Part shown: positions 1-64,000 of the stretch, piece after piece | Numbering within the stretch: the stretch's first letter is position 1 | Layout: every line of letters starts with the position of its first letter | NCBI RefSeq assembly: GCF_041022165.1 | Contig: NZ_CP163302.1 | Coordinates: 4,030,001 to 4,094,000 of the forward strand | From: Sinomonas sp. P10A9 | GTDB taxonomy: Bacteria > Actinomycetota > Actinomycetes > Actinomycetales > Micrococcaceae | Direction: 5' to 3' | Length of the DNA stretch: 64,000 bases | The notes under the pieces: generated by a model | Told to the model about the DNA's origin: nothing | Databases searched by the model: none | The model's input: only the letters and a program-made list of their open reading frames with translations | Position numbers and translations under genes: made by a program

Positions 1-131
1 ACGACGACGCACGCGTACACGAGCTCCTTGACGAGGTCGTACTCGCGGACGGCCCCCGTCCATGGCCGTCGGTCGAGGTCCCTTGCGCCCCGGTGTTCAT
101 GCGGCGTCCGGCTGCGTTCCTTGATGCTCAT
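1..131 (-). CDS. partial gene downstream of cytochrome b; probable bc-complex partner subunit
   Basis: Starts at an ATG whose bases overlap the stop of the cytochrome b gene (ATGA) and runs off the left edge, so only about 43 residues are visible. They begin MSIKERSRTPHEHRGARDL and continue through a charged cytosolic segment (RRPWTGAVREYDLVKELVY) into what looks like the start of a membrane helix (ACVVV). The translational coupling and layout (charged N-terminus, then helix) fit the second membrane subunit of a split cytochrome b/b6f-like complex, but the visible part has no diagnostic motif, so the identity is inferred from position only. Confidence 0.5.
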   Translation of the reverse strand, partial: MSIKERSRTPHEHRGARDLDRRPWTGAVREYDLVKELVYACVV

Positions 132-844
132 GAGGGGTTGCCTCCCTGTGCTGCGGACCCACTCGGTGCTGCGGACCCACTCGGACGAAGCTGGGCGTCC
201 GTCTCCGACGCCTCGAGCGGCGGGACGACGCCGTGCACGCGGACGAGGAGGACGTGCAGCACGACGACGGCCCCCACCGCGAGCGGCAGCAGCACGATGT
301 GCCACATGAGGATCTGCCCGAGGTTCGCGACGTTGAACCACGCGCCCACCCCCACCGAGTTGAGGGCGTCCTTGGCCTGGAAGGCGATCCACTGGGAGTC
401 GAAATTGGTCTGGAGGAGGTAGCCCGTGAAAGCGGTCACGATCGAGACCACGAACGAGATGACGCCCGTGATCCATGTCAGCGCGCGTCCTCCGCGCCAC
501 GACGCCATCCAGAACTTCCCCCACAGGTGGATGACCATGAACATGAAGAACAGCTCCACACCCCACAGGTGGGTGCTGTTGATGAAGTGGCCGGTCGCGG
601 ACACGTGGTACCAGGCCGGGCCGTTGAGCCCGAGGATCACGCCCGAGACGATCACGTACAGGAGCGCCGCGATGGCTCCCATCCCGAACACGTAGATCCA
701 CGACGCCACGTAGCTGGGCTGGGTCTCCGGAAGGAGCTTGTCAGGGGGAAGCGTGCGCACCCCCCACTGCCTGAACCTGCCGGTCCAGTTGACGATGTGC
801 CCTCCGGGAGGCGCGCTCTGGGAGTCCGCTGGTGTGCCGCTCAC
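128..844 (-). CDS. cytochrome b N-terminal domain protein (b6-like)
   Basis: Membrane diheme cytochrome b subunit, about 238 residues, the size of a b6-type N-terminal half rather than a full cytochrome b. The start is taken at GTG 844 (VSGTPADS), which overlaps the stop of the small upstream gene (GTGA) and has a purine-rich stretch upstream; the same frame stays open to 952 but that part reads as the neighbour. Four helices are apparent, with paired heme-ligand histidines in the STHLWGVELFFMFMVIHLWG and MWHIVLLPLAVGAVVVLHVLL helices. A Pro/Ser/Gly-rich tail follows. Its separate downstream partner suggests a quinol:cytochrome c oxidoreductase of split-b organisation. The family call is firm; the exact complex is inference. 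Confidence 0.8.
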   Translation of the reverse strand: MSGTPADSQSAPPGGHIVNWTGRFRQWGVRTLPPDKLLPETQPSYVASWIYVFGMGAIAALLYVIVSGVILGLNGPAWYHVSATGHFINSTHLWGVELFFMFMVIHLWGKFWMASWRGGRALTWITGVISFVVSIVTAFTGYLLQTNFDSQWIAFQAKDALNSVGVGAWFNVANLGQILMWHIVLLPLAVGAVVVLHVLLVRVHGVVPPLEASETDAQLRPSGSAAPSGSAAQGGNPS

Positions 845-1017
845 CGCCGTCCCCTTCCCCCGGGGAAGGGCAGGAACAGCGCGGCGACGAACAGCAGGAT
901 CATCACGATGATGACGATGAGGTTCCCCAGCTGCACTGTGAAGGATCCCCACCCGAGATAGATGCCGTCGGCGCCGAGACGGGCCGCTGCGGTCAACGCA
1001 TTCAGTGTCGTGTCCAC
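841..1017 (-). CDS. 58-residue single-helix membrane protein preceding cytochrome b
   Basis: A short frame, GTG 1017 to TGA 841, reading VDTTLNALTAAARLGADGIY and then a hydrophobic helix (LGNLIVIIVMILLFVAAL, about residues 31-48) and an Arg-rich end. Its stop overlaps the GTG start of cytochrome b, so the two are translationally coupled. The clean amphipathic N-terminus, helix and positively charged tail make it a credible small accessory subunit of the cytochrome b complex. I do not recognise a named family. An alternative is an untranslated extension of the cytochrome b gene, but the hydrophobic pattern is in this frame, not in the cytochrome b frame. Confidence 0.6.
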   Translation of the reverse strand: MDTTLNALTAAARLGADGIYLGWGSFTVQLGNLIVIIVMILLFVAALFLPFPGGRGRR

Positions 1018-1051
1018 GGCACCACGGTCCGCCCGGCGCCGACGCCCAGAT

Positions 1052-1068
1052 AGGGGCTTAGGGCCCCT
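1052..1068 (-). terminator. possible hairpin between aldehyde dehydrogenase and cytochrome b genes
   Basis: AGGGGC and GCCCCT arms separated by 5 nt, in the 89-bp gap after the aldehyde dehydrogenase stop. No U-tract follows, so termination is only a guess. Confidence 0.35.
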
Positions 1069-1106
1069 CGCCCAAAGTCTCAGCTGTCACTCAGGTGATG
1101 CGCGTC

Positions 1107-2564
1107 TCAGAACGGATACGGCGCGATCTCGGGTCGCATGGTGAGCCACTGGATCTCCGTGAACGCGTCGATGTTCGACGTCGCGCCGCCGAATCTCGAG
1201 CCTGTCCCGGACGCACCCACACCGCCGAACGGGGCGTTGGCCTCGTCGGAGACGGTCTGCTCGTTGATGTGGACCTTGCCCGAATGGACGCGGTCGGCGA
1301 TCTTCATGGCCGTGCCGACGTCGCCGAGGATACCGACAGACAGCCCGTACTCGCTCGCGTTGACCATCTCAACGACCTCGTCGACGCTGGAGAACCTCGT
1401 GACCGGGGCAACCGGGCCGAAGATCTCGACGGCGAAAGCGGGGTTGTCCAGCTCAAGGTCCGCCAGCACCGTGGGCCGGTAGAACAGCGCCTCGTAGCTG
1501 CCGCCGGCCGTGAGGCGTCCGCCGCGCGCAACGGCGTCCTGGACGAGGCTGTCGATCTTGTCGCGCTGGGCCTCGTCGATGATCGGCCCGAGGGCCACGT
1601 CAGAGGTAGCGGGATCGCCGACCGGCAGGTTCTCGGCCTTCGCAGACAGCTCTGCGACGTAGTCGTCGTACAGCGAGTCGTGGACGAAATGCCGACCCGT
1701 CGCCATGCAGATCTGGCCCTGGTGCAAGAACGAGCCGAAAGCGCCGGCGGACGCGGCCTTCGCGAGGTCCGCCCCCGGCAGCACGATGAGCGCGCTGTTG
1801 CCACCAAGCTCGAGGTGTGCGCGCTTCAGCAGACGCGCGGCAGACTCGCCCACCTTGCGGCCCGCCGCGGTGGAGCCCGTGAACGAGACAACCCGCACTT
1901 CAGGCGCCTCGACCACGGCGGCCCCTGTCTCGGCGCCGCCGGGCAGGAGCGAGAGCACACCGGCTGGCAGCCCGGCCTCCTCGAAGATGCGCATGAGCGT
2001 CACGCCGCCGCAGACGGCGGTGCGGGGATCCGGCTTGAGCAGGACCGCGTTGCCGAGCGCAAGCGCGGGCGCCACCGAGCGGATCGAGAGGACCAGCGGG
2101 AAGTTGAACGGCGCGATCACGCTCACGACGCCGGCCGGCCGCCTCCGCGCGAAGGACCACCTTTCCTCGTCCGAGCTCAGGACCTCCCCGTGCGGGTGCG
2201 ACGGCAGGGCTGCCGCCTCATAGCACTCGTTCGCGGCGACGTGGGTCTCGATCTGGGCCTTGGCAGGGATGCTGCCGGCCTCGCGGGTGAGCCAGTGCTG
2301 GACCTCGGCGGCATGCTCCTCCCACAGCTGGCCCGCGCGACGCAGGACGGCGGCGCGCTCTTCGGGCTTCGTGGCCGCCCAGTCGAGCTGGGACTTCGCG
2401 GCCAGCGACGCCGCGCGGTATACATCGTCGCGGTTGGCGAGCCCCACGGAACCGAGGGTCGCTCCGGTAGCCGGCTCGACGGCGTCGAAGGCGCCACCAC
2501 CGGCCTCGGTCCACCCGCCGATATTGACCTTGCCGCCCCACAGTGCGGCGTCGAGAAATGCCAT
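1107..2564 (-). CDS. aldehyde dehydrogenase, benzaldehyde/vanillin dehydrogenase type
   Basis: NAD(P)-dependent oxidation of an (aromatic) aldehyde to its acid. The 485 residues match normal ALDH length. Visible motifs: Asn154 in APFNFP, general base Glu252 in LELGGN, catalytic Cys286 in HQGQICMATGR, and EIFGPV near residue 390. The HQGQICMATGRH wording is typical of the benzaldehyde dehydrogenase branch (XylC/Vdh-like). Nearby pca genes and the hydroxybenzoate monooxygenase fit a role in feeding aromatic aldehydes into the beta-ketoadipate pathway. It is divergent from the TetR gene at 2661 with about 96 bp between starts. The substrate is inference. Confidence 0.85.
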   Translation of the reverse strand: MAFLDAALWGGKVNIGGWTEAGGGAFDAVEPATGATLGSVGLANRDDVYRAASLAAKSQLDWAATKPEERAAVLRRAGQLWEEHAAEVQHWLTREAGSIPAKAQIETHVAANECYEAAALPSHPHGEVLSSDEERWSFARRRPAGVVSVIAPFNFPLVLSIRSVAPALALGNAVLLKPDPRTAVCGGVTLMRIFEEAGLPAGVLSLLPGGAETGAAVVEAPEVRVVSFTGSTAAGRKVGESAARLLKRAHLELGGNSALIVLPGADLAKAASAGAFGSFLHQGQICMATGRHFVHDSLYDDYVAELSAKAENLPVGDPATSDVALGPIIDEAQRDKIDSLVQDAVARGGRLTAGGSYEALFYRPTVLADLELDNPAFAVEIFGPVAPVTRFSSVDEVVEMVNASEYGLSVGILGDVGTAMKIADRVHSGKVHINEQTVSDEANAPFGGVGASGTGSRFGGATSNIDAFTEIQWLTMRPEIAPYPF

Positions 2565-2660
2565 TCCGGTGACCTCCCTGTCACTGTCTTTCGACCAGCC
2601 TAAGCCCGGTGCGCTGCAAGCCGAACGGAGGCGGCTCTAGCGTGGGCAGATAATGGTCCG

Positions 2661-3236
2661 ATGCCGAAGATCTCCGCCCCGACCGTCGCCGAGCACCGCG
2701 GCGCCCAGCGTGCGGCGCTGATCCGGGCGGCCGAGGCGGTCCTGCTCGAGGGGGGTCTCACGATGGTGAGCCCGCGCACCGTGACCGAGCGGGCTGGCCT
2801 TGCCCGCTCAAGCTTCTACGACTACTTCCCCTCGAAGGACGATCTCCTCGTGGCTGTTGCCCTCCAGGCCTTCGACCGCTGGAACGACGAGATCTCCGCC
2901 GAGCTCGCCAAGTCGGCCCCGGGACTCGACCGCCTTCGCACCTTTGTCGAGGCGACGCTGCGCATGACGGCCGACGGAAGGCACGGCCTCGCAACGTCAT
3001 TGCGGGAGGCCGAGCTGACGCCGAAGCGCCACGAGGGCATCGGAGCCCTGCATGCCGCGCTGTTCCGGCCTCTCGCGGAGACGCTCGCCGAGCTCGGGCA
3101 CTCGGATGCCGCGCTGTGGATGCACCTCGCGCAGGGTGTGCTCGGCGCCGGGGTGCAGCTCGTCGAGCACGGGGCGGACCACAGGACGGTGGCCGAAGCC
3201 GCCTTCCAGCTCCTGACCCACGGCCTGCCCGCCTGA
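2661..3236 (+). CDS. TetR-family regulator, probably of the downstream ABC exporter
   Basis: 191 residues with a TetR helix-turn-helix at about 18-60 (AALIRAAEAVLLEGG, then SPRTVTERAGLARSSFYDYF) and a variable C-terminal ligand domain. The FYDYFPSKDDLL end of the HTH is classic. The gene sits head to head with the aldehyde dehydrogenase and directly upstream of an FtsX-type permease/ATPase pair. Perfect palindromes occur in the gap before the permease, and I saw none in the gap toward the dehydrogenase, so the exporter is the better target guess. Confidence 0.85.
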   Translation: MPKISAPTVAEHRGAQRAALIRAAEAVLLEGGLTMVSPRTVTERAGLARSSFYDYFPSKDDLLVAVALQAFDRWNDEISAELAKSAPGLDRLRTFVEATLRMTADGRHGLATSLREAELTPKRHEGIGALHAALFRPLAETLAELGHSDAALWMHLAQGVLGAGVQLVEHGADHRTVAEAAFQLLTHGLPA

Positions 3237-3294
3237 CAGCGGCTGCTTCTCCCGCCTCTCCCATCGCATCCAATCCGGAGCCTGCTCTCTCTTT

Positions 3295-3342
3295 TTGCCG
3301 ATGTCGGCAACTAGCTGACATACTGTCGGAATGATTCCGACA
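3295..3342 (+). promoter_or_regulatory. promoter with tandem TetR-type operators
   Basis: A perfect 19-bp palindrome TGTCGGAATGATTCCGACA lies at 3324-3342. An imperfect second copy TGTCGGCAACTAGCTGACA (7 of 9 arm positions paired) lies at 3302-3320, 22 bp upstream, so both face about the same side of the helix. A further half-like TAGTCGGAA follows at 3346. A possible promoter, TTGCCG (3295-3300) and CATACT (3319-3324, 18-bp spacer), overlaps both sites, as expected for repression. The regulator is inferred from adjacency. Confidence 0.65.
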
Positions 3343-3373
3343 GGTAGTCGGAAAAATCCCCCTAGGAAGTGAC

Positions 3374-4516
3374 ATGTTCCTTGCTCTGCGCGAACTCAGG
3401 TTCGCCCGCGGCCGGTTCACCCTCATGGGCGCCGTGATCTCACTGATCGCCGTGCTCGTGGTCCTGCTCTCCGGCCTCTCCTCCGGCCTCGTCAACGATG
3501 GCGTCTCCGGACTCAAGTCCCTCAGCGCCACCGCATTCGCCTTCGACAAGGGCACGATCAAGGACAACGCGTTCAGCCGTTCCCTCGTGGACGGCAGGCA
3601 GCTTCAGGCATGGAAGGATGCCCCCGGGATCGAGCATGCCGAGCCCATGGGCGTGAGCATCGTCAACGGCACGACGTCCTCCGGCCGTCAGGTCGATCTG
3701 ACCCTCTTCGGCGTCGAGCCTGCCGGGTTCCTGGCCCCGGCCATCGCCGAGGGACACAGTCTCGGTGCCCCCGATGGGATCGTCGTCTCGTCCACCCTCA
3801 AGGCGAAAGGCGTCACAGTCGGCGACGTCGTGGCCCTGGACCGAATAGGGACCAAGCTGACGGTGGCCGGGTTCACTAGGGGCCAGGCCACCTTCGGCCA
3901 CGTCGACGTCGCGTACCTCCCGATCGGCACGTGGCGGCTGCTCGCCTCCAACACGGCCGCGGCGGGTGCGCCCACCCAGGCCCAGGTGGACGCGGCCGGC
4001 TACCCGTACTCGAGCGTCGTGGCGCTCGAGGCGGCACCCGGACGGTCCCCCGACTACGCGGCCCTCGACGCAGGCGCGGGCACGATGACGATGACCAAGG
4101 CCCAGGCATTCAACGCCTCCCCCGGCTACGAGGCAGAGACCCTGACACTGAGCATGATCCAGGTCTTCCTGTACGCCATCTGCGCGCTCGTGGTCGGCGC
4201 CTTCTTCACCGTCTGGACCATCCAGCGCACCCAGGAAATCGCCGTGCTGCGCGCCATGGGCGCCTCGGGCGGGTACCTGCTGAGGGACGGCCTCGCCCAA
4301 GGCGCGATCCTCCTGCTCGGTTTCACGGCGATAGGAGTCGCCATCGGCGTCGGGTTCGGAGCCATGATCCCCGACGCCGTGCCCTTTGCGCTCGAGGCGG
4401 CTCCCATTGCCCTTGCCACCGCTCTCACTGTGGTGCTCGGTCTTCTTGGCGCGGCCGTCGCCGTCCTGCGCATCACGCGCGTCGATCCCATCACTGCCCT
4501 CGGAGGAAACCGATGA
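3374..4516 (+). CDS. ABC transporter permease, FtsX/MacB type
   Basis: 380 residues: one N-terminal membrane helix (FTLMGAVISLIAVLVVLLSG, about 16-36), a large extracytoplasmic domain to about residue 250, then three helices at the C-terminus, the FtsX arrangement with a 1+3 topology. The conserved TIQRTQEIAVLRAMGAS loop precedes the last two helices. It works with the ATPase whose ATG overlaps its stop. Transporters of this kind usually move lipids, peptides or antibiotics or act as mechanotransmitters; the substrate cannot be read from sequence. Confidence 0.85.
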   Translation: MFLALRELRFARGRFTLMGAVISLIAVLVVLLSGLSSGLVNDGVSGLKSLSATAFAFDKGTIKDNAFSRSLVDGRQLQAWKDAPGIEHAEPMGVSIVNGTTSSGRQVDLTLFGVEPAGFLAPAIAEGHSLGAPDGIVVSSTLKAKGVTVGDVVALDRIGTKLTVAGFTRGQATFGHVDVAYLPIGTWRLLASNTAAAGAPTQAQVDAAGYPYSSVVALEAAPGRSPDYAALDAGAGTMTMTKAQAFNASPGYEAETLTLSMIQVFLYAICALVVGAFFTVWTIQRTQEIAVLRAMGASGGYLLRDGLAQGAILLLGFTAIGVAIGVGFGAMIPDAVPFALEAAPIALATALTVVLGLLGAAVAVLRITRVDPITALGGNR

Positions 4517-5217
4517 CCTCGATCCCCGCATCAGACATGCCCGTGCCCGCCCTCGAGATGTCGGACCTCGTGTTGGAGCTCGGCGACGGCGACGGCAGGG
4601 TCCGCGTCCTCGACTCGGTCAGCCTCCGGGTCGAGGCGGGCGAGTTCACCGCGATCGTCGGGCCGTCCGGTTCGGGCAAGTCCTCGCTCCTGGCGGTGGC
4701 GGGCCTTCTAGCGAAGCCGACCTCCGGCGTCGTGCGTGTCCACGGGACGGACGTCGTCGGCCTCGGGAAGGGCGCGGCGGCCCGATTCCGGCTCGCGAAT
4801 ATCGGCTTCGTCTTCCAGTCCGCGAACCTGATCCCCGCACTCACTGCCGCCGACCAGCTCCGTCTCGCGGGACGGCTCGCGGGCAACCGGACCGTGGACC
4901 CGAAGAGCCTGCTGGAGGCTGTGAGCATGTCCCAGAGGGCGAGCCACCGCCCTGGGCGCCTCAGCGGCGGCGAGCGCCAGCGCGTTGGGATCGCGCGGGC
5001 GCTGGTCAACCGACCGAGCCTGCTCCTTGTCGACGAGCCGACGGCCGCCCTCGACCGCCGCCGCAGCTACGAGGTCGTGTCGCTCCTCGCGGACCAGGCC
5101 CGTGAGTCGGGCGCCGCCGTCGTCATGGTGACGCACGACCGGGATGTCCTCACCCAATGCGACCGGGTGCTGGAGATGTCCGACGGGCGCCTTGCCGAGG
5201 TCGGCGTGCCGGCCTGA
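4513..5217 (+). CDS. ABC transporter ATP-binding protein, MacB/LolD type
   Basis: 234 residues from the ATG that overlaps the permease stop (ATGA) and follows a GGAGG site; an open frame extends far upstream but is the wrong frame of the permease. Walker A is GPSGSGKS, the Q-loop is in VFQSANLIP, the signature is LSGGERQRVGIARAL, Walker B is LLLVDEP and the switch His is in MVTHD. Short length and no membrane segments fit the LolD/MacB partner of an FtsX permease. Expected to be co-regulated through the palindromes at 3302-3342. Confidence 0.9.
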   Translation: MTSIPASDMPVPALEMSDLVLELGDGDGRVRVLDSVSLRVEAGEFTAIVGPSGSGKSSLLAVAGLLAKPTSGVVRVHGTDVVGLGKGAAARFRLANIGFVFQSANLIPALTAADQLRLAGRLAGNRTVDPKSLLEAVSMSQRASHRPGRLSGGERQRVGIARALVNRPSLLLVDEPTAALDRRRSYEVVSLLADQARESGAAVVMVTHDRDVLTQCDRVLEMSDGRLAEVGVPA

Positions 5218-5262
5218 CGCGCCTGAGGTCGGCGAGCCTGCGCCGTCGGGTCCGCGCCCTCC

Positions 5263-6162
5263 TCAGTCGGCCCCCACCGCGCGGGCGGCCTCCGCAATGG
5301 AAGCCGCCGCGGCCTGCAGCTCGGGCACGAGGCGCGCTACCTCCGCGTCACGCCGGTTCTCCGCGGAAGAGGCCGGATCGTCGAGCCGCGCGGACAGCGC
5401 CATGTTGATCGCCGCGACTGTCCGGCCGCCTGCACCGAGCACCGGGACGGCCACCGATTGAAGGCCCACCTCAAGCTCCTGGTCGACGACGGCGTACCCC
5501 GCCTCGCGGATCCGCGCGAGCTCCGCCTCGATCGCCTTGCGAGAGGTGAGCGTGCGCGGGGTCAGCGGCGCGAGGTCTGCATGGGCGAAATAGGCGTCCA
5601 GCTCCCCGGGCGCCAGCGCTGCGAGCAGGACGCGCCCCATCGAGGTCGCGTGCGCGGGGAACCGGGTTCCCGGCGAGATGCCCACGGAGATGATGCGCCG
5701 CGTGTGGATCCTCGTGAGGTAGACGATGTCCGCACCGTCAAGAACCGCTAGGGACGTCGACTCCCCGTGCCGGTGCGAGAGCTCCTCGAGGATCGGCTGG
5801 GCGAGCTCGGGGAGCGGCAGGCCGGAGAGGTACGCGTACCCGAGCTGGAGGACGAGAGGGGTCAGGGCAAAGACCCTTCCATCCGTGCGGGCATACCCGA
5901 GCTCGACGAGCGTGTGGAGGAAGCGCCGCGCCGTCGCACGTGTGAGGGAGGTTCGCGCCGCCACTTCTGAGAGGGTCATCTCCTGGTGCTCGGCGTCGAA
6001 CGAGCGCACGACGGCGAGTCCCCGCGCGAGCGATTGCACGAATTGGTCGCTCGCGGTGGGGACCGGCGGGTGGACGTAGTCGACGGCGCCCGGTTCCGAC
6101 TCAGCTTCTGGATCCGGACTCGGCTCCGCATCCCGCACCGATCGCCGCTCAACCACCGTCAC
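5263..6162 (-). CDS. IclR-family regulator of the pca genes (PcaR/PcaU-like)
   Basis: About 299 residues from GTG 6162; upstream in-frame codons include a TTG that cannot be excluded. The winged HTH is near residues 30-85 (FVQSLARGLAVVRSF, TLSEVAARTSLTRATARRFL), followed by an IclR effector domain. FVQSLARGLAVVRSF and a long N-terminal extension are typical of the PcaR/PcaU/PobR subgroup that senses beta-ketoadipate or protocatechuate. It lies 44 bp after pcaJ on the same strand, so it is probably the last gene of that operon. Its likely sites are the boxes at 9806-9841. Confidence 0.85.
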   Translation of the reverse strand: MTVVERRSVRDAEPSPDPEAESEPGAVDYVHPPVPTASDQFVQSLARGLAVVRSFDAEHQEMTLSEVAARTSLTRATARRFLHTLVELGYARTDGRVFALTPLVLQLGYAYLSGLPLPELAQPILEELSHRHGESTSLAVLDGADIVYLTRIHTRRIISVGISPGTRFPAHATSMGRVLLAALAPGELDAYFAHADLAPLTPRTLTSRKAIEAELARIREAGYAVVDQELEVGLQSVAVPVLGAGGRTVAAINMALSARLDDPASSAENRRDAEVARLVPELQAAAASIAEAARAVGAD

Positions 6163-6206
6163 TCCGACCAACCACCAGCACTCCGCTCTGCCATCGTCCG
6201 TTCCGT

Positions 6207-6905
6207 TCAGCCCGCAGCCGGGAGCAGCGGGACGTCCATGAGGGCCTCGAGTTCCTCGAACGCCACGCCGAACGTCTCCCGCACGCGCACGCCGTCGGGC
6301 GAGATGAGGAAGACGGCCTTCTCGGTGTACACGCGCGTCACGCAGCCCACGCCGGTGACCGGGTAGGTCAGCTCGGGGACGAGCTTGGCGGTCCCATCCT
6401 TCGCGGTGAGGTTCATCATGACATACACGTCCTTGGCACCCGTCGCGAGGTCCATCGCGCCGCCGACTGCGGGGATCGCGTCCGGGGCGCCGGTGTGCCA
6501 GTTCGCCAGATCGCCGGTGGCGGACACCTGGAACGCGCCGAGCACGCACACATCGAGGTGGCCGCCGCGCATGATCGCGAACGAGTCGGCGTGGTGGAAG
6601 TAGCTCGCGCCCGGCAGCTCGGTCACGGGGATCTTGCCGGCGTTGATGAGGTCCTGGTCGATTTCATCGCCCACGGCCACCGGCCCCATGCCGAGCATGC
6701 CGTTCTCGGTGTGGAGCGTGATGCCCTGTTCCTCGGTCAGGTAGTTCGACACGTTGGTCGGCTGGCCGATGCCGAGGTTCACGAATGATCCCGGCTCGAT
6801 GTCCTTCGCGACGAGCCGGGCCATCTCCTCACGGTTGAGGGGTGCCTCGCTCGTCTGGGGGACGGTGTTGTCCTCGATGACGCCCGGCACAGTCTGCTCG
6901 CTCAT
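6207..6905 (-). CDS. pcaJ: 3-oxoadipate CoA-transferase subunit B
   Basis: Beta subunit of the enzyme that moves CoA from succinyl-CoA to 3-oxoadipate, the second-last step of the beta-ketoadipate pathway. 232 residues. The catalytic Glu lies in TENGMLGMGP, preceded by NLGIGQPTNVSNYL; the CoA-transferase II C-terminal features are intact. Its ATG begins 4 bp after the stop of subunit A, the normal arrangement of the heterodimer. The neighbours pcaI and pcaF make the assignment specific to oxoadipate rather than another 3-oxoacid. Confidence 0.92.
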   Translation of the reverse strand: MSEQTVPGVIEDNTVPQTSEAPLNREEMARLVAKDIEPGSFVNLGIGQPTNVSNYLTEEQGITLHTENGMLGMGPVAVGDEIDQDLINAGKIPVTELPGASYFHHADSFAIMRGGHLDVCVLGAFQVSATGDLANWHTGAPDAIPAVGGAMDLATGAKDVYVMMNLTAKDGTAKLVPELTYPVTGVGCVTRVYTEKAVFLISPDGVRVRETFGVAFEELEALMDVPLLPAAG

Positions 6906-6909
6906 CCGT

Positions 6910-7578
6910 TCAGCCCACCTTCACGATCGTGTTGACGTAGATTCCCGGGGTCACGACGTTCTCGGGGTCGAGTCCGCCCACGGGGACGATCTCGGAGACC
7001 TGGACGATAGTCTGCTTGGCTGCGGCGGCCATGATCGGGCCGAAGTTGCGCGCTGTCTTGCGGTAGACAAGGTTTCCCTTGCCATCGGCCCGAAGCGCCT
7101 TGATGAGCGCGACGTCGGCGTGGATAGCGGTCTCGAAGACCTGCCATGTGCCGTCGAGGAAGCGCGTCTCCTTGCCCTCGGCCAGCATGGTTCCGTAGCC
7201 GGTCGGCGTGAAGAATCCGCCGATGCCGGCGCCCGCGGCCCGGATCCGCTCGGCGAGGTTGCCCTGCGGCACGAGCTCGAGCTCGATCTGGCCTGCGCGG
7301 TACTTCTCGTCGAAATGCCATGAGTCGCTCTGGCGCGGGAACGAGCAGATCATCTTCGCCACGCGGCCCTCCTTGATCAGGAGTGCGAGGCCCTCATCCG
7401 CCTGCCCGGCGTTGTTGTTGACCACCGTGAGGCCCGTCGCGCCGCACTCGAGCAGCGCGTCGATGAGCTCGAACGGCTGCCCGGCGTTGCCGAAGCCTCC
7501 GATCATGACGGTCGAGCCGTCCTCGATGCCCGCCACGGCCTGCGCGACGGTGTCCTTGAATTCCAGCGTGTGTGCCAC
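6910..7578 (-). CDS. pcaI: 3-oxoadipate CoA-transferase subunit A
   Basis: Alpha subunit, about 222 residues. The start is GTG 7578 (VAHTLEFKDTVAQAV), preceded by a good GGAAAGGG ribosome site; the frame remains open for 24 codons further but that part lacks homology-like content. CoA-transferase I features are GGFGNAGQPFELIDAL and the NNNAGQADEGLALLI segment. It sits between pcaF (22-bp gap) and pcaJ (4-bp gap). Confidence 0.92.
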   Translation of the reverse strand: MAHTLEFKDTVAQAVAGIEDGSTVMIGGFGNAGQPFELIDALLECGATGLTVVNNNAGQADEGLALLIKEGRVAKMICSFPRQSDSWHFDEKYRAGQIELELVPQGNLAERIRAAGAGIGGFFTPTGYGTMLAEGKETRFLDGTWQVFETAIHADVALIKALRADGKGNLVYRKTARNFGPIMAAAAKQTIVQVSEIVPVGGLDPENVVTPGIYVNTIVKVG

Positions 7579-7600
7579 CGATGGACCCTTTCCTCTCGGC

Positions 7601-8833
7601 CTATTTCGCGTTGACGTTCTCGAGCACCACGGCGAGCCCCTGGCCCACACCGATGCAGATCGCGGCTACACCCCACCGCTCTCCGCTGCGCTGAAGCGAG
7701 CGGGCGAGCGTGCCGAGGATGCGGCCGCCGGACGCGCCGAGCGGGTGCCCCATCGCGATCGCGCCGCCGTGCTGGTTGACGATCTCGGGGTCGATCTTCC
7801 ACGCGTCCACGCAGGCGAGGGACTGCGCGGCGAAGGCCTCGTTGAGCTCGACGGCGCCCACCTGGTCCCAGCCGATGCCGGCCTTCGCGAGGGCCCGGTT
7901 CGCGGCCTCGACGGGTGCGAAGCCGAAGTACTGTGGCTCGTTGGCCGCAGCGCCGCGGCCCGCGATGCGTGCGATGGGAGCCAGTCCGAGCGTCCCCGCG
8001 GCGGCTTCGGAGCCGAGCAGGACCGCGGAGGCACCGTCGGAGAGCGGGGAGGCGTTGCCTGCGGTGACGGTGCCGCCGGTCGTCGTACCCGAGCGGTCGC
8101 CGTTGTCCTTGCGGAACGCGGTCTTGAGGCCGCCGAGGGACTCCGCGGAGGACCCCGCCCGGATGCCCTCGTCACGCGTCACATCGGTTCCGGGGACGGC
8201 GGCGACGAGATCGTCGTAGAAGCCCTCGTTCCAGGCCTTGTCGGAAAGGGTGTGCGAGCGGGCGGCGAACTCATCCTGACGGTCGCGGCCGATCGCGAAG
8301 CGCTCGCGCAGCTGCTCGGTGGCCTCGCCGAGGGACACGGTCCACTCGGACGGCATCTCCGGGTTCACGAGGCGCCAGCCGAGCGTGGTCGAGGCGAGCG
8401 CCAAGTCCCCGGCCGGGTAGGGCTTGTCCGTCTTCGGCAGGACCCACGGCGCGCGGGACATCGACTCCACACCGCCCACCAGCATGACGTCGGCGTCGCC
8501 CACCTGGATCTGGCGCGAGGCGATCATCGCGGCGTCGAGGGACGAGCCGCACAGGCGGTTCACCGTGGTGCCGGGGATGGAGACGGGAAGGCCCGCGAGA
8601 AGCGTGGCCATCCGGGCGACGTTGCGGTTCTCCTCGCCTGCACCGTTGGCGTTGCCGAAGATCACTTCGTCGAGTGCGCCGGCTTCGAGCGCATCGGGCG
8701 TCAGGCCCGGGGCTCGGTCCACGACACTGCGGACCATGTGTGCCGCGAGGTCATCGGGGCGGACGCTTGCGAGGCCCTTGCCGAATTTGCCGAAGGGGGT
8801 GCGGATCGCGTCGTAGACGAAAGCGTCGGTCAT
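7601..8833 (-). CDS. pcaF: 3-oxoadipyl-CoA thiolase
   Basis: Cleaves 3-oxoadipyl-CoA to succinyl-CoA and acetyl-CoA, the last step of the pathway. 410 residues, normal for degradative thiolases. The nucleophilic Cys is in NRLCGSSLDAAM (about residue 93), the His in GGAIAMGHPLGASGGR and the second Cys in AAICIGVGQG. The N-terminus DAFVYDAIRTPFGKFGKGLA is typical of PcaF/PaaJ thiolases. Its ATG overlaps the pcaD stop (ATGA). PaaJ is the close alternative name, but the adjacent pcaI, pcaJ and pcaD decide for pcaF. Confidence 0.92.
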   Translation of the reverse strand: MTDAFVYDAIRTPFGKFGKGLASVRPDDLAAHMVRSVVDRAPGLTPDALEAGALDEVIFGNANGAGEENRNVARMATLLAGLPVSIPGTTVNRLCGSSLDAAMIASRQIQVGDADVMLVGGVESMSRAPWVLPKTDKPYPAGDLALASTTLGWRLVNPEMPSEWTVSLGEATEQLRERFAIGRDRQDEFAARSHTLSDKAWNEGFYDDLVAAVPGTDVTRDEGIRAGSSAESLGGLKTAFRKDNGDRSGTTTGGTVTAGNASPLSDGASAVLLGSEAAAGTLGLAPIARIAGRGAAANEPQYFGFAPVEAANRALAKAGIGWDQVGAVELNEAFAAQSLACVDAWKIDPEIVNQHGGAIAMGHPLGASGGRILGTLARSLQRSGERWGVAAICIGVGQGLAVVLENVNAK

Positions 8834-9696
8834 GAGTTGCTGTCCTTGGTGTTGTGGCTGTCAACGAGGGCGTCGATGGTCTCCTGCGCGAGTTCGATCA
8901 ACCCGCTTGCGGCCATGAAGTGCGCCCGGAGCAGGCTGGCGACCAGGGCCGGATTCTCGGTCGGGGCGATGTGCCCGACGTTGGGGACCTCGACGGCGAC
9001 GCCGTGCTGAGCCTGGTCGGCCATCCACTCCGCCTCGGAGAGGGGGCAGACGGAGTCGAACTGTCCCGCGACGGCGAGGAATGGGACCGAAATCTCGGCG
9101 AACCGGTCCCGGACGTCGTAGGCAGCGATGGCGCGGCAGACGGCGGCGTAGCCGAAGCGGTCTGCGTCCCGCAGGCTGTCCAGGAGCCGTGAGGACTCGG
9201 TGGGGTGCTCTCCCAGGAAGCCGGGGGCGAACCAGATCTCGGCGGAGGGCTCGAGGCGGATCTCGGTGCCCTGCTCGGCAACGGCGTCGGCGCGTTCGGC
9301 GTAGGCCTCGGCGCCGTTGAAGCGCGGCGACGAACAGACCATGGCGAGGCTCAGGAGTCGTTCGGGGTGGCGGAGAGCCAGCTCGGCCCCGGTCGCACCG
9401 CCCACTGAATCGCCCGCGTAGTGGAAGCGGACGCCCGGCTCGATGGAGTCGACGAGCTCCACGACTGCGTCTGCCAGCTCGCCCACGCTGAACTCGGCAT
9501 CCGTTGCGGCGGCCGGGGAGACACCATGGCCGGGGAGGTCCCAACCGAAGACGTCGTAGTCGCCCGCGAAAAGCTGCGCGGCGTCTTGCCACATCACCGT
9601 CGACGTCCCGAGGGAAGGCCCGAGTACCACGAGCTCCTTCTGTCCGAGCTGCTCGCGCGGACTCAGCCGCACGGCCTTGATCTTGGGCACGCTCAC
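8830..9696 (-). CDS. pcaD: 3-oxoadipate enol-lactonase
   Basis: Alpha/beta hydrolase of 288 residues that opens 3-oxoadipate enol-lactone to 3-oxoadipate. The nucleophile elbow is AGDSVGGATG (about residue 96), the oxyanion region LGPSLGTSTVMW and the catalytic His in NVGHIAPTENP. It is a stand-alone pcaD, not fused to the decarboxylase (PcaL) as in some actinobacteria. It is the first gene of the operon, downstream of the promoter at 9795-9823. Confidence 0.88.
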   Translation of the reverse strand: MSVPKIKAVRLSPREQLGQKELVVLGPSLGTSTVMWQDAAQLFAGDYDVFGWDLPGHGVSPAAATDAEFSVGELADAVVELVDSIEPGVRFHYAGDSVGGATGAELALRHPERLLSLAMVCSSPRFNGAEAYAERADAVAEQGTEIRLEPSAEIWFAPGFLGEHPTESSRLLDSLRDADRFGYAAVCRAIAAYDVRDRFAEISVPFLAVAGQFDSVCPLSEAEWMADQAQHGVAVEVPNVGHIAPTENPALVASLLRAHFMAASGLIELAQETIDALVDSHNTKDSNS

Positions 9697-9794
9697 CTAC
9701 AGGTCCTTTCCTCTTGCTCTTCCCAGTTGCCCAGCCCTCCGCAGGGTTCAGACCCCGCAGAGCTGACCACGCAACGGTCGAGACGACACCTTCA

Positions 9795-9841
9795 CGATAA
9801 CCCGATGTTCGCATATTGCACAAGAGTTCGACATACGAACA
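9795..9841 (-). promoter_or_regulatory. pca operon promoter with two IclR-type boxes
   Basis: Read on the minus strand: TTGTGC (9823-9818), a 17-bp spacer and TTATCG (9800-9795), about 100 bp upstream of the pcaD start. Overlapping the -35 is TGTTCGCATATTGCACA (9806-9822), which resembles the known PobR/PcaR operator type TGTTCGATAATCGCACA. Directly beyond it is GTTCGACATACGAAC (9826-9840), with perfect 5-bp arms. The resemblance to published boxes is from memory. Binding by the operon's own IclR protein is inference. Confidence 0.6.
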
Positions 9842-9997
9842 CATGACAGGCGAGACAGAGCTCGGCCTGATGACCCAGCCCGAGGGACCGAAGGATCGGT
9901 GCCGGGAGCGCGCGGAGCCGCCGGGACCAACGGCACTCCCCTCCGCCCCCGCACCTCTCGACCATGGAAGGACAGGCACCCACCCCAGGAGGCACAC

Positions 9998-10480
9998 ATG
10001 TCCGAGCACGAGTACAAGCACACGTACACGATCGACATCAGCGCACCGGTCCACGCGGTCTTCGAGCACTGCCGCGACCCACGCAACATGTTCGCCGGCC
10101 ACCCCAAGATCCACGTCGACGATGCGACCGTGACCCCTGAGGGCGTCGGGACGGTGGCGCACGTCTGGAACCAGACCATGCCGGTCACGGAGTACGTCAC
10201 CCACGAGTTCGTCACCTTCGTCCCCGACCAGCAGATCGTCATCAACTCACATCTCAAGCTGCTCAACAGGGACCTCAAGCAGCACGTCGGCTGGACCTGG
10301 AACTTCGTGCCCGAAGGCGAGGGAACGCGGCTGAACGTGCACTTCGAGAACACGGACATCACGTGGATCGAAGAGGTAATGATGAACACGGTTGCCGAGA
10401 AGGGCTGGGCCCACACGGTCAACGGCTGGCTCGAGCACATCAAGACCGAGGTCGAGAAGGAATCCGCCGCGGCCCAGTAG
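9998..10480 (+). CDS. SRPBCC-fold protein
   Basis: 160 residues from an ATG with a strong AGGAGG site; an open frame begins earlier without a ribosome site. The pattern is a START/Bet v 1 (SRPBCC) fold: a first strand YTIDISAPVHAVFEHCRDPRNM, mid-domain strands with PEGVGTVAHVWNQ, and a long C-terminal helix KGWAHTVNGWLEHIKTE. These small proteins bind hydrophobic or aromatic ligands or act as cyclase/aromatase-like carriers. It is followed 18 bp later by a second SRPBCC gene. Its promoter region is shared with the divergent pca operon, so a link to aromatic metabolism is possible but unproven. Confidence 0.75.
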   Translation: MSEHEYKHTYTIDISAPVHAVFEHCRDPRNMFAGHPKIHVDDATVTPEGVGTVAHVWNQTMPVTEYVTHEFVTFVPDQQIVINSHLKLLNRDLKQHVGWTWNFVPEGEGTRLNVHFENTDITWIEEVMMNTVAEKGWAHTVNGWLEHIKTEVEKESAAAQ

Positions 10481-10498
10481 CCGTGCGCAGATGAGCCC

Positions 10499-10930
10499 AT
10501 GCCGTATCGCCAGTCGCTCCACATCGAGGCCCCGGTCGAGAAGGTGTTCGACGCCTTCCGGGACCCGCGCACCTGGCGGGACGTCGCGGCGTCGGGCGTG
10601 AGCTTCGGCGACACGCACTGCACCCCGGAGGGCCTCGGGACCCACTACACGTGGATCGCGAACCTCGCAGGCATTCGCCTCCACGGCTTCAACGTGTACA
10701 CCGAGTTCGTCCCCAACCGGCGTATCACCGACCGCAGTTCGCTGTCCCTCGAAGGGACGTGGACGTACGAGTTCGAGCCGGAGGGGTCCGGTACAAGGCT
10801 CACGATGGAGAACCGATCCGGCGGCCTGTGGCGGCTCTGGCCCCTCGAACTGCTCCTGGCGCGGGCGACCGCGGCATCCCACGGCCCGGTGTTCGAGAAG
10901 GTCAAGGCGAAGCTGGAGTCGGGCCAATAG
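10499..10930 (+). CDS. second SRPBCC-fold protein
   Basis: 143 residues, a shorter relative of the preceding protein: both begin with the same strand-turn pattern (SLHIEAPVEKVFDAFRDPRTW here) and share an FxPEGxGTRL motif (EFEPEGSGTRLTMENR). The pair probably arose by duplication. Ends with a long helix (HGPVFEKVKAKLESG). No catalytic residues can be identified and the ligand is unknown. Confidence 0.75.
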   Translation: MPYRQSLHIEAPVEKVFDAFRDPRTWRDVAASGVSFGDTHCTPEGLGTHYTWIANLAGIRLHGFNVYTEFVPNRRITDRSSLSLEGTWTYEFEPEGSGTRLTMENRSGGLWRLWPLELLLARATAASHGPVFEKVKAKLESGQ

Positions 10931-10958
10931 AGTCGGGCCGGTAGAGTCGCGGCGTGAG
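10917..10958 (+). repeat. three 14-bp tandem repeats across a gene boundary
   Basis: AGTCGGGCCAATAG, AGTCGGGCCGGTAG and AGTCGCGGCGTGAG follow one another. The first holds the TAG stop of the SRPBCC gene and the third holds the GTG start of the hydrolase. Confidence 0.8.
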
Positions 10959-11844
10959 CCAACCCGTCCGCATCCCCTACGGCCCGCATCCCGATCAGTG
11001 GGGCGACTTGTACCTGCCGTCCCCCGCCGCGCACGACGGCGCGTGGCGCGGCGTCGTCGTCGTGATCCACGGCGGGTACTGGCGCGACCGGTACACCGCT
11101 GACCTCGGCGCGCCGGTCGCCGAGGATCTCGCCGCGCACGGCTTCGCGGCGTGGAACCTCGAGTACCGGCGCGCCAAGTCTGACCTGCCAGACGGTACCC
11201 GCACGGCGGGCGGCGGCGGGTGGCCGACCACGTTCCACGACGTCGCCGCCGGGATCGACCGCCTCGACGATATCGCGGGCCTGGGTGCGCTCACGGATGA
11301 CGACGCCGCGCGCCTCGGGCGGCTCGTCGCGGCGGGGCAGGTGGTCGGTCTGGGCCATTCGGCGGGAGGCCATCTGGCGGTGTGGGCCGCCGGACGCCAC
11401 CGGCTCCCACCTGACGCGCCGGGCGCCCCCGCGAAAGGCGGGCGGCCCCGGGTGCCGTTGCGCGGCGTCGTGAGCCAGGCGGGGGTGCTGAGCCTCGCAG
11501 CGGCAGACGAGCTGGGGCTGAGCAACCATGCCGCGCGGAATCTCATGGGCGGATCGTCAGCAGACTCGCCCGAGCTCGCGCGGGCCTTCGCCCTCGCAGA
11601 CCCGCAGCGGGCGCTGCCCATCGGCGTGCCGGTCCACGCCGTGCACTCCCCCAACGACGACGCCGTCCCGTTCGCGCTGTCCGCGGGCTACGTCGCCGAG
11701 GCCCGCGCTGCCGGCGACCCTGCGCTGCTGCACGAGACCACCGGCGACCACGTCGCCATCATCGACCCCGCCCACGAGGCGTACCGCCTGTGCCGACGGC
11801 TCGTGGGCGAGCTCCTTGACTCCCAGCAACTTCCCAGTATCTGA
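10954..11844 (+). CDS. alpha/beta hydrolase (esterase/kynurenine formamidase-like)
   Basis: 296 residues from GTG 10954 (VSQPVRIPYGPHPDQWGDLY), with only a weak ribosome site because the start sits inside a tandem repeat. The HGGYWRDRYTADLG oxyanion loop and VGLGHSAGGHLAVW nucleophile elbow (about residue 135) place it among HGGxW esterases such as kynurenine formamidase-type hydrolases. The acid and His are expected in HSPNDDAVPF and TTGDHVAIID. The loop around residues 145-165 is Gly/Pro-rich. Substrate unknown. Confidence 0.8.
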   Translation: MSQPVRIPYGPHPDQWGDLYLPSPAAHDGAWRGVVVVIHGGYWRDRYTADLGAPVAEDLAAHGFAAWNLEYRRAKSDLPDGTRTAGGGGWPTTFHDVAAGIDRLDDIAGLGALTDDDAARLGRLVAAGQVVGLGHSAGGHLAVWAAGRHRLPPDAPGAPAKGGRPRVPLRGVVSQAGVLSLAAADELGLSNHAARNLMGGSSADSPELARAFALADPQRALPIGVPVHAVHSPNDDAVPFALSAGYVAEARAAGDPALLHETTGDHVAIIDPAHEAYRLCRRLVGELLDSQQLPSI

Positions 11845-11906
11845 ACGTAGCCTCCACGCCATTGGGGGGCGCAGTGGCTCCCGCCTGCCGCAGAGGAGCC
11901 CGCCGC

Positions 11907-12473
11907 ATGTCCCACGAGCCGCCGTTCATCCCCGTGCCGCCTACCTACCCGTCGGCGCACTACCCGTTGCCGCAGCACCCTGTGGCGATGCAGCTCCGGC
12001 CCGAGGACGCTGGAAAGTCCGAGCGCTGGCGGCTCGTCCTGGGCTGCTCGGCGGCGATCCTCGCCCTGCTCGCCGGGTACTACGCCTACCTGAACATCGC
12101 AGGCGTCATGCGCGCAGTCGGTTCAATCCAAGGCCGAGGGGGCACCGTGGCGCCCGGCTCGCTGGCCGTCGCCCTCGCAATCATCGGAGCCTACTGCCTC
12201 ATGGCGCTCGGGTACGCGGCGGTCGGGACATGGAACATCGTGCAGCGGCGGAGCACCGCGCGGGCGCCCCTCGTGACTGCAATCGTGGTGGGCTCGATCG
12301 GACTGGTGCTGACCCTCGCCGAGGTCATCACATCCGGGATCGCGGGACACCCCACCCATATCGCAGGAATCGGGCTGAGCGCGCTCATCATCGGGCGGGC
12401 GGTCATCGTCCTGCGCATCAAGCCCGTCCCGGCGTGGCCCGCCGCGGCCGTGGAGTACGCGGCGGACCACTGA
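11907..12473 (+). CDS. four-helix membrane protein of unknown function
   Basis: 188 residues from ATG 11907 with a GAG-type site; an earlier in-frame ATG lacks one. A Pro/His-rich cytosolic N-terminus of about 45 residues (FIPVPPTYPSAHYPLPQHP) precedes four hydrophobic helices (LGCSAAILALLAGYYAYL; SLAVALAIIGAYCLMAL; PLVTAIVVGSIGLVLTL; GIGLSALIIGRAVIVL). No family recognised. Confidence 0.7.
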   Translation: MSHEPPFIPVPPTYPSAHYPLPQHPVAMQLRPEDAGKSERWRLVLGCSAAILALLAGYYAYLNIAGVMRAVGSIQGRGGTVAPGSLAVALAIIGAYCLMALGYAAVGTWNIVQRRSTARAPLVTAIVVGSIGLVLTLAEVITSGIAGHPTHIAGIGLSALIIGRAVIVLRIKPVPAWPAAAVEYAADH

Positions 12474-12558
12474 CCGCCCCAGCCGTCACGTGACGCCCGG
12501 GCCGTCCGGGGCATGAGGACGCGCCGTTATCGGCCTTCCGCCCGACGGGCGTCGCGCG

Positions 12559-13578
12559 TCACCACCAGAATTCGGCGATCCGCCCGGCGAGGGCTCGGCC
12601 TTGGTCGTAGCCTCCCCGCGCCGCCTGCAGACGCGTTGACGGATCCAACGCCTTCGCGTTGAACACGTCGCCAGCGCCGCCGTCAGGAAAGACGGACTCG
12701 ACCCTGCTGCCCGCCGCGCGAAGTTCGGCGACCTGGGTTGCGAGATCCATGCCCCACTCGTGCGGGTGGCGCGACCCGCCGCTGAACGGTGACAGGACCA
12801 GCACCCGACCGTATCCGGCCGCCAGATCGGCGTTGTCGTTCCGGCGGTATCCGCCGTCGAGGTAGCGGTTCTGGCCGACGCGGTAGGGCGTCATCGGCGA
12901 GGTGCTGGCGGCGACGGCGTCGACCAGGGCGATTCCGCTGTGGCGGTCGAACACCGCTGGCTCCCCCGTCTGCGCATCGACCGCCACGATCAGCACCTGC
13001 TTCCGCGGCCAGTGCTGGCTGGGAAGCCGGGCCGCGACGACGTCGCGCCAGCGCGCGCTGCCAGTCCCGTCGGAAGCATCCAGCTCGAGCGCCGCGGCGC
13101 CCATCCGGCGGCGCATGTCGGGCGCATCCTCTGCCGAGCCGATGATTGCCTGGGACCACTCCATGTAGTTCGGCCCCGACGGAGCCGGAGCGCGCCCCTT
13201 GTCGAATCCGGCGCTGCCGGCACGTGGCTGGGGCCCCGCGGCGAGGATCGCGGCATACAGTTCGGCCGGCCGCGTCCCGCTCGTGATCTGGGCAGCCACC
13301 GTCGACCCGGACGACGTCCCGATCATGAGATCGGCCTCGGTGAGATCGACGCCGGCTTCGGCCAGACCGGCGATGAGGCCGAGTTGCCACGCATTGCCTG
13401 CCGCTCCGCCGCCGGCGAGGACCAAGGCCCGCTGGTGTGAATTCTCCGGCGAGCTGATGGCATCAGCGTGCTGGTCCGGTATCGGCCCGTTGCCGGGCCG
13501 GTCTGCGCGCGCCATCGCAGGGCCGCCGGGAGTCGCCGGTGGGCTGATGCGCGGAGTAGAAGAAGGTGTTGCGTCCAT
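12559..13578 (-). CDS. patatin-like phospholipase family protein
   Basis: 339 residues. A 45-residue Pro-rich N-terminus precedes a patatin domain: oxyanion loop [13 protein letters not shown], nucleophile Ser in MIGTSSGS (GxSxG) and catalytic Asp in [16 protein letters not shown] (DGG). This is the Ser-Asp dyad of bacterial patatins, predicted to cleave acyl esters of lipids at the membrane face of the cytoplasm. The upstream leader on the same strand carries a small reading frame with a perfect ribosome site and nested hairpins, so translation may be controlled. Confidence 0.88.
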
Positions 13579-13607
13579 GGGAGTCGCCTTTCGCGAAATG
13601 CGTATTT

Positions 13608-13663
13608 GGCGCTCCCTGTGGCGACTACGTCAGTCGCGCGATCGTGGACTGCAGGGGAGCGCC
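13608..13663 (-). promoter_or_regulatory. nested hairpins in the patatin leader
   Basis: GGCGCTCCC (13608-13616) is perfectly complementary to GGGAGCGCC (13655-13663), and inside the loop GCGACT (13621-13626) pairs with AGTCGC (13632-13637). The outer stem overlaps the last third of the leader peptide frame and lies about 30 bp upstream of the patatin start, the layout of a translation-sensitive switch. Confidence 0.5.
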
Positions 13664-13684
13664 CACTGTGGATACTGCGTACAT
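13625..13684 (-). CDS. 19-residue leader peptide candidate upstream of patatin
   Basis: ATG 13684 to TAG 13625 encodes [19 protein letters not shown]. An AGGAGGTGA ribosome site, close to a perfect match to the 16S anti-SD, lies 6 bp before the ATG, stronger than that of most genes in the window. The frame overlaps one arm of the hairpin at 13655-13663. No run of a single amino acid points to a classic amino acid attenuator. It may be a regulatory uORF or a real microprotein. Confidence 0.5.
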
Positions 13685-13804
13685 GGGTCTCACCTCCTGC
13701 CGATAGGTCACGATCACGGGAATGATCGCACGCAGCCGGCGCGGTGCGCAACCGCCGGGGCGACGGGCAAGGGGCGGCCGACAGTCCGCTGGCATCATGG
13801 GCGC

Positions 13805-14143
13805 GTGAGCATCCTCAAGTCCGTGGTCCTGTTCGTCCTCGCCGCCGCGGCCGAGATCGGCGGTGCGTGGCTCGTATGGCAGTCGGTCCGTGAGGGCAGG
13901 CCGTGGTGGTGGGCGGGGCTCGGGGTGGCCGCGCTCGGGATCTACGGGTTCGTCGCGACCTTCCAGCCCGACGCCCACTTCGGTCGGATCCTGGCCGCGT
14001 ACGGCGGCGTCTTCGTGGCCGGCTCCCTCGCGTGGGGCATGATCGTGGACGGCTTCCGGCCGGACCGCTGGGACGTGATCGGCGCTGCGGTGTGCCTCGC
14101 GGGGGTCGCGGTCATCATGTTCGCGCCCCGCGCCTCGGCCTGA
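13805..14143 (+). CDS. YnfA/UPF0060 family membrane protein
   Basis: 112 residues from GTG 13805 ([22 protein letters not shown]). Four helices and the family hallmarks [39 protein letters not shown] and the closing [20 protein letters not shown] are all present. Length matches the family (about 108). The biochemical role is unclear; the family resembles the small multidrug resistance fold. A longer open frame upstream is not supported. Confidence 0.92.
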
Positions 14144-14183
14144 CGGACCGCCCACCCGCGCGGGCGTCAGGTGAACGGGCGCG

Positions 14184-14573
14184 TCAGAGGAAGCTGCAGA
14201 TCTCCCCGGCGTTGCACGACGACGGATTGGCGGCTGCGGCCGCGACGTGCACCGTCGCGACGGCCGCACGCAATGCCGTGAGCTCGGCAATCTGCGCGTC
14301 GAGGGCCTCCAGATGCCGAGCCAATGCCTTCGCGACGTGCCCGCACGGCGCCTCGCCGGCGTCGCGCACCTCGAGCAGGTCCTCGATCTGGGCGAGAGTC
14401 AGCCCGGCCGCACGGCCTCGGCGGATGAACCCGATGCGCCCGACCACCTCGGGCGCATAGTCCCGGTACCCGTTCGACCCACGCTCCGGATCGGACAGGA
14501 GCCCGCGGGACTCGTAGAACCTCAGCGTCTTGGTGCTCACGCCTGCGGCCGCCGCCGCCTCGCCAATGCGCAT
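14184..14573 (-). CDS. merR: MerR-family metal-responsive regulator, mercury type
   Basis: 129 residues from ATG 14573 (MRIGEAAAAAGVSTKTLRFYE), the canonical MerR N-terminus; the open frame extends 29 codons upstream without homology. HTH and wing at 1-70, a dimerisation helix at about 80-110, and three Cys for metal: one in EAPCGHVAKAL at the helix start and two in the tail SSCNAGEICSFL. Three Cys spaced this way match mercury-type MerR proteins. Divergent from merA across a MerR-type operator. Confidence 0.85.
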   Translation of the reverse strand: MRIGEAAAAAGVSTKTLRFYESRGLLSDPERGSNGYRDYAPEVVGRIGFIRRGRAAGLTLAQIEDLLEVRDAGEAPCGHVAKALARHLEALDAQIAELTALRAAVATVHVAAAAANPSSCNAGEICSFL

Positions 14574-14597
14574 CCCAGCCTCCTCAGCGCCCGGACC

Positions 14598-14646
14598 TGA
14601 CCTTCCACCTGGGCTTGACCTTCCAGTATAGGGGAAGGTCCACACT
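14598..14646 (+). promoter_or_regulatory. MerR-type operator and merA promoter
   Basis: ACCTTCC (14618-14624), 8 bp, GGAAGGT (14632-14638): the perfect 7-8-7 dyad of MerR/CueR operators. TTGACC (14615-14620) overlaps its left arm; the -10 would be CACACT (14641-14646) after a long 20-bp spacer, as these regulators require. A second direct copy of the half-site, TGACCTTCCA, sits 18 bp upstream at 14598-14607. On the opposite strand the dyad contains TATACT, a good -10 for merR. Confidence 0.7.
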
Positions 14647-14652
14647 GGCGGC

Positions 14653-16119
14653 ATGAGCAACTACGACTACGATCTGGCGATCATCGGCTCCGGCGGAGGG
14701 GCCTTCTCAGCGGCGATCCGCGCCACGGGCCTGGGCAAACGCGTCCTCATGGTCGAGCGGGGGACCATCGGCGGGACCTGCGTCAACACAGGGTGTGTGC
14801 CCTCGAAGGCGCTCCTTGCGGCCGCCGAAGCGAGGCACACGGCCGCCGACGCAGCGGGCAGGTTCCCCGGCATCGGATCCTCCGCTGGCCCCGTGGACAT
14901 GGGCGCACTCATCGCGGGCAAGCAGGCCCTCGTCGAGTCAATGCGGCAGGAGAAGTACGTGGACCTCGCCGCCGACTACGGCTGGGATGTGGTCCAGGGA
15001 GAGGCCTCCTTCTCGGGCACCCCCGGCGAGCCGGTGCTGACCATCACGCACGACGGCGGCGCGCTCGCCTCGGTCGAGGCGCGCTCCTCTGTCACGGCCC
15101 AGCACTACCTCGTCGCAACGGGGTCCTCGCCGTGGATCCACCCGATCGAGGGCCTGCCCGAAGTGGACTACCTGACCTCGACCACGGCGATGGAGCTCAG
15201 CGAGATCCCCGAGTCCCTCCTCGTCCTCGGCGGCGGGTACGTCGCGCTCGAGATGGCCCAGCTGTTCGCGCGTCTTGGGACGAGGGTGACGATGCTCGTG
15301 CGCAGCCGCCTTGCCTCGCACGAGGAGCCCGAGGCGTCGCGTGCGCTCATGGGCGTCTTCGCGGACGAGGGCATCCACGTGGTCCGTCGCGCCGCCGTCG
15401 CCTCGGTGGGCACGGATCCCCTCACGGGCGAGGTGGTCGCCGTCGCCGAGGTGGGCAGCGTCGGGGCCAAGGAGAGGCAGGAGTTCCGGGCCGCGCGGGT
15501 CCTCGTCGCGATGGGCCGCAGGCCCGTGACTCGAGCGCTGAACCTCAAGGAGGTCGGCGTCGAGACCGGCGAGTCCGGGGAGATCGTCGTGGACGACACC
15601 CTCGCCACTACGAATCCCCGCGTCTGGGCCGCCGGAGACGTCACGGGACACCCAGAGTTCGTCTACGTCGCGGCCCACCACGGGGCGCTCGTGGTCGAGA
15701 ACGCCTTCACGGGCGCCGGCCGCACCGTGGACTATCGGCATCTCCCCCGTGTCACGTTCACCTCCCCGGCGCTCGGCGCCGTCGGCCTGACGGACAAGCA
15801 GGCGCGCGAGTCCGGGTATCGGTGCGAGTGCCGCGTGCTGCCGCTCGAGTACGTGCCTCGCGCGATCGTGAACAGGGACACGCGGGGGTTCATCAAGATC
15901 GTCGCCGAGGCGGCCACGGGGAAGATCCTAGGCGTCACCGCCGTGGCAAAGGACGCCGGAGAGCTGGCCGCCGCCGGCGTGTACCTCCTCGAGGCGGGCA
16001 TGACCGTCGATCAGGTGGCAGCCATGTGGAGCCCGTACCTGACGATGGCGGAGGGGATCCGGATCGCCGCGCAGTCCTACACGGCGGACGTCTCGCGGCT
16101 CTCCTGCTGCGCGGTGTGA
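14653..16119 (+). CDS. merA: mercury(II) reductase
   Basis: Flavoprotein disulfide reductase reducing Hg(II) to Hg(0) with NADPH. 488 residues, the core form without the N-terminal metal-binding (HMA) domain. FAD site IIGSGGGAFSAAI; redox pair Cys43-Cys48 in GGTCVNTGCVPSK; NAD(P) site VLGGGYVALEMAQ; second FAD motif VWAAGDVTG; and the diagnostic C-terminal vicinal Cys485-Cys486 in LSCCAV. No merT, merP or merB is next to it, so uptake must rely on other transporters. The predicted transcription start coincides with the ATG and no ribosome site is visible. Confidence 0.93.
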   Translation: MSNYDYDLAIIGSGGGAFSAAIRATGLGKRVLMVERGTIGGTCVNTGCVPSKALLAAAEARHTAADAAGRFPGIGSSAGPVDMGALIAGKQALVESMRQEKYVDLAADYGWDVVQGEASFSGTPGEPVLTITHDGGALASVEARSSVTAQHYLVATGSSPWIHPIEGLPEVDYLTSTTAMELSEIPESLLVLGGGYVALEMAQLFARLGTRVTMLVRSRLASHEEPEASRALMGVFADEGIHVVRRAAVASVGTDPLTGEVVAVAEVGSVGAKERQEFRAARVLVAMGRRPVTRALNLKEVGVETGESGEIVVDDTLATTNPRVWAAGDVTGHPEFVYVAAHHGALVVENAFTGAGRTVDYRHLPRVTFTSPALGAVGLTDKQARESGYRCECRVLPLEYVPRAIVNRDTRGFIKIVAEAATGKILGVTAVAKDAGELAAAGVYLLEAGMTVDQVAAMWSPYLTMAEGIRIAAQSYTADVSRLSCCAV

Positions 16120-16168
16120 GGATGCGGCTGCCCGCGGCGGCGTGCCGCATGCGGTGGCCGTGCCCCGC

Positions 16169-17266
16169 TCAGAAACTGGAATTCCGCGCGAGTCCGAGGA
16201 GCTGGTCCTTCGTCTGATCCGCCGTGGGCCCGGTCGGGGAGATGAGGACCTGGGCAACGAAGATCGCCATGTTCTGGCCCTTGGCGACCTCGAGCATGAG
16301 GATGGTGATCGGCACGTCGCCGACGGGCCGCAGGGACTTCGGCCCCGCAGCCTCCGACCTCGTCACGAGGATGGCCTTGTCCCCCACGCCCTCGATCGAC
16401 TGGCCGTCAGGGGGCAGCGCACCTGTGAGCATGGATGCCCCGCCTTGGTGGTACTCGATCGAGAAGATGAGCGAGTCCGGACCGGGGGTGCCCAAGGCGC
16501 CGAACGTGTAACGGCAGCTTCCCTCGCCCGGGAGCGTCTCCGGCGTGGTCGTCGCGCCGAAGGCCTGCTTCACGGCATCGGCCGTCGCGATGGCGCACAC
16601 GGGATTGTTCGTCGACGCCTGCGGGCCCACAGCCGGCGCGGACGGGACGCTGAGCGCGCTGCCGTTGCCCCATCCGGCGTCGACCAGGGCCTGGGCAAGG
16701 GCTCGGGCCGTGGCGTTTCCGTCGGGGACGGGGGTTCCCGCATCCATGGGTGGCATGGCCAGATAGCGGAAGTCGAGGGACTCGTTGCCGCGCACCGCTG
16801 TGAGGATCGTGTTCGCCGACGCCGAGGGTTCGCCGCGGAAGTAGCCCGTCCACTGAAAGCATGCGAAGTCGCCGATACCGGTCACCGGCGCACAATCGGG
16901 CGTCTTCTTCGCCGCGGCGATGTCCGCCGCCGAGGCCGGCGTGGTCAGCGCAACCGAAAGGCCGTTTCCCTTGGCGGACCTGCTGTAGTAGCCGCACAAG
17001 TAGGCCTTGCTGCCGCCCGGCCTCGCCGGCGAATTCGACATCGGCACTTGGCCCGGGTCGACCTTGGCGGCGATCGCCGGGGTGATGAGGTCGCATGCCG
17101 GGTTGCCGCCGCTCGAGGACGAGGACGACGCGGGGTTGTCGGCGCTCGAGGAGGATGAGGAGGACGTCGTCGTCGGCCCGCTCTGACCGCACCCTGCGAG
17201 CAGGAGGGCGAGCGTCCCGACGAGTACGACTCCTGCCCTGGGCAACAGGATCCGATGAGCGCGCAT
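16169..17266 (-). CDS. lipoprotein of unknown function
   Basis: 365 residues from ATG 17266 with a GGAGAA site. Signal peptide MRAHRILLPRAGVVLVGTLA with lipobox LLAGC, then a Ser-rich linker of about 30 residues (SSSSSSSADNPASSSSSSGG). The mature part has two similar halves, each with Cys pairs (ACDLITPAIAAKVDP... YLCGYY... ACFQW and VCAIATADAVKQAFG... SCRYTF), suggesting an internal duplication of a DUF3558-like domain with disulfides. Function unknown; located on the outer face of the membrane. Confidence 0.8.
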   Translation of the reverse strand: MRAHRILLPRAGVVLVGTLALLLAGCGQSGPTTTSSSSSSSADNPASSSSSSGGNPACDLITPAIAAKVDPGQVPMSNSPARPGGSKAYLCGYYSRSAKGNGLSVALTTPASAADIAAAKKTPDCAPVTGIGDFACFQWTGYFRGEPSASANTILTAVRGNESLDFRYLAMPPMDAGTPVPDGNATARALAQALVDAGWGNGSALSVPSAPAVGPQASTNNPVCAIATADAVKQAFGATTTPETLPGEGSCRYTFGALGTPGPDSLIFSIEYHQGGASMLTGALPPDGQSIEGVGDKAILVTRSEAAGPKSLRPVGDVPITILMLEVAKGQNMAIFVAQVLISPTGPTADQTKDQLLGLARNSSF

Positions 17267-17442
17267 GGCTGTTCTCCGCTCTCCGTGGGGCCGCCCGACA
17301 GGCTGCCGGACACCTTGACGGTACGGACCCCATGTGCCCGCGAATAGAGGCGATGTGCCCCGGCCCCCGCGCATCCGGCCCTTGCACGAGCCGCGCGCAG
17401 AGAGTAGGCAGGGAGGACCCACCTACCGCAAGGAGTCCCACC

Positions 17443-18444
17443 ATGCGCTACCGCAAGCTCGGCAGTTCCGACCTTGAGGTCTCGGAGATCTCGCTCGGCT
17501 CGTGGCTCACGTTCTCGGGCGGCATCGAGGAGGAGCACACCCGCGCGTGCACCCAGGCCGCGTTCGACGCCGGGATCAACTTCTTCGACACCGCGAACGT
17601 CTACGGCCGCGGAGCGTCCGAGACAGCCTGGGGCGAGATCCTCTCGAAGCACCCACGCGGCTCGTACATCCTCGCAACGAAGGTGAACGGCCAGATGTCA
17701 GACGACCCGGCGGACCATGGCCTCTCCCCCGCGCAGATCGCCAAGCAGATCGACGCCTCGCTCACGCGGCTCCAGACGGACCACGTGGACCTGTACCAGG
17801 CTCACCGCTTCGACACCGCCGTTCCGATCGAGGACACCGTCGAGGCCTTGCAGAAGGTGGTCGAGCAGGGCAAGGCCCGCTATCTTGGCTTCAGCGAGTG
17901 GACCCCAGAGCAGATCCAGGCCGCGATCGACCTCGCCGGGCCGGGGCTCTTCGTCTCATCGCAGCCGCAGTACTCGATGCTGTGGCAGGCGCCCGAGGCG
18001 GAGGTCTTCCCGCTGTGCACAGCCAATGACATCTCGCAGATCGTCTGGTCCCCGCTCGCGCAGGGCGTGCTCACGGGCAAGTACAAGCCGGGCCAGGGGA
18101 TCCCCGAGGACAGCCGCTTCGCGAGCGACTCCATGAACATGGCCAAGGACCTCCTCCTCAACGACGCGATCCTCGATGCCGTGCAGCGTCTCGTGCCGAT
18201 TGCCGACGGCGCGGGGCTGAGCCTGCCGACCATGGCCCTCGCGTGGGTGCTCCGCCGCACCGAGCTCGCCTCCGCGATCACCGGCGCGTCTCGCCCGGAG
18301 CAGGTGCACACAAACGCGGAGGCTTCCGGCGTCGGACTCACCGACGACGTCCTCGCGGCGATCGACGAGGCCCTCGGCGATGTCCCGGTCAAGAAGCCGA
18401 CCCTCGCCCCAGGCGCACAGGCTGGCGTGCTGCACCGCGCGTGA
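17443..18444 (+). CDS. aldo/keto reductase, potassium-channel beta-subunit-like
   Basis: 333 residues from ATG 17443 with an AAGGAG site. TIM-barrel NADPH oxidoreductase: FFDTANVYGRGASE carries the catalytic Asp/Tyr, LATKVNG the Lys, and DLYQAHRFD the His. The N-terminus YRKLGSSDLEVSEISLGSW and SPLAQGVLTGKY are typical of the AKR6/YghZ-like branch. Likely reduces small aldehydes; substrate not evident. Confidence 0.88.
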   Translation: MRYRKLGSSDLEVSEISLGSWLTFSGGIEEEHTRACTQAAFDAGINFFDTANVYGRGASETAWGEILSKHPRGSYILATKVNGQMSDDPADHGLSPAQIAKQIDASLTRLQTDHVDLYQAHRFDTAVPIEDTVEALQKVVEQGKARYLGFSEWTPEQIQAAIDLAGPGLFVSSQPQYSMLWQAPEAEVFPLCTANDISQIVWSPLAQGVLTGKYKPGQGIPEDSRFASDSMNMAKDLLLNDAILDAVQRLVPIADGAGLSLPTMALAWVLRRTELASAITGASRPEQVHTNAEASGVGLTDDVLAAIDEALGDVPVKKPTLAPGAQAGVLHRA

Positions 18445-18527
18445 GCGCAGGAGGCGAGCGCCCGGCGTCGCCCGAAGCCACGCCTGAGCGCACGAGGCGA
18501 GTGCGCGCCGTCGCCCGCCGCGGCGGG
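18442..18527 (+). repeat. 43-bp imperfect tandem duplication
   Basis: TGAGCGCAGGAGGCGAG at 18442 recurs as TGAGCGCACGAGGCGAG at 18485, with further similarity (GTCGCCCG) later in each unit. The first copy starts with the stop codon of the aldo/keto reductase. The stretch also separates two convergent genes. Confidence 0.65.
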
Positions 18528-18530
18528 ACG

Positions 18531-19355
18531 CTACCTCGTGATCCAGGTACGCGTCACGCCCAGCACGCGTTCGCCGTCGAGATCGGCGAGGGAGGCGCCC
18601 ACGAAGCGGACCGCGGCCTCGGAGGTCTGCCAGCGGAAGCGGTAGGCGTCCGACGTCGCGGCGTCCGCGATCGCGGCCCCTGCCTCCTGCGCCGACTGGG
18701 CCCCGGCGAACGCGCCCGACGAGCGCGAGAGGTAGGCCTCGAGGGGCGCGCCGTACGCGCCGACGTGGGCGGGCCGCTCGACGTTCGCGACGAACTCGCT
18801 CGCCACGGCCGCCGGTTCGACGATGCTCACCTGCACACCGAACTGCTCGGCGACCGGCGCGAGGGACTGCATGAAGCCCTCGACGGCGAACTTCGCGCCG
18901 CAGTACGCGTCGGCGAAAGGCTGGCCGACCGCGCCGCCAACGCTCGTGACGGTCACGATCCGTCCGTGTCCGCGGTCCCGCATCCCGGGCAGCACGAGCT
19001 TGGCCAGATGCACGGGCGCGAGGTAGTTGACCTCGAGCTGGTCCCGGATCACGTCCAGACCGAGCTGCTCAGCGGTGCCCACACAGCCCCTGCCGGCGTT
19101 GTTGACCAGCACGTCGATCCGGCCGTGGTCGGCGACCACGGCGGCAACGAGGGCCTCCGCCGCGGGGTGGTCGACGACGTCGAGCGCCCGGAGGTCAAGC
19201 TCGACGCCAGCCTCCGCCGCGGCCGCGCGGAGTGCGTCGGCCCGGGTGAGGTCACGCATGGTCGCGACCACGGTGAGGCCCCTGCGGGCGAGTTCGACGG
19301 CGGCGTGCAGCCCCATCCCGGACGAGGTTCCTGTGACGAGCGCGACATCAGACAT
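18531..19355 (-). CDS. short-chain dehydrogenase/reductase
   Basis: 274 residues: NAD(P)-binding TGTSSGMGLHAA, VNNAGRGCVG, catalytic Tyr/Lys in YCGAKFAVEG (YxxxK with preceding Ser region TVTSVGGAVG). Classical SDR of the fabG/COG0300 type. It lies 26 bp downstream of the MmyB-like regulator and is probably co-transcribed with it. Physiological substrate unknown. Confidence 0.88.
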   Translation of the reverse strand: MSDVALVTGTSSGMGLHAAVELARRGLTVVATMRDLTRADALRAAAAEAGVELDLRALDVVDHPAAEALVAAVVADHGRIDVLVNNAGRGCVGTAEQLGLDVIRDQLEVNYLAPVHLAKLVLPGMRDRGHGRIVTVTSVGGAVGQPFADAYCGAKFAVEGFMQSLAPVAEQFGVQVSIVEPAAVASEFVANVERPAHVGAYGAPLEAYLSRSSGAFAGAQSAQEAGAAIADAATSDAYRFRWQTSEAAVRFVGASLADLDGERVLGVTRTWITR

Positions 19356-19381
19356 GGCGCCACACTACGCCGGTCACGTGG

Positions 19382-20284
19382 TCAGGCGCCGCTGCGCACG
19401 GGCTCACCGATCCGCTCGGTCGCGGCCCAGCTCGCGAGGAGCTTGAGGGATTCCTCGGACGGCGAGCCGGGCACGGCCGGGTAGACGGTCAGGGTCAGCC
19501 CGGGGTCCTCCTCGAGGGCGAGCGCCTCGAACACCATCTCGAGCTCGCCGACCACGGGATGCCGGAAGTGCTTGCGGCCCGAGTAGTGCCGCCGGACGTT
19601 GTGGCGGGCCCACAGCGAGGCGAACTCCGCGCTGCGCGTGGACAGCTCGCCCACGAGGTCCGCGAGGCCCTTGTCGTGCGGATTACGGCCCGACTCGGTC
19701 CGCAGGAGCGCCACGTTGTTGTTCGCCGCGAGGTTCCAGTCGGGGTAGAACTCCCGGGCACGGGTGTCCAGGAAGATGAACCGGGAGTGGTTCGCCGGGC
19801 GGGCGGGGACGCCCAGCGTCTGGCGGGCCGCGCCGTCGTACATCTGGGAGTAGAGCGCGAAGCCGAGCCGGTTGGCGGCGAGGATGTCCATGCGCCCGTT
19901 GCGCACGAACGCGGGCGCCCCGGTGATGGCGTCGAGCATGAACTGCACGCTCGGCCGGACCGCCTGGCGGGACGCGCGCGGGCGGGACCGCGAAGGGCCC
20001 GCGTTGCGGGCGAGGTCGAAGAGGTGGTCGCGTTCGGCGTCGTCCAGCTGGAGGGCGCGGGCAAGCGCCTCGAGGATGCCCTCCGAGACCCCCGCGAGGT
20101 TCCCCCGCTCGAGCCGCGTGTAGTACTCCACGCTGACCCCCGCGAGCAGCGCAGCCTCCTCGCGCCTGAGGCCCGGCACGCGCCGGTTCGTGCCGTAGAC
20201 CGTGAGTCCGGCCTGCTCCGGAGTGATCTTCGCCCGACGGGTCGCGAGGAAGTCGCGGACCTCCTCGCGGTTCTCTGCTGCCAT
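19382..20284 (-). CDS. XRE regulator with MmyB-like ligand domain
   Basis: 300 residues. The HTH is within 1-75 (VRDFLATRRAKITPEQAGL, VPGLRREEAALLAGVSVEYYTRLERG); the C-terminal two thirds are the MmyB-like domain, including MDILAANRLGFALY and RFIFLDTRAREFYPDW. Such regulators bind fatty-acid-like ligands and usually control a neighbouring oxidoreductase. Here an SDR follows in the same operon and a cupin gene is divergent. The palindrome at 20321-20335 lies 37 bp from its start, consistent with autoregulation. Confidence 0.9.
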   Translation of the reverse strand: MAAENREEVRDFLATRRAKITPEQAGLTVYGTNRRVPGLRREEAALLAGVSVEYYTRLERGNLAGVSEGILEALARALQLDDAERDHLFDLARNAGPSRSRPRASRQAVRPSVQFMLDAITGAPAFVRNGRMDILAANRLGFALYSQMYDGAARQTLGVPARPANHSRFIFLDTRAREFYPDWNLAANNNVALLRTESGRNPHDKGLADLVGELSTRSAEFASLWARHNVRRHYSGRKHFRHPVVGELEMVFEALALEEDPGLTLTVYPAVPGSPSEESLKLLASWAATERIGEPVRSGA

Positions 20285-20320
20285 GGATCCACGCTACGCC
20301 GCGTCCCGCCACGGCTGGGA

Positions 20321-20335
20321 GGTACTGCCAGTACC
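20321..20335. promoter_or_regulatory. operator-like palindrome GGTACTGCCAGTACC
   Basis: Perfect 7-1-7 palindrome in the 258-bp gap between the XRE regulator and the cupin gene. The 13-mer GGGAGGTACTGCC that starts just before it recurs upstream of a different SDR gene at about 41942, which argues for a shared regulator. The rest of the gap shows nothing else clear. Confidence 0.6.
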
Positions 20336-20542
20336 GGTCTCATCAGGGCTCTCCCTCTTCGGCGCGCTCCGGGGTTGCATGGGAGGGTGCTCACCCCGTT
20401 GCCTCCCACCGCTGGACGCACGACGCCGCCCCGCGGCTCCGTTGCGCGCCTCGCCGCACGGCGGGTCGCCGCGCTTCAGAAGCTGGCCCTCAGACCCTGG
20501 GACCTGACCCCTGGTCCCACCCAACCCCTTGGAGGATCCCCC

Positions 20543-20971
20543 ATGGAACTCATTCCCGCCCAGGTTCCCGCCGTTGCCCCGGCATCCCGCTTCACCGGCC
20601 ATGTCGAGGTGACCACCGTCTCCGCGGCGGCCGCGCCCGGGTGGCTCGCCGCCGCCGTCGTGCGCTTCTCCGCCGGCGCCCACACGAATTGGCACGTCCA
20701 CGCGCTCGGCCAGACCCTCTACGTGCTCGAGGGGACCGCGCTCGTGGGGACCCGCGACGGTCGCGTCGTGGCCGCCGGACCCCGCGAGACCGTGCAGTGC
20801 GCCGCGGGCGAGGATCACTGGCACGGCGCGACGGCCGACGCCGCGATGGCGCACCTCGCGATGCTTGCGGGCGACGGCGAGACCGATCCGACCACGTGGC
20901 TCGAGCCGGTCGACGACGCCGCGTACCGGGCGGCCAACGGCACGGAAGAAGCCGCCGCCAACGGCAAGTGA
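20543..20971 (+). CDS. cupin-domain protein
   Basis: 142 residues from ATG 20543 after a TTGGAGG site. Single cupin barrel: metal-ligand motif HTNWHVHALGQTLYVLEG and second motif DHWHGATADAAMAHLAM. The layout is that of carboxymuconolactone-decarboxylase-associated or quercetin-type cupins often paired with SDR genes. Divergent from the XRE-SDR operon, so probably under the same operator. Enzymatic role unknown. Confidence 0.82.
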   Translation: MELIPAQVPAVAPASRFTGHVEVTTVSAAAAPGWLAAAVVRFSAGAHTNWHVHALGQTLYVLEGTALVGTRDGRVVAAGPRETVQCAAGEDHWHGATADAAMAHLAMLAGDGETDPTTWLEPVDDAAYRAANGTEEAAANGK

Positions 20972-21007
20972 CCGAAGGCCCGCGGCCCGGCGCCGCCGCG
21001 CGCGTAA

Positions 21008-21113
21008 CTCCCCAGCTCTAGCCCCGACGAGTGCTCTGACTCGTCCCGACATCCGCGTGATTGCGCGGGTTGAAGGCTAAAGCTGGGGAGCTTCGTCCGT
21101 TAAAGCTGGGGAG
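21008..21113. repeat. structured palindromic element with inner hairpins
   Basis: CTCCCCAGCTCTAGCC (21008-21023) is complementary to GGCTAAAGCTGGGGAG (21075-21090) except for one G-T type position. Two hairpins lie inside: GACGAGT/ACTCGTC (21026-21045) and CCGCG/CGCGG (21053-21068). A third copy TAAAGCTGGGGAG follows at 21101-21113. No coding frame is evident. It could be a termination structure, a dispersed repeat or a small RNA; I cannot decide. Confidence 0.6.
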
Positions 21114-21128
21114 GTCGGAACGTTCGAC

Positions 21129-21198
21129 CCCGGAGATGACCGTCAGAAGGTGACCCTCAGGAGGTGACTCTCGGAACCTAACTCGCCGAAGGTGACTC
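21129..21198. repeat. five degenerate 14-bp tandem repeats
   Basis: Units such as TCAGAAGGTGACCC, TCAGGAGGTGACTC and GCCGAAGGTGACTC repeat with a strict 14-bp period. They lie between the structured element and the monooxygenase promoter. Confidence 0.65.
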
Positions 21199-21287
21199 CC
21201 AAGGGCGGGCCGGGGCGGGGCCGTCGGGCGCGTCCTGCTCACTCAGCCTTGTGGGCTGGCCCACTCCTCGCGTACCATCGATGTGAG

Positions 21288-21320
21288 CGATATTAGAACA
21301 CGCAGTTCTATTATCGAACA
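21288..21320 (+). promoter_or_regulatory. operator upstream of the hydroxybenzoate monooxygenase
   Basis: Arms CGATATTAGAAC (21288-21299) and GTTCTATTATCG (21305-21316) are inverted repeats with 11 of 12 positions paired around a 5-bp centre. The right end, read in reverse (TGTTCGATAATAGAAC, 21320-21305), also resembles the PobR/PcaR type box seen before pcaD. It ends about 50 bp before the gene start, so it could overlap the promoter. Confidence 0.6.
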
Positions 21321-21370
21321 ACCATTCCGATGGCGAGAGGTCGCCACCCCACAGAGAAGTGAGGAAGCCC

Positions 21371-23269
21371 GTGCAGTTCCACCACCACGGCTACGTGTCC
21401 ACGGATCCCAAGGTCCAGCCGGCCGCTGGCGTCGGCCTCAACCGCCCCGAGGATCTCCCCGACGAGGTCGACGTGCTCATCGTCGGCACCGGGCCCGCGG
21501 GCATGATCACCGCAGCGCAGCTCTCGCAGTTCCCCAACGTCAACACCCGGATTATCGAGCGCCGCGGCGGCCGCCTCGAGATCGGCCAGGCGGACGGCAT
21601 CCAGGCCCGCAGCGTCGAGACGTTCCAGGCCTTCGGGTTCGCCCCCGAGATCATCGCCGAGGCCTACCACATCACCGAAATGAACTTCTGGCAGCCGGAC
21701 CCCGAGAACCCCCAGAACATCAAGCGCACCTCGCGCGCGGTGGACGACGAGATGGGGATCAGCGAGTTCCCGCACCTGATCGTGAACCAGGCCCGCGTGC
21801 TCGACTACTTCGCCGAGGTCATGGAGAACTCCCCGACCCGCATGAAGCCGGACTACGGCTGGGAGTTCGTGAGCCTTGAGATCGGCGAGGGCGAGTACCC
21901 CGTCACCGTCAAGCTCGCCGGCACCTCCCAGCATGAGGGCCAGGAGCGCACCGTCAAGGCCAAGTACGTGGTCGGCTCCGACGGCGCACGCAGCAAGGTC
22001 CGCGACGCGATCGGCTGCGAGATGTCCGGCGACCGTGCCAACCACGCGTGGGGCGTCATGGACGTCCTCGCCAACACGGACTTCCCCGACATCCGCACCA
22101 AGTGCGCCATCCAGTCGCACGACGGCGGCAGCATCCTGCACATCCCGCGCGAGGGCGGCTACCTCTTCCGCATGTACGTGGACCTCGGCGTGGTACCGGA
22201 CGACGACAACGGCACGATCCGCGCGACCCCGCTCCAGGAGATCATCGACCGCGCGAACAAGATCCTCCACCCGTACTCGGTGGATGTGAAGAGCGTCGCC
22301 TGGAACAGCGTCTACGAGGTCGGCCACCGCGTCACCCACCGGTTCGACGACGTCCCCACCTCGCAGGCCGGGCAGCGTTCACCGCGCGTCTTCATCACCG
22401 GCGACGCGTGCCACACGCACAGCGCCAAGGCCGGACAGGGCATGAACGTCTCGATGCAGGACGGCTTCAACATCGGCTGGAAGCTCGGCCACGTCCTCGA
22501 GGGCCGCAGCCCCGAAAGCCTCCTGTCCACCTACACGGCCGAGCGCCAGGTGATCGCGCAGAACCTCATCGACTTCGACCGCACGTGGTCCTCGATGATG
22601 GCGAAGAATCCCGAGGACTTCGAGAGCCCCTCGGAGCTCGCGGACTTCTACGTCCGCACCGCCGAGTTCCCGGCCGGATTCATGACCGAGTACCACCCCT
22701 CGGCGATCGTGGGCCAGGCCAAGCACCAGGACCTCGCCACGGGCTTCCCGATGGGCAAGCGCTTCAAGTCCGCCAAGGCCCTGCGCATCTCCGACACCAA
22801 CCCGCTGCACCTCGGCCACCTCGCCCAGGCCGACGGCCGCTGGCGCATCTACGCCTTCGCCGATGCGGCCAAGGCCGGCACGCCGGACTCGGCGATGGCG
22901 AAGTTCGCCGACTGGCTCGCCAACGACCCGGCCTCCCCCGTGGTCTCAACCCCCGAGGGCCTGGACCGCAACGCGTGGTTCGACGTCAAGGCCGTCTACC
23001 AGCAGGACCACCACACCTTCGACCTGAACGATGTCCCCAGCGTGTTCAAGCCGCAGGTGGGCGAGTTCCAGCTCAACGACCTCGAGAATGTCTTCGGCAC
23101 GTACTCCGCCGCGGACATCTTCGAGGAGCGCGGCCTGAGCCGTGACGGCGTGGTCGTGGTGGTCCGCCCGGACCAGTACGTGGCCAACATCGTCCCGCTC
23201 GCCGCAACCGACGAGCTCGGCGCGTTCTTCGCGGGCGTCCTGAAGGGCCATGCGGCCGCTCAGGTCTGA
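21371..23269 (+). CDS. FAD-dependent aromatic hydroxylase, 3-hydroxybenzoate 4-monooxygenase-like
   Basis: 632 residues from GTG 21371, chosen for the GAGGAAG site 4-11 bp upstream; GTG 21359 is an alternative. Group A flavoprotein hydroxylase with the phenol-hydroxylase C-terminal thioredoxin-like domain: dinucleotide motif IVGTGPAGM (about 37-45), DG motif VGSDGARSKVRDAIG and GD motif FITGDACHTHSAKAGQGMN. Length and segments such as RIIERRGGRLEIGQADGI match MobA (3-hydroxybenzoate to protocatechuate) better than phenol hydroxylase. Protocatechuate would enter the beta-ketoadipate route, but the ring-cleavage genes are not in this window. Followed by a strong terminator, so monocistronic. 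Confidence 0.85.
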   Translation: MQFHHHGYVSTDPKVQPAAGVGLNRPEDLPDEVDVLIVGTGPAGMITAAQLSQFPNVNTRIIERRGGRLEIGQADGIQARSVETFQAFGFAPEIIAEAYHITEMNFWQPDPENPQNIKRTSRAVDDEMGISEFPHLIVNQARVLDYFAEVMENSPTRMKPDYGWEFVSLEIGEGEYPVTVKLAGTSQHEGQERTVKAKYVVGSDGARSKVRDAIGCEMSGDRANHAWGVMDVLANTDFPDIRTKCAIQSHDGGSILHIPREGGYLFRMYVDLGVVPDDDNGTIRATPLQEIIDRANKILHPYSVDVKSVAWNSVYEVGHRVTHRFDDVPTSQAGQRSPRVFITGDACHTHSAKAGQGMNVSMQDGFNIGWKLGHVLEGRSPESLLSTYTAERQVIAQNLIDFDRTWSSMMAKNPEDFESPSELADFYVRTAEFPAGFMTEYHPSAIVGQAKHQDLATGFPMGKRFKSAKALRISDTNPLHLGHLAQADGRWRIYAFADAAKAGTPDSAMAKFADWLANDPASPVVSTPEGLDRNAWFDVKAVYQQDHHTFDLNDVPSVFKPQVGEFQLNDLENVFGTYSAADIFEERGLSRDGVVVVVRPDQYVANIVPLAATDELGAFFAGVLKGHAAAQV

Positions 23270-23308
23270 CCAGGTCTGACCAGGAGCCGCTTCAGGCGGC
23301 TGCACGAC

Positions 23309-23348
23309 GGCGAGGGGTCGCCTCCCGCACGGGAGGTGACCCCTCGCC
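23309..23348 (+). terminator. strong hairpin terminator after the monooxygenase
   Basis: GGCGAGGGGTCGCCTCCCG pairs with CGGGAGGTGACCCCTCGCC, a 19-bp stem with one G-T pair and a 2-nt loop. It lies about 40 bp after the stop. No clear U-tract follows. Confidence 0.8.
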
Positions 23349-23481
23349 CGTCCCAGCCCCGAAATAGAGCGCATTCCGGAAGACCGAAAACCTCGTCAAT
23401 TGCCCCGAATTCTGCATTTCAAACATCTTCGAGCAGATGCGGGATTATTTTCCCGCCGGCCTTGCCATCCTACCGCGCGCA

Positions 23482-23528
23482 TGCTTTTCTGAAACCCTCC
23501 ATGCGGAAGTCCCGTAAATAGAAAAGCA
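23482..23528 (+). promoter_or_regulatory. inverted repeat in an AT-richer leader
   Basis: TGCTTTTCT (23482-23490) and AGAAAAGCA (23520-23528) are a perfect 9-bp inverted repeat ending about 30 bp before the next start. A smaller hairpin GCGGGA/TCCCGC lies near 23437-23455. The whole gap 23349-23558 is clearly lower in GC than its surroundings and holds no reading frame I trust. Confidence 0.45.
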
Positions 23529-23558
23529 CATGCCAAACACCCAGCACGGGAGGTTGCC

Positions 23559-24314
23559 ATGCCTGACTCACTCACCGCCGGACTTGCAGAAGTGGCGCGG
23601 TTCGTCCCCCAGCTCCTGCTGTTCCTCGTCATCCTCATCGTGGGCCTGCTCGTGGCCAAGGCGATCGCGAATGGGCTCTCGCGTCTCCTGACCAAGATCG
23701 GATTCGACCGCTGGGTCGAACGGGGCGGCGTGAAGCGCGCCCTCGCCGGGTCCAACCTCGACGCGAGCACCATTGTCTCCAAGATCATCTATTACGCTCT
23801 CGTCCTCTTCGTGCTTCAATTCGCGTTCGGCGTTTTCGGCCCGAATCCAGTCAGCACTCTGCTCGCGGCCATCATCGGATTCCTGCCCAAGGTTGTCGTC
23901 GCGATTATCATCGTGATCGTGAGCGCGGCGATCGCCGCCGCTGTGAAGACGCTCATTCAGGGCTCTCTGGGCGGCCTGTCGTACGGCAAGACGCTCGCCA
24001 ATATCGCGAGCATCTTCATCATCGGCATCGGCATCATCGCCGCCCTCAACCAGGTGGACATCGCGGTCACGGTCACGACCCCCATCCTCATCGCCGTGCT
24101 CGCGGCCATCGTCGGAGTGGTGATCGTGGGAGTGGGCGGCGGCCTCATCAAGCCCATGTCCCAGCGCTGGGAGCGCTACCTCTCCCGCGCCGAGGATGAG
24201 GCCCCGCGCGTCAAGGCGCACGCCGAGGCCGCCCCACCGGCTTCCGAGCAGATTAAGGAAGCGGCCCGCCAGCACATGCCGCCGACCCAGAGCGACGGTG
24301 CCCACCGCTACTGA
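23559..24314 (+). CDS. mechanosensitive-channel-related TM_helix protein
   Basis: 251 residues. Contains two copies of the conserved TM_helix repeat found in CmpX/MscS-related proteins: FVPQLLLFLVILIVGLLVAK followed by LSRLLTKIGFDRWVERGG, and IGFLPKVVVAIIIVIVSAAI followed later by further helices. In all about five membrane segments and a charged cytosolic tail from residue 205. It lacks a full MscS beta domain. Probably involved in osmotic or membrane stress. Begins an apparent operon with the PRC-barrel and LapA genes. Confidence 0.82.
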   Translation: MPDSLTAGLAEVARFVPQLLLFLVILIVGLLVAKAIANGLSRLLTKIGFDRWVERGGVKRALAGSNLDASTIVSKIIYYALVLFVLQFAFGVFGPNPVSTLLAAIIGFLPKVVVAIIIVIVSAAIAAAVKTLIQGSLGGLSYGKTLANIASIFIIGIGIIAALNQVDIAVTVTTPILIAVLAAIVGVVIVGVGGGLIKPMSQRWERYLSRAEDEAPRVKAHAEAAPPASEQIKEAARQHMPPTQSDGAHRY

Positions 24315-24383
24315 GGCGGCCCGCTGCCTCTCACGGAACACGTAACAGATGCAGGCCAGAAGAGCCAGAAGAGGAGAACCACA

Positions 24384-24908
24384 ATGTTCACGAGTGCGGA
24401 CCTAGAGGACCTCAAGGACGGCCAGGGAGATGTGGTCTCCCAGGACGGGGAGAAGATCGGCGCCATCGGCGAGTTCTACCTCGACGACCACACGGACGTG
24501 CCCGCATGGGTCACGGTGAAGACCGGGCTCTTCGGCACCAAGGAATCCTTCGTTCCCCTCGAGGGGGCCAGGATCGCGGAGGAGAACCTCGTGGTCCCGT
24601 ATACGAAGGACCACATCAAGGATGCTCCCCGCGTCGACGCTGAGGAGCACCTCGAGCCGGGTGAGGAGGACCGGCTCTACCGCCACTATGGACGCTCCGC
24701 TCCGGCCCAGGGACTGGCGGACACCGAGCGGGCCCAGAACGAGGCGGCTCTGCAGGACGGGCCGATCGGCCGACGCCAACTGGCGATGGGCCTCCGTCGG
24801 CGCCCCCTCGGGAATGGTCTGAACCAGCCCGTCCCTGTGGAGAACACACCGGTCGACGGTAGCGCGGTCGAGACGGACAGGAACATCGGTGACGACCGAC
24901 TCCGGTGA
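24384..24908 (+). CDS. PRC-barrel domain protein
   Basis: 174 residues; the PRC-barrel is in the first 80 (DVVSQDGEKIGAIGEFYLDD, PAWVTVKTGLFGTKESFVPLEGA, ENLVVPYTKDHIKDAPRVD). The rest is hydrophilic and low-complexity, with a YRHYG motif common in stress-type PRC-barrel proteins. No membrane segment. Good AAGAGGAG site. Its end overlaps the start of the LapA-domain gene by 20 bp. Function not established. Confidence 0.85.
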   Translation: MFTSADLEDLKDGQGDVVSQDGEKIGAIGEFYLDDHTDVPAWVTVKTGLFGTKESFVPLEGARIAEENLVVPYTKDHIKDAPRVDAEEHLEPGEEDRLYRHYGRSAPAQGLADTERAQNEAALQDGPIGRRQLAMGLRRRPLGNGLNQPVPVENTPVDGSAVETDRNIGDDRLR

Positions 24909-25395
24909 CGGACGGCGGGGTTCGCCAAGACGGCGCGATCCGCGGCCGGAGCCGGGTGACCGGACGGAACCGACGGAACCGGCGGGCGCCCCGGCCCACG
25001 GACTCGGAGGAGCCTCGCCCGAGGACCCGCGGACTCGGTCCGGCGCCCCGCAGCCCGGCTCGCCCCGGGCGGACTCACCGCAGCCGGGCTCGCCCCGGAC
25101 AGACTCGTCGCAACCGGGCTCGCCCCGGCCCGGGGTGTCCCGGGCCGGGGCCACGTGGACCGCGGTCATCGCGGGCCTCGTGGTCTTCATCCTGCTCGTG
25201 GTGTTCTTCATCCAGAACCAGGACATGGCCCAAGTCCACTTCCTGGGCCTCGTCGGTCCGGTGCCCCTCGGGATCGCGCTGTTCATCGCGGCCGTGGCCG
25301 GCGGGGTGCTGGTGGCCATCGCCGGCGCCGTGCGGATCTTTCAACTCCGAGCCGCCGCCCGCCGGGCACGGCGCACGACGCCGCCGCGGCGCTGA
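24889..25395 (+). CDS. LapA-domain membrane protein with repeat-rich N-terminus
   Basis: 168 residues from GTG 24889, inside the end of the PRC-barrel gene. Residues 1-85 are disordered and include three 10-residue repeats (QPGSPRADSP, QPGSPRTDSS, QPGSPRPGVS) from a 30-bp DNA repeat. Two helices follow (TAVIAGLVVFILLVVFFI, GIALFIAAVAGGVLVAIAGA) with the LapA motif QNQDMAQVHFLG between them. LapA domains are found in small envelope-assembly proteins; the role here is unknown. Some homologues would probably start later, after the repeat region. Confidence 0.78.
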   Translation: MTTDSGDGRRGSPRRRDPRPEPGDRTEPTEPAGAPAHGLGGASPEDPRTRSGAPQPGSPRADSPQPGSPRTDSSQPGSPRPGVSRAGATWTAVIAGLVVFILLVVFFIQNQDMAQVHFLGLVGPVPLGIALFIAAVAGGVLVAIAGAVRIFQLRAAARRARRTTPPRR

Positions 25396-25398
25396 CCA

Positions 25399-26304
25399 TC
25401 ACCCCCGCTGCAGGGCCTCCGTGGCCGCCCAGCTCGCGAGCAGCCGCAGCCGCTCCTCGCTCGCCGAACCGGGCTCGGCCGTGTAGGCGAACATAGTCCA
25501 GCCGGGGTTGGCGGGCAGTTCCATGGCCTCGTAGGCGAGCTCGAGGTCGCCGACCATGGGGTGGTGGATCCGCTTGTGGCCCGTGCGGTGGAAGCGGACG
25601 TTGTGGGCTGCCCAGCGCACGCGGAACTCCTCGCTCGTCACGGAGAGTTCGCCGATGAGCTCCTGGAGGGCGCGGTCATGGGGGCTGCGGCCCGCGTAGC
25701 CCCGGAGGGTCGCGACGACGTCGTCCATGTTCTTCTCCCAGTCCGGGTAGAAGTCGCGCGCCGCGGGGCTCGTGAAGAGGAAGCGTGCGTTGTTGGCCGG
25801 CGTCCCCGGGGACGCGGTGGCCTCCGTGACGGGAGCGTACAGGGCGCGGCCCAGCGCGTTGGCCGCGACGAAGTCCATCCGCTCGTTGCGCACCCAGGCC
25901 GGCGCGCCGGTGACGGCGTCGAGGAAGCGCTGCAGGCTGTCCCTGACCTCGGGTGCACCCGACCCACGCGCACGACGGCGCGTGCCCGCGGCGCCCTGAG
26001 CAGCGGACTGCTGCGACGCCGACCGCTGCGACGCCCTGGCGAGGTCGAAAAGGTGAGTCGTCTCGGCCTCGTCGAGCTGGAGGGCGCGGGCTAGCGAGTC
26101 GAGCACCTCGTCCGAGGCTCCGGAGAGGTCGCCGCGCTCGAGGCGCGCGTAGTAGTCAGCGCTCACGTTCGCCAGAAGGGCGACCTCCTCGCGGCGCAGG
26201 CCGGGCACGCGGCGTCGGCTGCCTCCGATGAGGCCCGCCGATTCAGGGCTCACATGGGCGCGGCGGGTGCGGAGGAACTCGCGCACCTCACTTCTGGTGT
26301 CCAT
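25399..26304 (-). CDS. second XRE regulator with MmyB-like domain
   Basis: 301 residues, a paralogue of the regulator at 19382 with the same order: HTH (VREFLRTRRAHVSPESAGL, VPGLRREEVALLANVSADYYARLERG) and MmyB-like ligand domain (MDFVAANALGRALY, RFLFTSPAARDFYPDW). A Gln/Arg/Ala-rich insertion (about 92-112) separates them. Its start overlaps the end of the Pr6Pr gene by 17 bp on the same strand, so they are likely co-transcribed. The GGTACTG palindrome seen near the first paralogue was not found here, implying a different site. Confidence 0.88.
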   Translation of the reverse strand: MDTRSEVREFLRTRRAHVSPESAGLIGGSRRRVPGLRREEVALLANVSADYYARLERGDLSGASDEVLDSLARALQLDEAETTHLFDLARASQRSASQQSAAQGAAGTRRRARGSGAPEVRDSLQRFLDAVTGAPAWVRNERMDFVAANALGRALYAPVTEATASPGTPANNARFLFTSPAARDFYPDWEKNMDDVVATLRGYAGRSPHDRALQELIGELSVTSEEFRVRWAAHNVRFHRTGHKRIHHPMVGDLELAYEAMELPANPGWTMFAYTAEPGSASEERLRLLASWAATEALQRG

Positions 26305-27091
26305 GGTTCGAGGGTACGGTTCGCTCCCCGCGATTGGGGCGCCCTGTCAGAACACGGATCAGCGGTCGGTCGCTCAGTCGCGGCGCAGAGCGGGCCACGG
26401 CGAGGCCCACGCGGACGTTGCCCGCCACATGGATGAGCACGGCGACCACGAGGAAGGCTGCCAGCACCTGGGTCGTCGTGACGAAGACTCCCGGCCACCC
26501 GCCGTCGAGCGTCGGATCGAGGAAGTCGTAGACGTACCAGCCGTCGATCCCGCCGCGGATCCACGAGAAGGCCAGGAACGCGGCCGGGTAGACCATCCAG
26601 GCGAGCGGCCGCCACCACCTGCCGCGGACGGTGCGCGTGACGAGGATCCAGTCGAGCGCCATGACGAGCGGGACGATGCGGTGGTGGATCATCTGCGGCC
26701 AGTACATGTCCAGGGTCCACCATGGCTCGCTGGGCGGCGCGACAAGGACCACGTAGATGATGCCCGTCATGACCATGTAGAACGTGAGCGCGCCGAACAG
26801 GTGGTCCCACCAGAGCGGGAGCCTGGTACACGGCCACGCCGCGGAGGCGATCAGGACGAGCCCGACGGCCAAGTTCGACTGGACGGTGAACTCGGAGTAG
26901 AGCTGCGGGATGTCGACGTCGTTGGTCGGCAGCGTCGCGTCCATCGTCTTCTGGATGAGCGCGACGAGGACGGCGACCCCCACAGCGGCGCGCACGAGGC
27001 GGATCCAGAGGCGGTCGGGGTGAAGCGCGTGGTTGAGGGCGAGGTTGTTCTCCGCCGGAGGGATCAGTGTCGGTGCGCCGCTCATGGCCAC
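26288..27091 (-). CDS. Pr6Pr family membrane protein
   Basis: 267 residues from GTG 27091, or 265 from ATG 27085. Six or seven helices; the hallmark is the central block TMDATLPTNDVDIPQLYSEF..VQSNLAVG, then YWPQMIHHRIVPLVMALDWIL and the late RGGIDGWYVYDFLDP. This is the FAR-17a/AIG1-like (Pr6Pr) family of predicted membrane hydrolases or sterol-transport-like proteins. The C-terminal 30 residues overlap the next gene. Function in bacteria unknown. Confidence 0.8.
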   Translation of the reverse strand: MAMSGAPTLIPPAENNLALNHALHPDRLWIRLVRAAVGVAVLVALIQKTMDATLPTNDVDIPQLYSEFTVQSNLAVGLVLIASAAWPCTRLPLWWDHLFGALTFYMVMTGIIYVVLVAPPSEPWWTLDMYWPQMIHHRIVPLVMALDWILVTRTVRGRWWRPLAWMVYPAAFLAFSWIRGGIDGWYVYDFLDPTLDGGWPGVFVTTTQVLAAFLVVAVLIHVAGNVRVGLAVARSAPRLSDRPLIRVLTGRPNRGERTVPSNHGHQK

Positions 27092-27140
27092 AGTCTGCTG
27101 CTGCGCGGCGTGCGCACCCAGAGTCGAAAGTACCGCCAGC

Positions 27141-28112
27141 TCAGAACCCCGAGGGCATCCGCGGCGTGTAGTGCTCCTCGAGGGCGCGCGCCTCGTCCTC
27201 GGAGAGCGTCAGCTCAAGGGCCGCGGCGGCGTCTGCGAGGTGATGCGGCTTGGTCGCCCCGACAATCGGGGCCGTGACCACGGGGTTGTGCAGCACCCAG
27301 GCGAGGGCGATCTGGGCCATGGGCACGCCGCGGGCCTCGGCGACGCGCTGGACGGCGCTGACAATCGGCTCGTTCACCTCGCCGGAGTAGCGGCTCTGCA
27401 GCGGGTCCGTCTCGGCCCGCTGGGTGTGCTGGTCGCTCCACGGGCGCGTGAGGCGGCCCTTCGCGAGCGGGCTCCAGGGGAGACTGCCCACGCCTTGATC
27501 CGCAAGGAGCGGCATCATCTCGCGCTCCTCCTCGCGCATCACGAGGCTGTATTGGTCCTGCATCGAGACGAACCGCGTCCAGCCGTTCGCCTCGGCGGCG
27601 TGCTGCATCTTCTGGAACTGCCACGCCCACATCGACGACGCCCCGAGGTAGCGCGCCTTGCCGGCCTTCACGACGTCGTGCAGCGCCTCCATCGTCTCCT
27701 CGACCGGCGTCTCCGGGTCGAAGCGGTGGATCTGGTAGAGGTCCACGTAGTCGGTGCCGAGCCGGGACAGGGACGCATCGACCTGCTCCATGATCGCCCG
27801 GCGCGACAGTCCGCGGCCTCCCGGACCCTCGTGCATGGGGAAGAAGACCTTCGTCGCGAGGACCACGTCCTCGCGGCTCGTGTAACTCCGGATGGCGCGG
27901 CCCACGATCTCCTCCGAGGAACCGTAGCCATAGACGTTCGCGGTGTCCCAGAACGTGATGCCGAGCTCGACGGCCTGGCGGAAGAGCGGCGCGGCCGCGT
28001 CGTCGTCGAGCGCCCAGTCGCTGAAGCCGCGCGAGGCGTCGCCGAAGCTCATGCAGCCGAGGGCGAGGCGGCTCACGCGCAGGCCGGAGGTACCGAGGCG
28101 TGTGTACTCCAT
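27141..28112 (-). CDS. aldo/keto reductase
   Basis: 323 residues with a GAAAGGA site. N-terminus EYTRLGTSGLRVSRLALGCMSFG, catalytic FWDTANVYGYGSSE, Lys in LATKVFFPM, His in DLYQIHRFDPETP, and the C-terminal cofactor segment APIVGATKPHHLADA. This is the YajO/AKR11-type branch reducing aldehydes or sugars with NADPH. It lies 37 bp downstream of the GT87 gene but is unlikely to share its role. Confidence 0.88.
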   Translation of the reverse strand: MEYTRLGTSGLRVSRLALGCMSFGDASRGFSDWALDDDAAAPLFRQAVELGITFWDTANVYGYGSSEEIVGRAIRSYTSREDVVLATKVFFPMHEGPGGRGLSRRAIMEQVDASLSRLGTDYVDLYQIHRFDPETPVEETMEALHDVVKAGKARYLGASSMWAWQFQKMQHAAEANGWTRFVSMQDQYSLVMREEEREMMPLLADQGVGSLPWSPLAKGRLTRPWSDQHTQRAETDPLQSRYSGEVNEPIVSAVQRVAEARGVPMAQIALAWVLHNPVVTAPIVGATKPHHLADAAAALELTLSEDEARALEEHYTPRMPSGF

Positions 28113-28149
28113 CGGATGGTTCCTTTCGTCGGTGGGGATACGCCCGACG

Positions 28150-29649
28150 CTACGCGGCCCTCTGCGCGCGAGGGAGGCCCTGTGAGTACGCGGATGGGGC
28201 GGGCCCCCGCTGCGGACGGCGCCGAGCCCGGCGTCTCGCCATGGCTGCGACCAGAAGCACGACGGCGGCCGCGGCCATCGCGGCCGGGCTCACCGTGGGC
28301 CCGGCGCCGGTCCCGACGGTGGCGGAGACGGCCTCGAGCGCAGCCGGGACCACGAGGAACTCGGGCCTGCGGGCGATCAGGGCCAGAGGGATCAGCATGA
28401 GCGCGTACCACGCATAGCTCGGGCACACGATCACGAGGGCCCACCCGACCGAGACCGCCTGCGCCACGGCGGGCTCGAGCCGGTGCCGTGCGAGCCACAC
28501 CCCCGCCCACACGGCGAGCAGTGCCGCCACGCCCACCACGAGCGCCGGGCCCGGCGGCAGGAGGATGCCTGGCAACGAGAATCGCGTCGTGTCCCCGCCC
28601 GAGGAGTAGCCCTCCTCCGAGAGGTACCCCGGGAGGTAGCCGAGCACGGCCGGGCCGGAGGCGAGCACGTACGGGACGTACACCGCGCTGACCGTGCCAA
28701 CCGCCGCAGCCGCGAAGCGCCATGGCCGGTCCCTCAGCATGCCGGGAAGCGCGGCAGCCGGGATCACCTTGGTCGCGACCGCGAGGCCGAACAGGATGCC
28801 CGACCTCCCGACCCGCCGGGCCCCGAGCGCGAGGGCTGCCCCGGCGAGCAGGACCGCCGCGAGGGCATCGACGTGCGCGTTGTTGACGGCCTCGAGGAGC
28901 ACGAGCGGGTTCCAGGCCCACAGCGCCGCGTCGGCCAGGGGGATTCCGGCGCGCGCGAAGGCACGGGTCAGCAGGAGCGTTCCCGCGAGCGCGAGCACGA
29001 GACCCGCGGCCTGGAACGCGATCCACCCCACGCCCGCGGGCAGCGGGAGCCGCACGGCCCCGAAGTATGCCTCCGCCACGGGCGGATACGCGGTGGGGAC
29101 GCGCGGCCGGTTGATCGCGGTGCACAGGGGCTCGCCGCGGGGCACCGAGTCCGTGAGCACGTCCCCTGTCGGGAAGTGCCCGCCGGGGGCTGCGGCCTCG
29201 CACCGCTGCCCGTCGCGCGGCGCGAACAGCCATGCGGGCCTCAGGTCCGCGAGCGCGTCCGACGCTGGCACATCCCGGTACGGCGAGATCCCGGCCTTCT
29301 GCACGATCCCGTCCCACGCGTACCGCGCCGAGTCGTTGCTCGTGGACGGCGGCGCGGACAGCGAGGCGCCGCCAGCAGCGAGGAGGCCCAGCACGATGGT
29401 TCCCAGCACCCAGCGATGGCCCGCCCCCGACCGTTGGGCCCTGCGCACGAGGGCCCACGCCGCGATGGCGGCGACCCAGCACGCCGCCGTGCCGACCAGC
29501 ACCCGCAACCGGTCGCCGTCGTGCGCGGAGACGGTCCAGACGACGGCCGCGACGAGGGCAGCGAGGGCAGGCACGGCCAGCGCGAGCAGGCACGCGGAGA
29601 GGAGGGTGCGGGGTCGGGGAGCGCGGTCTCGGAGCCGGTGAGCTGCCAT
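28150..29649 (-). CDS. GT87-like polytopic glycosyltransferase (mannosyltransferase type)
   Basis: 499 residues from ATG 29649. Roughly ten or more helices and an extracytoplasmic loop at about 80-150. The SNDSARYAWDGIVQKAGISPYRDVP segment with acidic residues after the first helices, then PTAYPPVAEAYF, matches polyprenyl-phosphate-dependent GT-C mannosyltransferases (DUF2029/GT87). Likely transfers a hexose from a polyprenol donor outside the membrane. Divergent from the molybdopterin oxidoreductase gene. Confidence 0.8.
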   Translation of the reverse strand: MAAHRLRDRAPRPRTLLSACLLALAVPALAALVAAVVWTVSAHDGDRLRVLVGTAACWVAAIAAWALVRRAQRSGAGHRWVLGTIVLGLLAAGGASLSAPPSTSNDSARYAWDGIVQKAGISPYRDVPASDALADLRPAWLFAPRDGQRCEAAAPGGHFPTGDVLTDSVPRGEPLCTAINRPRVPTAYPPVAEAYFGAVRLPLPAGVGWIAFQAAGLVLALAGTLLLTRAFARAGIPLADAALWAWNPLVLLEAVNNAHVDALAAVLLAGAALALGARRVGRSGILFGLAVATKVIPAAALPGMLRDRPWRFAAAAVGTVSAVYVPYVLASGPAVLGYLPGYLSEEGYSSGGDTTRFSLPGILLPPGPALVVGVAALLAVWAGVWLARHRLEPAVAQAVSVGWALVIVCPSYAWYALMLIPLALIARRPEFLVVPAALEAVSATVGTGAGPTVSPAAMAAAAVVLLVAAMARRRARRRPQRGPAPSAYSQGLPRAQRAA

Positions 29650-29761
29650 GCTGACAGCGTCCCGCACGAGGCGCGGCGATGGGCGCGATCGAGGCTTCCC
29701 GTTCGGGTTCCGTAATGTCTCGCGGGCCCTGCGCGGCCGCCCCGGTGCTGTGCTTGAGGGC

Positions 29762-30964
29762 ATGGAACGAAGGACCATCCGGACGGCGGGCCGCATTGCC
29801 GAAGCGGCATCCTCGAGGCTGCTCGCGGCGGTGCATTCGCCCACGCGGGGCACTCGGCTCACGGTGGTGCTGGGCCGGTGGCTCGCCGGCATGTTCGCTC
29901 TGTGCCTGGCCACGGGGTTCTACTCGCACGCGCTCCAGGACCCGGCGACGTGGCCCGGGGCGACGCTCGCCCGGCCCGTGTGGCTGTACGCGGTGACGCA
30001 GACCGTGCACATCACGGCCGGGACGGTGAGCGTTCCGCTGCTGCTGGCCAAGCTCTGGTCGGTGTATCCGGAGCTCCTAAAGTGGCCTCCCGTGACGTCC
30101 GTGCTGCACGCGCTCGAGCGGGCGAGCATCGCGGTGTTCGTCGCGGCCTCGCTCGTCGAGGTGACGATCGGCATCATCAACACGTTCCAGTGGTACCCGT
30201 GGCCGTTCCCGTTCCGCGAGACGCATTTCGCGCTCGCGTGGGTGATCCTCGGCTCGCTGCTCATCCACGTCGCCGTCAAGTACCCGGCGATCGCGGCGCA
30301 TTGGCGGGGTGCGCGGGATGGGCGCGGGGGGTCCGATCGCTCTGGGCCGGACCGCGCACGACGACGGGTGCTCGCCCTCGTGGGCATCGGCGCCGCGGCC
30401 GCGTTCCTCGGCTCCGCGACGCAGAACGTCCCGTGGCTGCGCGACGCGGCCGTGTTCACGCCGCGCAGGCCCGGGCGGGGTTCCCAAGGGCTCGCGGTGA
30501 ACCGGACCGCGGAGGCGGCGGGCGTCGTCGTGCGTGATGGCGCGGCGGGCTGGGAGCTCGCGGTGGCTGTGGGGGCGAGTGCCCGTCGGTTCAGCCTCGC
30601 CGACCTCGAGGCGCTTCCCCAGACGGAGCACGGGCTGCCGGTCGCATGCGTGGAGGGGTGGGTGCAGGACGCGGTGTGGGCAGGGGTGCGGATGCCGGAC
30701 CTGCTGCGGGCCGCCGGGGCGAGCCGGGGTGACGTCGTGGTGCAGAGCCTCGAGCGCGCCGGCAACAACCGCATGAGCGTGCTCCCGGAGAAGTTCGCGT
30801 GGGACCCGCTCACGCTCGTGGCACTGCGGGTCAACGGCGAGACGCTCAGCCCGGACCATGGCTATCCCGCGCGGATCATCGCGCCCGGGCGGCCCGGCGT
30901 GCTGCAGACCAAGTGGATCTCCGAGCTGCGGGTGCTCGCAGCCGACCCCGGGAGCCCGGCGTGA
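29762..30964 (+). CDS. membrane-anchored molybdopterin-dependent oxidoreductase
   Basis: 400 residues from ATG 29762 (MERRTIRTAGRIAEAASSRLL), weak GAGGG site. The first 190 residues form four helices with membrane histidines (VHITAGTVSVPLL, VLHALERAS, RETHFALAWVILGSLLIHVAVK) that look like a di-heme cytochrome b. One more helix leads to a C-terminal sulfite-oxidase-fold domain of about 150 residues, with the molybdenum-ligand Cys in PVACVEGWVQDAVW. The fusion suggests electrons pass between the quinone pool and an outward-facing Mo site. Substrate unknown. The following small gene overlaps its stop. Confidence 0.8.
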   Translation: MERRTIRTAGRIAEAASSRLLAAVHSPTRGTRLTVVLGRWLAGMFALCLATGFYSHALQDPATWPGATLARPVWLYAVTQTVHITAGTVSVPLLLAKLWSVYPELLKWPPVTSVLHALERASIAVFVAASLVEVTIGIINTFQWYPWPFPFRETHFALAWVILGSLLIHVAVKYPAIAAHWRGARDGRGGSDRSGPDRARRRVLALVGIGAAAAFLGSATQNVPWLRDAAVFTPRRPGRGSQGLAVNRTAEAAGVVVRDGAAGWELAVAVGASARRFSLADLEALPQTEHGLPVACVEGWVQDAVWAGVRMPDLLRAAGASRGDVVVQSLERAGNNRMSVLPEKFAWDPLTLVALRVNGETLSPDHGYPARIIAPGRPGVLQTKWISELRVLAADPGSPA

Positions 30965-31209
30965 GCGCGCGGTTCCTCGTCCGGGCTCTCGCGGTGCTGG
31001 CGGGTGCTGCGCTGGTCGGCGTGGGCGGGGCGCTCCTCTTGGGCTCTCTGGCCCTCGGGCAGCTGGTCGGCCTCACGGTGTGGCTCGCGGCCGCCGTCGT
31101 GGTTCACGACGGCGTGTGGGTGCCTGCCGTGACGGCGGCGGCCAAGGTCGGGTCGAGGGTCTGGTCGGGGGTCTGGCGAGCGCTTCACGGGGCCAGCCGA
31201 CCATCCTGA
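30961..31209 (+). CDS. small two-helix membrane protein
   Basis: 82 residues from the GTG overlapping the molybdo-enzyme stop (GTGA). Two hydrophobic helices (FLVRALAVLAGAALVGVGGA, LVGLTVWLAAAVVVHDGVWV) and a basic C-terminal tail. VHDGVWVPAV resembles a short conserved protein often found beside such oxidoreductases, but I cannot name the family. Possibly an accessory anchor. Confidence 0.7.
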   Translation: MSARFLVRALAVLAGAALVGVGGALLLGSLALGQLVGLTVWLAAAVVVHDGVWVPAVTAAAKVGSRVWSGVWRALHGASRPS

Positions 31210-31255
31210 GGTACCGGGGCCGACACTTCATCGCGTGAATGCGCCTCCGTCCCGG

Positions 31256-32083
31256 CTATCTCCGGCGCAGGAGGCAGACGGGGCGCCCGTTCACGCTCCG
31301 CTCAGTGACAGGCTCCCAGCCCGTGTCCGCTGCCATCGCCGCGAGCGCCGCGGGCCCCAGAACTGCCCAGGGGAACTCGTCGCTGAGGTGCCCGCGTGCG
31401 TCCCTCAGTCGGGCCGCGAAGGAACGGTCCGTCCACCGACCTGTGGCGGCCTCGACCCAGGCCGAGGCTCCCGGTGCCGTGATCTCGCGGACCCGCGCAA
31501 GCAGCGCGGCCGGGTCGCCGCCGATGCCGATGTTGCCGTCCATCAGGAGCACCCCGCCCCATCCGGCGCCTGCTCGGCCGGTCGCGGTGATCTCGGCGCA
31601 AGGATGGAAGACCGAACCGAGCACGGCCTCGCCGCCCCTACGGGCGAGGCGGACGGCGCGCTCCTCGACGTCGATGCCCACGGCATCGATTCCCGCTCGG
31701 CGTGCCGCGGCGACGAACCGGCCGGGTCCGCACCCGATGTCCAGGACCGGGCCCGTCAGTGCGCCGAGGAGCGCCCGCTCCCCCGGCGTCGCCCGGAACC
31801 AGGCGCCAGCATCGTAGCGGGCGAGCGGCTCGGCGCGGGGATCGGCGTCCACATCGATCAGGTCGAGGATGCCGCGGCGGCGGCGCAGCGCCCGAGCGTA
31901 CGGGTCGCCGCCGCCACGGCCGAAGAATGACCCGGGGCGGAAGGGCCTGTGCCACGCGGGTTTTGTGGCGCCAGTCACCGTTGCTTCCATCCGGTCCTCG
32001 AGCCCAAGGCTGGCAGGCTCAGGGCCAAGGACCGCGGTGCCTGCTGGCAGAAGACTCGCCGCCGCGATGGCGTCGGCGGTCAC
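31256..32083 (-). CDS. class I SAM-dependent methyltransferase
   Basis: 275 residues from GTG 32083, which overlaps the stop of the GT2-DUF2064 gene (GTGA). The Rossmann core is VLDIGCGPGRFVAAARRAGI (about 112-131), with GIDVEERAVRLARRGG next and LLMDGNIGIGGDP as the post-II motif. The N-terminal 60 residues are specific to the group (RPFRPGSFFGRGGGDPYARALRR). Translation is coupled to the glycosyltransferase, so it probably methylates the same product. Substrate unknown. Confidence 0.85.
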   Translation of the reverse strand: MTADAIAAASLLPAGTAVLGPEPASLGLEDRMEATVTGATKPAWHRPFRPGSFFGRGGGDPYARALRRRRGILDLIDVDADPRAEPLARYDAGAWFRATPGERALLGALTGPVLDIGCGPGRFVAAARRAGIDAVGIDVEERAVRLARRGGEAVLGSVFHPCAEITATGRAGAGWGGVLLMDGNIGIGGDPAALLARVREITAPGASAWVEAATGRWTDRSFAARLRDARGHLSDEFPWAVLGPAALAAMAADTGWEPVTERSVNGRPVCLLRRR

Positions 32084-33486
32084 CGCGCAGCCCCCGTCGC
32101 GGCGAGCACGCCGGCCACTAGGGCACTGAACTCGGTCCCGGGTAGCTGGGCGGCCACGGCGGCTGCATCTTCGGGAGTATCGACGTCCCGCAGGGTCGGG
32201 AGCTCGCGCACCGTGAGCCCCGCGCGGCGCAGCCGGCCGAGCTGCCGCGCGCCCGTGTCCGGCTGCGACATGGGCACGCCCAGGATCAGTCTCCCGTCCG
32301 GTTCGGCGAGAGCAAGCGCCCAGAAACCGCCGTCCTGCGCGGCGCCGAACCACGCGTCCGCAGGTGCGCACCCCGCACCATCGGCCGGTGCGCCCCCCGT
32401 GGCTGCTCCGCCAACGCCACACCCCCACTCCGCGAGGAGCGGCGCGAGATCGGCCCGTGTGAACTGCGGCGTGTCCATGCCGAGGATGAGGAGCGGCCCA
32501 TCCACGGCATCACACAGGGCGGCGAGCCGCTCATCCAGACTCCCGTCCGGCTGAGGGACATAGCTGAAACCGGGGATCGTCGCCGTGGCAGGGCTGCCGT
32601 CGAAGTAGAGGATCCGCGAACGCACCGGCAGCGACCGCACGGTCTCGAGCGTGGCGCGCAGGCTCAGCGAGGCGAGGTCCGCGGCCTCCTGGGGAGTGAA
32701 CGCGGGGGCGAGCCGGGTCTTGACCCGGCCGGGCAGGCACTCCTTGGCGACCACGGCGATGGTGAGGTCGTCCGAGCGGCGGGTCTCGGCGTCGTGCCCC
32801 CGACGGCGAGCCCGGGACCGGCTGTCGGCGAGCAGGGTCGCCATGTCGTACACGGCCGTGGCGGTGCCGCGGACGGTTCCCGTGACCTTCGAGCGGCCCA
32901 CCCGCGGGGCGTAGCGCACGGGCTGCTCGACGACGTGCCAGCCAGCCTCGGCGGCGCGCAGGACCATCTCGAGCGGGTAGCCGCTGCGCCGGTCGGCAAG
33001 GCGCAGCCCGCGCAGCGCATCGGTGCGCGCAATCCGCATCGGTCCAAGATCGCTCAGCCCGAGGCCGGACCCTGCCCGTAGCAGCGCAGCAAGGGCCCGG
33101 TTCGCGAGGCGCGCGTGGAGCGGCCACGCACCGCGGTCGGGGCGACGGGAGCCGAGGGCGAGGTCCGCGCCGTCGTGCGTCAGGAGCGCGAGGAGACCCG
33201 GCAGCTCGGCGGGGTCGAGCGAGCCGTCCGCATCGCAGATCGCCACGAACGGCGCGGTCGCAGCCTGCAGCCCGCAATGCACGGCCGCCCCGAAGCCACG
33301 GCGTGGCTCGAACGCGACCGTCGCGCCGAGTTGCGCGGCGAGCTCACCCGAACCGTCGGTTGAGCCGTTGTCGACGACGATCGCCCGCCACTCCGCCGGC
33401 ACCCGGCCGAGGACCCAGGGAAGCGCCGCGCGCTCGTTGAGGCATGGGAAGACTACGTCGACAGGCGCGGGAGTCACGGTGTTCAC
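32080..33486 (-). CDS. fused family 2 glycosyltransferase and DUF2064 protein
   Basis: 468 residues from GTG 33486 (VNTVTPAPVDVVFPCLNERA); the open frame continues antisense through the response regulator and is not used. Residues 1-225 are GT2: VVDNGSTDGSGELA, DxD-like CDADGSLDP and GSRRPDRGAW. Residues 245-468 are DUF2064/TIGR04282, a nucleotidyltransferase-like fold (AVVAKECLPGRVKTRLAPAF, PLLILGMDTPQFT, AAQDGGFWALAL). In other bacteria these two domains are separate neighbours, so the fusion implies they act on one substrate. Divergent from the two-component genes. Confidence 0.85.
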   Translation of the reverse strand: MNTVTPAPVDVVFPCLNERAALPWVLGRVPAEWRAIVVDNGSTDGSGELAAQLGATVAFEPRRGFGAAVHCGLQAATAPFVAICDADGSLDPAELPGLLALLTHDGADLALGSRRPDRGAWPLHARLANRALAALLRAGSGLGLSDLGPMRIARTDALRGLRLADRRSGYPLEMVLRAAEAGWHVVEQPVRYAPRVGRSKVTGTVRGTATAVYDMATLLADSRSRARRRGHDAETRRSDDLTIAVVAKECLPGRVKTRLAPAFTPQEAADLASLSLRATLETVRSLPVRSRILYFDGSPATATIPGFSYVPQPDGSLDERLAALCDAVDGPLLILGMDTPQFTRADLAPLLAEWGCGVGGAATGGAPADGAGCAPADAWFGAAQDGGFWALALAEPDGRLILGVPMSQPDTGARQLGRLRRAGLTVRELPTLRDVDTPEDAAAVAAQLPGTEFSALVAGVLAATGAAR

Positions 33487-33609
33487 GCCACCGACGCTAG
33501 GCGGAGGGGCGGGGCCTCCACCGCCGAATATCCTTACGGAACGCTGACCGATGCCCCCGGGCACCGCCCGCCCGGTCCGCTCCGCCGCGAGCGGGCCTAT
33601 CCTGCGAGG

Positions 33610-34335
33610 GTGAGCACCGACCGACCACGCCCACCCGCCGCCACGCCGCTCGGCAACCGACGCATCCTCGTCGTCGAGGACGAGCTGACGCTCGCCGACG
33701 TGGTCCGCGGGTACCTGCTGCAGGCCGGGTTCCAGGTGGACGTGGCCCACGACGCGTTCACCGCGATGCACCTCGCGGCCACCCGCACGCCGGACCTCAT
33801 CCTCCTGGACCGCATGATCCCCGGCCTCGACGGCGCCGAAGTCTGCCGGCGGCTGCGCGCCGCGACGGATGTCCCGGTCATCATGCTCACGGCGCTCGGC
33901 ACGGAGGACGACCGGATCGCCGGGCTCGAGGCCGGCGCCGACGACTACATCACCAAGCCGTTCTCCCCACGCGAGCTCGTGCTGCGGGTCGAGTCCGTGC
34001 TGCGGCGCAGCCTCAAGGACTTCGATCCCGAGCCGACCGTGGAGGGCGGCGGGATCCGCCTCGATCCCGGCTCGCGCACCGCGACGCGCCGGGGCGAGCC
34101 CCTCGCCCTCACGCTGCGGGAATTCGACCTGCTCGCCTTCTTCCTCCGCCACCCGGGCCAGGCGTTCAGCCGGGAGGACCTCATCCGATCGGTGTGGGAC
34201 TGGACGTTCGGAGACCTCTCCACCGTGACCGTGCACGTGCGCCGGCTCCGGGAGAAGATCGAGGACGACCCGAAGAACCCCACGCTCCTAACCACCGTGT
34301 GGGGCGTCGGCTACCGCTTCGACGGCGGCGCGTGA
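33610..34335 (+). CDS. OmpR-family response regulator
   Basis: 241 residues from GTG 33610. Receiver domain 17-130 with the acidic pair VVEDE, phospho-acceptor Asp67 in LILLDRMIPGLDG, Thr in IMLTALG and Lys in DYITKPFSPREL. The winged HTH is at about 145-238 (LTLREFDLLAFFLRHPGQAF, STVTVHVRRLREKIEDDPKNP, TVWGVGYRFD). Overlaps its kinase gene (TGATG). Likely regulates the surrounding glycosyltransferase/oxidoreductase genes. Confidence 0.93.
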   Translation: MSTDRPRPPAATPLGNRRILVVEDELTLADVVRGYLLQAGFQVDVAHDAFTAMHLAATRTPDLILLDRMIPGLDGAEVCRRLRAATDVPVIMLTALGTEDDRIAGLEAGADDYITKPFSPRELVLRVESVLRRSLKDFDPEPTVEGGGIRLDPGSRTATRRGEPLALTLREFDLLAFFLRHPGQAFSREDLIRSVWDWTFGDLSTVTVHVRRLREKIEDDPKNPTLLTTVWGVGYRFDGGA

Positions 34336-35618
34336 TGGCCGCCTCCGCGGTGGTCGGGATCCTCGGCTGGCTCCTGGGCTGGTCCGTGCTCATCACGGCC
34401 GCGAGCCTCGGCCTCCAGCGCCTCGCGCGCCGGGCGCCGTTCTGGGTGCAGCTCGTGCTCGTCGTGGCCGCGACGGCGGGGGTGTTCATCGCGGGCATCG
34501 CGACGGCGCTCAACGGCATGGCCATCTCCGAGGCCGACCTCTCGGTCCTGTGGCTCATCCTCGCGCTCGCGGCGGCGGTGGCCATCGCGATGTCCCTCGT
34601 GCTGGGGCTCCGGCTCTCCCGCTCGACCTCGCGCCTGATTGCCGACGCCGCGCGGATCGGCCGCGGCGAGGTGATCACCGGCGGGCCCCGGCCCTCCGAC
34701 GCCGGCAGCGCCGAACTGGCCGCCCTCGCGGGCGAGTTGGCCCACACGAGCCGCAGCCTGGACGAGTCCCGCGCGCGCGAGGCCGCCATCGAGTCCGCGC
34801 GGCGGGAGCTCGTCACGTGGATCTCCCACGACCTCCGCACCCCGCTCGCGGCCGTGCGGGCCATGGCCGAGGCCCTCGACGACGGCGTTGCGACAGACGC
34901 CGCCGACTACCACCGCCGCATGATCACCGAGACGGACCACATGGCCTCCATGGTCAATGACCTCCTCGAGCTCTCCACCCTCGAGGCGGGCACCCTCGTG
35001 ATCCACGCCGAGCCGCTCGAACTCTACGACCTCGCGAGCGACGTCATGGCCGAGCTCGCGCCCCTCGCCGCCCAGCGCGGCGTCACGCTGGGCGGCGGCC
35101 CCTCGGCGTCGTGCCGGGTCCTCGCCGATGCGCGCACCGCGAGCCGCGCGCTGAAGAACGTGGTGCTCAACGCGGTCATGTACAGCATCGAGGGCGGCAC
35201 GGTCACCGTGGGCCTCGGGCCCGGCGCGGGCGGGACCGGCGAGGTGTGGGTCCAGGACACGTGCGGCGGTATCGGCGCCGAGGACCTGCCGCGGCTCTTC
35301 GACCCCGGCTGGCGAAAGTCGGCGTCGCGGACGCGAGGGCCGGGCGGGGCGCCGTTCGTCGGCGCAGGTTCGACGGCGGCGGGCATGACGGCGGCGGGCT
35401 CGCCACCGAGCGGCTCGCCTTTCGCCGGGGCAGGCGTGGGTCTGAGCGTCGTGGCCGGGATCCTGCGCGCACATGGCGGAACCGTTGCGGTGGAGAACCG
35501 CGACGGCGGCTGCCGCTTCACGCTCGCCTTCCCGCTGGACCAGACGGCTCCCGGCATTCGCTATAGCCCCCACGAGACAGCGCACGACGGCGCGGGGCGG
35601 CTTTCTGCGGAACCGTGA
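34335..35618 (+). CDS. sensor histidine kinase
   Basis: 427 residues from the ATG overlapping the regulator stop. Three helices in the first 105 residues with almost no extracytoplasmic loop, so it probably senses within the membrane. H-box VTWISHDLRTPLAAVRAMAE (His about 165), N-box LKNVVLNAVMYS, G1 box VQDTCGGIG. Between the F region (LFDPGWRKSASR) and the G2 box (GAGVGLSVV) about 30 residues of Gly/Ala/Ser-rich sequence replace the usual short lid, which is odd for this family. Confidence 0.9.
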   Translation: MAASAVVGILGWLLGWSVLITAASLGLQRLARRAPFWVQLVLVVAATAGVFIAGIATALNGMAISEADLSVLWLILALAAAVAIAMSLVLGLRLSRSTSRLIADAARIGRGEVITGGPRPSDAGSAELAALAGELAHTSRSLDESRAREAAIESARRELVTWISHDLRTPLAAVRAMAEALDDGVATDAADYHRRMITETDHMASMVNDLLELSTLEAGTLVIHAEPLELYDLASDVMAELAPLAAQRGVTLGGGPSASCRVLADARTASRALKNVVLNAVMYSIEGGTVTVGLGPGAGGTGEVWVQDTCGGIGAEDLPRLFDPGWRKSASRTRGPGGAPFVGAGSTAAGMTAAGSPPSGSPFAGAGVGLSVVAGILRAHGGTVAVENRDGGCRFTLAFPLDQTAPGIRYSPHETAHDGAGRLSAEP

Positions 35619-35653
35619 CCCTCGGCGCCGTGCCCCTCGGTGGCATGCGGACG

Positions 35654-36808
35654 TCAGCGGCCAGCGGAAACCAGCGACTCGGCGAGGGACCGCATGCCAT
35701 CGGCAAAGCCGATGCGGGGACGCCAGCCGAGCTCGGCAGTGATCGCGGCGGAGCTTGCCGTGATGTGCCGGACGTCCCCCGCGCGGTAGCGGCCGGTGAC
35801 GACCGGGCGGATACCGGCGGGCGCCGAGATCGCCTCGGCCACGTCCAGGATCGTCTGCACCGACGGGCCGCCGACGTTGAACACCCGGATCGCCGGGCCG
35901 GGCGTCGCCGATGCCTTGAGGAGGGCCCGCGGTCCTTCGCCGCGCGCCAAAGACCCCTCAACGCTCGCCAAAGACCCCTCAACGCGCACCAAAGACCCCG
36001 CAATGGCTCGGATCGCGGCGATGGTGGCCTGCGCGACGTCGTCCACGTGGACGAAGCTGCGGCGCTGGCGTCCGTCCTCGAAGACGAGCGGCGCCTCGCC
36101 GCGCGCCACGGCCGAGGCGAACAGCGCCGCGACCCCCGCGTACGGGGTGTCGCGCGGAAGGCCCGGGCCGTAGACGTTGTGGTAGCGCAGCGCGATGGCC
36201 GTTCCTCCGGTCGAGCGGGCCCAGGCCGCCGCGAGGTGCTCCTGCGCGAGCTTGGTGAGCGCGTAGACACTGCGGGGGTCGGTGGGCGCGTCCTCGGTGG
36301 TGAGAGCCGGGAGGAGGACCTCGCCGTCGTGGGCGTCCCGCGGGTCGAACAGACCGGCGGCGAGGTCGCGTTCGCGGCGCGGCGCTGGCCGCACCGGACG
36401 GCCGTCCGCCGGGTGAACGTAGGCGCCCTCCCCGTAGACGACCATCGAGGACGCGAGGACCAGGCCGCGCACGTCGTGGCGGGCCATCGCGGCCACAAGC
36501 TGCGCCGTCGCGAGATCGTTCGCACCCACGTACGCAGGGGCGTCGGCGATCCCGAGCTCGAGCCCGACCTTCGCCGCGAGGTGGCAGACAACGTCGGTCC
36601 CCGGCAGGACCCGCTCGAGCGCTGCGGGGTCCCCGGCGTCGCCGCGCACCGCCGTGACGCCGTCCGGCAGCGAGCCAGGCACTGAGGCGGGCACGACGGC
36701 GTCGAGCACAGCGGCGTCGAGCACCGTGACGTCCCAGCCCTCGGCCGCCGCGGCGCGCACCACCGCCGACCCGATGAAGCCCAATCCGCCGGTCAGGAGG
36801 AGCCTCAT
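35654..36808 (-). CDS. NAD-dependent epimerase/dehydratase (UDP-glucose 4-epimerase-like)
   Basis: 384 residues of extended SDR: MRLLLTGGLGFIGSAVVRAA, then YALTKLAQEHLAAAW (catalytic YxxxK) and RYHNVYGPGLPRDTPYAG typical of nucleotide-sugar epimerases. A 21-bp DNA repeat adds about 21 residues (GSLVRVEGSLASVEGSLARG, about 268-290) near the substrate-binding part. The ATG overlaps the stop of the methylthioadenosine phosphorylase gene. Probably makes a sugar nucleotide for the nearby glycosyltransferases. Confidence 0.85.
   Translation of the reverse strand: MRLLLTGGLGFIGSAVVRAAAAEGWDVTVLDAAVLDAVVPASVPGSLPDGVTAVRGDAGDPAALERVLPGTDVVCHLAAKVGLELGIADAPAYVGANDLATAQLVAAMARHDVRGLVLASSMVVYGEGAYVHPADGRPVRPAPRRERDLAAGLFDPRDAHDGEVLLPALTTEDAPTDPRSVYALTKLAQEHLAAAWARSTGGTAIALRYHNVYGPGLPRDTPYAGVAALFASAVARGEAPLVFEDGRQRRSFVHVDDVAQATIAAIRAIAGSLVRVEGSLASVEGSLARGEGPRALLKASATPGPAIRVFNVGGPSVQTILDVAEAISAPAGIRPVVTGRYRAGDVRHITASSAAITAELGWRPRIGFADGMRSLAESLVSAGR
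35946..36008. repeat. three in-frame 21-bp repeats within the epimerase gene
   Basis: Each unit is close to GCCAAAGACCCCTCAACGC plus two bases. Each adds seven residues of the GSLAxVE type on the minus strand. Confidence 0.85.
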
Positions 36809-37824
36809 CGCCGCACCGCCACGCGGCCGGGCGCGGGTGCAGCGGGCGCAGGTGCGGCGGGCACGGACGCCGCGGGGGGCGTGGGCACCATGCCAGCTGC
36901 CACTCCGCCGGTGGCCGCTGGCCGGCCAGTCGCGAGCAGACCGGGATCCGGCGAGGCAGCCGCGGCCGCCATGAGCCGGGCGACGGCCTCGTCCGGCAAG
37001 AGCTTCCGCGGCGCGTATCCCTCGGGGACCAGGCGGGCCGCCGCGAGGAGGACTCGCTCGAAGACCAGGCTGGCGCCCGCTAGGCGCTCCCAGACGGCCT
37101 CGGCGGTGACGGCCTCACCAGCGGAGGCGCCGGCGTCGGAATCGGTGACGAAGGCCAGCGCTGCGTAGCCCATGCCGAGCTCGGCGGCGAGGACCGCCTC
37201 CGGGTACTGGGTCATCCCCACGAGCTCGGCGCCCGTCTGGGCCAGCGCGCGGGACTCGGCGCGGGTGGAGAACCGGGGGCCATTGATGACGGCCATGGTG
37301 CCAGAGGCCGCATACGGGATCCGCGCGTCCGCGAGCGCGGACGCGAGCACGTCCCGGAGACCGGGGCAGTAGGGGTCCGCGGCGGAGAGATGCTGGACGC
37401 CAGCCGCCGCGCCGGGGCCGGTGCCGTCGAAGAAGGTGTCCGCGCGGCCCCAGGTGCGGTCGATGAACTGGTCCGGCAGGACGAACGAGCCGGGGGCGAG
37501 CTCTGGCACGAGGGAACCGCACGCCGCGGTCGCGAAGACGGCCTCCACGCCAAGGCTCTTGAGCGCCCACAGGTTGGCCCGGTAGTTGACCTGCCGCGGC
37601 GCGACCGAGTGGCCGCTGCCGTGGCGCGGCAGAAAGGCGACCGCTGGGCCGTCCGGCCCGTGGTCCCCGGGCCGGCGACCCCCGATGAGGGAGATCGGGG
37701 CCGACGCTGGCCCATAAGGGGTCTCGATCTCTGCAACGCGGTCAGCCCCGGGGAGCCTGTAGAGGCCGGAGCCGCCGATGATCGCAACGCGCGCCCGGAA
37801 AGGATGGTCATTCACGGATTCCAC
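36805..37824 (-). CDS. S-methyl-5'-thioadenosine phosphorylase-type enzyme
   Basis: About 339 residues from GTG 37824; GTG 37815 is an alternative. Phosphorolysis of 5'-methylthioadenosine or a related nucleoside. Family motifs: VAIIGGSGLYRLPG, RHGSGHSVAPRQVNYRANLW, ATAACGSLVPELAPGSFVLP, NGPRFSTRAESR and MTQYPEAVLAAELGM. A Pro/Ala-rich tail of about 45 residues is not part of the fold. There are no other methionine-salvage genes nearby; instead it is coupled to an epimerase, so it may serve the methyltransferase or another biosynthetic step of this block. Confidence 0.88.
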   Translation of the reverse strand: MESVNDHPFRARVAIIGGSGLYRLPGADRVAEIETPYGPASAPISLIGGRRPGDHGPDGPAVAFLPRHGSGHSVAPRQVNYRANLWALKSLGVEAVFATAACGSLVPELAPGSFVLPDQFIDRTWGRADTFFDGTGPGAAAGVQHLSAADPYCPGLRDVLASALADARIPYAASGTMAVINGPRFSTRAESRALAQTGAELVGMTQYPEAVLAAELGMGYAALAFVTDSDAGASAGEAVTAEAVWERLAGASLVFERVLLAAARLVPEGYAPRKLLPDEAVARLMAAAAASPDPGLLATGRPAATGGVAAGMVPTPPAASVPAAPAPAAPAPGRVAVRR

Positions 37825-37959
37825 GAGACCATCGTGCCCGCGGACGCCCGGCGATCCGCCCCTCACGCCTTACGGTTCCGTGACGTCCCAAGGGTGGCCT
37901 GCCAGTACACGGATAACCCGCCACTGCCACAGCGCGCCACGAGACGCTGAACTTGAAGG

Positions 37960-39384
37960 GTGCCACATGCTCCCCACCGCCCCACCACACGACCGTTGCT
38001 GGCGATCATCCTCGTCAGCTACTTCATGATCATCCTGGACAACTCGATCATCTTCACCGGCCTGCCGCAGATCCAGGCGGCCATGGGCCTGACCGACACC
38101 GACCTTTCGTGGGTGCAGAACGCGTACACCCTCGTGTTCGGCGGCCTCCTGCTCCTGGGCGCCCGCGCCGGTGACCTCCTCGGCCGACGGCGCGTCTTCG
38201 TCGCCGGTCTGGCGCTCTTCGGCGTGGCGTCGGCCCTTGTAGGCCTCGCCCCGGCGGGCTGGTGTCTCATCGCCGCGCGGGCCGTCCAAGGCGTCGGCGC
38301 CGCCGTCGTCGCGCCGACAGCCCTCTCCCTGCTCACCGCCCATTTTGAGCCCGGGCCGGAGCGCACGCGCGCCGTCGCGGCCTACGGCGCCGTGGCCGGG
38401 ATCGGGGCGAGCGTGGGCCTTGTGGTGGGCGGTGCCCTCGCCCAATGGGTCTCGTGGCGCGCCGGCTTCCTGATCAACGTCCCCATCGGGGCCGCGCTCG
38501 CATGGGCCGCGGTGCGGACCATCCCGGCATCCGCCTCCGCGCGTGGCCGGTTCGACACCGCTGGCGCCGTGCTCTCCACTCTGGGAGTGGGCTCGCTCGT
38601 GTTCGGAATCGTCGCCTCGGGGGACCCGGATCTGGCAGGCGACGCCGGCTGGGCGGCGCCCGCCGTCGTCGTGCCTCTCATGGTGGGCGGTGTGCTGCTT
38701 GCCGCGCTCGTGCTGAACGAAGCGCGGGCCGCGCAGCCGATCATGCCGCTGCGGCTTTTCGCGAGCCGCGAGCGGACCGGCGCGTATGTGGCCCGCATGC
38801 TGTTCGCGGGCACGATGATTGGGTTCTTCTACTTCACGACCCAGTTCCTCCAGGGCGTCTATGGGTTCACGCCGCTCGAGGCCGGCGTCGCATTCTTCCC
38901 CATGACCGTGGTGAACTTCGCCGTCGCGGTGTTCGTGGCGCGCCTGACCCGGCGATTCGGCAATGCGGCGCTGCTCGCCGTGGGCCTCGCGTTCACCCTC
39001 GCGGGGATCGCGTGGCTCGCGCAGGTCACGCCCTCGACCCCGTATGCGACGGCAGTTGCGCTGCCGATGGTGCTCGTCGGCATCGGCCAGGGTCTCGCGT
39101 TCGGGCCGCTCACGGCGGCCGGGATCGCGGGCCTCCATGCGGCAGACGCCGGCGCCGGCTCGGGACTCGTCAACACCGCACACCAGCTCGGAAGCTCGCT
39201 CGGCGTGGCGGTTCTCGTGACCGCCGGGGCCGGTACCGGCACTCTGGCCCGCGAGGTGGCGACCGCCTACGCTGGCGGGACAGCCATGCTCGCAGCAGCC
39301 CTCGCCGTCGTGCTTCTCCTCATCGCCCCCCGCGAGCTCGCCGCCCGGCGTGCCGCCCCTGCCCGGAAGGAAGCCCATGTCTGA
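37960..39384 (+). CDS. MFS drug-exporter-type transporter (DHA2-like)
   Basis: 474 residues, about 14 helices. GTG 37960 ([20 protein letters not shown]) is the only early in-frame start, but its purine-rich site abuts it, so translation initiation is unclear. Motif A is [18 protein letters not shown] and motif C-like [19 protein letters not shown]; the wording [18 protein letters not shown] is typical of DHA2 drug:H+ antiporters. Overlaps the following aldo/keto reductase by 8 bp. Divergent from the phosphorylase gene. Confidence 0.85.
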
Positions 39385-40258
39385 ATCCACCGCCCGTACG
39401 AGCACGGTCCCGACGGTCACACTCAACAACGGCGTGGAGATGCCGGCCCTCGGCTTCGGCGTCTTCCAGGTCCCGGACCCCGGCGAGTGCGAGCGCTCCG
39501 TGGTCGCCGCCCTCGACACCGGCTACCGGCTGATCGACACAGCAGCGGCATATCTGAACGAGGACGCCGTGGGCCGCGCGGTTGCCGCAAGCGGGGTCCC
39601 CCGGGAGGACCTCTTCATCACGACCAAGCTCTGGGTCCAGGACGCCGGCTACGAGGCGACCAAGGCCGCGTTCGCGAAGTCCCTGAAGAAGCTTGACCTC
39701 GATTACCTCGACCTGTACCTCATCCACCAGCCGCTCGGGGACTACTACGGCTCGTGGCGTGCCATGGAGGAGCTGTACAGCGAGGGGCTCGTGCGGGCCA
39801 TCGGCGTGAGCAACTTCTACCCGGACCGGCTCGTGGACCTCATCCAGCACAACGAGGTGGTCCCGGCCGTCAACCAGATCGAGACGCACCCGTTCTTCCA
39901 GCGGACCGACTACCAGGTGCTCATGCGCGAGCACGGAGTCCAGATCGAGTCGTGGGGCCCGTTCGCAGAGGGACGCAACGCGCTCTTCACCAACCCGACG
40001 CTCACAGGGATCGGCGCCGCGCACGGCAGGTCAGTGGCGCAGGTGGTGCTTCGCTGGCTCGTGCAGCGCGGGGTCGTGGCGATCCCCAAGTCCGTGCGGA
40101 CCGAGCGGATCCGCGAGAACTTCGACGTGTTCGGGTTTGTGCTCTCCGAGGATGAGATGACCCGGATCTCGGGCCTCGACACCGGGGTGAGCGCCTTCTT
40201 CGACCACCGCGACCCCGTTCAGGTCACGCGGCTGAACGAGGCCCGCCTTCCGGAGTGA
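39377..40258 (+). CDS. aldo/keto reductase, 2,5-diketogluconate reductase type
   Basis: 293 residues from ATG 39377 with a GAAGGAA site inside the MFS gene end. AKR5 family: [21 protein letters not shown], catalytic [15 protein letters not shown], Lys in [12 protein letters not shown], His in YLIHQPLG and the closing [19 protein letters not shown]. Reduces small ketones or aldehydes with NADPH. The overlap with the exporter suggests a detoxification pair. Confidence 0.9.
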
Positions 40259-40289
40259 GCTGCTGACAACCTGAGCGGCGCGTTGCCGG

Positions 40290-41882
40290 TCACTCCGTCT
40301 CCTGCGGCCGCGCGAGGCGCAGCTCCTCCGCGTCGAGCTGCGCCTGGATGATGCGCAGGACCGTGTCGTCGATCGTGCGGGCGTCGCGGAGGCGGACCAC
40401 CGTGGCGCGCTTGTGGCCCAGGAGCGCCAGACGCAGCCGCGTGTACTGGCGCGTCCTGACGATCGCGGGGTCGTCACTGTCGTCGAAGCCGGCGTTCATG
40501 GCTGCGAGGTGCTCGTCGTACTCGGCGTGGATGCGTTCGAGGACGTCGTCGTCGATCCGGAGCTCTCGCGCAAGGTCCGGCAGCGCACGGAATGCCTCCT
40601 CGGCCGCGGTGCGCTTGGCGAGCAGGAGCTCCTGGGTCACTGACGTGTCCTCTGGGATCCGCGCCCACCGGATCACCCTCGGCAGGGCGAGCCCCTGGAC
40701 CACGAGGGACGCGACCACCACGAAGGCCGTGAGGAACACAATCGCGTCCCGCTGAGGGTACTGGCCGGCGTCGGGGATCGAGAGTGCGACGGCGAGCGAA
40801 ACCGCGCCGCGGAAGCCCGCCGTCGTGCTCATCACCCTCGCGCGGTTCGTGGTGCGCAGCTGGCGCTGGTACGGGCGGCGGTCGACGGCGCGGATCACGT
40901 AGGCGGAGAGGATCAGGACCGCGAGGCGCGTCAGCAGGATCGTCGCGTACACCGCGACGCCGACGAGGAGGATCTGCCCGATCGCCTGCCCGTTGGCGCG
41001 GCCCTCGGAGGCCCAGAGCCCCGCCGCCGACACGGGCAGCTGCAGGCCCACGAGCACGAACAGCGCGCCGTTGAGCATGAAGCTCGCGAGCGACCAGACC
41101 GCGACGGTCTGCTGGCGCGTGTACGCCGAGATGGCCAGCGGGGCCGCCTGCGAGAGGTACAGGCCGCACGCAACGACGGCCAGGACCGCCGAGGCGTGGA
41201 TGAGCTCGGCGCCGAGGAACGCGGCGAACGGGGTCAGGAGCGTGGCTGCGTTGCCGACCATCGCGTTGTCGATCCGCTTGCGGCCCTCGAGCATCGCCCA
41301 GCCCACCGCGACCCCCACGGCCGCGCCGCCGAGGAAGGAGTAGAGGAAGTCGGCGGTCACGAGGAGCGGGCTGAAGGCGCCGCCCCCGGCCGCGGCGCTG
41401 AGCGCGACACCGTAGATGACGAGCGCTGTGCCGTCGTTGACGAGGCTCTCCGCGCGCAGCGTGGTGAGCTGGCGCCGCGGGAGTGCGCGGCCGAGGGCGG
41501 CGACGGCGGTCGCGTCGGTCGGGGCCACCGCCGCGCCGAGGATCCACGCGGAGCCCCAGTCGACTCCTAGCGCGTGCGCGACGGCGGCGACGGCGGCCGC
41601 CGTGACCACCACGAGGAGCGTGGCCGAGAGCATGATGCCGCGGATGAACCGGCGGATCTCGCGCAGCGACGTCGTGAGGCTCTCCCAGTACAGGAGCACC
41701 GGGAGGAACAGCAGCAGGACGGTCTCCGGGGGCAGGCCGACTCCACGGAACACGGGGATGAGGCTCAGCGCGAGGCCGCAGGCGATCAGGACCACCGGCT
41801 GGCTGATCCTCAGCCGCGGCGCCAGCAGGCTCCCGAGGACGACCGCCGCGCCCAAGGCGACGATGAGTTCCAGACCGAGCAT
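40290..41882 (-). CDS. Na+/H+ antiporter, CPA1 (NhaP/Nhe) family
   Basis: 530 residues from ATG 41882 with an excellent GGAGGAAGG site. About 12 helices; ion-site motif APTDATAVAALG (about 118-129) and ESLVNDGTALVIYG are the CPA1 signature. The C-terminal 130 residues are a cytosolic helical domain rich in Arg/Glu/Asp. Exchanges Na+ or K+ for protons in pH and salt homeostasis. Divergent from the SDR gene at 42039. Confidence 0.9.
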   Translation of the reverse strand: MLGLELIVALGAAVVLGSLLAPRLRISQPVVLIACGLALSLIPVFRGVGLPPETVLLLFLPVLLYWESLTTSLREIRRFIRGIMLSATLLVVVTAAAVAAVAHALGVDWGSAWILGAAVAPTDATAVAALGRALPRRQLTTLRAESLVNDGTALVIYGVALSAAAGGGAFSPLLVTADFLYSFLGGAAVGVAVGWAMLEGRKRIDNAMVGNAATLLTPFAAFLGAELIHASAVLAVVACGLYLSQAAPLAISAYTRQQTVAVWSLASFMLNGALFVLVGLQLPVSAAGLWASEGRANGQAIGQILLVGVAVYATILLTRLAVLILSAYVIRAVDRRPYQRQLRTTNRARVMSTTAGFRGAVSLAVALSIPDAGQYPQRDAIVFLTAFVVVASLVVQGLALPRVIRWARIPEDTSVTQELLLAKRTAAEEAFRALPDLARELRIDDDVLERIHAEYDEHLAAMNAGFDDSDDPAIVRTRQYTRLRLALLGHKRATVVRLRDARTIDDTVLRIIQAQLDAEELRLARPQETE

Positions 41883-41943
41883 GGCCCTTCCTCCGGGTCC
41901 GAGGTGTGCCACCGAATGTACGCCGTGTCTGCCCGCTTGGGGA

Positions 41944-41958
41944 GGTACTGCCGGTACA
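41944..41958 (+). promoter_or_regulatory. second copy of the GGTACTG operator
   Basis: GGTACTGCCGGTACA, six of seven arm positions paired, in the 156-bp gap between the antiporter and an SDR gene. The preceding bases make GGGAGGTACTGCC, identical over 13 bp to the sequence by the XRE regulator at 20319. No regulator gene lies beside it, so control by the distant MmyB-like protein is a testable guess. Confidence 0.6.
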
Positions 41959-42038
41959 CCGATCAGCGGCACCTCCCACGCTGAGGCTTCGGCGGGTTGA
42001 CTGGGACTCTGGCCAACCAACCTTCGGAAGGAACACCC

Positions 42039-42878
42039 ATGACTGGCACACCCGTCTGGTTCATCACCGGCTGCTCAACCGGCCTCGGCCGCGCGCTCGC
42101 CGAGGCAGTCCTCGCGCAGGGAGACCGCGCCGTCGTGACCGCGCGCGACGCCGGCTCGGTTGCCGGCCTCGCCGACGCCCACCCCGACGCCGCCCTCGCC
42201 CTCTCCCTCGACGTCACCGATGCGGCACAGGTCGCCGCGGCCGTCGCTGCCGCCGAAGAGCGGTTCGGACAGGTCGACGTGCTCGTCAACAACGCCGGGT
42301 ACGGGTACCGCTCGGCCGTCGAAGAGGGCGAAGACGCCGATGTCGCCCGCCTGTTCGCGACCAATGTGTTCGGGCCCGTCGCGATGATGAAGGCCGTCCT
42401 GCCGGGGATGCGGGCGCGGCGTTCGGGGGCGATCGTGAACATCTCCTCGATCGGTGCGCGCCTGTGCCCTCCCGGCTCGGGGTTCTACTCGGCCACGAAG
42501 GCCGCACTCGAGGGAATCTCGGGCTCCGCGCAGAAGGAGCTCGCACCACTGGGGATCTCGGTGACCGCCGTGGAGCCGGGCGGATTCCGCACTGACTTCG
42601 CGGGCCGCTCCCTGACCCAGTCCCCGGCGCCGATCGAGGACTACGCCGAAACGGCCGGCCTGCGCCGCAAGGAGCACGACACCTACCACGGGACGCAGCC
42701 CGGCAACCCCGCCAGGGCCGCGCAGGCGATCATCGCGGCCGTCGAGGCCGAGGAAACGCCCGCGTTCCTCCTCCTGGGGCAGGACGCGCTCGCCGGATAC
42801 CGCGCAGCGGCCGCGGCGCAGGCCGCCGAGGTCGCCGCGTGGGAGTCGGTGAGCGCGTCGACGGGATTCGACGGCTGA
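42039..42878 (+). CDS. short-chain dehydrogenase/reductase
   Basis: 279 residues from ATG 42039 (MTGTPVWFITGCSTGLGRAL) with a GGAAGGAA site; an earlier in-frame ATG also reads MTGT, a small duplication. NADP site TGCSTGLG, NNAGYGYRS, Ser in NISSIGARL, Tyr/Lys in FYSATKAALEG. It belongs to the COG0300/YusZ-like oxidoreductases that MmyB-like regulators often control. Substrate unknown. Confidence 0.88.
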   Translation: MTGTPVWFITGCSTGLGRALAEAVLAQGDRAVVTARDAGSVAGLADAHPDAALALSLDVTDAAQVAAAVAAAEERFGQVDVLVNNAGYGYRSAVEEGEDADVARLFATNVFGPVAMMKAVLPGMRARRSGAIVNISSIGARLCPPGSGFYSATKAALEGISGSAQKELAPLGISVTAVEPGGFRTDFAGRSLTQSPAPIEDYAETAGLRRKEHDTYHGTQPGNPARAAQAIIAAVEAEETPAFLLLGQDALAGYRAAAAAQAAEVAAWESVSASTGFDG

Positions 42879-42905
42879 GCGCGGGGCGGTAGCCTCGCTG
42901 CGTCC

Positions 42906-42994
42906 GTTCCTGCTCGGTCTGGCCGTGGCGCGGGCCCGGATTCCCGGCGTGTCGGGGATCCGGGCCCCGTGTGGGGCTCGCAGCGAGCAGGAAC
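42906..42994. terminator. two nested inverted repeats between convergent genes
   Basis: Outer arms GTTCCTGCTCG (42906-42916) and CGAGCAGGAAC (42984-42994) are perfect. Inner arms GGGCCCGGATTCCC (42932-42945) and GGGGATCCGGGCCC (42954-42967) pair at 13 of 14. Its place between two converging genes suggests a bidirectional terminator. Confidence 0.6.
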
Positions 42995-43013
42995 CGACGC
43001 GGAATCCAGGGGG

Positions 43014-44900
43014 TCAGGCGGTGCCGGCGACCGACCCGGCGCCGCAGGACCGAACGTGATCCCGGCCAGCCGGCACCGTCCCGCTGTCCTCGTACACCTC
43101 CGCGCCGGCGAGCTCGCGGCCTGCGACGTACCCGAACGTGAGCGCCGGCCCGAGGTTGATGCCGCCGGCCGGGTAGAAGCCGCCCATGATGTTGGCCTGG
43201 TCGTTGCCAGCCACGAAGAGGCCGGCAATCGCGGACCCATCGGCGCGCAGCACCCGCGCGCGGCCATCCGCGGCGAGGCCCGCGAACGTCCCGAAGGACC
43301 CCGGGACCACCTTGACCGCGTAGAACGGGCCCTTCTCGATCGGCGCGAGTGACGGGTTCGGCCCCACCTTCGCGTCGCCGCCATAGCGGTTGAACTCGGT
43401 CTCGCCGCGCTCGAACTCGGGGTCCACGCCGAGGCGGGCGTTCTCGTTGAACCGCTCGACGGTCTCGCGCAGCCCGGCCGGGTCGATCCCGCACTTGGCC
43501 GCGAGTTCCTCGAGCGTCCGGCCCTTCACGAGGTACCCGTTGCGAACGTACGGGAACAGCGGCACGGGCAGCGGCTTGGCCATCCCCAGCGGGTACTTGC
43601 GCACGAACCGCGAGTCGGCGATCTGCCACGATTCGACCGCATCGCCCTCGGGCGTCGCCGCAATGAGCCCGGAGACATAGTCGTAGTATCCGTTGGCCTC
43701 GTTGACGAACCGCTTGCCGTCCCGACGTACCCCGATCGAGCCGGGCTTCGCGCGGTCCATGATGTGCGGGAACACGCCGTTCCGCCCGAACGCAGGGGCC
43801 TTCCCGACCGTGTACGGGACGAGGGAGACGGGGCACCACGCCGCAGCCGACTCGACGTCCGTCTGGAACAGCGCACCGACGGACTCGCCGAGGGTGATGC
43901 CGTCGCCGGTGGTCTCCTTCGGGGCGAGCGTCCAGTGCTCGCGGCCCGTGGGCGTCTTCGGGAACAGCTCGCGCCGCCGCTCGACGTCGTTCGGGAACCC
44001 GCCCGCCGCAAGAACGACGCCGCGCGCGGCGCGGATCTCGTACTCCACCTCAGATCCGTCAGGCCGGACACCGCGCACGACGGCGCCGGCGACCCGCCCG
44101 CCGTCGTCCCGCCCGCCGTCGTGCTCGCCGCCATGAGCAGCCGCGTCCGCGGTGAGGAGCCGGACGGCCGGCGTCGACACGCGCACCTCGACGCCGAGGT
44201 CGTCGGCGCTCTGCAGCAGCCGTCCCACGAGCGCAGTCCCGTTGACGAGGTGCATCCCGCGACGGTGCACGGCCAGGTCGAGCAGGTGCCGCCCCACCCG
44301 CCACGCCGAGTACGCGAGGCCCGGCAGGCTGCCCTGCGATGCGGAGAGGATCTTGGCCAGATCCGGCCCGGCCATGATGCCCATGCCCAGGAACGACGTC
44401 TCGTACAGCTGTCCGCGCAGGAGCTTCCGGACGCGCGGCGAGAGCCGCCTGGCGTCGAGGGGCGCGGGGCCCACGGAGCGGTGGCCGGTCCCGGCGCCCG
44501 GGGTCTTGCCGTAGATGTCCCGGATCTTGGCCCCGGGCGTGAACTGGAGCCGGGTCTTCTCCTCGAAGAAGCCGACCATGTGCGGGACCGCCTCGAGGAA
44601 CGCGTCGATGCGCGCGCCGTCGTACCGTTCTCCGAGCCGGTGGCGGAGGTAGGTGCGGAACAGTTCGGGGTCCTCGTCCACGCCGTCTGCCTTCGCGAGG
44701 GGGTTCCCGGGAGTCCACGCCCAGCCGCCGGACCACGCGGTCGCGCCGCCGCACACGTCGGCCTTCTCGACGACGACGACGCGCAGCCCGTGGTAGGCGG
44801 CCGTCACCGCCGCGGCGAGACCGCCGGCTCCGGAGCCGATGACCAGGACGTCGGTCTCGACCGTGCCGTTCTCGGCAGCAGGTGTGGGCTGGGCGTTCAT
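43014..44900 (-). CDS. FAD-binding dehydrogenase (3-ketosteroid dehydrogenase/fumarate reductase family)
   Basis: 628 residues. FAD site DVLVIGSGAGGLAAAVTAA, then GGATAWSGGWAWTPGNPLA as in KstD and fumarate reductase flavoproteins, closing with GLFVAGNDQANIMGGFYPAGGINLGPALTFG. A His/Gly/Asp-rich insert (AHGGEHDGGRDDGG, near 258-271) comes from a GC repeat. No signal peptide, so cytoplasmic. Family members dehydrogenate or reduce C=C next to a carbonyl. As the last gene of the MHS-shikimate dehydrogenase operon it may desaturate a cyclic ketone. A true steroid enzyme is unlikely without other steroid genes. Confidence 0.82.
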   Translation of the reverse strand: MNAQPTPAAENGTVETDVLVIGSGAGGLAAAVTAAYHGLRVVVVEKADVCGGATAWSGGWAWTPGNPLAKADGVDEDPELFRTYLRHRLGERYDGARIDAFLEAVPHMVGFFEEKTRLQFTPGAKIRDIYGKTPGAGTGHRSVGPAPLDARRLSPRVRKLLRGQLYETSFLGMGIMAGPDLAKILSASQGSLPGLAYSAWRVGRHLLDLAVHRRGMHLVNGTALVGRLLQSADDLGVEVRVSTPAVRLLTADAAAHGGEHDGGRDDGGRVAGAVVRGVRPDGSEVEYEIRAARGVVLAAGGFPNDVERRRELFPKTPTGREHWTLAPKETTGDGITLGESVGALFQTDVESAAAWCPVSLVPYTVGKAPAFGRNGVFPHIMDRAKPGSIGVRRDGKRFVNEANGYYDYVSGLIAATPEGDAVESWQIADSRFVRKYPLGMAKPLPVPLFPYVRNGYLVKGRTLEELAAKCGIDPAGLRETVERFNENARLGVDPEFERGETEFNRYGGDAKVGPNPSLAPIEKGPFYAVKVVPGSFGTFAGLAADGRARVLRADGSAIAGLFVAGNDQANIMGGFYPAGGINLGPALTFGYVAGRELAGAEVYEDSGTVPAGRDHVRSCGAGSVAGTA

Positions 44901-45817
44901 CGGGTGGCTCCGTTCGATTCTGCGGAAGACGGGATCAGGGTGTGGGCTTCCTCAAGGACACGGTCCGCGGCCCGCTTGAGGTGCCGGGCCCAGCCGAGCT
45001 CGCCGAGGCGCACGACGTCGGCGGGAGACGGCGCCTCGACGCTCACCGGGGTGCCGCTCGGCAGCGCCGCGACGATCTCGGCCAGGTTGAGTCCGCCCTC
45101 GCCGGGGGCGAGACGGGCGGCGCGGGACTCGTGGATGAGGCCCTCGCGGTCCGCGGGACGCGCGGCGGGGGCGTCGCAGAGCTGCAGCATGGGCACGAGA
45201 TCGGCCATGGCGGCGAGCTCCTCGAGCGCACCCCCGAAGCGCCGGAAGTGCAGCGTGTCGACGACGACCCTCGCCCCGGCGGCCCGCGCGGCCGCGGCGG
45301 CGGAGGCGAGCGAGTTGATGCGCTGGTAGGAGATGGGCTCGAGCGTGGGGGTGATGCCGAACTCGCGACCGTCCTCGGCGAGGAGGGCGAGGGTTTCGGC
45401 GAAGCGGACGGGGTCCGGGTCCGCCGCTGCGACCGTCAGGGTCTCTGCGCCGAGGGCGCGCGCTGCCTCGAGCATGGGGAGCCACGCGTCGCGCTGGCCG
45501 TCGGCCCGGCCGCGCGCGGCATCGGGTGATGCGGGCGCGCCGGCGCCGTTCGTGCCGTCGATCAGGAGGAACTCCGTGTCGAGGACGCGGACCCCGGTCG
45601 ACCGGACGTTCGCGAGGGTTTCGGCGAGCATCGGGGAACCGGGCGACAGGTCGTACTTGCGCTCGGTCCGCGTCACGGGACGCACTCGGGCGCCGATGAA
45701 GTCGAACCCGGCCTCTGCCGCGATGAGCACGAGGTCAGGCGGCGCCGTGTCGAGGAGCGAGAGCTGGGCCAGGCCTACCTCTCGCTTCGCCACGGACGGC
45801 TGCGGGGAGGCTGTCAT
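44897..45817 (-). CDS. sugar phosphate isomerase/epimerase-type TIM barrel
   Basis: 306 residues from ATG 45817, which overlaps the ene-reductase stop; its own stop overlaps the start of the FAD gene. AP-endonuclease-2-type barrel: VGLAQLSLLDTAPPDLVLIAA, the TLEPISYQRINSL segment with a metal-ligand Glu, VVDTLHFRRFGG with Asp/His, and SVEAPSP near the end. This fold includes xylose isomerase-like enzymes, hydroxypyruvate isomerase and 3-dehydroshikimate dehydratase; the last would fit the neighbouring shikimate-type dehydrogenase but is inference. Confidence 0.78.
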   Translation of the reverse strand: MTASPQPSVAKREVGLAQLSLLDTAPPDLVLIAAEAGFDFIGARVRPVTRTERKYDLSPGSPMLAETLANVRSTGVRVLDTEFLLIDGTNGAGAPASPDAARGRADGQRDAWLPMLEAARALGAETLTVAAADPDPVRFAETLALLAEDGREFGITPTLEPISYQRINSLASAAAAARAAGARVVVDTLHFRRFGGALEELAAMADLVPMLQLCDAPAARPADREGLIHESRAARLAPGEGGLNLAEIVAALPSGTPVSVEAPSPADVVRLGELGWARHLKRAADRVLEEAHTLIPSSAESNGATR

Positions 45818-48012
45818 GCGAGGGCTCCTTCCAAGGAGCGGGTCGGAGTGCGGGTGTCCGGTCCGGACGGCGAGATGCCGGCGGCAAGGTACTGGGCGAG
45901 GCGCTGCGCGGCGTCGTACCCGTGCTTGATGGCGTTCGACGCCGTGGGCGGCAGCGGGTCGGCGACGGTCCCCGCGAGCACCACGGGAACGCCAGCGCCC
46001 AGGCTCAGGGCGGCCTCGCGGCCCGCGAGGTCGACGGCGGCGCTGAGCGGAACGACGCCGCGCGAGACGAGGAGGGGCCCCGGGGCGTCGAGCCACTGCT
46101 CGCCGCCCGCCCCGACCACTCGGACGCGGCCGGAGAGGGTGCCGGGCGCCTCGGCCTCGACGATGCGGGAGTCGAGCACGATCCGCACGCCCGGGTTGGC
46201 CTCGAGCCGGGGGACGGCGAGGATCTTGGCTCGGCGGCCGGACTCGGGGGCGATGGCCTGCTCCGGCCCGACGAGGAGAACGCTCGTGCCGTGGGTCGCG
46301 AGGGTGTCCGCGGCGGACATCGCGACGGAGTCCGCGCCCCAGATCGTCACGGCCTCGGGCGCGGGATCGGTGCCATCGAGGATCCCCCTGTGGGCCGCGA
46401 GCCAGTCGCGGACGTCGAGCACGCCGTCGTGCGCCGCGCTCTGAGAACCAGCGCCGGTCACGGGGAAGCCGGGCTGGGGACGCTTCCCGCCCGTCGCGAC
46501 GACGATCGCATCCGCGCGGTGGTCGCGTGCAAGGGCCGCAAGCGCCTGTGGCCCGTCGGCATCGACCGGGGCACCGAGGCTCAGTGTGATGCCGAGCCGC
46601 TCGATCTCGGCGCGGTTCCAGTCGAGGTAGCGGTGGAAGTCCGGCGTCGGGCGCATGCGCGCGGCGAGCCCGAACTGCCCGCCGATCCGATCCGCCGCGT
46701 CGAGGATGGTCACACGCGCGCCGGCCTCCGCGAGCTCGCGCGCAGCGGTCAGGCCTGCGGGCCCGGCACCCAGGACGACCGCGTGGGGCGCGGCGGCAGC
46801 GGGGACGACGTCGCGGGGTGCGGTGCCGCCGTCGTGCGACGCCTCGGCGCCGCGCACACGCGGCGTCGGGACGGGGACCCGGGAGCGGCCGACCGCTGGG
46901 TTGACGGTGCACGTGACCTGGCCGAGGCCGAGGTTGTCGATGCACACGTTGCACGCGATGCACGGCCGGTAGGCCCGGCGGTCGAGGACGCTGTGTCCAA
47001 GGACCGCGGGCACGAACTGCGGGTCCGCGTGGACCGCGCGGCCGAGGGAGACGAAGTCGGAGTCTCCGGCGGCCAGGACGGACTCGATCGCCTCCGGAGA
47101 GTTGAGCCGTCCGGCCAGGCCGAGCGGGAGGCCGAAGCGGCGGTAGGCGCGCGCGTATTCGGCGAGGACGCCGGGCTTCCACTCCCCCGACTGCACGATC
47201 CACTCGCCGGCCTCGTAGCTGCCGGCGGAGAGGTCGAGGAAGTCGAGGGCGTCGAGGTCGAGGCGGGAGACGACGTCGAGCGTCTGCGCGGCGTCCAGTC
47301 CATCCGGGACACCCTCGACCATCGAGACGCGCATGCCCACGATCGCCTCGGGGGCTGCGGCGCGGACAGCCGCGATGACGAGGTTCGGGAAGGCCTCGGG
47401 GACGCCGAACTCGTCGGTGCGGCCGTTGGTTCGGGCGGACATGAACTGGTGGATCAGGTACCCGTGGCCCCCATGGATGCTGATGACATCGAACCCGGCC
47501 TCGACGGCGCGGCGCGCCCCTTCGCCGTAGCCCGCGGCCACCTCGCGGCACTCCTGCGTGGTGAGCGCGCGCGGCATCTCGCCGCCGGCGACCTCGCACG
47601 GCACGGGCGACGGCGCGACGTTCGGGAACCCGGTCGAGGCCGACTGCGCGGTGCGGCCGCCGTGGTTGATCTCGACGGCGACGAGTGCGCCTTCCGCATG
47701 GATCGCGTCGGTGAGGGTCCGGAACCCCGGGATCACGGCGTCGTCGTGCAGGCCGAGCTGGTGGGTGCGGCCCTTGCCGTCGGCGCGCACATACGTGGCC
47801 TCGGTGGTCACGACGGCGAGCCCGGCCCTCGCGCGGGTCACGAGGTAGTCGGCGTACTGCTCGGTGATGCGCCCGTCCGTGGTTCCGTAGTTGCGCTCCA
47901 TGGGCGAGCTCCACAGCCGGTTGCGGAGGGTGCGCTGCGGGCGGCCGTTGCGGCCGAGGGTCAGTGGCTCGCTGCCGAGGCGACGGCTGGCCGGATTCTG
48001 GGGGGCGTTCAT
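45814..48012 (-). CDS. NADH:flavin ene-reductase, 2,4-dienoyl-CoA reductase/BaiCD-like
   Basis: 732 residues. An Old Yellow Enzyme barrel (1-370: NRLWSSPMERNYGT, EINHGGRTAQSAS, ISIHGGHGYLIHQFMS), a 4Fe-4S motif CIACNVC..CTVNP (about 338-358) and a C-terminal FAD/NAD half (VVLGAGPAGLTAARELAEAG about 413; IWGADSVAMSAADTLA). This composite architecture reduces activated C=C bonds with NADH via FAD, Fe-S and FMN. Both ends overlap neighbours by 4 bp. With the FAD dehydrogenase it could interconvert saturated and unsaturated ring intermediates. Confidence 0.88.
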   Translation of the reverse strand: MNAPQNPASRRLGSEPLTLGRNGRPQRTLRNRLWSSPMERNYGTTDGRITEQYADYLVTRARAGLAVVTTEATYVRADGKGRTHQLGLHDDAVIPGFRTLTDAIHAEGALVAVEINHGGRTAQSASTGFPNVAPSPVPCEVAGGEMPRALTTQECREVAAGYGEGARRAVEAGFDVISIHGGHGYLIHQFMSARTNGRTDEFGVPEAFPNLVIAAVRAAAPEAIVGMRVSMVEGVPDGLDAAQTLDVVSRLDLDALDFLDLSAGSYEAGEWIVQSGEWKPGVLAEYARAYRRFGLPLGLAGRLNSPEAIESVLAAGDSDFVSLGRAVHADPQFVPAVLGHSVLDRRAYRPCIACNVCIDNLGLGQVTCTVNPAVGRSRVPVPTPRVRGAEASHDGGTAPRDVVPAAAAPHAVVLGAGPAGLTAARELAEAGARVTILDAADRIGGQFGLAARMRPTPDFHRYLDWNRAEIERLGITLSLGAPVDADGPQALAALARDHRADAIVVATGGKRPQPGFPVTGAGSQSAAHDGVLDVRDWLAAHRGILDGTDPAPEAVTIWGADSVAMSAADTLATHGTSVLLVGPEQAIAPESGRRAKILAVPRLEANPGVRIVLDSRIVEAEAPGTLSGRVRVVGAGGEQWLDAPGPLLVSRGVVPLSAAVDLAGREAALSLGAGVPVVLAGTVADPLPPTASNAIKHGYDAAQRLAQYLAAGISPSGPDTRTPTRSLEGALA

Positions 48013-49100
48013 GCGAGGGCGTCCTCTCGGGAGAAGGTGACGGGGCGGCCGGTGCGCGACGACTCGTACACGGCGAGCAGGATTCTCAGGGCCGCGGTCG
48101 CGTCGGGGCCGGTGATGGCGGGCTCGCGGCCCTCACCGTCATTCGCGCTGAGCGCAGAGACGAAGTCCCGGATCTGCGCGGTGTGGTGCGGGATGAGCTG
48201 GCCGTTGATGGTGGCGAGGTCCACGTTAGGGTCGACCCCGGCGGGCTGGACGGGCTCGGACTCGATCGTCCCGCCACGGGCGAACAGGGTCACGCGGCCG
48301 TCGGCGCCCTCGGGGAACTCGCTGAGCTCGGCCGTCGCGCCGGTCTCGCCCGTAATGCGGATGCTCACGCCGAGGCTCGGGGTCGCGGCGGTCGTCGCGG
48401 ACAGGGTCGCGATGGCGCCGGAGGCGAAGCGGATGACGGCGGCGGCCGTGTCCTCGACCTCGATGCTGTGGGTGAACGTCGCGATGTGCCCGTGGACCTC
48501 GACGACCTCGCCCATGAGCCACTGGAGGAGGTCGATGTAGTGGATGGCCTGGGTCATGAGGACGCCGCCGCCGTCGGTCGCCCAGGTTCCACGCCACGCT
48601 GCCGCGCTGTAGTACGACGGGTCGCGGTGCAGGATCACCGAGGCGTGGCCGAGGATCGGGCGGCCGATCGTGCCATCGTCGACGGCGGCCCGGAGGCGCT
48701 GCGCGGCCGGCCAGAAGCGGCGCTGGAAGAAGACCCCCAGGCGCACCCCGGCGGCGTCGCACGCGGCGACCATCCGCTCGGCGGAGGCGAGGTCGATCGC
48801 GATCGGCTTCTCGCACAGCACGTGGGCGCCGGCCGCGGCCGCGGCGAGGACCACCTCCTCGTGCGTCGGATGCGGGGTGCACACGGAAACGATGTCGATG
48901 CCCGCGGCGAGGAGCTCCTCGACGGAGCCGTAAGCGTGCTCGATCCCCCACTGCGAGGCGGTGGCGCGGGCGCGGTCGGCGTCGACGTCGCACACCGCGA
49001 CGACCGTGGCCTCGGGGATCGCGGCGAAGGCCTCGAGGTGGTTGCGGCTGATGGCGCCGCAGCCGACGATGCCGACGCGGTACTTGGCAGGGGAGGTCAC
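48009..49100 (-). CDS. Gfo/Idh/MocA family oxidoreductase
   Basis: 363 residues from GTG 49100 with a GAAAGGG site. NAD-binding YRVGIVGCGAISRNHLEAFA, EKPI motif in HVLCEKPIAIDLASAE (about 97), and GGGVLMTQAIHYIDLLQWLMG containing the catalytic His. These enzymes oxidise hydroxyl groups of sugars, inositols or cyclitols. In this operon the substrate might be a polyhydroxylated ring such as a quinate-like or inositol-like compound. Confidence 0.88.
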   Translation of the reverse strand: MTSPAKYRVGIVGCGAISRNHLEAFAAIPEATVVAVCDVDADRARATASQWGIEHAYGSVEELLAAGIDIVSVCTPHPTHEEVVLAAAAAGAHVLCEKPIAIDLASAERMVAACDAAGVRLGVFFQRRFWPAAQRLRAAVDDGTIGRPILGHASVILHRDPSYYSAAAWRGTWATDGGGVLMTQAIHYIDLLQWLMGEVVEVHGHIATFTHSIEVEDTAAAVIRFASGAIATLSATTAATPSLGVSIRITGETGATAELSEFPEGADGRVTLFARGGTIESEPVQPAGVDPNVDLATINGQLIPHHTAQIRDFVSALSANDGEGREPAITGPDATAALRILLAVYESSRTGRPVTFSREDALA

Positions 49101-49111
49101 TGGGGGCCCTT

Positions 49112-50026
49112 TCAGAGAGTCTGGTCGGCGACGAGGTCGAGGAAGTGGGCACGCATCCGTGCCCGGTCGGCGGGGAGGCCGGTGAACAGCTCGAACGCGT
49201 CGGCGGCCTGGCCCACGGTGAGCCACCCGCCGTCGAGCACCCGGCAACCCACGGCGAGGGCCGCCTTGACAAGCTGGGTGACGAGCGGGCGGTAGACGAC
49301 GTCGGCCACCCAGTGCCGCGGCGTCAGGACCGAGGCGTCGAAGGGCGTGCCCGGGTGGCCCACCATCCCGATCGGGGTGGCGTTGACGACGCCGTCCGCC
49401 TCCACGAGCGCGTCCGTCACCTCGTCGAGGGCGATCGCAGTGACCCGTTGTCCCTGCGTGTGACGATCGAGACGCACGGCCACGGCCGCGGCGCGGGAGG
49501 GGTCGGCGTCGGCGATCAGGAGGTGCTGGGTGCCCGCCGCGACGAGTGCGTGCGCGACGGCGGACCCCGCCCCGCCAGCCCCGACCAGGACGACCGTCCC
49601 CAATGCCGCGCCCGGGAGGCCCGCGGAGAGCGCGGCGCGGAAGCCCGAGTGATCCGTGTTGCGGCCGACCAGCCGCGGGGCGCCAGCGCCGTCTGGCGCT
49701 CCTGACTCGACAGTCACCGTGTTGACCGCCCCGAGATCCCGTGCGTCCTCCGACAGTTCGTCGAGGCCGGTCATCACCGTCTGCTTGCACGGGTGGGTCA
49801 CGTTGAGGCCGGTGTAGCCGAGGCGGACGGCGTCGCGCGCGAGCTGCCCGGCGGCGTCGGGGGAAAGGCCGAGCCCGTCGATGTCCAGCGTGCGGTACGC
49901 GAGCCGCAGGCCCTGCGCGGCGGCCTCACGCTCGTGCAGGAGCGGAGTGAGCGAGCCGCCGACGTTGGCGCCGATCAGGCCGATCAGGTGGGGGTTCGAG
50001 GGGCGGGAGCTGAAGGCGGTGGGCAT
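49112..50026 (-). CDS. quinate/shikimate-type dehydrogenase
   Basis: 304 residues from ATG 50026, overlapping the transporter stop (TGATG). AroE family: GANVGGSLTPLLHEREAAAQ, catalytic Lys in GLNVTHPCKQTVM, LGAVNTV, NTDHSGF, VLVGAGGAGSAVAHALV and VNATPIGMVG. NTDHSGF, in place of the NTDGxG of biosynthetic AroE, and the catabolic operon favour a NAD-dependent quinate or shikimate dehydrogenase (QsuD/YdiB/SdhL-like) over the biosynthetic enzyme. Oxidises a ring hydroxyl to the 3-dehydro compound. Confidence 0.87.
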   Translation of the reverse strand: MPTAFSSRPSNPHLIGLIGANVGGSLTPLLHEREAAAQGLRLAYRTLDIDGLGLSPDAAGQLARDAVRLGYTGLNVTHPCKQTVMTGLDELSEDARDLGAVNTVTVESGAPDGAGAPRLVGRNTDHSGFRAALSAGLPGAALGTVVLVGAGGAGSAVAHALVAAGTQHLLIADADPSRAAAVAVRLDRHTQGQRVTAIALDEVTDALVEADGVVNATPIGMVGHPGTPFDASVLTPRHWVADVVYRPLVTQLVKAALAVGCRVLDGGWLTVGQAADAFELFTGLPADRARMRAHFLDLVADQTL

Positions 50027-51390
50027 CAGGCGGCAGGCTCCTGGACGGCGTCGTGCGCTACTGCCCTTGCAGACCGGCGCGCGGGCTTGAGTCCGAGCTC
50101 GGCCTTCGGGGTGCGGAACGTCTCGCGCGCCGTCATGGCGCCGACCGCAGCGACCGCGCAGAAGCCGACGGTCATCCAAGCGACGGGACCCCAGTTGGCG
50201 GGGTTCCCCGCAGTGAGGGCGGTGCCGATCGCTGGGGTGAAGCCAGCCACGAGGAGTCCGAGCATGAGGCTCACGGCCATTCCCGAGTAGCGGGTGCGAG
50301 CCGGGAACAGCTCGGGGAAGTAGGCAGGGTACACGCCGTTGGGCATCGCGTAGAACACGCCGGTGAGGGCGATCGCGGTGAGGAAGATGAGCGGCCAGTT
50401 GCCCGTGCCGAGGACCGTGAAGAAGGCGAACACGAGGACCGCGCTGCCGATCGTCCCGGTGATGAATACGGGCTTGCGGCCGATCTTGTCGGACAGGCGC
50501 GCCCACATCGGCTGCGTGAAGACGGTGACGAGGTTCGCCACGGCGATGACGACGAGCATCATGGGCTTGTCGAGCTTGACGACCTGAGTGGCGTAAGCGA
50601 GGGCGAAGACCGTGAAGACGGTGTTCACCATGGTCACGAGCGCGGCGAGGGTCACGCGGATGACATTGGGGAAGTCGTTGCGGAAGAGCTCGACGAGCGG
50701 GATGGCCGCGGTCTTGGCGTCGTCCTTCAGCTCCTCGAAGACCTCGGGCTCCTCGAGCCTGCGGCGGAGGTAGAAGGCCACGAGTGTGACGACGGCGCTG
50801 AGCAGGAACGGCACGCGCCAGCCCCAGCTCATGAGTGCCTCCTGCGGGAGCATGGTGACCGGGATGAAGATGAGGCTCGAGATGACGATGCCGAACTGGA
50901 TGCCGCTCATCGTGAAGCTCGTGAAGAACGCGCGCCGCCCCTCGGGGGAGTGCTCGAGGGTCAGGGAGCTCGAGCCGGGCGACTCGCCGCCGGCGGAGAT
51001 GCCCTGGACGAGGCGGAGCGCAACGAGCGCGATGGGGGCGACCAGCCCGACGCCCGAGTAGGTCGGGAGGCAGCCGATGAGGAACGTCGAAGCCCCCATG
51101 AGGACGAGGGTCAGGACGAGGACGTTCTTACGGCCGAAGCGGTCGCCGAAATGGCCCCACATGATCGCCCCAAGGGGGCGTGCGATGTACGCGACGCCGA
51201 GGGTCGCGAACGAGAGCAGCTCGCTTGCGGCGCCCGCGTCCGGGAAGAACAGCTTCCCGAAGAACAGGGCAGCAGCGGAGCCGAAGATGAAGAAGTCGTA
51301 GTACTCGAGCGTGCTGCCAAGGAAACCGGAGATGGCCGCGGTGCGCGCTTTGCCGTGCTGGGCGCGTACGGCGGATGTCGACGCTGACAT
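50026..51390 (-). CDS. MFS transporter, metabolite:H+ symporter (MHS/shikimate) family
   Basis: 454 residues, 12 helices. MHS hallmarks: FLGSTLEYYDFFIFGSAAAL, GHFGDRFGRKNVLVLTLVLM, LVQGISAGGESPGSSSLTLE and LRRRLEEPEVFEEL. The family includes ShiA (shikimate) and dicarboxylate, proline and alpha-ketoglutarate carriers. First gene of its operon; the dehydrogenase downstream suggests a hydroaromatic acid. The promoter lies in 51391-51522, a lower-GC stretch. Confidence 0.88.
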   Translation of the reverse strand: MSASTSAVRAQHGKARTAAISGFLGSTLEYYDFFIFGSAAALFFGKLFFPDAGAASELLSFATLGVAYIARPLGAIMWGHFGDRFGRKNVLVLTLVLMGASTFLIGCLPTYSGVGLVAPIALVALRLVQGISAGGESPGSSSLTLEHSPEGRRAFFTSFTMSGIQFGIVISSLIFIPVTMLPQEALMSWGWRVPFLLSAVVTLVAFYLRRRLEEPEVFEELKDDAKTAAIPLVELFRNDFPNVIRVTLAALVTMVNTVFTVFALAYATQVVKLDKPMMLVVIAVANLVTVFTQPMWARLSDKIGRKPVFITGTIGSAVLVFAFFTVLGTGNWPLIFLTAIALTGVFYAMPNGVYPAYFPELFPARTRYSGMAVSLMLGLLVAGFTPAIGTALTAGNPANWGPVAWMTVGFCAVAAVGAMTARETFRTPKAELGLKPARRSARAVAHDAVQEPAA

Positions 51391-51463
51391 AGTGATCCCT
51401 TCGGGTGATGCCAGTCACGTTCGACTGGCTCATCCAGCATGGGGTCAGCGATTACTGTTCGTC

Positions 51464-51478
51464 CAACACTTAGTTGGT
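51464..51478 (-). promoter_or_regulatory. operator candidate upstream of the MHS operon
   Basis: CCAAC-ACTTA-GTTGG, perfect 5-bp arms, inside the 132-bp gap between the DeoR stop and the transporter start. The gap is AT-rich for this genome. No clear -35/-10 pair can be chosen. Confidence 0.4.
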
Positions 51479-51522
51479 CTAGGACTATGTAGATTTTCAG
51501 CATGATAGCGGAGCTTGCATGT

Positions 51523-52335
51523 TCAGCTCGCCTTACCGGCCTCCTCGCCCATGTCCCCCACCATGTGCCGCCGCTCAACGGCATGAACTCGGACCCCGGA
51601 GCTCCGGAACAAGTCGATCTGGTGGGGGTCGGCGGAATCGTCCGTCACGAGCGTCCACGGCAGGGGCAGGCGCACCCAAGCGTGGAACGGGCGCTGCCCG
51701 AGCTTGCTCGAGTCCGCAAGCACGTAAACGTGCTGACCCCGACGGGCCATGAGCTCCTTGAGACGGGTCTGCGCCTGATCGGCCTCGCAGATCCCGTCCT
51801 CTGCCGTGACGGCGTCTGCGCCGAGGAAAACCCTGTCGAAGGTCATCCGTTCGAGCGTGGCCTCGGCGAGGGGGCCAACGAACGTCTGGCTCAGACTGCG
51901 GAGCCTGCCGCCGAGGCAGTCGACGTGGATGCCGGGCGAATCGGCGAGTTCCTGGACCGTATTGAGCGCTGGGGTGGTGACGGTCAGGTCAGCGTGCCCG
52001 CGCAGCGCGTGGGCGAGTGCGCCGACGGTCGACCCGCCGTCGAGGAGGATGGACTCGCGTGGCTGGACCTGTTGGGCCGCCCATCGGGCGATGGCCTGCT
52101 TCTCCTCGAAGGCCTCGCCGATGCGCTGCCTCAGAGACGCCTCCGGATGGGCCCCGATAGCAAGCGCCCCGCCGTAGGTCCTCGCGAGCTTCCCCTGCTC
52201 GTTGAGGGCCGCGAGGTCCCGGCGGATCGTCGACGCTGTGACGCCGAATCGCTCAGAGAGCTCCTCGACTGATGCGAGCCCTGCGGTGACGGCGAGCTGG
52301 TAGATTTCCTCGCGCCGTGACTTCGCCGTCGTCAT
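51523..52335 (-). CDS. DeoR/GlpR-family regulator
   Basis: 270 residues from ATG 52335. N-terminal DeoR HTH (SRREEIYQLAVTAGLASVEEL, FGVTASTIRRDLAALNEQGKLARTYGGA) and the sugar-phosphate-sensing domain (LDGGSTVGALAHAL, DRVFLGADAVTAEDGICEAD, YVLADSSKLG). The effector is expected to be a phosphorylated sugar or acid such as the tetronate phosphate made by the kinase encoded upstream. Last gene of the AKR-HpaI-BNR-SDR operon, so it likely controls that operon and the divergent kinase operon. Confidence 0.9.
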   Translation of the reverse strand: MTTAKSRREEIYQLAVTAGLASVEELSERFGVTASTIRRDLAALNEQGKLARTYGGALAIGAHPEASLRQRIGEAFEEKQAIARWAAQQVQPRESILLDGGSTVGALAHALRGHADLTVTTPALNTVQELADSPGIHVDCLGGRLRSLSQTFVGPLAEATLERMTFDRVFLGADAVTAEDGICEADQAQTRLKELMARRGQHVYVLADSSKLGQRPFHAWVRLPLPWTLVTDDSADPHQIDLFRSSGVRVHAVERRHMVGDMGEEAGKAS

Positions 52336-52433
52336 CTTGGTCCCCCTCGGGTGAGGCGCGCGCGTCGAATCCGCAGCGGGGCGCCGGTTCCCCTCATCGT
52401 AGCCATTCGCCCGGCGAGGGCGTGGTGCGCGCG

Positions 52434-53114
52434 CTACAGCGACGCTCCCGCGCAGATGACGTAGTCCTGGCCAGTGATCGAACGTCCATGCGGTCCCACG
52501 AGGAGGGCGACGACGGCCGCGACGTCCTCCGGATCCACAAGGTGTCCGAGTGGCGGGACGACCGGCGGCACGTCGACCCGTGCCGGGTCGGCGAGCATCG
52601 GGGTATCCGTTGGACCGGGAGACACGACGTTGACGGTGATGCCGCGCGGAGCGAGCTCCTTGGCCCACGACCTGCCCAGCCCCAGGACCGCGGCCTTCGT
52701 CGAGGCGTAATGGCTCTTGCCTGCCGCCCCCGCAGCCGTCCGGCTGCCGATGAGCACGATCCGCGCGCCGTCAGGCATCGCTGGCACGAGCCGGTCAGCC
52801 AGGATGCTGGCCGCCCCCACGTGCACCGCGAACATCTCCTGCAGGGCCTCAGGCTCGAGCGTTCCCAGGCGGGCCGTCCGCTGGAGCCCCGCCGCGTGGA
52901 CGAAGGCGTCGGCGGAGGGAAGTCCGGTACCTACCCGAGCGACGTCGGCCGCGTCGCCCAGGTCCACGCGCTTCCAGGCAAAGGACGGCCCGAGCGCGGT
53001 CTCCGTGCGGCTCAGGCCCGTCACTCGCCATCCATCGGAGATCAGACTGCGGGAGATGGCCTGCCCGATACCCGAGCTGCAGCCGGTCACGACGGCGTGG
53101 CGCGGCTCAGGCAT
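52434..53114 (-). CDS. short-chain dehydrogenase/reductase
   Basis: 226 residues from ATG 53114 (MPEPRHAVVTGCSSGIGQAI), overlapping the BNR gene stop by 8 bp; GTG 53126 is an alternative start. NADP motif TGCSSGIG, catalytic Ser in LIGSRTAAG, Tyr/Lys in HYASTKAAVLG, and SPGPTDTPML. The NNAG motif is VHAAG here. Probably oxidises or reduces a hydroxy acid or sugar intermediate of the operon. Confidence 0.88.
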   Translation of the reverse strand: MPEPRHAVVTGCSSGIGQAISRSLISDGWRVTGLSRTETALGPSFAWKRVDLGDAADVARVGTGLPSADAFVHAAGLQRTARLGTLEPEALQEMFAVHVGAASILADRLVPAMPDGARIVLIGSRTAAGAAGKSHYASTKAAVLGLGRSWAKELAPRGITVNVVSPGPTDTPMLADPARVDVPPVVPPLGHLVDPEDVAAVVALLVGPHGRSITGQDYVICAGASL

Positions 53115-54363
53115 CGGTGTCACCACCGGGGGTGGTCGTCCCGGCGTAGGCCCATTCGGGGCTGACCTTGACGTACTTGATGGCCTGCCGGAAGTAGGTG
53201 TACGCGATGTGGAGCTCGCCGTCCGAACCCTGATGGATGGACGGGTAGGAGTACTCGCGGTTGAGCCCGTCGCGGGAGTTGTTGGACAGGCAGTACCCGT
53301 CCCCCACCTCGAGATTTCGACGGACAGGCCACGTACGCCCGGAGTCTTCGGAGATGGCGAGGGTCATGGGTGCACGCGGGGTGCCCCAGAAAGCGCTTCG
53401 GCTGCCCACGGGCGGCGAGGGCTCGACGTCGGCCGCGGCCTGGGCGGCGGGCGCGCCCTCCTCGACGAGCCCGTCGTCGTCTATCTCGTCGTACAGCGAG
53501 AGGCGACGCTCTGTCGTCTCCTCGGCCCGGCGGTGGTTGTAGACAAGAGCAAGCCGTCCGTCGGCCAGTGCGGTGAACTGGATCGACGAGTTGTTGTTCG
53601 GCAGCTCGGTGGGGACCGGCTGGGTCCACGTGGCACCGTCGTCTTCGGAGCGAGACTCGTAGATCGCGTCGGCCCAGCGGCTGCGGAAGAGGGCGAGGAG
53701 CGAGCCGTCGGCCAGAGGCTGGATGTCCATATGGACGCAGCCCTGGCTGCCGGGAATGAGCTGTTCCCGCCACGTTCGGCCGGCGTCGTCGGAGATCATG
53801 ACGGCGCTGTCGTCGTTGTTGCCGACCCACTTTTCGCCCGGCGTCGTGAGGCAGCGGAAGACCGGGATGAGCCAGCGGCCCGAGGGGAGGATGAGGGGCT
53901 GGTGACGCACGAACACGCCTCCCGCCTCCGTGGCGGCAAACAGCGTCTCGGCTGGCGCCCAGGTCCTGCCGCTGTCCTGCGAGATCCGGCGGCGCACCTC
54001 TGCGGTGTCCTGGTTGCCTGCCCTCTGGGCCGTGTACACGAGCCACACCTCGTCCCCTGCGGGCGCGAAGAGGATCGGATTCTGCTCGGACCGTGCGCTG
54101 TCGTGCGAGAGCTGCTCGGGCTCGGACCAGCGGTCGCCGCCTGGTTCGAGGGCTGAGAACCAGACCGAGATGTCACTGATGCCCTCCTGAGTGCCGCCGA
54201 ACCAGACGCAGGCGAGGCGCCCGTCGGGGAGCGTCTGGAGATTGGCTGCGTGAGACTGGACGGTTGCCGCGGGAAGGTAGGCGAAGGTCGCGCCGTCGGC
54301 ATGGCGGAGGACTCCATCGCGGGTGACGGCGCTGTAGGCGCTGTCGAGGGCGTTGCTGGTCAT
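53107..54363 (-). CDS. BNR-repeat sialidase-like protein, cytoplasmic
   Basis: 418 residues from ATG 54363 after TGAGGAC. Beta-propeller of the exo-sialidase superfamily (BNR_2 type) with four Asp-box motifs: SQDSGRTWAPAE, SDDAGRTWREQL, SEDDGATWTQPV and SEDSGRTWPVRR. No signal peptide, so unlike secreted neuraminidases it should act inside the cell. An acidic insert (YDEIDDDGLVEEGAPAAQAA) lies near residues 298-320. Sits between HpaI aldolase and SDR genes. It may be an intracellular hydrolase or lyase for an acidic sugar; sialic acid itself is doubtful because no nanA/nanE/nanK genes accompany it. Confidence 0.8.
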   Translation of the reverse strand: MTSNALDSAYSAVTRDGVLRHADGATFAYLPAATVQSHAANLQTLPDGRLACVWFGGTQEGISDISVWFSALEPGGDRWSEPEQLSHDSARSEQNPILFAPAGDEVWLVYTAQRAGNQDTAEVRRRISQDSGRTWAPAETLFAATEAGGVFVRHQPLILPSGRWLIPVFRCLTTPGEKWVGNNDDSAVMISDDAGRTWREQLIPGSQGCVHMDIQPLADGSLLALFRSRWADAIYESRSEDDGATWTQPVPTELPNNNSSIQFTALADGRLALVYNHRRAEETTERRLSLYDEIDDDGLVEEGAPAAQAAADVEPSPPVGSRSAFWGTPRAPMTLAISEDSGRTWPVRRNLEVGDGYCLSNNSRDGLNREYSYPSIHQGSDGELHIAYTYFRQAIKYVKVSPEWAYAGTTTPGGDTDA

Positions 54364-54370
54364 AGTGTCC

Positions 54371-55150
54371 TCAGTCCTCCGTGCTTGCTGCGTCGAGATG
54401 GGCCTTGGCGGCCAGCTCGAGGTGGGTGAGGTCGGAGGCGACGCTCGCAAAGGTGAACCCCTGCTGGAAGCGCTGCGCCGCGATCGTCCCCGCCGCGGTG
54501 TGGATGCCAGCCGCGACGCCAGCGGTCGCGGCCGCGTCCGCGACAGCGGCCAGGGCCTCGTCGAACTCGGCCTGGATAGCCGGATCGCCCGGGAAGGCCC
54601 CGCCCACGGCCAGGGAGAGGTCCGACGGCCCGACGTAGACGCCGTCGAGGCCCGGGGTCGCGCAGATCTCCTTGACGTTCGCGAGCCCTTCGGGCGTCTC
54701 GATCATGGCGAACACGAGCGTCGAGGCATTGGCCTCCGCCGGGATCGGGCCGACGCGCAGCGCCGAGCGCATCGGACCGTAGGAGCGGCGCCCCAGCGGC
54801 GGGTACTTGGCTGCCGCGACGGCGGCGGCGGCCTGCTCAGCAGTGTCGACGAGAGGGACGATGACGCCGGCAGCGCCTGCGTCGAGCGCCCGGCCGATCG
54901 AGGTCGGGTTGTTGTCGTCGACCCTGACGAGGCCTACGGCGCGCTGGCCGGCATCGATGGCCATGAGCCCATGCAGCACGCCCGAGTAGCCGAGCAGGCC
55001 GTGCTGGGCGTCGAGGGCGACGTAGTCGTAGCCGAGCAGGGCGATCCGCTCCGTGGCGACTGGAGCGTCGAGCACGCACCAGTAGCCGACGGCGCGCTCG
55101 CGCGCGCGGATCTTCCTCGCGAACTCGAGGACCTGGGGGGAGGATGTCAT
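54371..55150 (-). CDS. HpcH/HpaI-type class II aldolase
   Basis: 259 residues. Metal- and pyruvate-dependent aldolase barrel: YDYVALDAQHGLLGYS (catalytic His), AGAAGVIVPLVDTAEQA, YPPLGRRSYGP, metal Glu in FAMIETPEGLANV, and GLDGVYVGPSDLSLAVGG. Catalyses retro-aldol cleavage of a 4-hydroxy-2-oxo acid to pyruvate plus an aldehyde. In this operon the natural substrate may be a 2-keto-3-deoxy sugar acid. Downstream gene starts 7 bp after its stop. Confidence 0.9.
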   Translation of the reverse strand: MTSSPQVLEFARKIRARERAVGYWCVLDAPVATERIALLGYDYVALDAQHGLLGYSGVLHGLMAIDAGQRAVGLVRVDDNNPTSIGRALDAGAAGVIVPLVDTAEQAAAAVAAAKYPPLGRRSYGPMRSALRVGPIPAEANASTLVFAMIETPEGLANVKEICATPGLDGVYVGPSDLSLAVGGAFPGDPAIQAEFDEALAAVADAAATAGVAAGIHTAAGTIAAQRFQQGFTFASVASDLTHLELAAKAHLDAASTED

Positions 55151-55187
55151 GTCTGTTCCACTCTCGATTGTTGCGGATAGTCCAGGA

Positions 55188-56171
55188 TCAGCGGTTGTAG
55201 GCCGGCATGGGGCCGCGCAGCATGGCGCCGACCCTATCGCACGCCTCGACGACGTCGGCCGGAAGGGGACCGCGGGCGACGGCCGCGATGTTGGACCGGA
55301 GCTGCTCGACCTTCGAGCCTCCGAGGAGTACCGAGCCGACGCCGCCGTGATGGGCCAGCCAGCGCAGCGAGAGCTCGACGAGGGAGATGCCGGCGCCGTC
55401 CGCGATGCCGGTGAGCGACTGCACGGCCTCGAACAGCCGCGGATCCCAATACCGCTCCGTATACATCACAGCGAGCCGCGAGTCGCCGAACCGCCCTTCC
55501 GTCGGCTTGGCCTCAAAGCTGTGCCTGCCAGTGAGGAGTCCTCCGCCGAGCGGGTTGTAGACCATGGTGTGAATCCGGTGCACACGGGCGAACTCGAGGT
55601 ACTCCTCCTCGACCCGGCGGGCCAGGAGGTTGTAGAGCTGCTGCGCGACGACGGGACGGGGCGCACCGACGCGGTCCGCGACATGGATGAGGTCGGCGAT
55701 CTGCCATGCGGCAAAGTTCGAGACCCCGAGGGCCTTGATCTTGCCCTCGGCCGCAAGCTCCGCCACGGCACCGAGGGTCTCCTCGAGAGGGGCGGAACGG
55801 TCGGGCTGGTGGAGGTAGAAGAGGTCGACGCTCTCGACGTCGAGGCGCTTGAGGCTGCCCTCGACGGAGCGGCGCAGACCAACCGCCGAGAGCGGCGAGT
55901 GGCTTCCGTGGTCCGGATGAGGCATGCCGGCCTTCGTCGCCAGGAAGACCTCGTCCCTCCTGCCCTTGAGCAGGCGGGAGAGGATTTCCTCGGTCGCACC
56001 GCCGGCGTAGCCGTTGGCGGTGTCGACCGCCGTGATGCCGGCATCGAGGGCTTCGTCGAACATGCGGCGGGCGGTGGCCTCGTCGGCAGTGTCCCCGAAC
56101 GTCATCGTGCCGAGGACAAGCTTCGAGATGGGCAGTTCCCCTGCAGGAACCGTGGACGGGAGGTCGCTCAT
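55188..56171 (-). CDS. aldo/keto reductase, fucose/galactose dehydrogenase-like
   Basis: 327 residues from ATG 56171 with an AGGAAG site. VLGTMTFGDTADEATARRMF, catalytic TAVDTANGYAGGATEE, LATKAGMPHP, LFYLHQPD and the closing SVLLGGSKVEQLRSNI. First gene of the operon facing the tetronate kinase genes. Probably oxidises or reduces a sugar or its aldehyde product, for instance the aldehyde released by the HpaI aldolase. Confidence 0.88.
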   Translation of the reverse strand: MSDLPSTVPAGELPISKLVLGTMTFGDTADEATARRMFDEALDAGITAVDTANGYAGGATEEILSRLLKGRRDEVFLATKAGMPHPDHGSHSPLSAVGLRRSVEGSLKRLDVESVDLFYLHQPDRSAPLEETLGAVAELAAEGKIKALGVSNFAAWQIADLIHVADRVGAPRPVVAQQLYNLLARRVEEEYLEFARVHRIHTMVYNPLGGGLLTGRHSFEAKPTEGRFGDSRLAVMYTERYWDPRLFEAVQSLTGIADGAGISLVELSLRWLAHHGGVGSVLLGGSKVEQLRSNIAAVARGPLPADVVEACDRVGAMLRGPMPAYNR

Positions 56172-56221
56172 GAGTTCTTCCTGTCGATGAATGGTGGTCG
56201 AAAGGGGAAACCTGCGCGTTC

Positions 56222-56333
56222 TGCGCGATGTGCGCAATCCCGTGAAGTTCCGCTCGGACCGGAATCGTCTTCGATTGCCTCAACTATTCCATTCCTGCGC
56301 GAATTGAGCAATAGAACTAGCGCGTTTCGCGCA
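56222..56333. promoter_or_regulatory. three repeated inverted-repeat operators between divergent operons
   Basis: TGCGCGATGTGCGCA (56222-56236), TGCGCGAATTGAGCA (56296-56310) and AGCGCGTTTCGCGCA (56319-56333): NGCGC-5 bp-GCGCA type repeats, each followed by AT. The middle one lies between a possible minus-strand -35 TTGCTC (56311-56306) and -10 AATAGT (56288-56283). They are the only repeated motif in the 231-bp gap. The DeoR protein at 51523 is the obvious candidate binder. Confidence 0.6.
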
Positions 56334-56402
56334 ATCATGTCATGCTTGCTGGTGACACAGGTCTCACGGACCATCAGGAAGCCATCAGGACGGAGAAGCG
56401 AC

Positions 56403-57698
56403 ATGCCACTCGTGCTTGTTCTGGCGGACGACTTCTCGGGCGCAGCCGAGGTCGGCCAGCAGTTCGCGGCCCACGGCCTCGCCGCGCAGATCACGCTCAC
56501 GACGGCGCACGCCCACCACGGCGGTTCCCCCACACCAGGCGCCGAAGTCGCCGTCGTCGACACCCACTCCCGCGGGCTTGCCGCACCGGCTGCGGCCGAA
56601 GCTGTGCAGATCGCGCTGGAGGAGACAGACACGGCGCGCGAGGCGCTCGTGTTCAAGAAGACCGACTCGCTCTGGCGCGGGAACATCGGCGCAGAGATCG
56701 CGGCCCTGACGGGACTGGGCTACCACGTCGTCCTGGCCGGCGCGCTACCCGCGCTGGAGAGAACAGTCGTAGGAGCGAGGCCTCTGGCCGGGGACCGGCC
56801 ACTGCGCGCTTCGGGCCTCTGGGCAGCCGAGTCGATCCTTCCGCCCGAGGACCTGCACGAGCTCTTCGCGGCGGACACCGAACTTCGCTTCGTGGGACTC
56901 GACGACGTCCGCTCGGCAGATCTCGCCGGACGGCTCGCGAGGAGCCTGAGCGGCAGCACGCCAGCGGTCGTCGTCGTCGACGGCGAGACCGACGCCGACG
57001 TTGCCGCCGTGGTCGAGGCCCTCGCCCCCCTCGGATTCCTTGTGGGCGGCCACCCGGTAGCCCTCGCGGGGACGGGGCAGCTCGGCGGGCACCTCGCCCG
57101 ACACCTCGCGCACGGATCCGCGCCGACCACGCACTCCCCCGCCGATCCGGCTCTCCCCGCCGGTCCCTCGTTCCCGCCCGGATCGGCGCCGCACCACCGC
57201 CCGGTGCTCGCCGTCGTCGGTTCCGCCTCCCCCACGGCACGGCGCCAGCTGGACCACCTCGCCGCGGAGGGATTCCACGTCGTCGCCATCGGCCCGGCGC
57301 CGGAGGACCAGTCCCTTGCGGCGTCGAGGATCAGGACGGCATTGGACCGGGGCCATCCGGTCGCGGTGACGGTCGCCGACGGGGCCGTAGATCCCGCGAT
57401 TTCCGCCGTCCTGGTCACGCACCTCGCTGGCATTGCCAGCGAGAGCCTGCAGGGCCTGCAGGCGGACCTCATCCTCACCGGGGGCGAGACCGCGCGCGAG
57501 GTCCTGGACGCCCTCGGCATCACCTCACTGGTGCCTCGCGAGGCCGTCCAGCACGGCGCCGTCGTCAGCACCGCCGACGACGGGCGGCTCGTCGCCACGA
57601 AGCCCGGCAGCTTCGGCGATCCGCTCGTGCTCGTCCAGCTCTATCGATCGATCCAGGCTTTCTATTCCATCCCCCGTGCCAGCACCCCAGCACACTGA
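56403..57698 (+). CDS. four-carbon acid sugar kinase (DUF1537 family)
   Basis: 431 residues from ATG 56403 with a GGAGAAG site. N-terminal substrate domain LVLADDFSGAAEVGQQF, FKKTDSLWRGNIGAEIAAL (the KKxDSxxRGNxGAE signature); C-terminal nucleotide domain VVGSASPTARRQLDHL, ILTGGETAREVLDALGI and TKPGSFGDPLVLV. A Pro/His/Ser-rich linker of about 25 residues separates them. DUF1537 kinases phosphorylate D-threonate, D-erythronate or L-threonate at O4. The adjacent PdxA2-like gene is the usual partner. Confidence 0.9.
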   Translation: MPLVLVLADDFSGAAEVGQQFAAHGLAAQITLTTAHAHHGGSPTPGAEVAVVDTHSRGLAAPAAAEAVQIALEETDTAREALVFKKTDSLWRGNIGAEIAALTGLGYHVVLAGALPALERTVVGARPLAGDRPLRASGLWAAESILPPEDLHELFAADTELRFVGLDDVRSADLAGRLARSLSGSTPAVVVVDGETDADVAAVVEALAPLGFLVGGHPVALAGTGQLGGHLARHLAHGSAPTTHSPADPALPAGPSFPPGSAPHHRPVLAVVGSASPTARRQLDHLAAEGFHVVAIGPAPEDQSLAASRIRTALDRGHPVAVTVADGAVDPAISAVLVTHLAGIASESLQGLQADLILTGGETAREVLDALGITSLVPREAVQHGAVVSTADDGRLVATKPGSFGDPLVLVQLYRSIQAFYSIPRASTPAH

Positions 57699-57735
57699 CC
57701 GACCCGAAGAACCCCCAGAGACAACGGAGATCTGC

Positions 57736-58755
57736 ATGTCCACCGAATACGACGACCGGCCCTTCATCGCCGTCACCATGGGCGACGGCGCCGGAATCGG
57801 CCCCGAAGTCACCGTCGGCGCACTGGTCCACCCGAGCGCCTATGCCGACAGTCGCCCTGTGGTGGTCGGAGACGCCCACCGCCTGCGCCTCGCCGCCGAA
57901 GCTCTCGGTCTCGCAGCCGAGGTGGTCACGGTCGAGGGTGTCGAGGACGCCGTCTTCGCCCCCGGTCGTGTCAACGTCATCGACCCCGGCCTCCTGCCCG
58001 AGAACCTCGCGTGGGGCGAGGAATCGGCGGAGGCAGGCAACGCGGCGTACCACTATGTCAGGATCGCGTGCCAGCTGGCCTCGGCCGGCCGGGTCCAGGG
58101 CATCTGCACCGCCCCACTGAACAAGTCCGCCCTCCACAGGGCCGGGCACATCTACCCGGGTCACACCGAACTGCTCGCGCACTTCATGGGCGTTGAGGAG
58201 GTTTCGATGATGCTCTCGACCCCCAAGGTCAAGGTCATCCACGTCACGACGCACATCGGCCTCATCGACGCAATCCGCAAGATCGAGCCGGGCCTCGTTG
58301 AGCGCACCGTCCGCCGGGGCGACGAGGCCATGAAGCGGGCAGGCGTGGCCCAGCCGAGGATCGGGGTCTGCGCCATCAACCCGCATGCTGGGGAGAACGG
58401 CCTCTTCGGCTATGGCGAGGAGGCAGAGAAGATCACACCAGCCATCGAGCGGCTCCAAGCAGACGGGATCGATGCCCGCGGCCCACTCCCCGCGGACACG
58501 GCCTTCTTCCTCGCGGGCCGCGGCGACTACGACCTCATCGTTGCCATGTACCACGATCAGGGGCACGGCCCGGTCAAGGTCCTGGGCATCGAAGCCGGCG
58601 TCAACATCACGGTTGGTCTGCCCGTGATCCGCACCTCAGTCGATCACGGCACTGCATTCGACATTGCCGGCAAGGGCATCGCGGATGTCCGCAGCATGAT
58701 CGAAGCCCTCCGACAGGCCGCCGAGATGTCCCCGCGCCTGGCCCTCCAGCAGTAG
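57736..58755 (+). CDS. pdxA2: PdxA2-like 4-phospho-tetronate dehydrogenase
   Basis: 339 residues from ATG 57736. Oxidises 4-phospho-D-threonate or -erythronate at C3, with loss of CO2, to dihydroxyacetone phosphate. PdxA fold: VTMGDGAGIGPEVTVGAL, TAPLNKSALHRAGHIYPGHTE, metal His in HVTTHIGLIDAI, NPHAGENGLFG and VAMYHDQGHGPVKVL. In the first motif Gly replaces the Pro of MGDPAGIGPE. The setting next to a DUF1537 kinase rules for the catabolic PdxA2 rather than the vitamin B6 enzyme. Confidence 0.9.
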   Translation: MSTEYDDRPFIAVTMGDGAGIGPEVTVGALVHPSAYADSRPVVVGDAHRLRLAAEALGLAAEVVTVEGVEDAVFAPGRVNVIDPGLLPENLAWGEESAEAGNAAYHYVRIACQLASAGRVQGICTAPLNKSALHRAGHIYPGHTELLAHFMGVEEVSMMLSTPKVKVIHVTTHIGLIDAIRKIEPGLVERTVRRGDEAMKRAGVAQPRIGVCAINPHAGENGLFGYGEEAEKITPAIERLQADGIDARGPLPADTAFFLAGRGDYDLIVAMYHDQGHGPVKVLGIEAGVNITVGLPVIRTSVDHGTAFDIAGKGIADVRSMIEALRQAAEMSPRLALQQ

Positions 58756-58799
58756 ACCTCCCACCCGCATCTAGCTACAACGGAGTAGAAGGAACCACC

Positions 58800-60149
58800 A
58801 TGTCCAACGTCATGAGCCCCACCCCGCAGGAGCGCACCAAGTGGGTCCGCCGGGCCATCCTCGCCGGCGTCATCGGCACCACCATCGAGTGGTACGACTT
58901 CGTGCTCTTCGGCACGGCGTCAGCCCTCGTGTTCAATACGCTCTTCTTCCCCCAGTTCGACCCGCTCATCGGCACAGCTGCCGCCCTCACCACCACCGCC
59001 ATCGGCTACTTCTTCCGTCCGCTCGGAGGATTCGTGTTCGGAGCCCTCGGCGACAGGATCGGCCGCAAGAATGTGCTAGCGGCGACCCTTGTCCTCATGG
59101 GCCTCTCCACCGCCCTCATCGGGCTGCTTCCCACCTACGCCCAGGCGGGCATCTGGGCTCCGATCCTCATGCTCGTCCTCCGCATCCTGCAGGGGATCGG
59201 GGCGGGCGCTGAGTTCGGCGGCGCCCAGGTCATGGTCTCTGAGCACGCGAGCAAGAAGCGCCAAGGCCTCCTCACCAGCCTCCCCGGCGCGGGCCTGGCC
59301 CTCGGCATCATGCTCGGCACCTCCTTCTACTCCCTCCTCGACTTCATGCCCAAGGACGAGTTCATGGCCTGGGGCTGGCGCCTTCCCTTCCTCGCCAGCG
59401 TGATCGGCATCGTGGTCGGCCTGCTCATCCGGATGCGTGTCATGGAGTCCCCGGAGTACTTGGCCGTCACCCGGACCAAGGAGAAGCCCAAGAGCCCGGT
59501 CAGGGAAGTCTTCGCCTCCTATAAGCGCAACTGGTTCGTGGCGATGTTCGCCTGCTTCGCGGAGAACGCAACCACCAACCTCGTCAAGACATTCGTCCTG
59601 GCTTACGCGGCAACCTTCCTCCACCTCGACAAGAGCGTCGGGCTCAACGGCCTCTTCGTCGCCTCGCTCGTGAGCCTCTTCACCTACCCCCTGTTCGGAT
59701 GGCTCGGCGACCGCCTCGGCATCGGACGGGTCTACATCGGCTCGGCGATCGCCGTCGCGCTGTTCATCTTCCCGATGTTCTGGATGATCGACACCAAGTC
59801 GGTCCCGACCGTCATCGTCGCGATCGTCATCATCTACGCGATCGCAGTGCGCGGCATGTCCGCCACTCAGGGCGCCTATCTGGCCAACCTCTTCCCGGCG
59901 CGGATCCGCTTCACCGGCCTTGCCTCGTCCCGCGAAGTCGGCAGCGCGATCTCGGGCGGCCTCGGTCCGGTCCTGGCCACCCTCCTGCTGGCGGCAACCC
60001 ACTCGTACTGGCCCGTGGCCATCTACATGATCAGCCAGGCCGCCATCACCATCGCGGCCGTCTGGATCGGCCCGAGCAAGCGCACGCCGATCGACGTTGA
60101 CGTCGAAGAGGAAGCCCAGCCCGCGCCACGCGCCCTGCGGGCCTCCTAA
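58800..60149 (+). CDS. MFS transporter of the MHS family, probable tetronate carrier
   Basis: 449 residues, 12 helices, AGAAGGAA site. LAGVIGTTIEWYDFVLFGTA, GALGDRIGRKNVLAATLVLM, RILQGIGAGAEFGGAQVMVSE and IRMRVMESPEYL are MHS motifs. It is in the kinase-PdxA2 operon and so is the likely importer of the four-carbon acid. Ends at a perfect hairpin. Confidence 0.88.
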   Translation: MSNVMSPTPQERTKWVRRAILAGVIGTTIEWYDFVLFGTASALVFNTLFFPQFDPLIGTAAALTTTAIGYFFRPLGGFVFGALGDRIGRKNVLAATLVLMGLSTALIGLLPTYAQAGIWAPILMLVLRILQGIGAGAEFGGAQVMVSEHASKKRQGLLTSLPGAGLALGIMLGTSFYSLLDFMPKDEFMAWGWRLPFLASVIGIVVGLLIRMRVMESPEYLAVTRTKEKPKSPVREVFASYKRNWFVAMFACFAENATTNLVKTFVLAYAATFLHLDKSVGLNGLFVASLVSLFTYPLFGWLGDRLGIGRVYIGSAIAVALFIFPMFWMIDTKSVPTVIVAIVIIYAIAVRGMSATQGAYLANLFPARIRFTGLASSREVGSAISGGLGPVLATLLLAATHSYWPVAIYMISQAAITIAAVWIGPSKRTPIDVDVEEEAQPAPRALRAS

Positions 60150-60164
60150 GCGCTGCAGGCTAAC

Positions 60165-60208
60165 CACGCATCCCGCGGACGGGCAGAAGGCCGTCCGCGG
60201 GATGCGTG
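60165..60208. terminator. perfect 18-bp stem between convergent genes
   Basis: CACGCATCCCGCGGACGG pairs exactly with CCGTCCGCGGGATGCGTG around an 8-nt loop. It lies between the MFS and LysR stops and can serve both strands. Confidence 0.9.
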
Positions 60209-60229
60209 CTGGCGCCGGCAGATCCGGGC

Positions 60230-61123
60230 TCACCCCGGCGTCGGCAGCACCTCGCGCGCCACCTCGAGCACGTACGGCAGCACCCGCGAGGGGTTCGACG
60301 GCGACCACGCGAGCCCGTGCTGCAGGTACGCCTGCGGTCCGGCGATCGGGACGTAAACGGCACCGTGCGGGAGGATGTCGCTCATCCCCTCGCTCACGAG
60401 GCTCACGCCCATGCCCGCCGCGACGAACGTCAGGATCATGAACGGGTCGCCGATCTCCTGGACTACCCGCGGCCGGAAGCCCACCGCGACGCAGGCCGCC
60501 GTCGCCGTCCGCTCGAGGTCCGAGCCGCCGCCGGAGGGCATCATGATGAAGTCCTCGTCCCGCAGCTCGGTCAGCTCCAGCGTGGCCCGCTGGGCGAGCG
60601 GGTGGTCCACGGGCACGACGGCGCCGAGCGGCTCCCGCGCGATCAGCCGGGACTCGAGGGGGGACGGGTCTAGCGGGAGGCCTACGAAAGCCACGTCGAG
60701 CGTTCCGCGCATGAGCTGCGCGACGGCGTCGCCCGTCACCACGCGCCCCTCGAGCGAGAGCACCACGTCCGGGTACGCCCGCCGCAGCGCCCGGGTGAGC
60801 CGCGGCAGCGTGCGGTGGTTGATCGCGCCCGTGAAGCTCACGGTCAGATGCCCGTATACCGTGCCGACCGAAGCGTGCGCGGCCTGCCGCGCGACCTCGA
60901 CCTCCTCAAGCGCGCGGTATGCGTGCGGGAGCAGCGACCGTCCGGCGGCCGTGAGGGAAACGCTGCGCGTGCTGCGGTCGAAGAGCGGGACGCCGATGTC
61001 CTTCTCAAGCTTGCGGATCGTTTGGCTCAGCGGCGACTGCGCCACGTGCAGGCGGGACGCCGCCCGCCCGAAGTGCAGCTCCTCCGCGACGGCGACGAAG
61101 GACTCGAGCCACCTGATCTCCAC
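60230..61123 (-). CDS. LysR-family regulator
   Basis: 297 residues from GTG 61123 (VEIRWLESFVAVAEELHFGRA). HTH within 1-60 (RAASRLHVAQSPLSQTIRKLEKDIGVPLFDR), effector domain from 92 (GHLTVSFTGAINHRTLPRLTRA). Divergent from an MFS transporter gene with 84 bp between, the normal layout for a LysR protein and its target. Belongs to the BenM/CatR-like subgroup by its N-terminus, but no aromatic genes flank it. Confidence 0.9.
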   Translation of the reverse strand: MEIRWLESFVAVAEELHFGRAASRLHVAQSPLSQTIRKLEKDIGVPLFDRSTRSVSLTAAGRSLLPHAYRALEEVEVARQAAHASVGTVYGHLTVSFTGAINHRTLPRLTRALRRAYPDVVLSLEGRVVTGDAVAQLMRGTLDVAFVGLPLDPSPLESRLIAREPLGAVVPVDHPLAQRATLELTELRDEDFIMMPSGGGSDLERTATAACVAVGFRPRVVQEIGDPFMILTFVAAGMGVSLVSEGMSDILPHGAVYVPIAGPQAYLQHGLAWSPSNPSRVLPYVLEVAREVLPTPG

Positions 61124-61207
61124 GCGCCCATTCAAGCACCCGGAGGCGGCCAGCCTCAGGACCAGCCTCCGGCCCGGCCTCCGGGCGCACTCTGTAGGGT
61201 GGACGGC

Positions 61208-62386
61208 GTGACCGCGACGAAGGACTCCGACCAGCAGACAGGCGCCGGCAGCATCCCCGACCCGGTCCTGAGGTCGATCGGCTTCCTCTCCTTCTTCGAC
61301 CGCTTCGCCACTCCCCCGATGCTCGTGGTCCTGGCCAACCGCACCGATCTCACGCTCGCCGACGCCGTGGGCCTCGTGGCGTCCTACTCGCTCCTCTATG
61401 CGCTCGGGCAGCCGCTGTGGGGGTTCATCAGCGACCGGTTCGGCCGCGTGACAGTGCTCCGCACGGCACTCGTGGGGCTGCTGCTGGCCGCCATCGCCAG
61501 CACCCTGTTCAGCGCGCACGTGCCACTGCTCATCGCGAGGTCGGCGGCCGGGCTCATGGCCGGGTGCCTCTACCCCACGCTCCTGACCATCATCGGCGAC
61601 ACGCGCACGGGCATCGAACGCGCCCGCGGACTCTCCGACCTGCAGATCTATTCGGCGCTCGGCACCACGGTCGCGACCCTCGCCGCGGGCGCTCTCGCGG
61701 CGTTCACGGACTGGCGGGTGGTGTTCGGGCTCCCCGCACTCGGGTGCCTCGCGCTGCTGCTCTTCCTCCGGCGGGCGCATGACGGCGCCGCTCACCGCCG
61801 CGGGCGCGTTGACGTCCGCGCCGCGTTCTCGGGCGCCGCGCTCGGAGTCTACGGTGTGGCGGTCCTCGAGGGCGCCGTGCTCATGGGCATCCTGACCTAC
61901 GTCGTTCCGGCCCTGCAGCACGCGGACGTGCCCATCGCCGTCGCGGGGATCCTCGCGTCGGGGTACGGGGTGGGCGTGATCCTGGGGGCGCGGCTCATGC
62001 GGCGTCTGGTGCAGCGGTTCACGCGGACGCAGCTTATGGGGATCGGCGGGGTGGTGCTGCTGGTCGGGTATGTGGCGTCGTCGATCGCGCAGAACCCGGC
62101 GACGATCACTGTCACCGCCGTCCTCGTGGGTGCTTCGAACGCGGTGCTGCACTCATCGGTGCAGGGCTGGGCCACCGAGGTCGCGCCGAAGGCCCGTGCT
62201 ACGGCGGTCTCGCTGTTCGCGTGCTCGCTCTTCTTGGGCAGCTCGGCGGGCACGTTCCTCACGGCGGGGCTCGCCGGCAATGGGGAGTACGGCGCCATCT
62301 TCCTCCTCGGCCTCGTAGCGACGGCGTTGCTCACGGCGGTCGTGACGCTCGGGCACGCGACGTGGGAACGGCGCCGGGTGTCGTGA
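61208..62386 (+). CDS. MFS transporter
   Basis: 392 residues from GTG 61208 (VTATKDSDQQTGAGSI), 12 helices. Motif A GFISDRFGRVTVLRTALVGL and the second-half equivalent are present; compact loops and length suggest an efflux or small-metabolite porter (UMF/DHA1-like). Probably regulated by the divergent LysR. Its stop lies in the first of two 19-bp direct repeats. Confidence 0.85.
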   Translation: MTATKDSDQQTGAGSIPDPVLRSIGFLSFFDRFATPPMLVVLANRTDLTLADAVGLVASYSLLYALGQPLWGFISDRFGRVTVLRTALVGLLLAAIASTLFSAHVPLLIARSAAGLMAGCLYPTLLTIIGDTRTGIERARGLSDLQIYSALGTTVATLAAGALAAFTDWRVVFGLPALGCLALLLFLRRAHDGAAHRRGRVDVRAAFSGAALGVYGVAVLEGAVLMGILTYVVPALQHADVPIAVAGILASGYGVGVILGARLMRRLVQRFTRTQLMGIGGVVLLVGYVASSIAQNPATITVTAVLVGASNAVLHSSVQGWATEVAPKARATAVSLFACSLFLGSSAGTFLTAGLAGNGEYGAIFLLGLVATALLTAVVTLGHATWERRRVS

Positions 62387-62418
62387 AGGGCGGCGTGCGT
62401 CGTGAAGGGCGCTGCGCG
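62381..62418 (+). repeat. two 19-bp direct repeats followed by a GC palindrome
   Basis: TCGTGAAGGGCGGCGTGCG and TCGTGAAGGGCGCTGCGCG lie back to back over the MFS stop. CGGGGCGCCCCG follows immediately, possibly a terminator. Confidence 0.65.
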
Positions 62419-62472
62419 GGGCGCCCCGGGCGGCGGCTCACGGTGTTCGCGTTCCTCACGAACGGTAGTTTC

Positions 62473-62500
62473 CTGACGTTCACCCCGGGCTGGTTATGAT
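62473..62500 (+). promoter_or_regulatory. promoter of the segregation operon
   Basis: CTGACG (62473-62478), 16 bp, TATGAT (62495-62500), the best -10 hexamer in the region. Transcription would begin near 62507, at the first base of the repeat-rich leader, so proteins bound to the repeats would repress or sense it. Confidence 0.6.
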
Positions 62501-62506
62501 CAGCTG

Positions 62507-62635
62507 TTGACCGCGACTGGACCACACGTGGGCCGCTTGCGGTCAATCCATGTCCAGCGCCCGCACGCGGCCACGACGTGACCAAAAGTGGCCCGATCTG
62601 GGTCGTCATTGGCCACCTGTGACCACAATGTGGCC
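62507..62635. repeat. centromere-like array of GTGRCC half-sites
   Basis: Two copies of the block GGCCAC - 2 or 3 bp - GTGACC - 4 or 5 bp - GTGGCC lie at 62569-62593 and 62611-62635, 42 bp apart. A third, variant site GGACCAC-AC-GTGGGCC lies at 62519-62534, inside perfect arms TTGACCGC (62507-62514) and GCGGTCAA (62539-62546). That gives eight related half-sites in 117 bp of untranslated leader. This is how parC/alpS-type partition sites look: operator and centromere in one. Confidence 0.7.
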
Positions 62636-62690
62636 GCTGGAATGCACGGGCATTGAGCAGATGCCCGTCGAACGATGAGAGGAGATGCAT

Positions 62691-63104
62691 ATGGCCAGTC
62701 CCCGAGAAGGGACGGGAGCGCCGGCGAAGCCGCAGCCCCACCGTTTCCGGGTGAGCGTCCCGGCGGCCGACGAGGCCGTCGTGGCGTGGATGGAGCTGCA
62801 GGACAATCCGTCATTGTCGGTGAGAATGCTGATCCGCGAGAGCATCGAGCGCCTCGGCTACATCGACGTCGTCAACCGCCCTGTGGCACAGCTCCCGGGG
62901 GGAGTCCGTTCTGGGGGCTCCTCCCCAGAGGACACCGCGGGTTCTCCTGCCCGGGGGTCAGCTGCGCCCCAACCCAGGAAGGCCCCCGACCAGAGGCCCT
63001 GGCCGGCGCAGGAGGCCGAGCCGCCGCGCGAGTCCAGTTCCGAACCTGAGCCGCCTTCTGCAGGACCGATGGACATCAACGACATCTTCGCGATGACGCG
63101 GTAA
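62691..63104 (+). CDS. small adaptor-like protein upstream of the actin-like gene
   Basis: 137 residues from ATG 62691, 6 bp after GAGAGGAG; ATG 62685 is too close to that site. Residues 15-65 look like a compact DNA-binding fold of ribbon-helix-helix type: a strand HRFRVSVPA, then helices ADEAVVAWMELQ and LSVRMLIRESIERLGYIDVV. The rest is disordered and Pro/Glu/Ser-rich, ending in a short conserved-looking tail MDINDIFAMTR that could contact the filament. Size, order and tail match the ParR/AlpA adaptors, which bind the centromere and the actin-like ATPase. The assignment rests on context and fold pattern. Confidence 0.65.
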   Translation: MASPREGTGAPAKPQPHRFRVSVPAADEAVVAWMELQDNPSLSVRMLIRESIERLGYIDVVNRPVAQLPGGVRSGGSSPEDTAGSPARGSAAPQPRKAPDQRPWPAQEAEPPRESSSEPEPPSAGPMDINDIFAMTR

Positions 63105-63162
63105 GCCCGCGCAGCACAAGCAACACAGTCTCCACCGAATTTCACCGAAGGGAATCATCCAC

Positions 63163-64000
63163 GTGACCATCTCAATCAATCTCACCGGCGGGATCGACGT
63201 CGGCAACGGCTATGTCAAGGGAATCATCCGCGGGGAGCGCGCTTCCGGCGCGGCGAGGATCGACGAGATCGATCTGCCCAGCGCCGTCGCGCTCGTCACC
63301 AGGTCCAACGCGCTTCCGGACGCGGACCACGAGGCCATGGCCAAGCTGGATGGCGACTTCTACAACGAACTCGATGTGAGCTTCGACTCGCCTCTGGTCG
63401 GGGACAAGTACCGGCGCCTCTTCGGTACCCGGGCGCTGAGCGCCCAGGGCGCCTTCGACGAATTCGACGTCGTGGGCCGCCGCAGCAAGGCCGCGCAGGA
63501 GCTGAGCAAGGTCCTCGTCATGGGCGCCTTCGCGGCGAAAGCGCTGCGGGACTACGTCCGCGAGCACCGTGCGCTCCCGCCGGCCGATGAGACGCTCAGC
63601 GTGCAGGGTCGCGTCGCCCTGGCCCTTCCGATCAACGAGTACCTCACCCACCGCACGAGCTACGCGACAGAGTTCACGACCGGCACGCACACGGTCACGG
63701 TGCACAACTTCGATACCCCGGTCTCAGTCAAGCTCCACTTCGTCGACGTGCAGGTCATCCCCGAGGGCGCCTCGGCGCAGTACGCGATCACGGCCAAGGG
63801 TGAACCGCTCATGGACGCGATGCTGAAGGACCTCCGCCGCCGGGGCGTGGCGCTCGAGGGCATCACCTCCGCGGACGTCCTGGCCGCCCAGCACACGGTT
63901 GGCATTGACATCGGCGAGGGCACCGTGAACTTCCCGGTCTTCACCGCGGGCAGGTTCAACGCCGATGCCTCCACCACGTACGGCAAGGGCTACGGCTCGG
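63163..64000 (+). CDS. actin-like ATPase (ParM/Alp type), runs off the window
   Basis: At least 279 residues from GTG 63163 (VTISINLTGGIDVGNGYVKG); the right edge truncates it. Phosphate-1 motif IDVGNGYVKG (Asp12, Gly14, Lys19) and phosphate-2 motif VGIDIGEGTVNFPVF near 245-259 define the actin/ParM fold. The middle part LSVQGRVALALPINEYLTHR fits the ParM/StbA family strands. An adjacent adaptor gene and repeat array make plasmid or phage DNA segregation the likely role. The missing C-terminus would hold the adenosine motif. Confidence 0.82.
   Translation, partial: MTISINLTGGIDVGNGYVKGIIRGERASGAARIDEIDLPSAVALVTRSNALPDADHEAMAKLDGDFYNELDVSFDSPLVGDKYRRLFGTRALSAQGAFDEFDVVGRRSKAAQELSKVLVMGAFAAKALRDYVREHRALPPADETLSVQGRVALALPINEYLTHRTSYATEFTTGTHTVTVHNFDTPVSVKLHFVDVQVIPEGASAQYAITAKGEPLMDAMLKDLRRRGVALEGITSADVLAAQHTVGIDIGEGTVNFPVFTAGRFNADASTTYGKGYGS

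Follow-up and report, generated by a model that had tools for sequence, protein, structure and literature searches.

Plasmids use actin-filament machines to share themselves out at cell division. Functional ParM proteins are also encoded on chromosomes, in the cParMR/cParCMR systems, where their role is given as unknown (Ali et al. 2025, PMC12270681). As that paper presents them, these systems pair a ParM-type ATPase with a ParR-type adapter, in one case together with a parC bound by its ParR; the examples come from Firmicutes and one Burkholderia replicon, and within Desulfitobacterium the synteny is conserved; some hosts are without plasmids, and ParA and ParB genes are also present. The words Actinobacteria and Actinomycet are absent from its main text. 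In a literature search that left subscription journals mostly uncovered, no paper joined ParM, actin-like and chromosomal with Arthrobacter, and among the matches listed for ParM and Sinomonas none looked related by title. In actinobacteria, the AlpAC/alpS system of prophage CGP3 of Corynebacterium glutamicum has its adapter gene first, its ATPase gene second and repeats in the promoter region, with alpS described as 24 repeats of the motif TTAAnnG and AlpA as having no homology to ParR (PMC4446434, PMC5539076). The same sources name Gordonia pGKT2 as carrying AlpAC homologues in the same order, and a Gordonia sp. KTR9 protein is listed as an AlpC homologue (PMC4446434), taken here to be the pGKT2 match discussed below. 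The FcmB/FcmC pair of Nostoc punctiforme is described as motor gene first, membrane-bound and with a role in cell shape (PMC12645912).

Here we examine a module at 62473-64494 of a 64,000-nucleotide stretch of DNA (the window), which represents positions 4030001-4094000 of a single 4,289,660-bp (4.29 Mb) contig of Sinomonas sp. P10A9. A promoter-like site, a leader array, an adapter gene and a ParM/Alp gene follow one another in the order first read from the window. The module is probably an intact, solo, adapter-first type II partition cassette on the main chromosome, of plasmid-type descent and kept by selection, and our best reading makes it a relative, with the adapter first as in AlpAC, of the ParMR systems reported on chromosomes in 2025. 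Like cParMR as characterized there, it combines a ParM-type ATPase and a putative ParR-type adapter on a chromosome; unlike the examples given, it is actinobacterial, has its adapter first and half-sites at 10/11 bp, and occupies unrelated sites in related species (PMC12270681). With AlpAC of CGP3 as published, and with Gordonia pGKT2, it shares the adapter upstream of the ATPase, as the original prediction had it, and with AlpAC also the leader repeats, but no prophage is recognised here, the motif is TGRCC-like and not TTAAnnG, and the likeness is one of arrangement. It would resemble FcmB/FcmC, as described, as a plasmid-derived partition pair that became chromosomal and was retained, and differs from that motor-first, membrane-bound, shape-related pair in being adapter-first (PMC12645912). 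The locus bears on what, if anything, actin-type partition systems contribute to chromosomes: it is small, its array is kept, and close relatives offer both filled and vacant sites, which makes it amenable to genetic tests.

A sigma-70-like promoter is predicted on the forward strand at 62473..62500 from its consensus match (CTGACG-16-TATGAT; 1 observed against 0.2 expected in shuffles). The centromere-like leader array, on the same strand, comprises ten TGRCC-like half-sites in two blocks, one at 62497..62533 (half-sites at 62497, 62508, 62518 and 62529; steps of 11, 10 and 11) and one at 62579..62635 (62579, 62589, 62599, 62610, 62620 and 62631; steps of 10, 10, 11, 10 and 11), with an in-block spacing of 10 or 11 bp, about one helical turn, and a step of 50 between the blocks (62529 to 62579). 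The GGCCAC/GTGACC/GTGGCC blocks noticed earlier are present and resolve into this finer order. Phasing was assessed with a weight matrix built from the S. albida and S. mesophila sites alone, the window leader not being used for building. At cut-offs of 2.5 and 3.5 the 300-bp window leader gave 9 pairs at 10/11 bp and a chain of 6, and neither value was matched in any of 5000 dinucleotide shuffles or of 825 other 300-bp windows of the 64-kb stretch, both strands; a stricter cut-off of 4 leaves the leader itself just 7 pairs and cuts its chain to 3. The repeats are likewise found in seven related loci, where 10/11-bp steps persist despite spacer divergence. Two blocks stepped at 10/11 bp are seen in the S. 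albida (L011) and S. mesophila (L012) leaders, L012 skipping some sites and having additional ones, and five Arthrobacter-group leaders (L013-L016, L079) have one block of four or five half-sites, with one step of 12 in L079 and a sparser second block in L016; this listing across loci is descriptive, the search expression having been devised after viewing the sequences. Motif-free autocorrelation is weak, being headed by steps 10 and 11 in the window leader and by another step in 4 of the 7 other loci (L013, L016, L079, and L012 with 21 leading). Two strains of the species differ at four leader positions, one of them inside the array, in a spacer and not a half-site. The strict array pattern (62610-62635) matched the genome at its own locus alone, the backwards-pattern control also giving 1 match, and a second array elsewhere as a trans target was set aside on that result, which covers the strict pattern only. 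By its sequence, this is a centromere-type repeat array at the operon promoter, as in type II (ParMRC-like) systems.

The ParR/AlpA-like adapter gene (62691..63104, forward strand) encodes a conserved N-terminal domain, a variable Pro/Ser-rich linker and a conserved tail, MDINDIFAMTR. An alternative start at 62685 is possible, and the spacing to AGGAG and the homologues favour 62691. The conserved region in Sinomonas and Arthrobacter reads, with small variations, KPQPHRFRVSVPAADEAV..WM.LQDNPSLS.RMLIRESIER.GY.DV.NRPV.QLP. Alignment bears out the conserved-looking tail noted before: (D/E)(V/I)NDIF is present in 8/8 cassette adapters aligned, including those of the window and the sister strain, and is looser in two plasmid adapters (DFEDLF). 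The small protein had also been called RHH-like, and a low-confidence model (pLDDT 57.1), in which an extended stretch is followed by helices at 24-38 and 42-55 and the tail has a short helix at 129-134, fits a ribbon-helix-helix fold but does not prove it; profile families gave no significant match, RHH families included (DUF3780 alone, sub-threshold), Foldseek with this model gave no match, and a PDB sequence search gave nothing significant.

The ParM/Alp actin-like ATPase gene (63163..64000 and on to 64494, forward strand; GTG start, 443 aa) is cut by the end of the window, which holds 279 of its whole codons. Pfam (ALP_N, 1.4e-10), PHROG (691, partition protein, 4.9e-22) and Foldseek agree with the actin-fold, ParM/Alp assignment made at the outset. 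Ranks 1-22 of the Foldseek matches are ParM/Alp proteins, the ParM-like cyanobacterial CorM (rank 5) and the archaeal homologue Ta0583, and PilM, DnaK and FtsA rank below 22; the MreB/FtsA/Hsp70 affiliation named as the outcome that would contradict the assignment was not seen in profiles or Foldseek, the latter on a low-confidence model (pLDDT 58.5) whose best matches reach TM-scores of just 0.30-0.46 by query length. A closed beta-barrel subdomain is typical of ParM, and the confidence of this model is below what its recognition would need. A PDB sequence search with the ATPase gave nothing significant. Both predicted phosphate motifs are there: what we take to be phosphate 1, GIDVGNGYVKG, is invariant in nine aligned sequences (two of them identical), and what we take to be phosphate 2, GIDIGEGTVNF, is almost invariant in the same alignment. 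A strong hairpin (-39.9 kcal/mol) lies 3' of the gene, with no intrinsic terminator with a T-run found there and no match in an Rfam search. The motif names follow in part the usage in PMC4446434.

If R1 and AlpAC are a guide, the adapter would bind the helically phased half-sites of its own leader, probably as a dimer stack, its C-terminal tail would couple the array DNA to ATP-driven ParM/Alp filaments, and its presence on the promoter leader should keep the operon repressed as well. The chromosomal cargo would most likely be the module's own locus. Since parS sites indicate that Sinomonas sp. P10A9 presumably has ParABS, the cassette would replace nothing.

The DNA right of about 62.4 kb had been assigned to a plasmid, prophage or integrated element, or else the whole window to a separate replicon, and neither proposal held: the window is part of the 4,289,660-bp contig, which carries chromosomal-type parS sites, and ordinary genes continue rightward. 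No Rep, relaxase, integrase or phage gene was recognised by eye, from chosen ORF starts, in about 8 kb of leftward and 50 kb of rightward DNA, including the sequence beyond 64000 (a Pfam scan covered a few neighbouring genes, the remaining names being given by eye). On the left, the 3' part of an MFS transporter gene (61235..62386, forward strand) is open to its stop codon and ends just before the module, which forms an insert of about 2.2 kb between this gene and a 5'-truncated cupin-like gene (L002:9515-9934, equivalent to 64514-64933, just past the window), its right end lying at most about 150 bp past the ATPase stop. The cupin-like ORF is fused at the insertion to a scrap of sequence similar to the 3' end of an MFS gene, and what is left of it has no Pfam match; the sister strain has the identical insertion, with the cupin-like gene about 110 bp shorter still. 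Further right are a membrane-protein-like and then an old-yellow-enzyme-like gene (by eye from translations). The site is empty in all six Sinomonas relatives whose genomes strongly match both flanks (L061-L066), in which the MFS and right-hand genes lie inside one 3.5-4.9 kb stretch where module sequence is unmatched; the cupin gene is missing in L061, an extra short gene precedes it in L063-L065, and the order differs in L066. The right-hand genes adjoin the left-hand one in these six module-free genomes, which speaks against plasmid, prophage or integrated-element DNA on the right. Other genomes of the genus are uninformative on the site, as they have no strong match to the left flank. The module is located on the main chromosome outside any plasmid or prophage, as are cParMR systems, and the G192 copy is likewise chromosomal.

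Three relatives match the MFS scrap at scores of 36.5-37.5 and three others at 24.5-30.5, the window's own left-hand copy reaching only 22.5 (chance maximum 19.5 in 3000); the scrap is therefore not a recent duplicate of that copy, and a target-site duplication at the right border was rejected on the same scores. A phage origin was dismissed, a phage collection giving no match at E 1e-5 and the one viral contig match being 50% identical, as was tRNA-associated integration, six related loci showing no tRNA.

Module relatives occupy other sites in S. albida, S. mesophila and Arthrobacter, and a Sinomonas sp. ASV486 scaffold encodes the same ATPase with 0 replacements, genome G058 being rated the same species. 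The S. albida module lies between a CAAX-protease gene and an ABC-transporter-like gene, a site that is empty in all eight genomes searched (flanks about 740-1130 bp apart, no module match between), two of which, Sinomonas sp. P10A9 and S. mesophila, hold a module elsewhere; no empty site is claimed for S. mesophila, where the left flank has no good match. The four Arthrobacter-group loci with long flanks (L013, L014, L016, L079; L015 is too short for flank comparison) resemble one another over no more than about -1.34 to +1.34 kb around the ATPase start, and their unit borders show no sharp ends or inverted repeats by eye. A small divergent ORF (MSAERKASRHAQEFRWHQ..., HTH-like by eye) lies about 0.9-1.3 kb upstream of the ATPase in L014, L016 and L079 and belongs to this conserved Arthrobacter unit, the window's cassette being unlike it in that stretch. 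Genes around orphan copies appear ordinary by eye, with no Rep, relaxase or phage gene recognised. The G192 cassette (L079) has what looks by eye like a dnaK-like gene about 1.5 kb away, and a transposase gene with an integrase core lies some kilobases off on the opposite side.

Cassette matches occur in 3/14 Sinomonas genomes (4/15 including the same-species genome), and relatives in 11/395 Micrococcaceae genomes; an order-level search found 4/396, three of them already among the 11. Six of the 11 hold orphan cassettes (G000, G058, G001, G011, G192, G240), and five (G017, G165, G303, G403, G411) have flanking genes in common over kilobases, as a larger element; at this frequency, with five of the 11 in the larger element, the cassette is no general chromosome machine. 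The module is about 183 kb from the nearest parS in Sinomonas sp. P10A9 and about 371 kb in G192, and, by synteny only, the Arthrobacter Soil762 copy (L016) maps about 40 kb away when projected onto G192 and that of S. albida about 1.0 Mb away when projected onto P10A9 (G000), the L013 piece having no match for such placement. Three of these four orphan copies lie within 0.4 Mb of parS, which is suggestive of a position near the origin, and the idea of an origin-linked centromere was dropped, four copies being too few for such a claim.

Four actinobacterial plasmid proteins share 50-55% identity with the ATPase over about 90% of its length, from Streptomyces sp. NBC_01454, Rhodococcus sp. DN22, R. 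fascians GS01 and Gordonia pGKT2 (51%); the remaining relatives, among the best 40 of 67 plasmid records, come mostly from lactobacilli and bacilli at 25-32% identity, and the adapter matched one plasmid record (56% identity over 40% of the adapter). The Streptomyces, Rhodococcus and Gordonia loci likewise have a small gene followed by the ATPase gene; they differ in being plasmid-borne, with a ParA gene within about 5 kb upstream in 3/4. The cassette of the Streptomyces plasmid (L057, NZ_CP109461.1) stands beside integrase, ATP-binding and TniQ-family genes, presumably a Tn7-like neighbourhood. In a 17-row ATPase tree whose root is not known, all eight orphan rows fall on one side of a branch (support 90/97, the 90 being below the usual 95; 88% of 200 bootstrap trees), the opposite side holding three plasmid rows, those of plasmid loci of this kind, together with the element rows; one long-branch warning applies to rows that are not in the orphan group. 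The cassette would descend from plasmid-type partition systems through a lineage found only outside plasmid records, its sites varying between species and selection retaining it. More tentatively, the Micrococcaceae may harbour a lineage of solo actin-type cassettes that relocates without a recombinase of its own and is selected, its benefit being that of a second, movable, filament-driven centromere or of an anti-plasmid shield.

A rival proposal is that the module serves plasmid exclusion, with the chromosomal array, adapter and filament protein mis-partitioning or tethering incoming plasmids of the same centromere as an incompatibility defence. Work by Dam and Gerdes in 1994 reportedly concerned parC of R1, a centromere of a class that can express incompatibility, and patchy presence at changing sites fits an accessory trait. 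We nevertheless consider this unlikely, as no plasmid matches closely, the best plasmid ATPase standing at 55% and the single adapter record covering 40%.

The ATPase genes of two strains sharing the insertion are separated by 12 synonymous and 0 non-synonymous changes, a pattern with a P of 1e-7 to 6e-7 if neutral, by which the ATPase looks maintained. Their adapters differ by 7 synonymous changes and 4 replacements (P 0.01-0.02 if neutral), all four replacements outside the conserved domain and tail. In the same comparison, three neighbour genes gave 15/6, 8/2 and 4/0, making the ATPase about as constrained as ordinary genes, and the two-strain constraint may be common to ordinary neighbours too. 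Between loci, ATPase dN/dS is 0.06-0.18 by YN00 (Arthrobacter pairs) and about 0.11-0.20 by NG86 (pairs involving Sinomonas), and that of the adapter is looser, 0.59-1.09 (YN00, Arthrobacter pairs), YN00 values having been obtained for no ATPase pair with Sinomonas and for part of the adapter pairs. A neutral relic, in which an integrated plasmid lost all but its partition cassette and the remainder is decaying, would agree with the plasmid-borne relatives elsewhere and with the messy right border, where a diverged MFS 3'-end scrap is fused to a truncated cupin-like gene. It is nonetheless improbable, because the ATPase kept its protein sequence while the adjoining cupin-like gene lost a further 110 bp or so in one strain, the same small unit persists at several unrelated sites, and the orphan copies cluster apart from the three plasmid copies that the tree includes.

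A repurposed cytoskeleton without a DNA task, with a role in shape or envelope as for FcmBC of filamentous cyanobacteria, is very unlikely: a chromosomal ParM-like protein with a cell-shape function is on record (PMC12645912) and CorM appears among the Foldseek matches, but phased half-sites occur in 8/8 loci examined, which a DNA-free role would not require, and presence is patchy within one genus. That the module is the partition locus of a plasmid, prophage or integrated element making up the right-hand DNA is hardly credible, since the insert extends no more than about 150 bp past the ATPase stop and the right-hand genes neighbour the left-hand gene in module-free relatives, even though the sister branch does sit in a larger shared stretch in Micrococcaceae, with SSB, RecJ-like and nuclease genes. 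This sister ATPase branch (L081, L082, L083, L084 and L068) was scanned at one locus, L081, which carries SSB, RecJ-like DHH, nuclease (SNase) and HD genes. L081 (G303) and L082 (G411), from separate genomes, share 99.97% identity across 19 kb, a likeness suggestive of recent transfer of the element.
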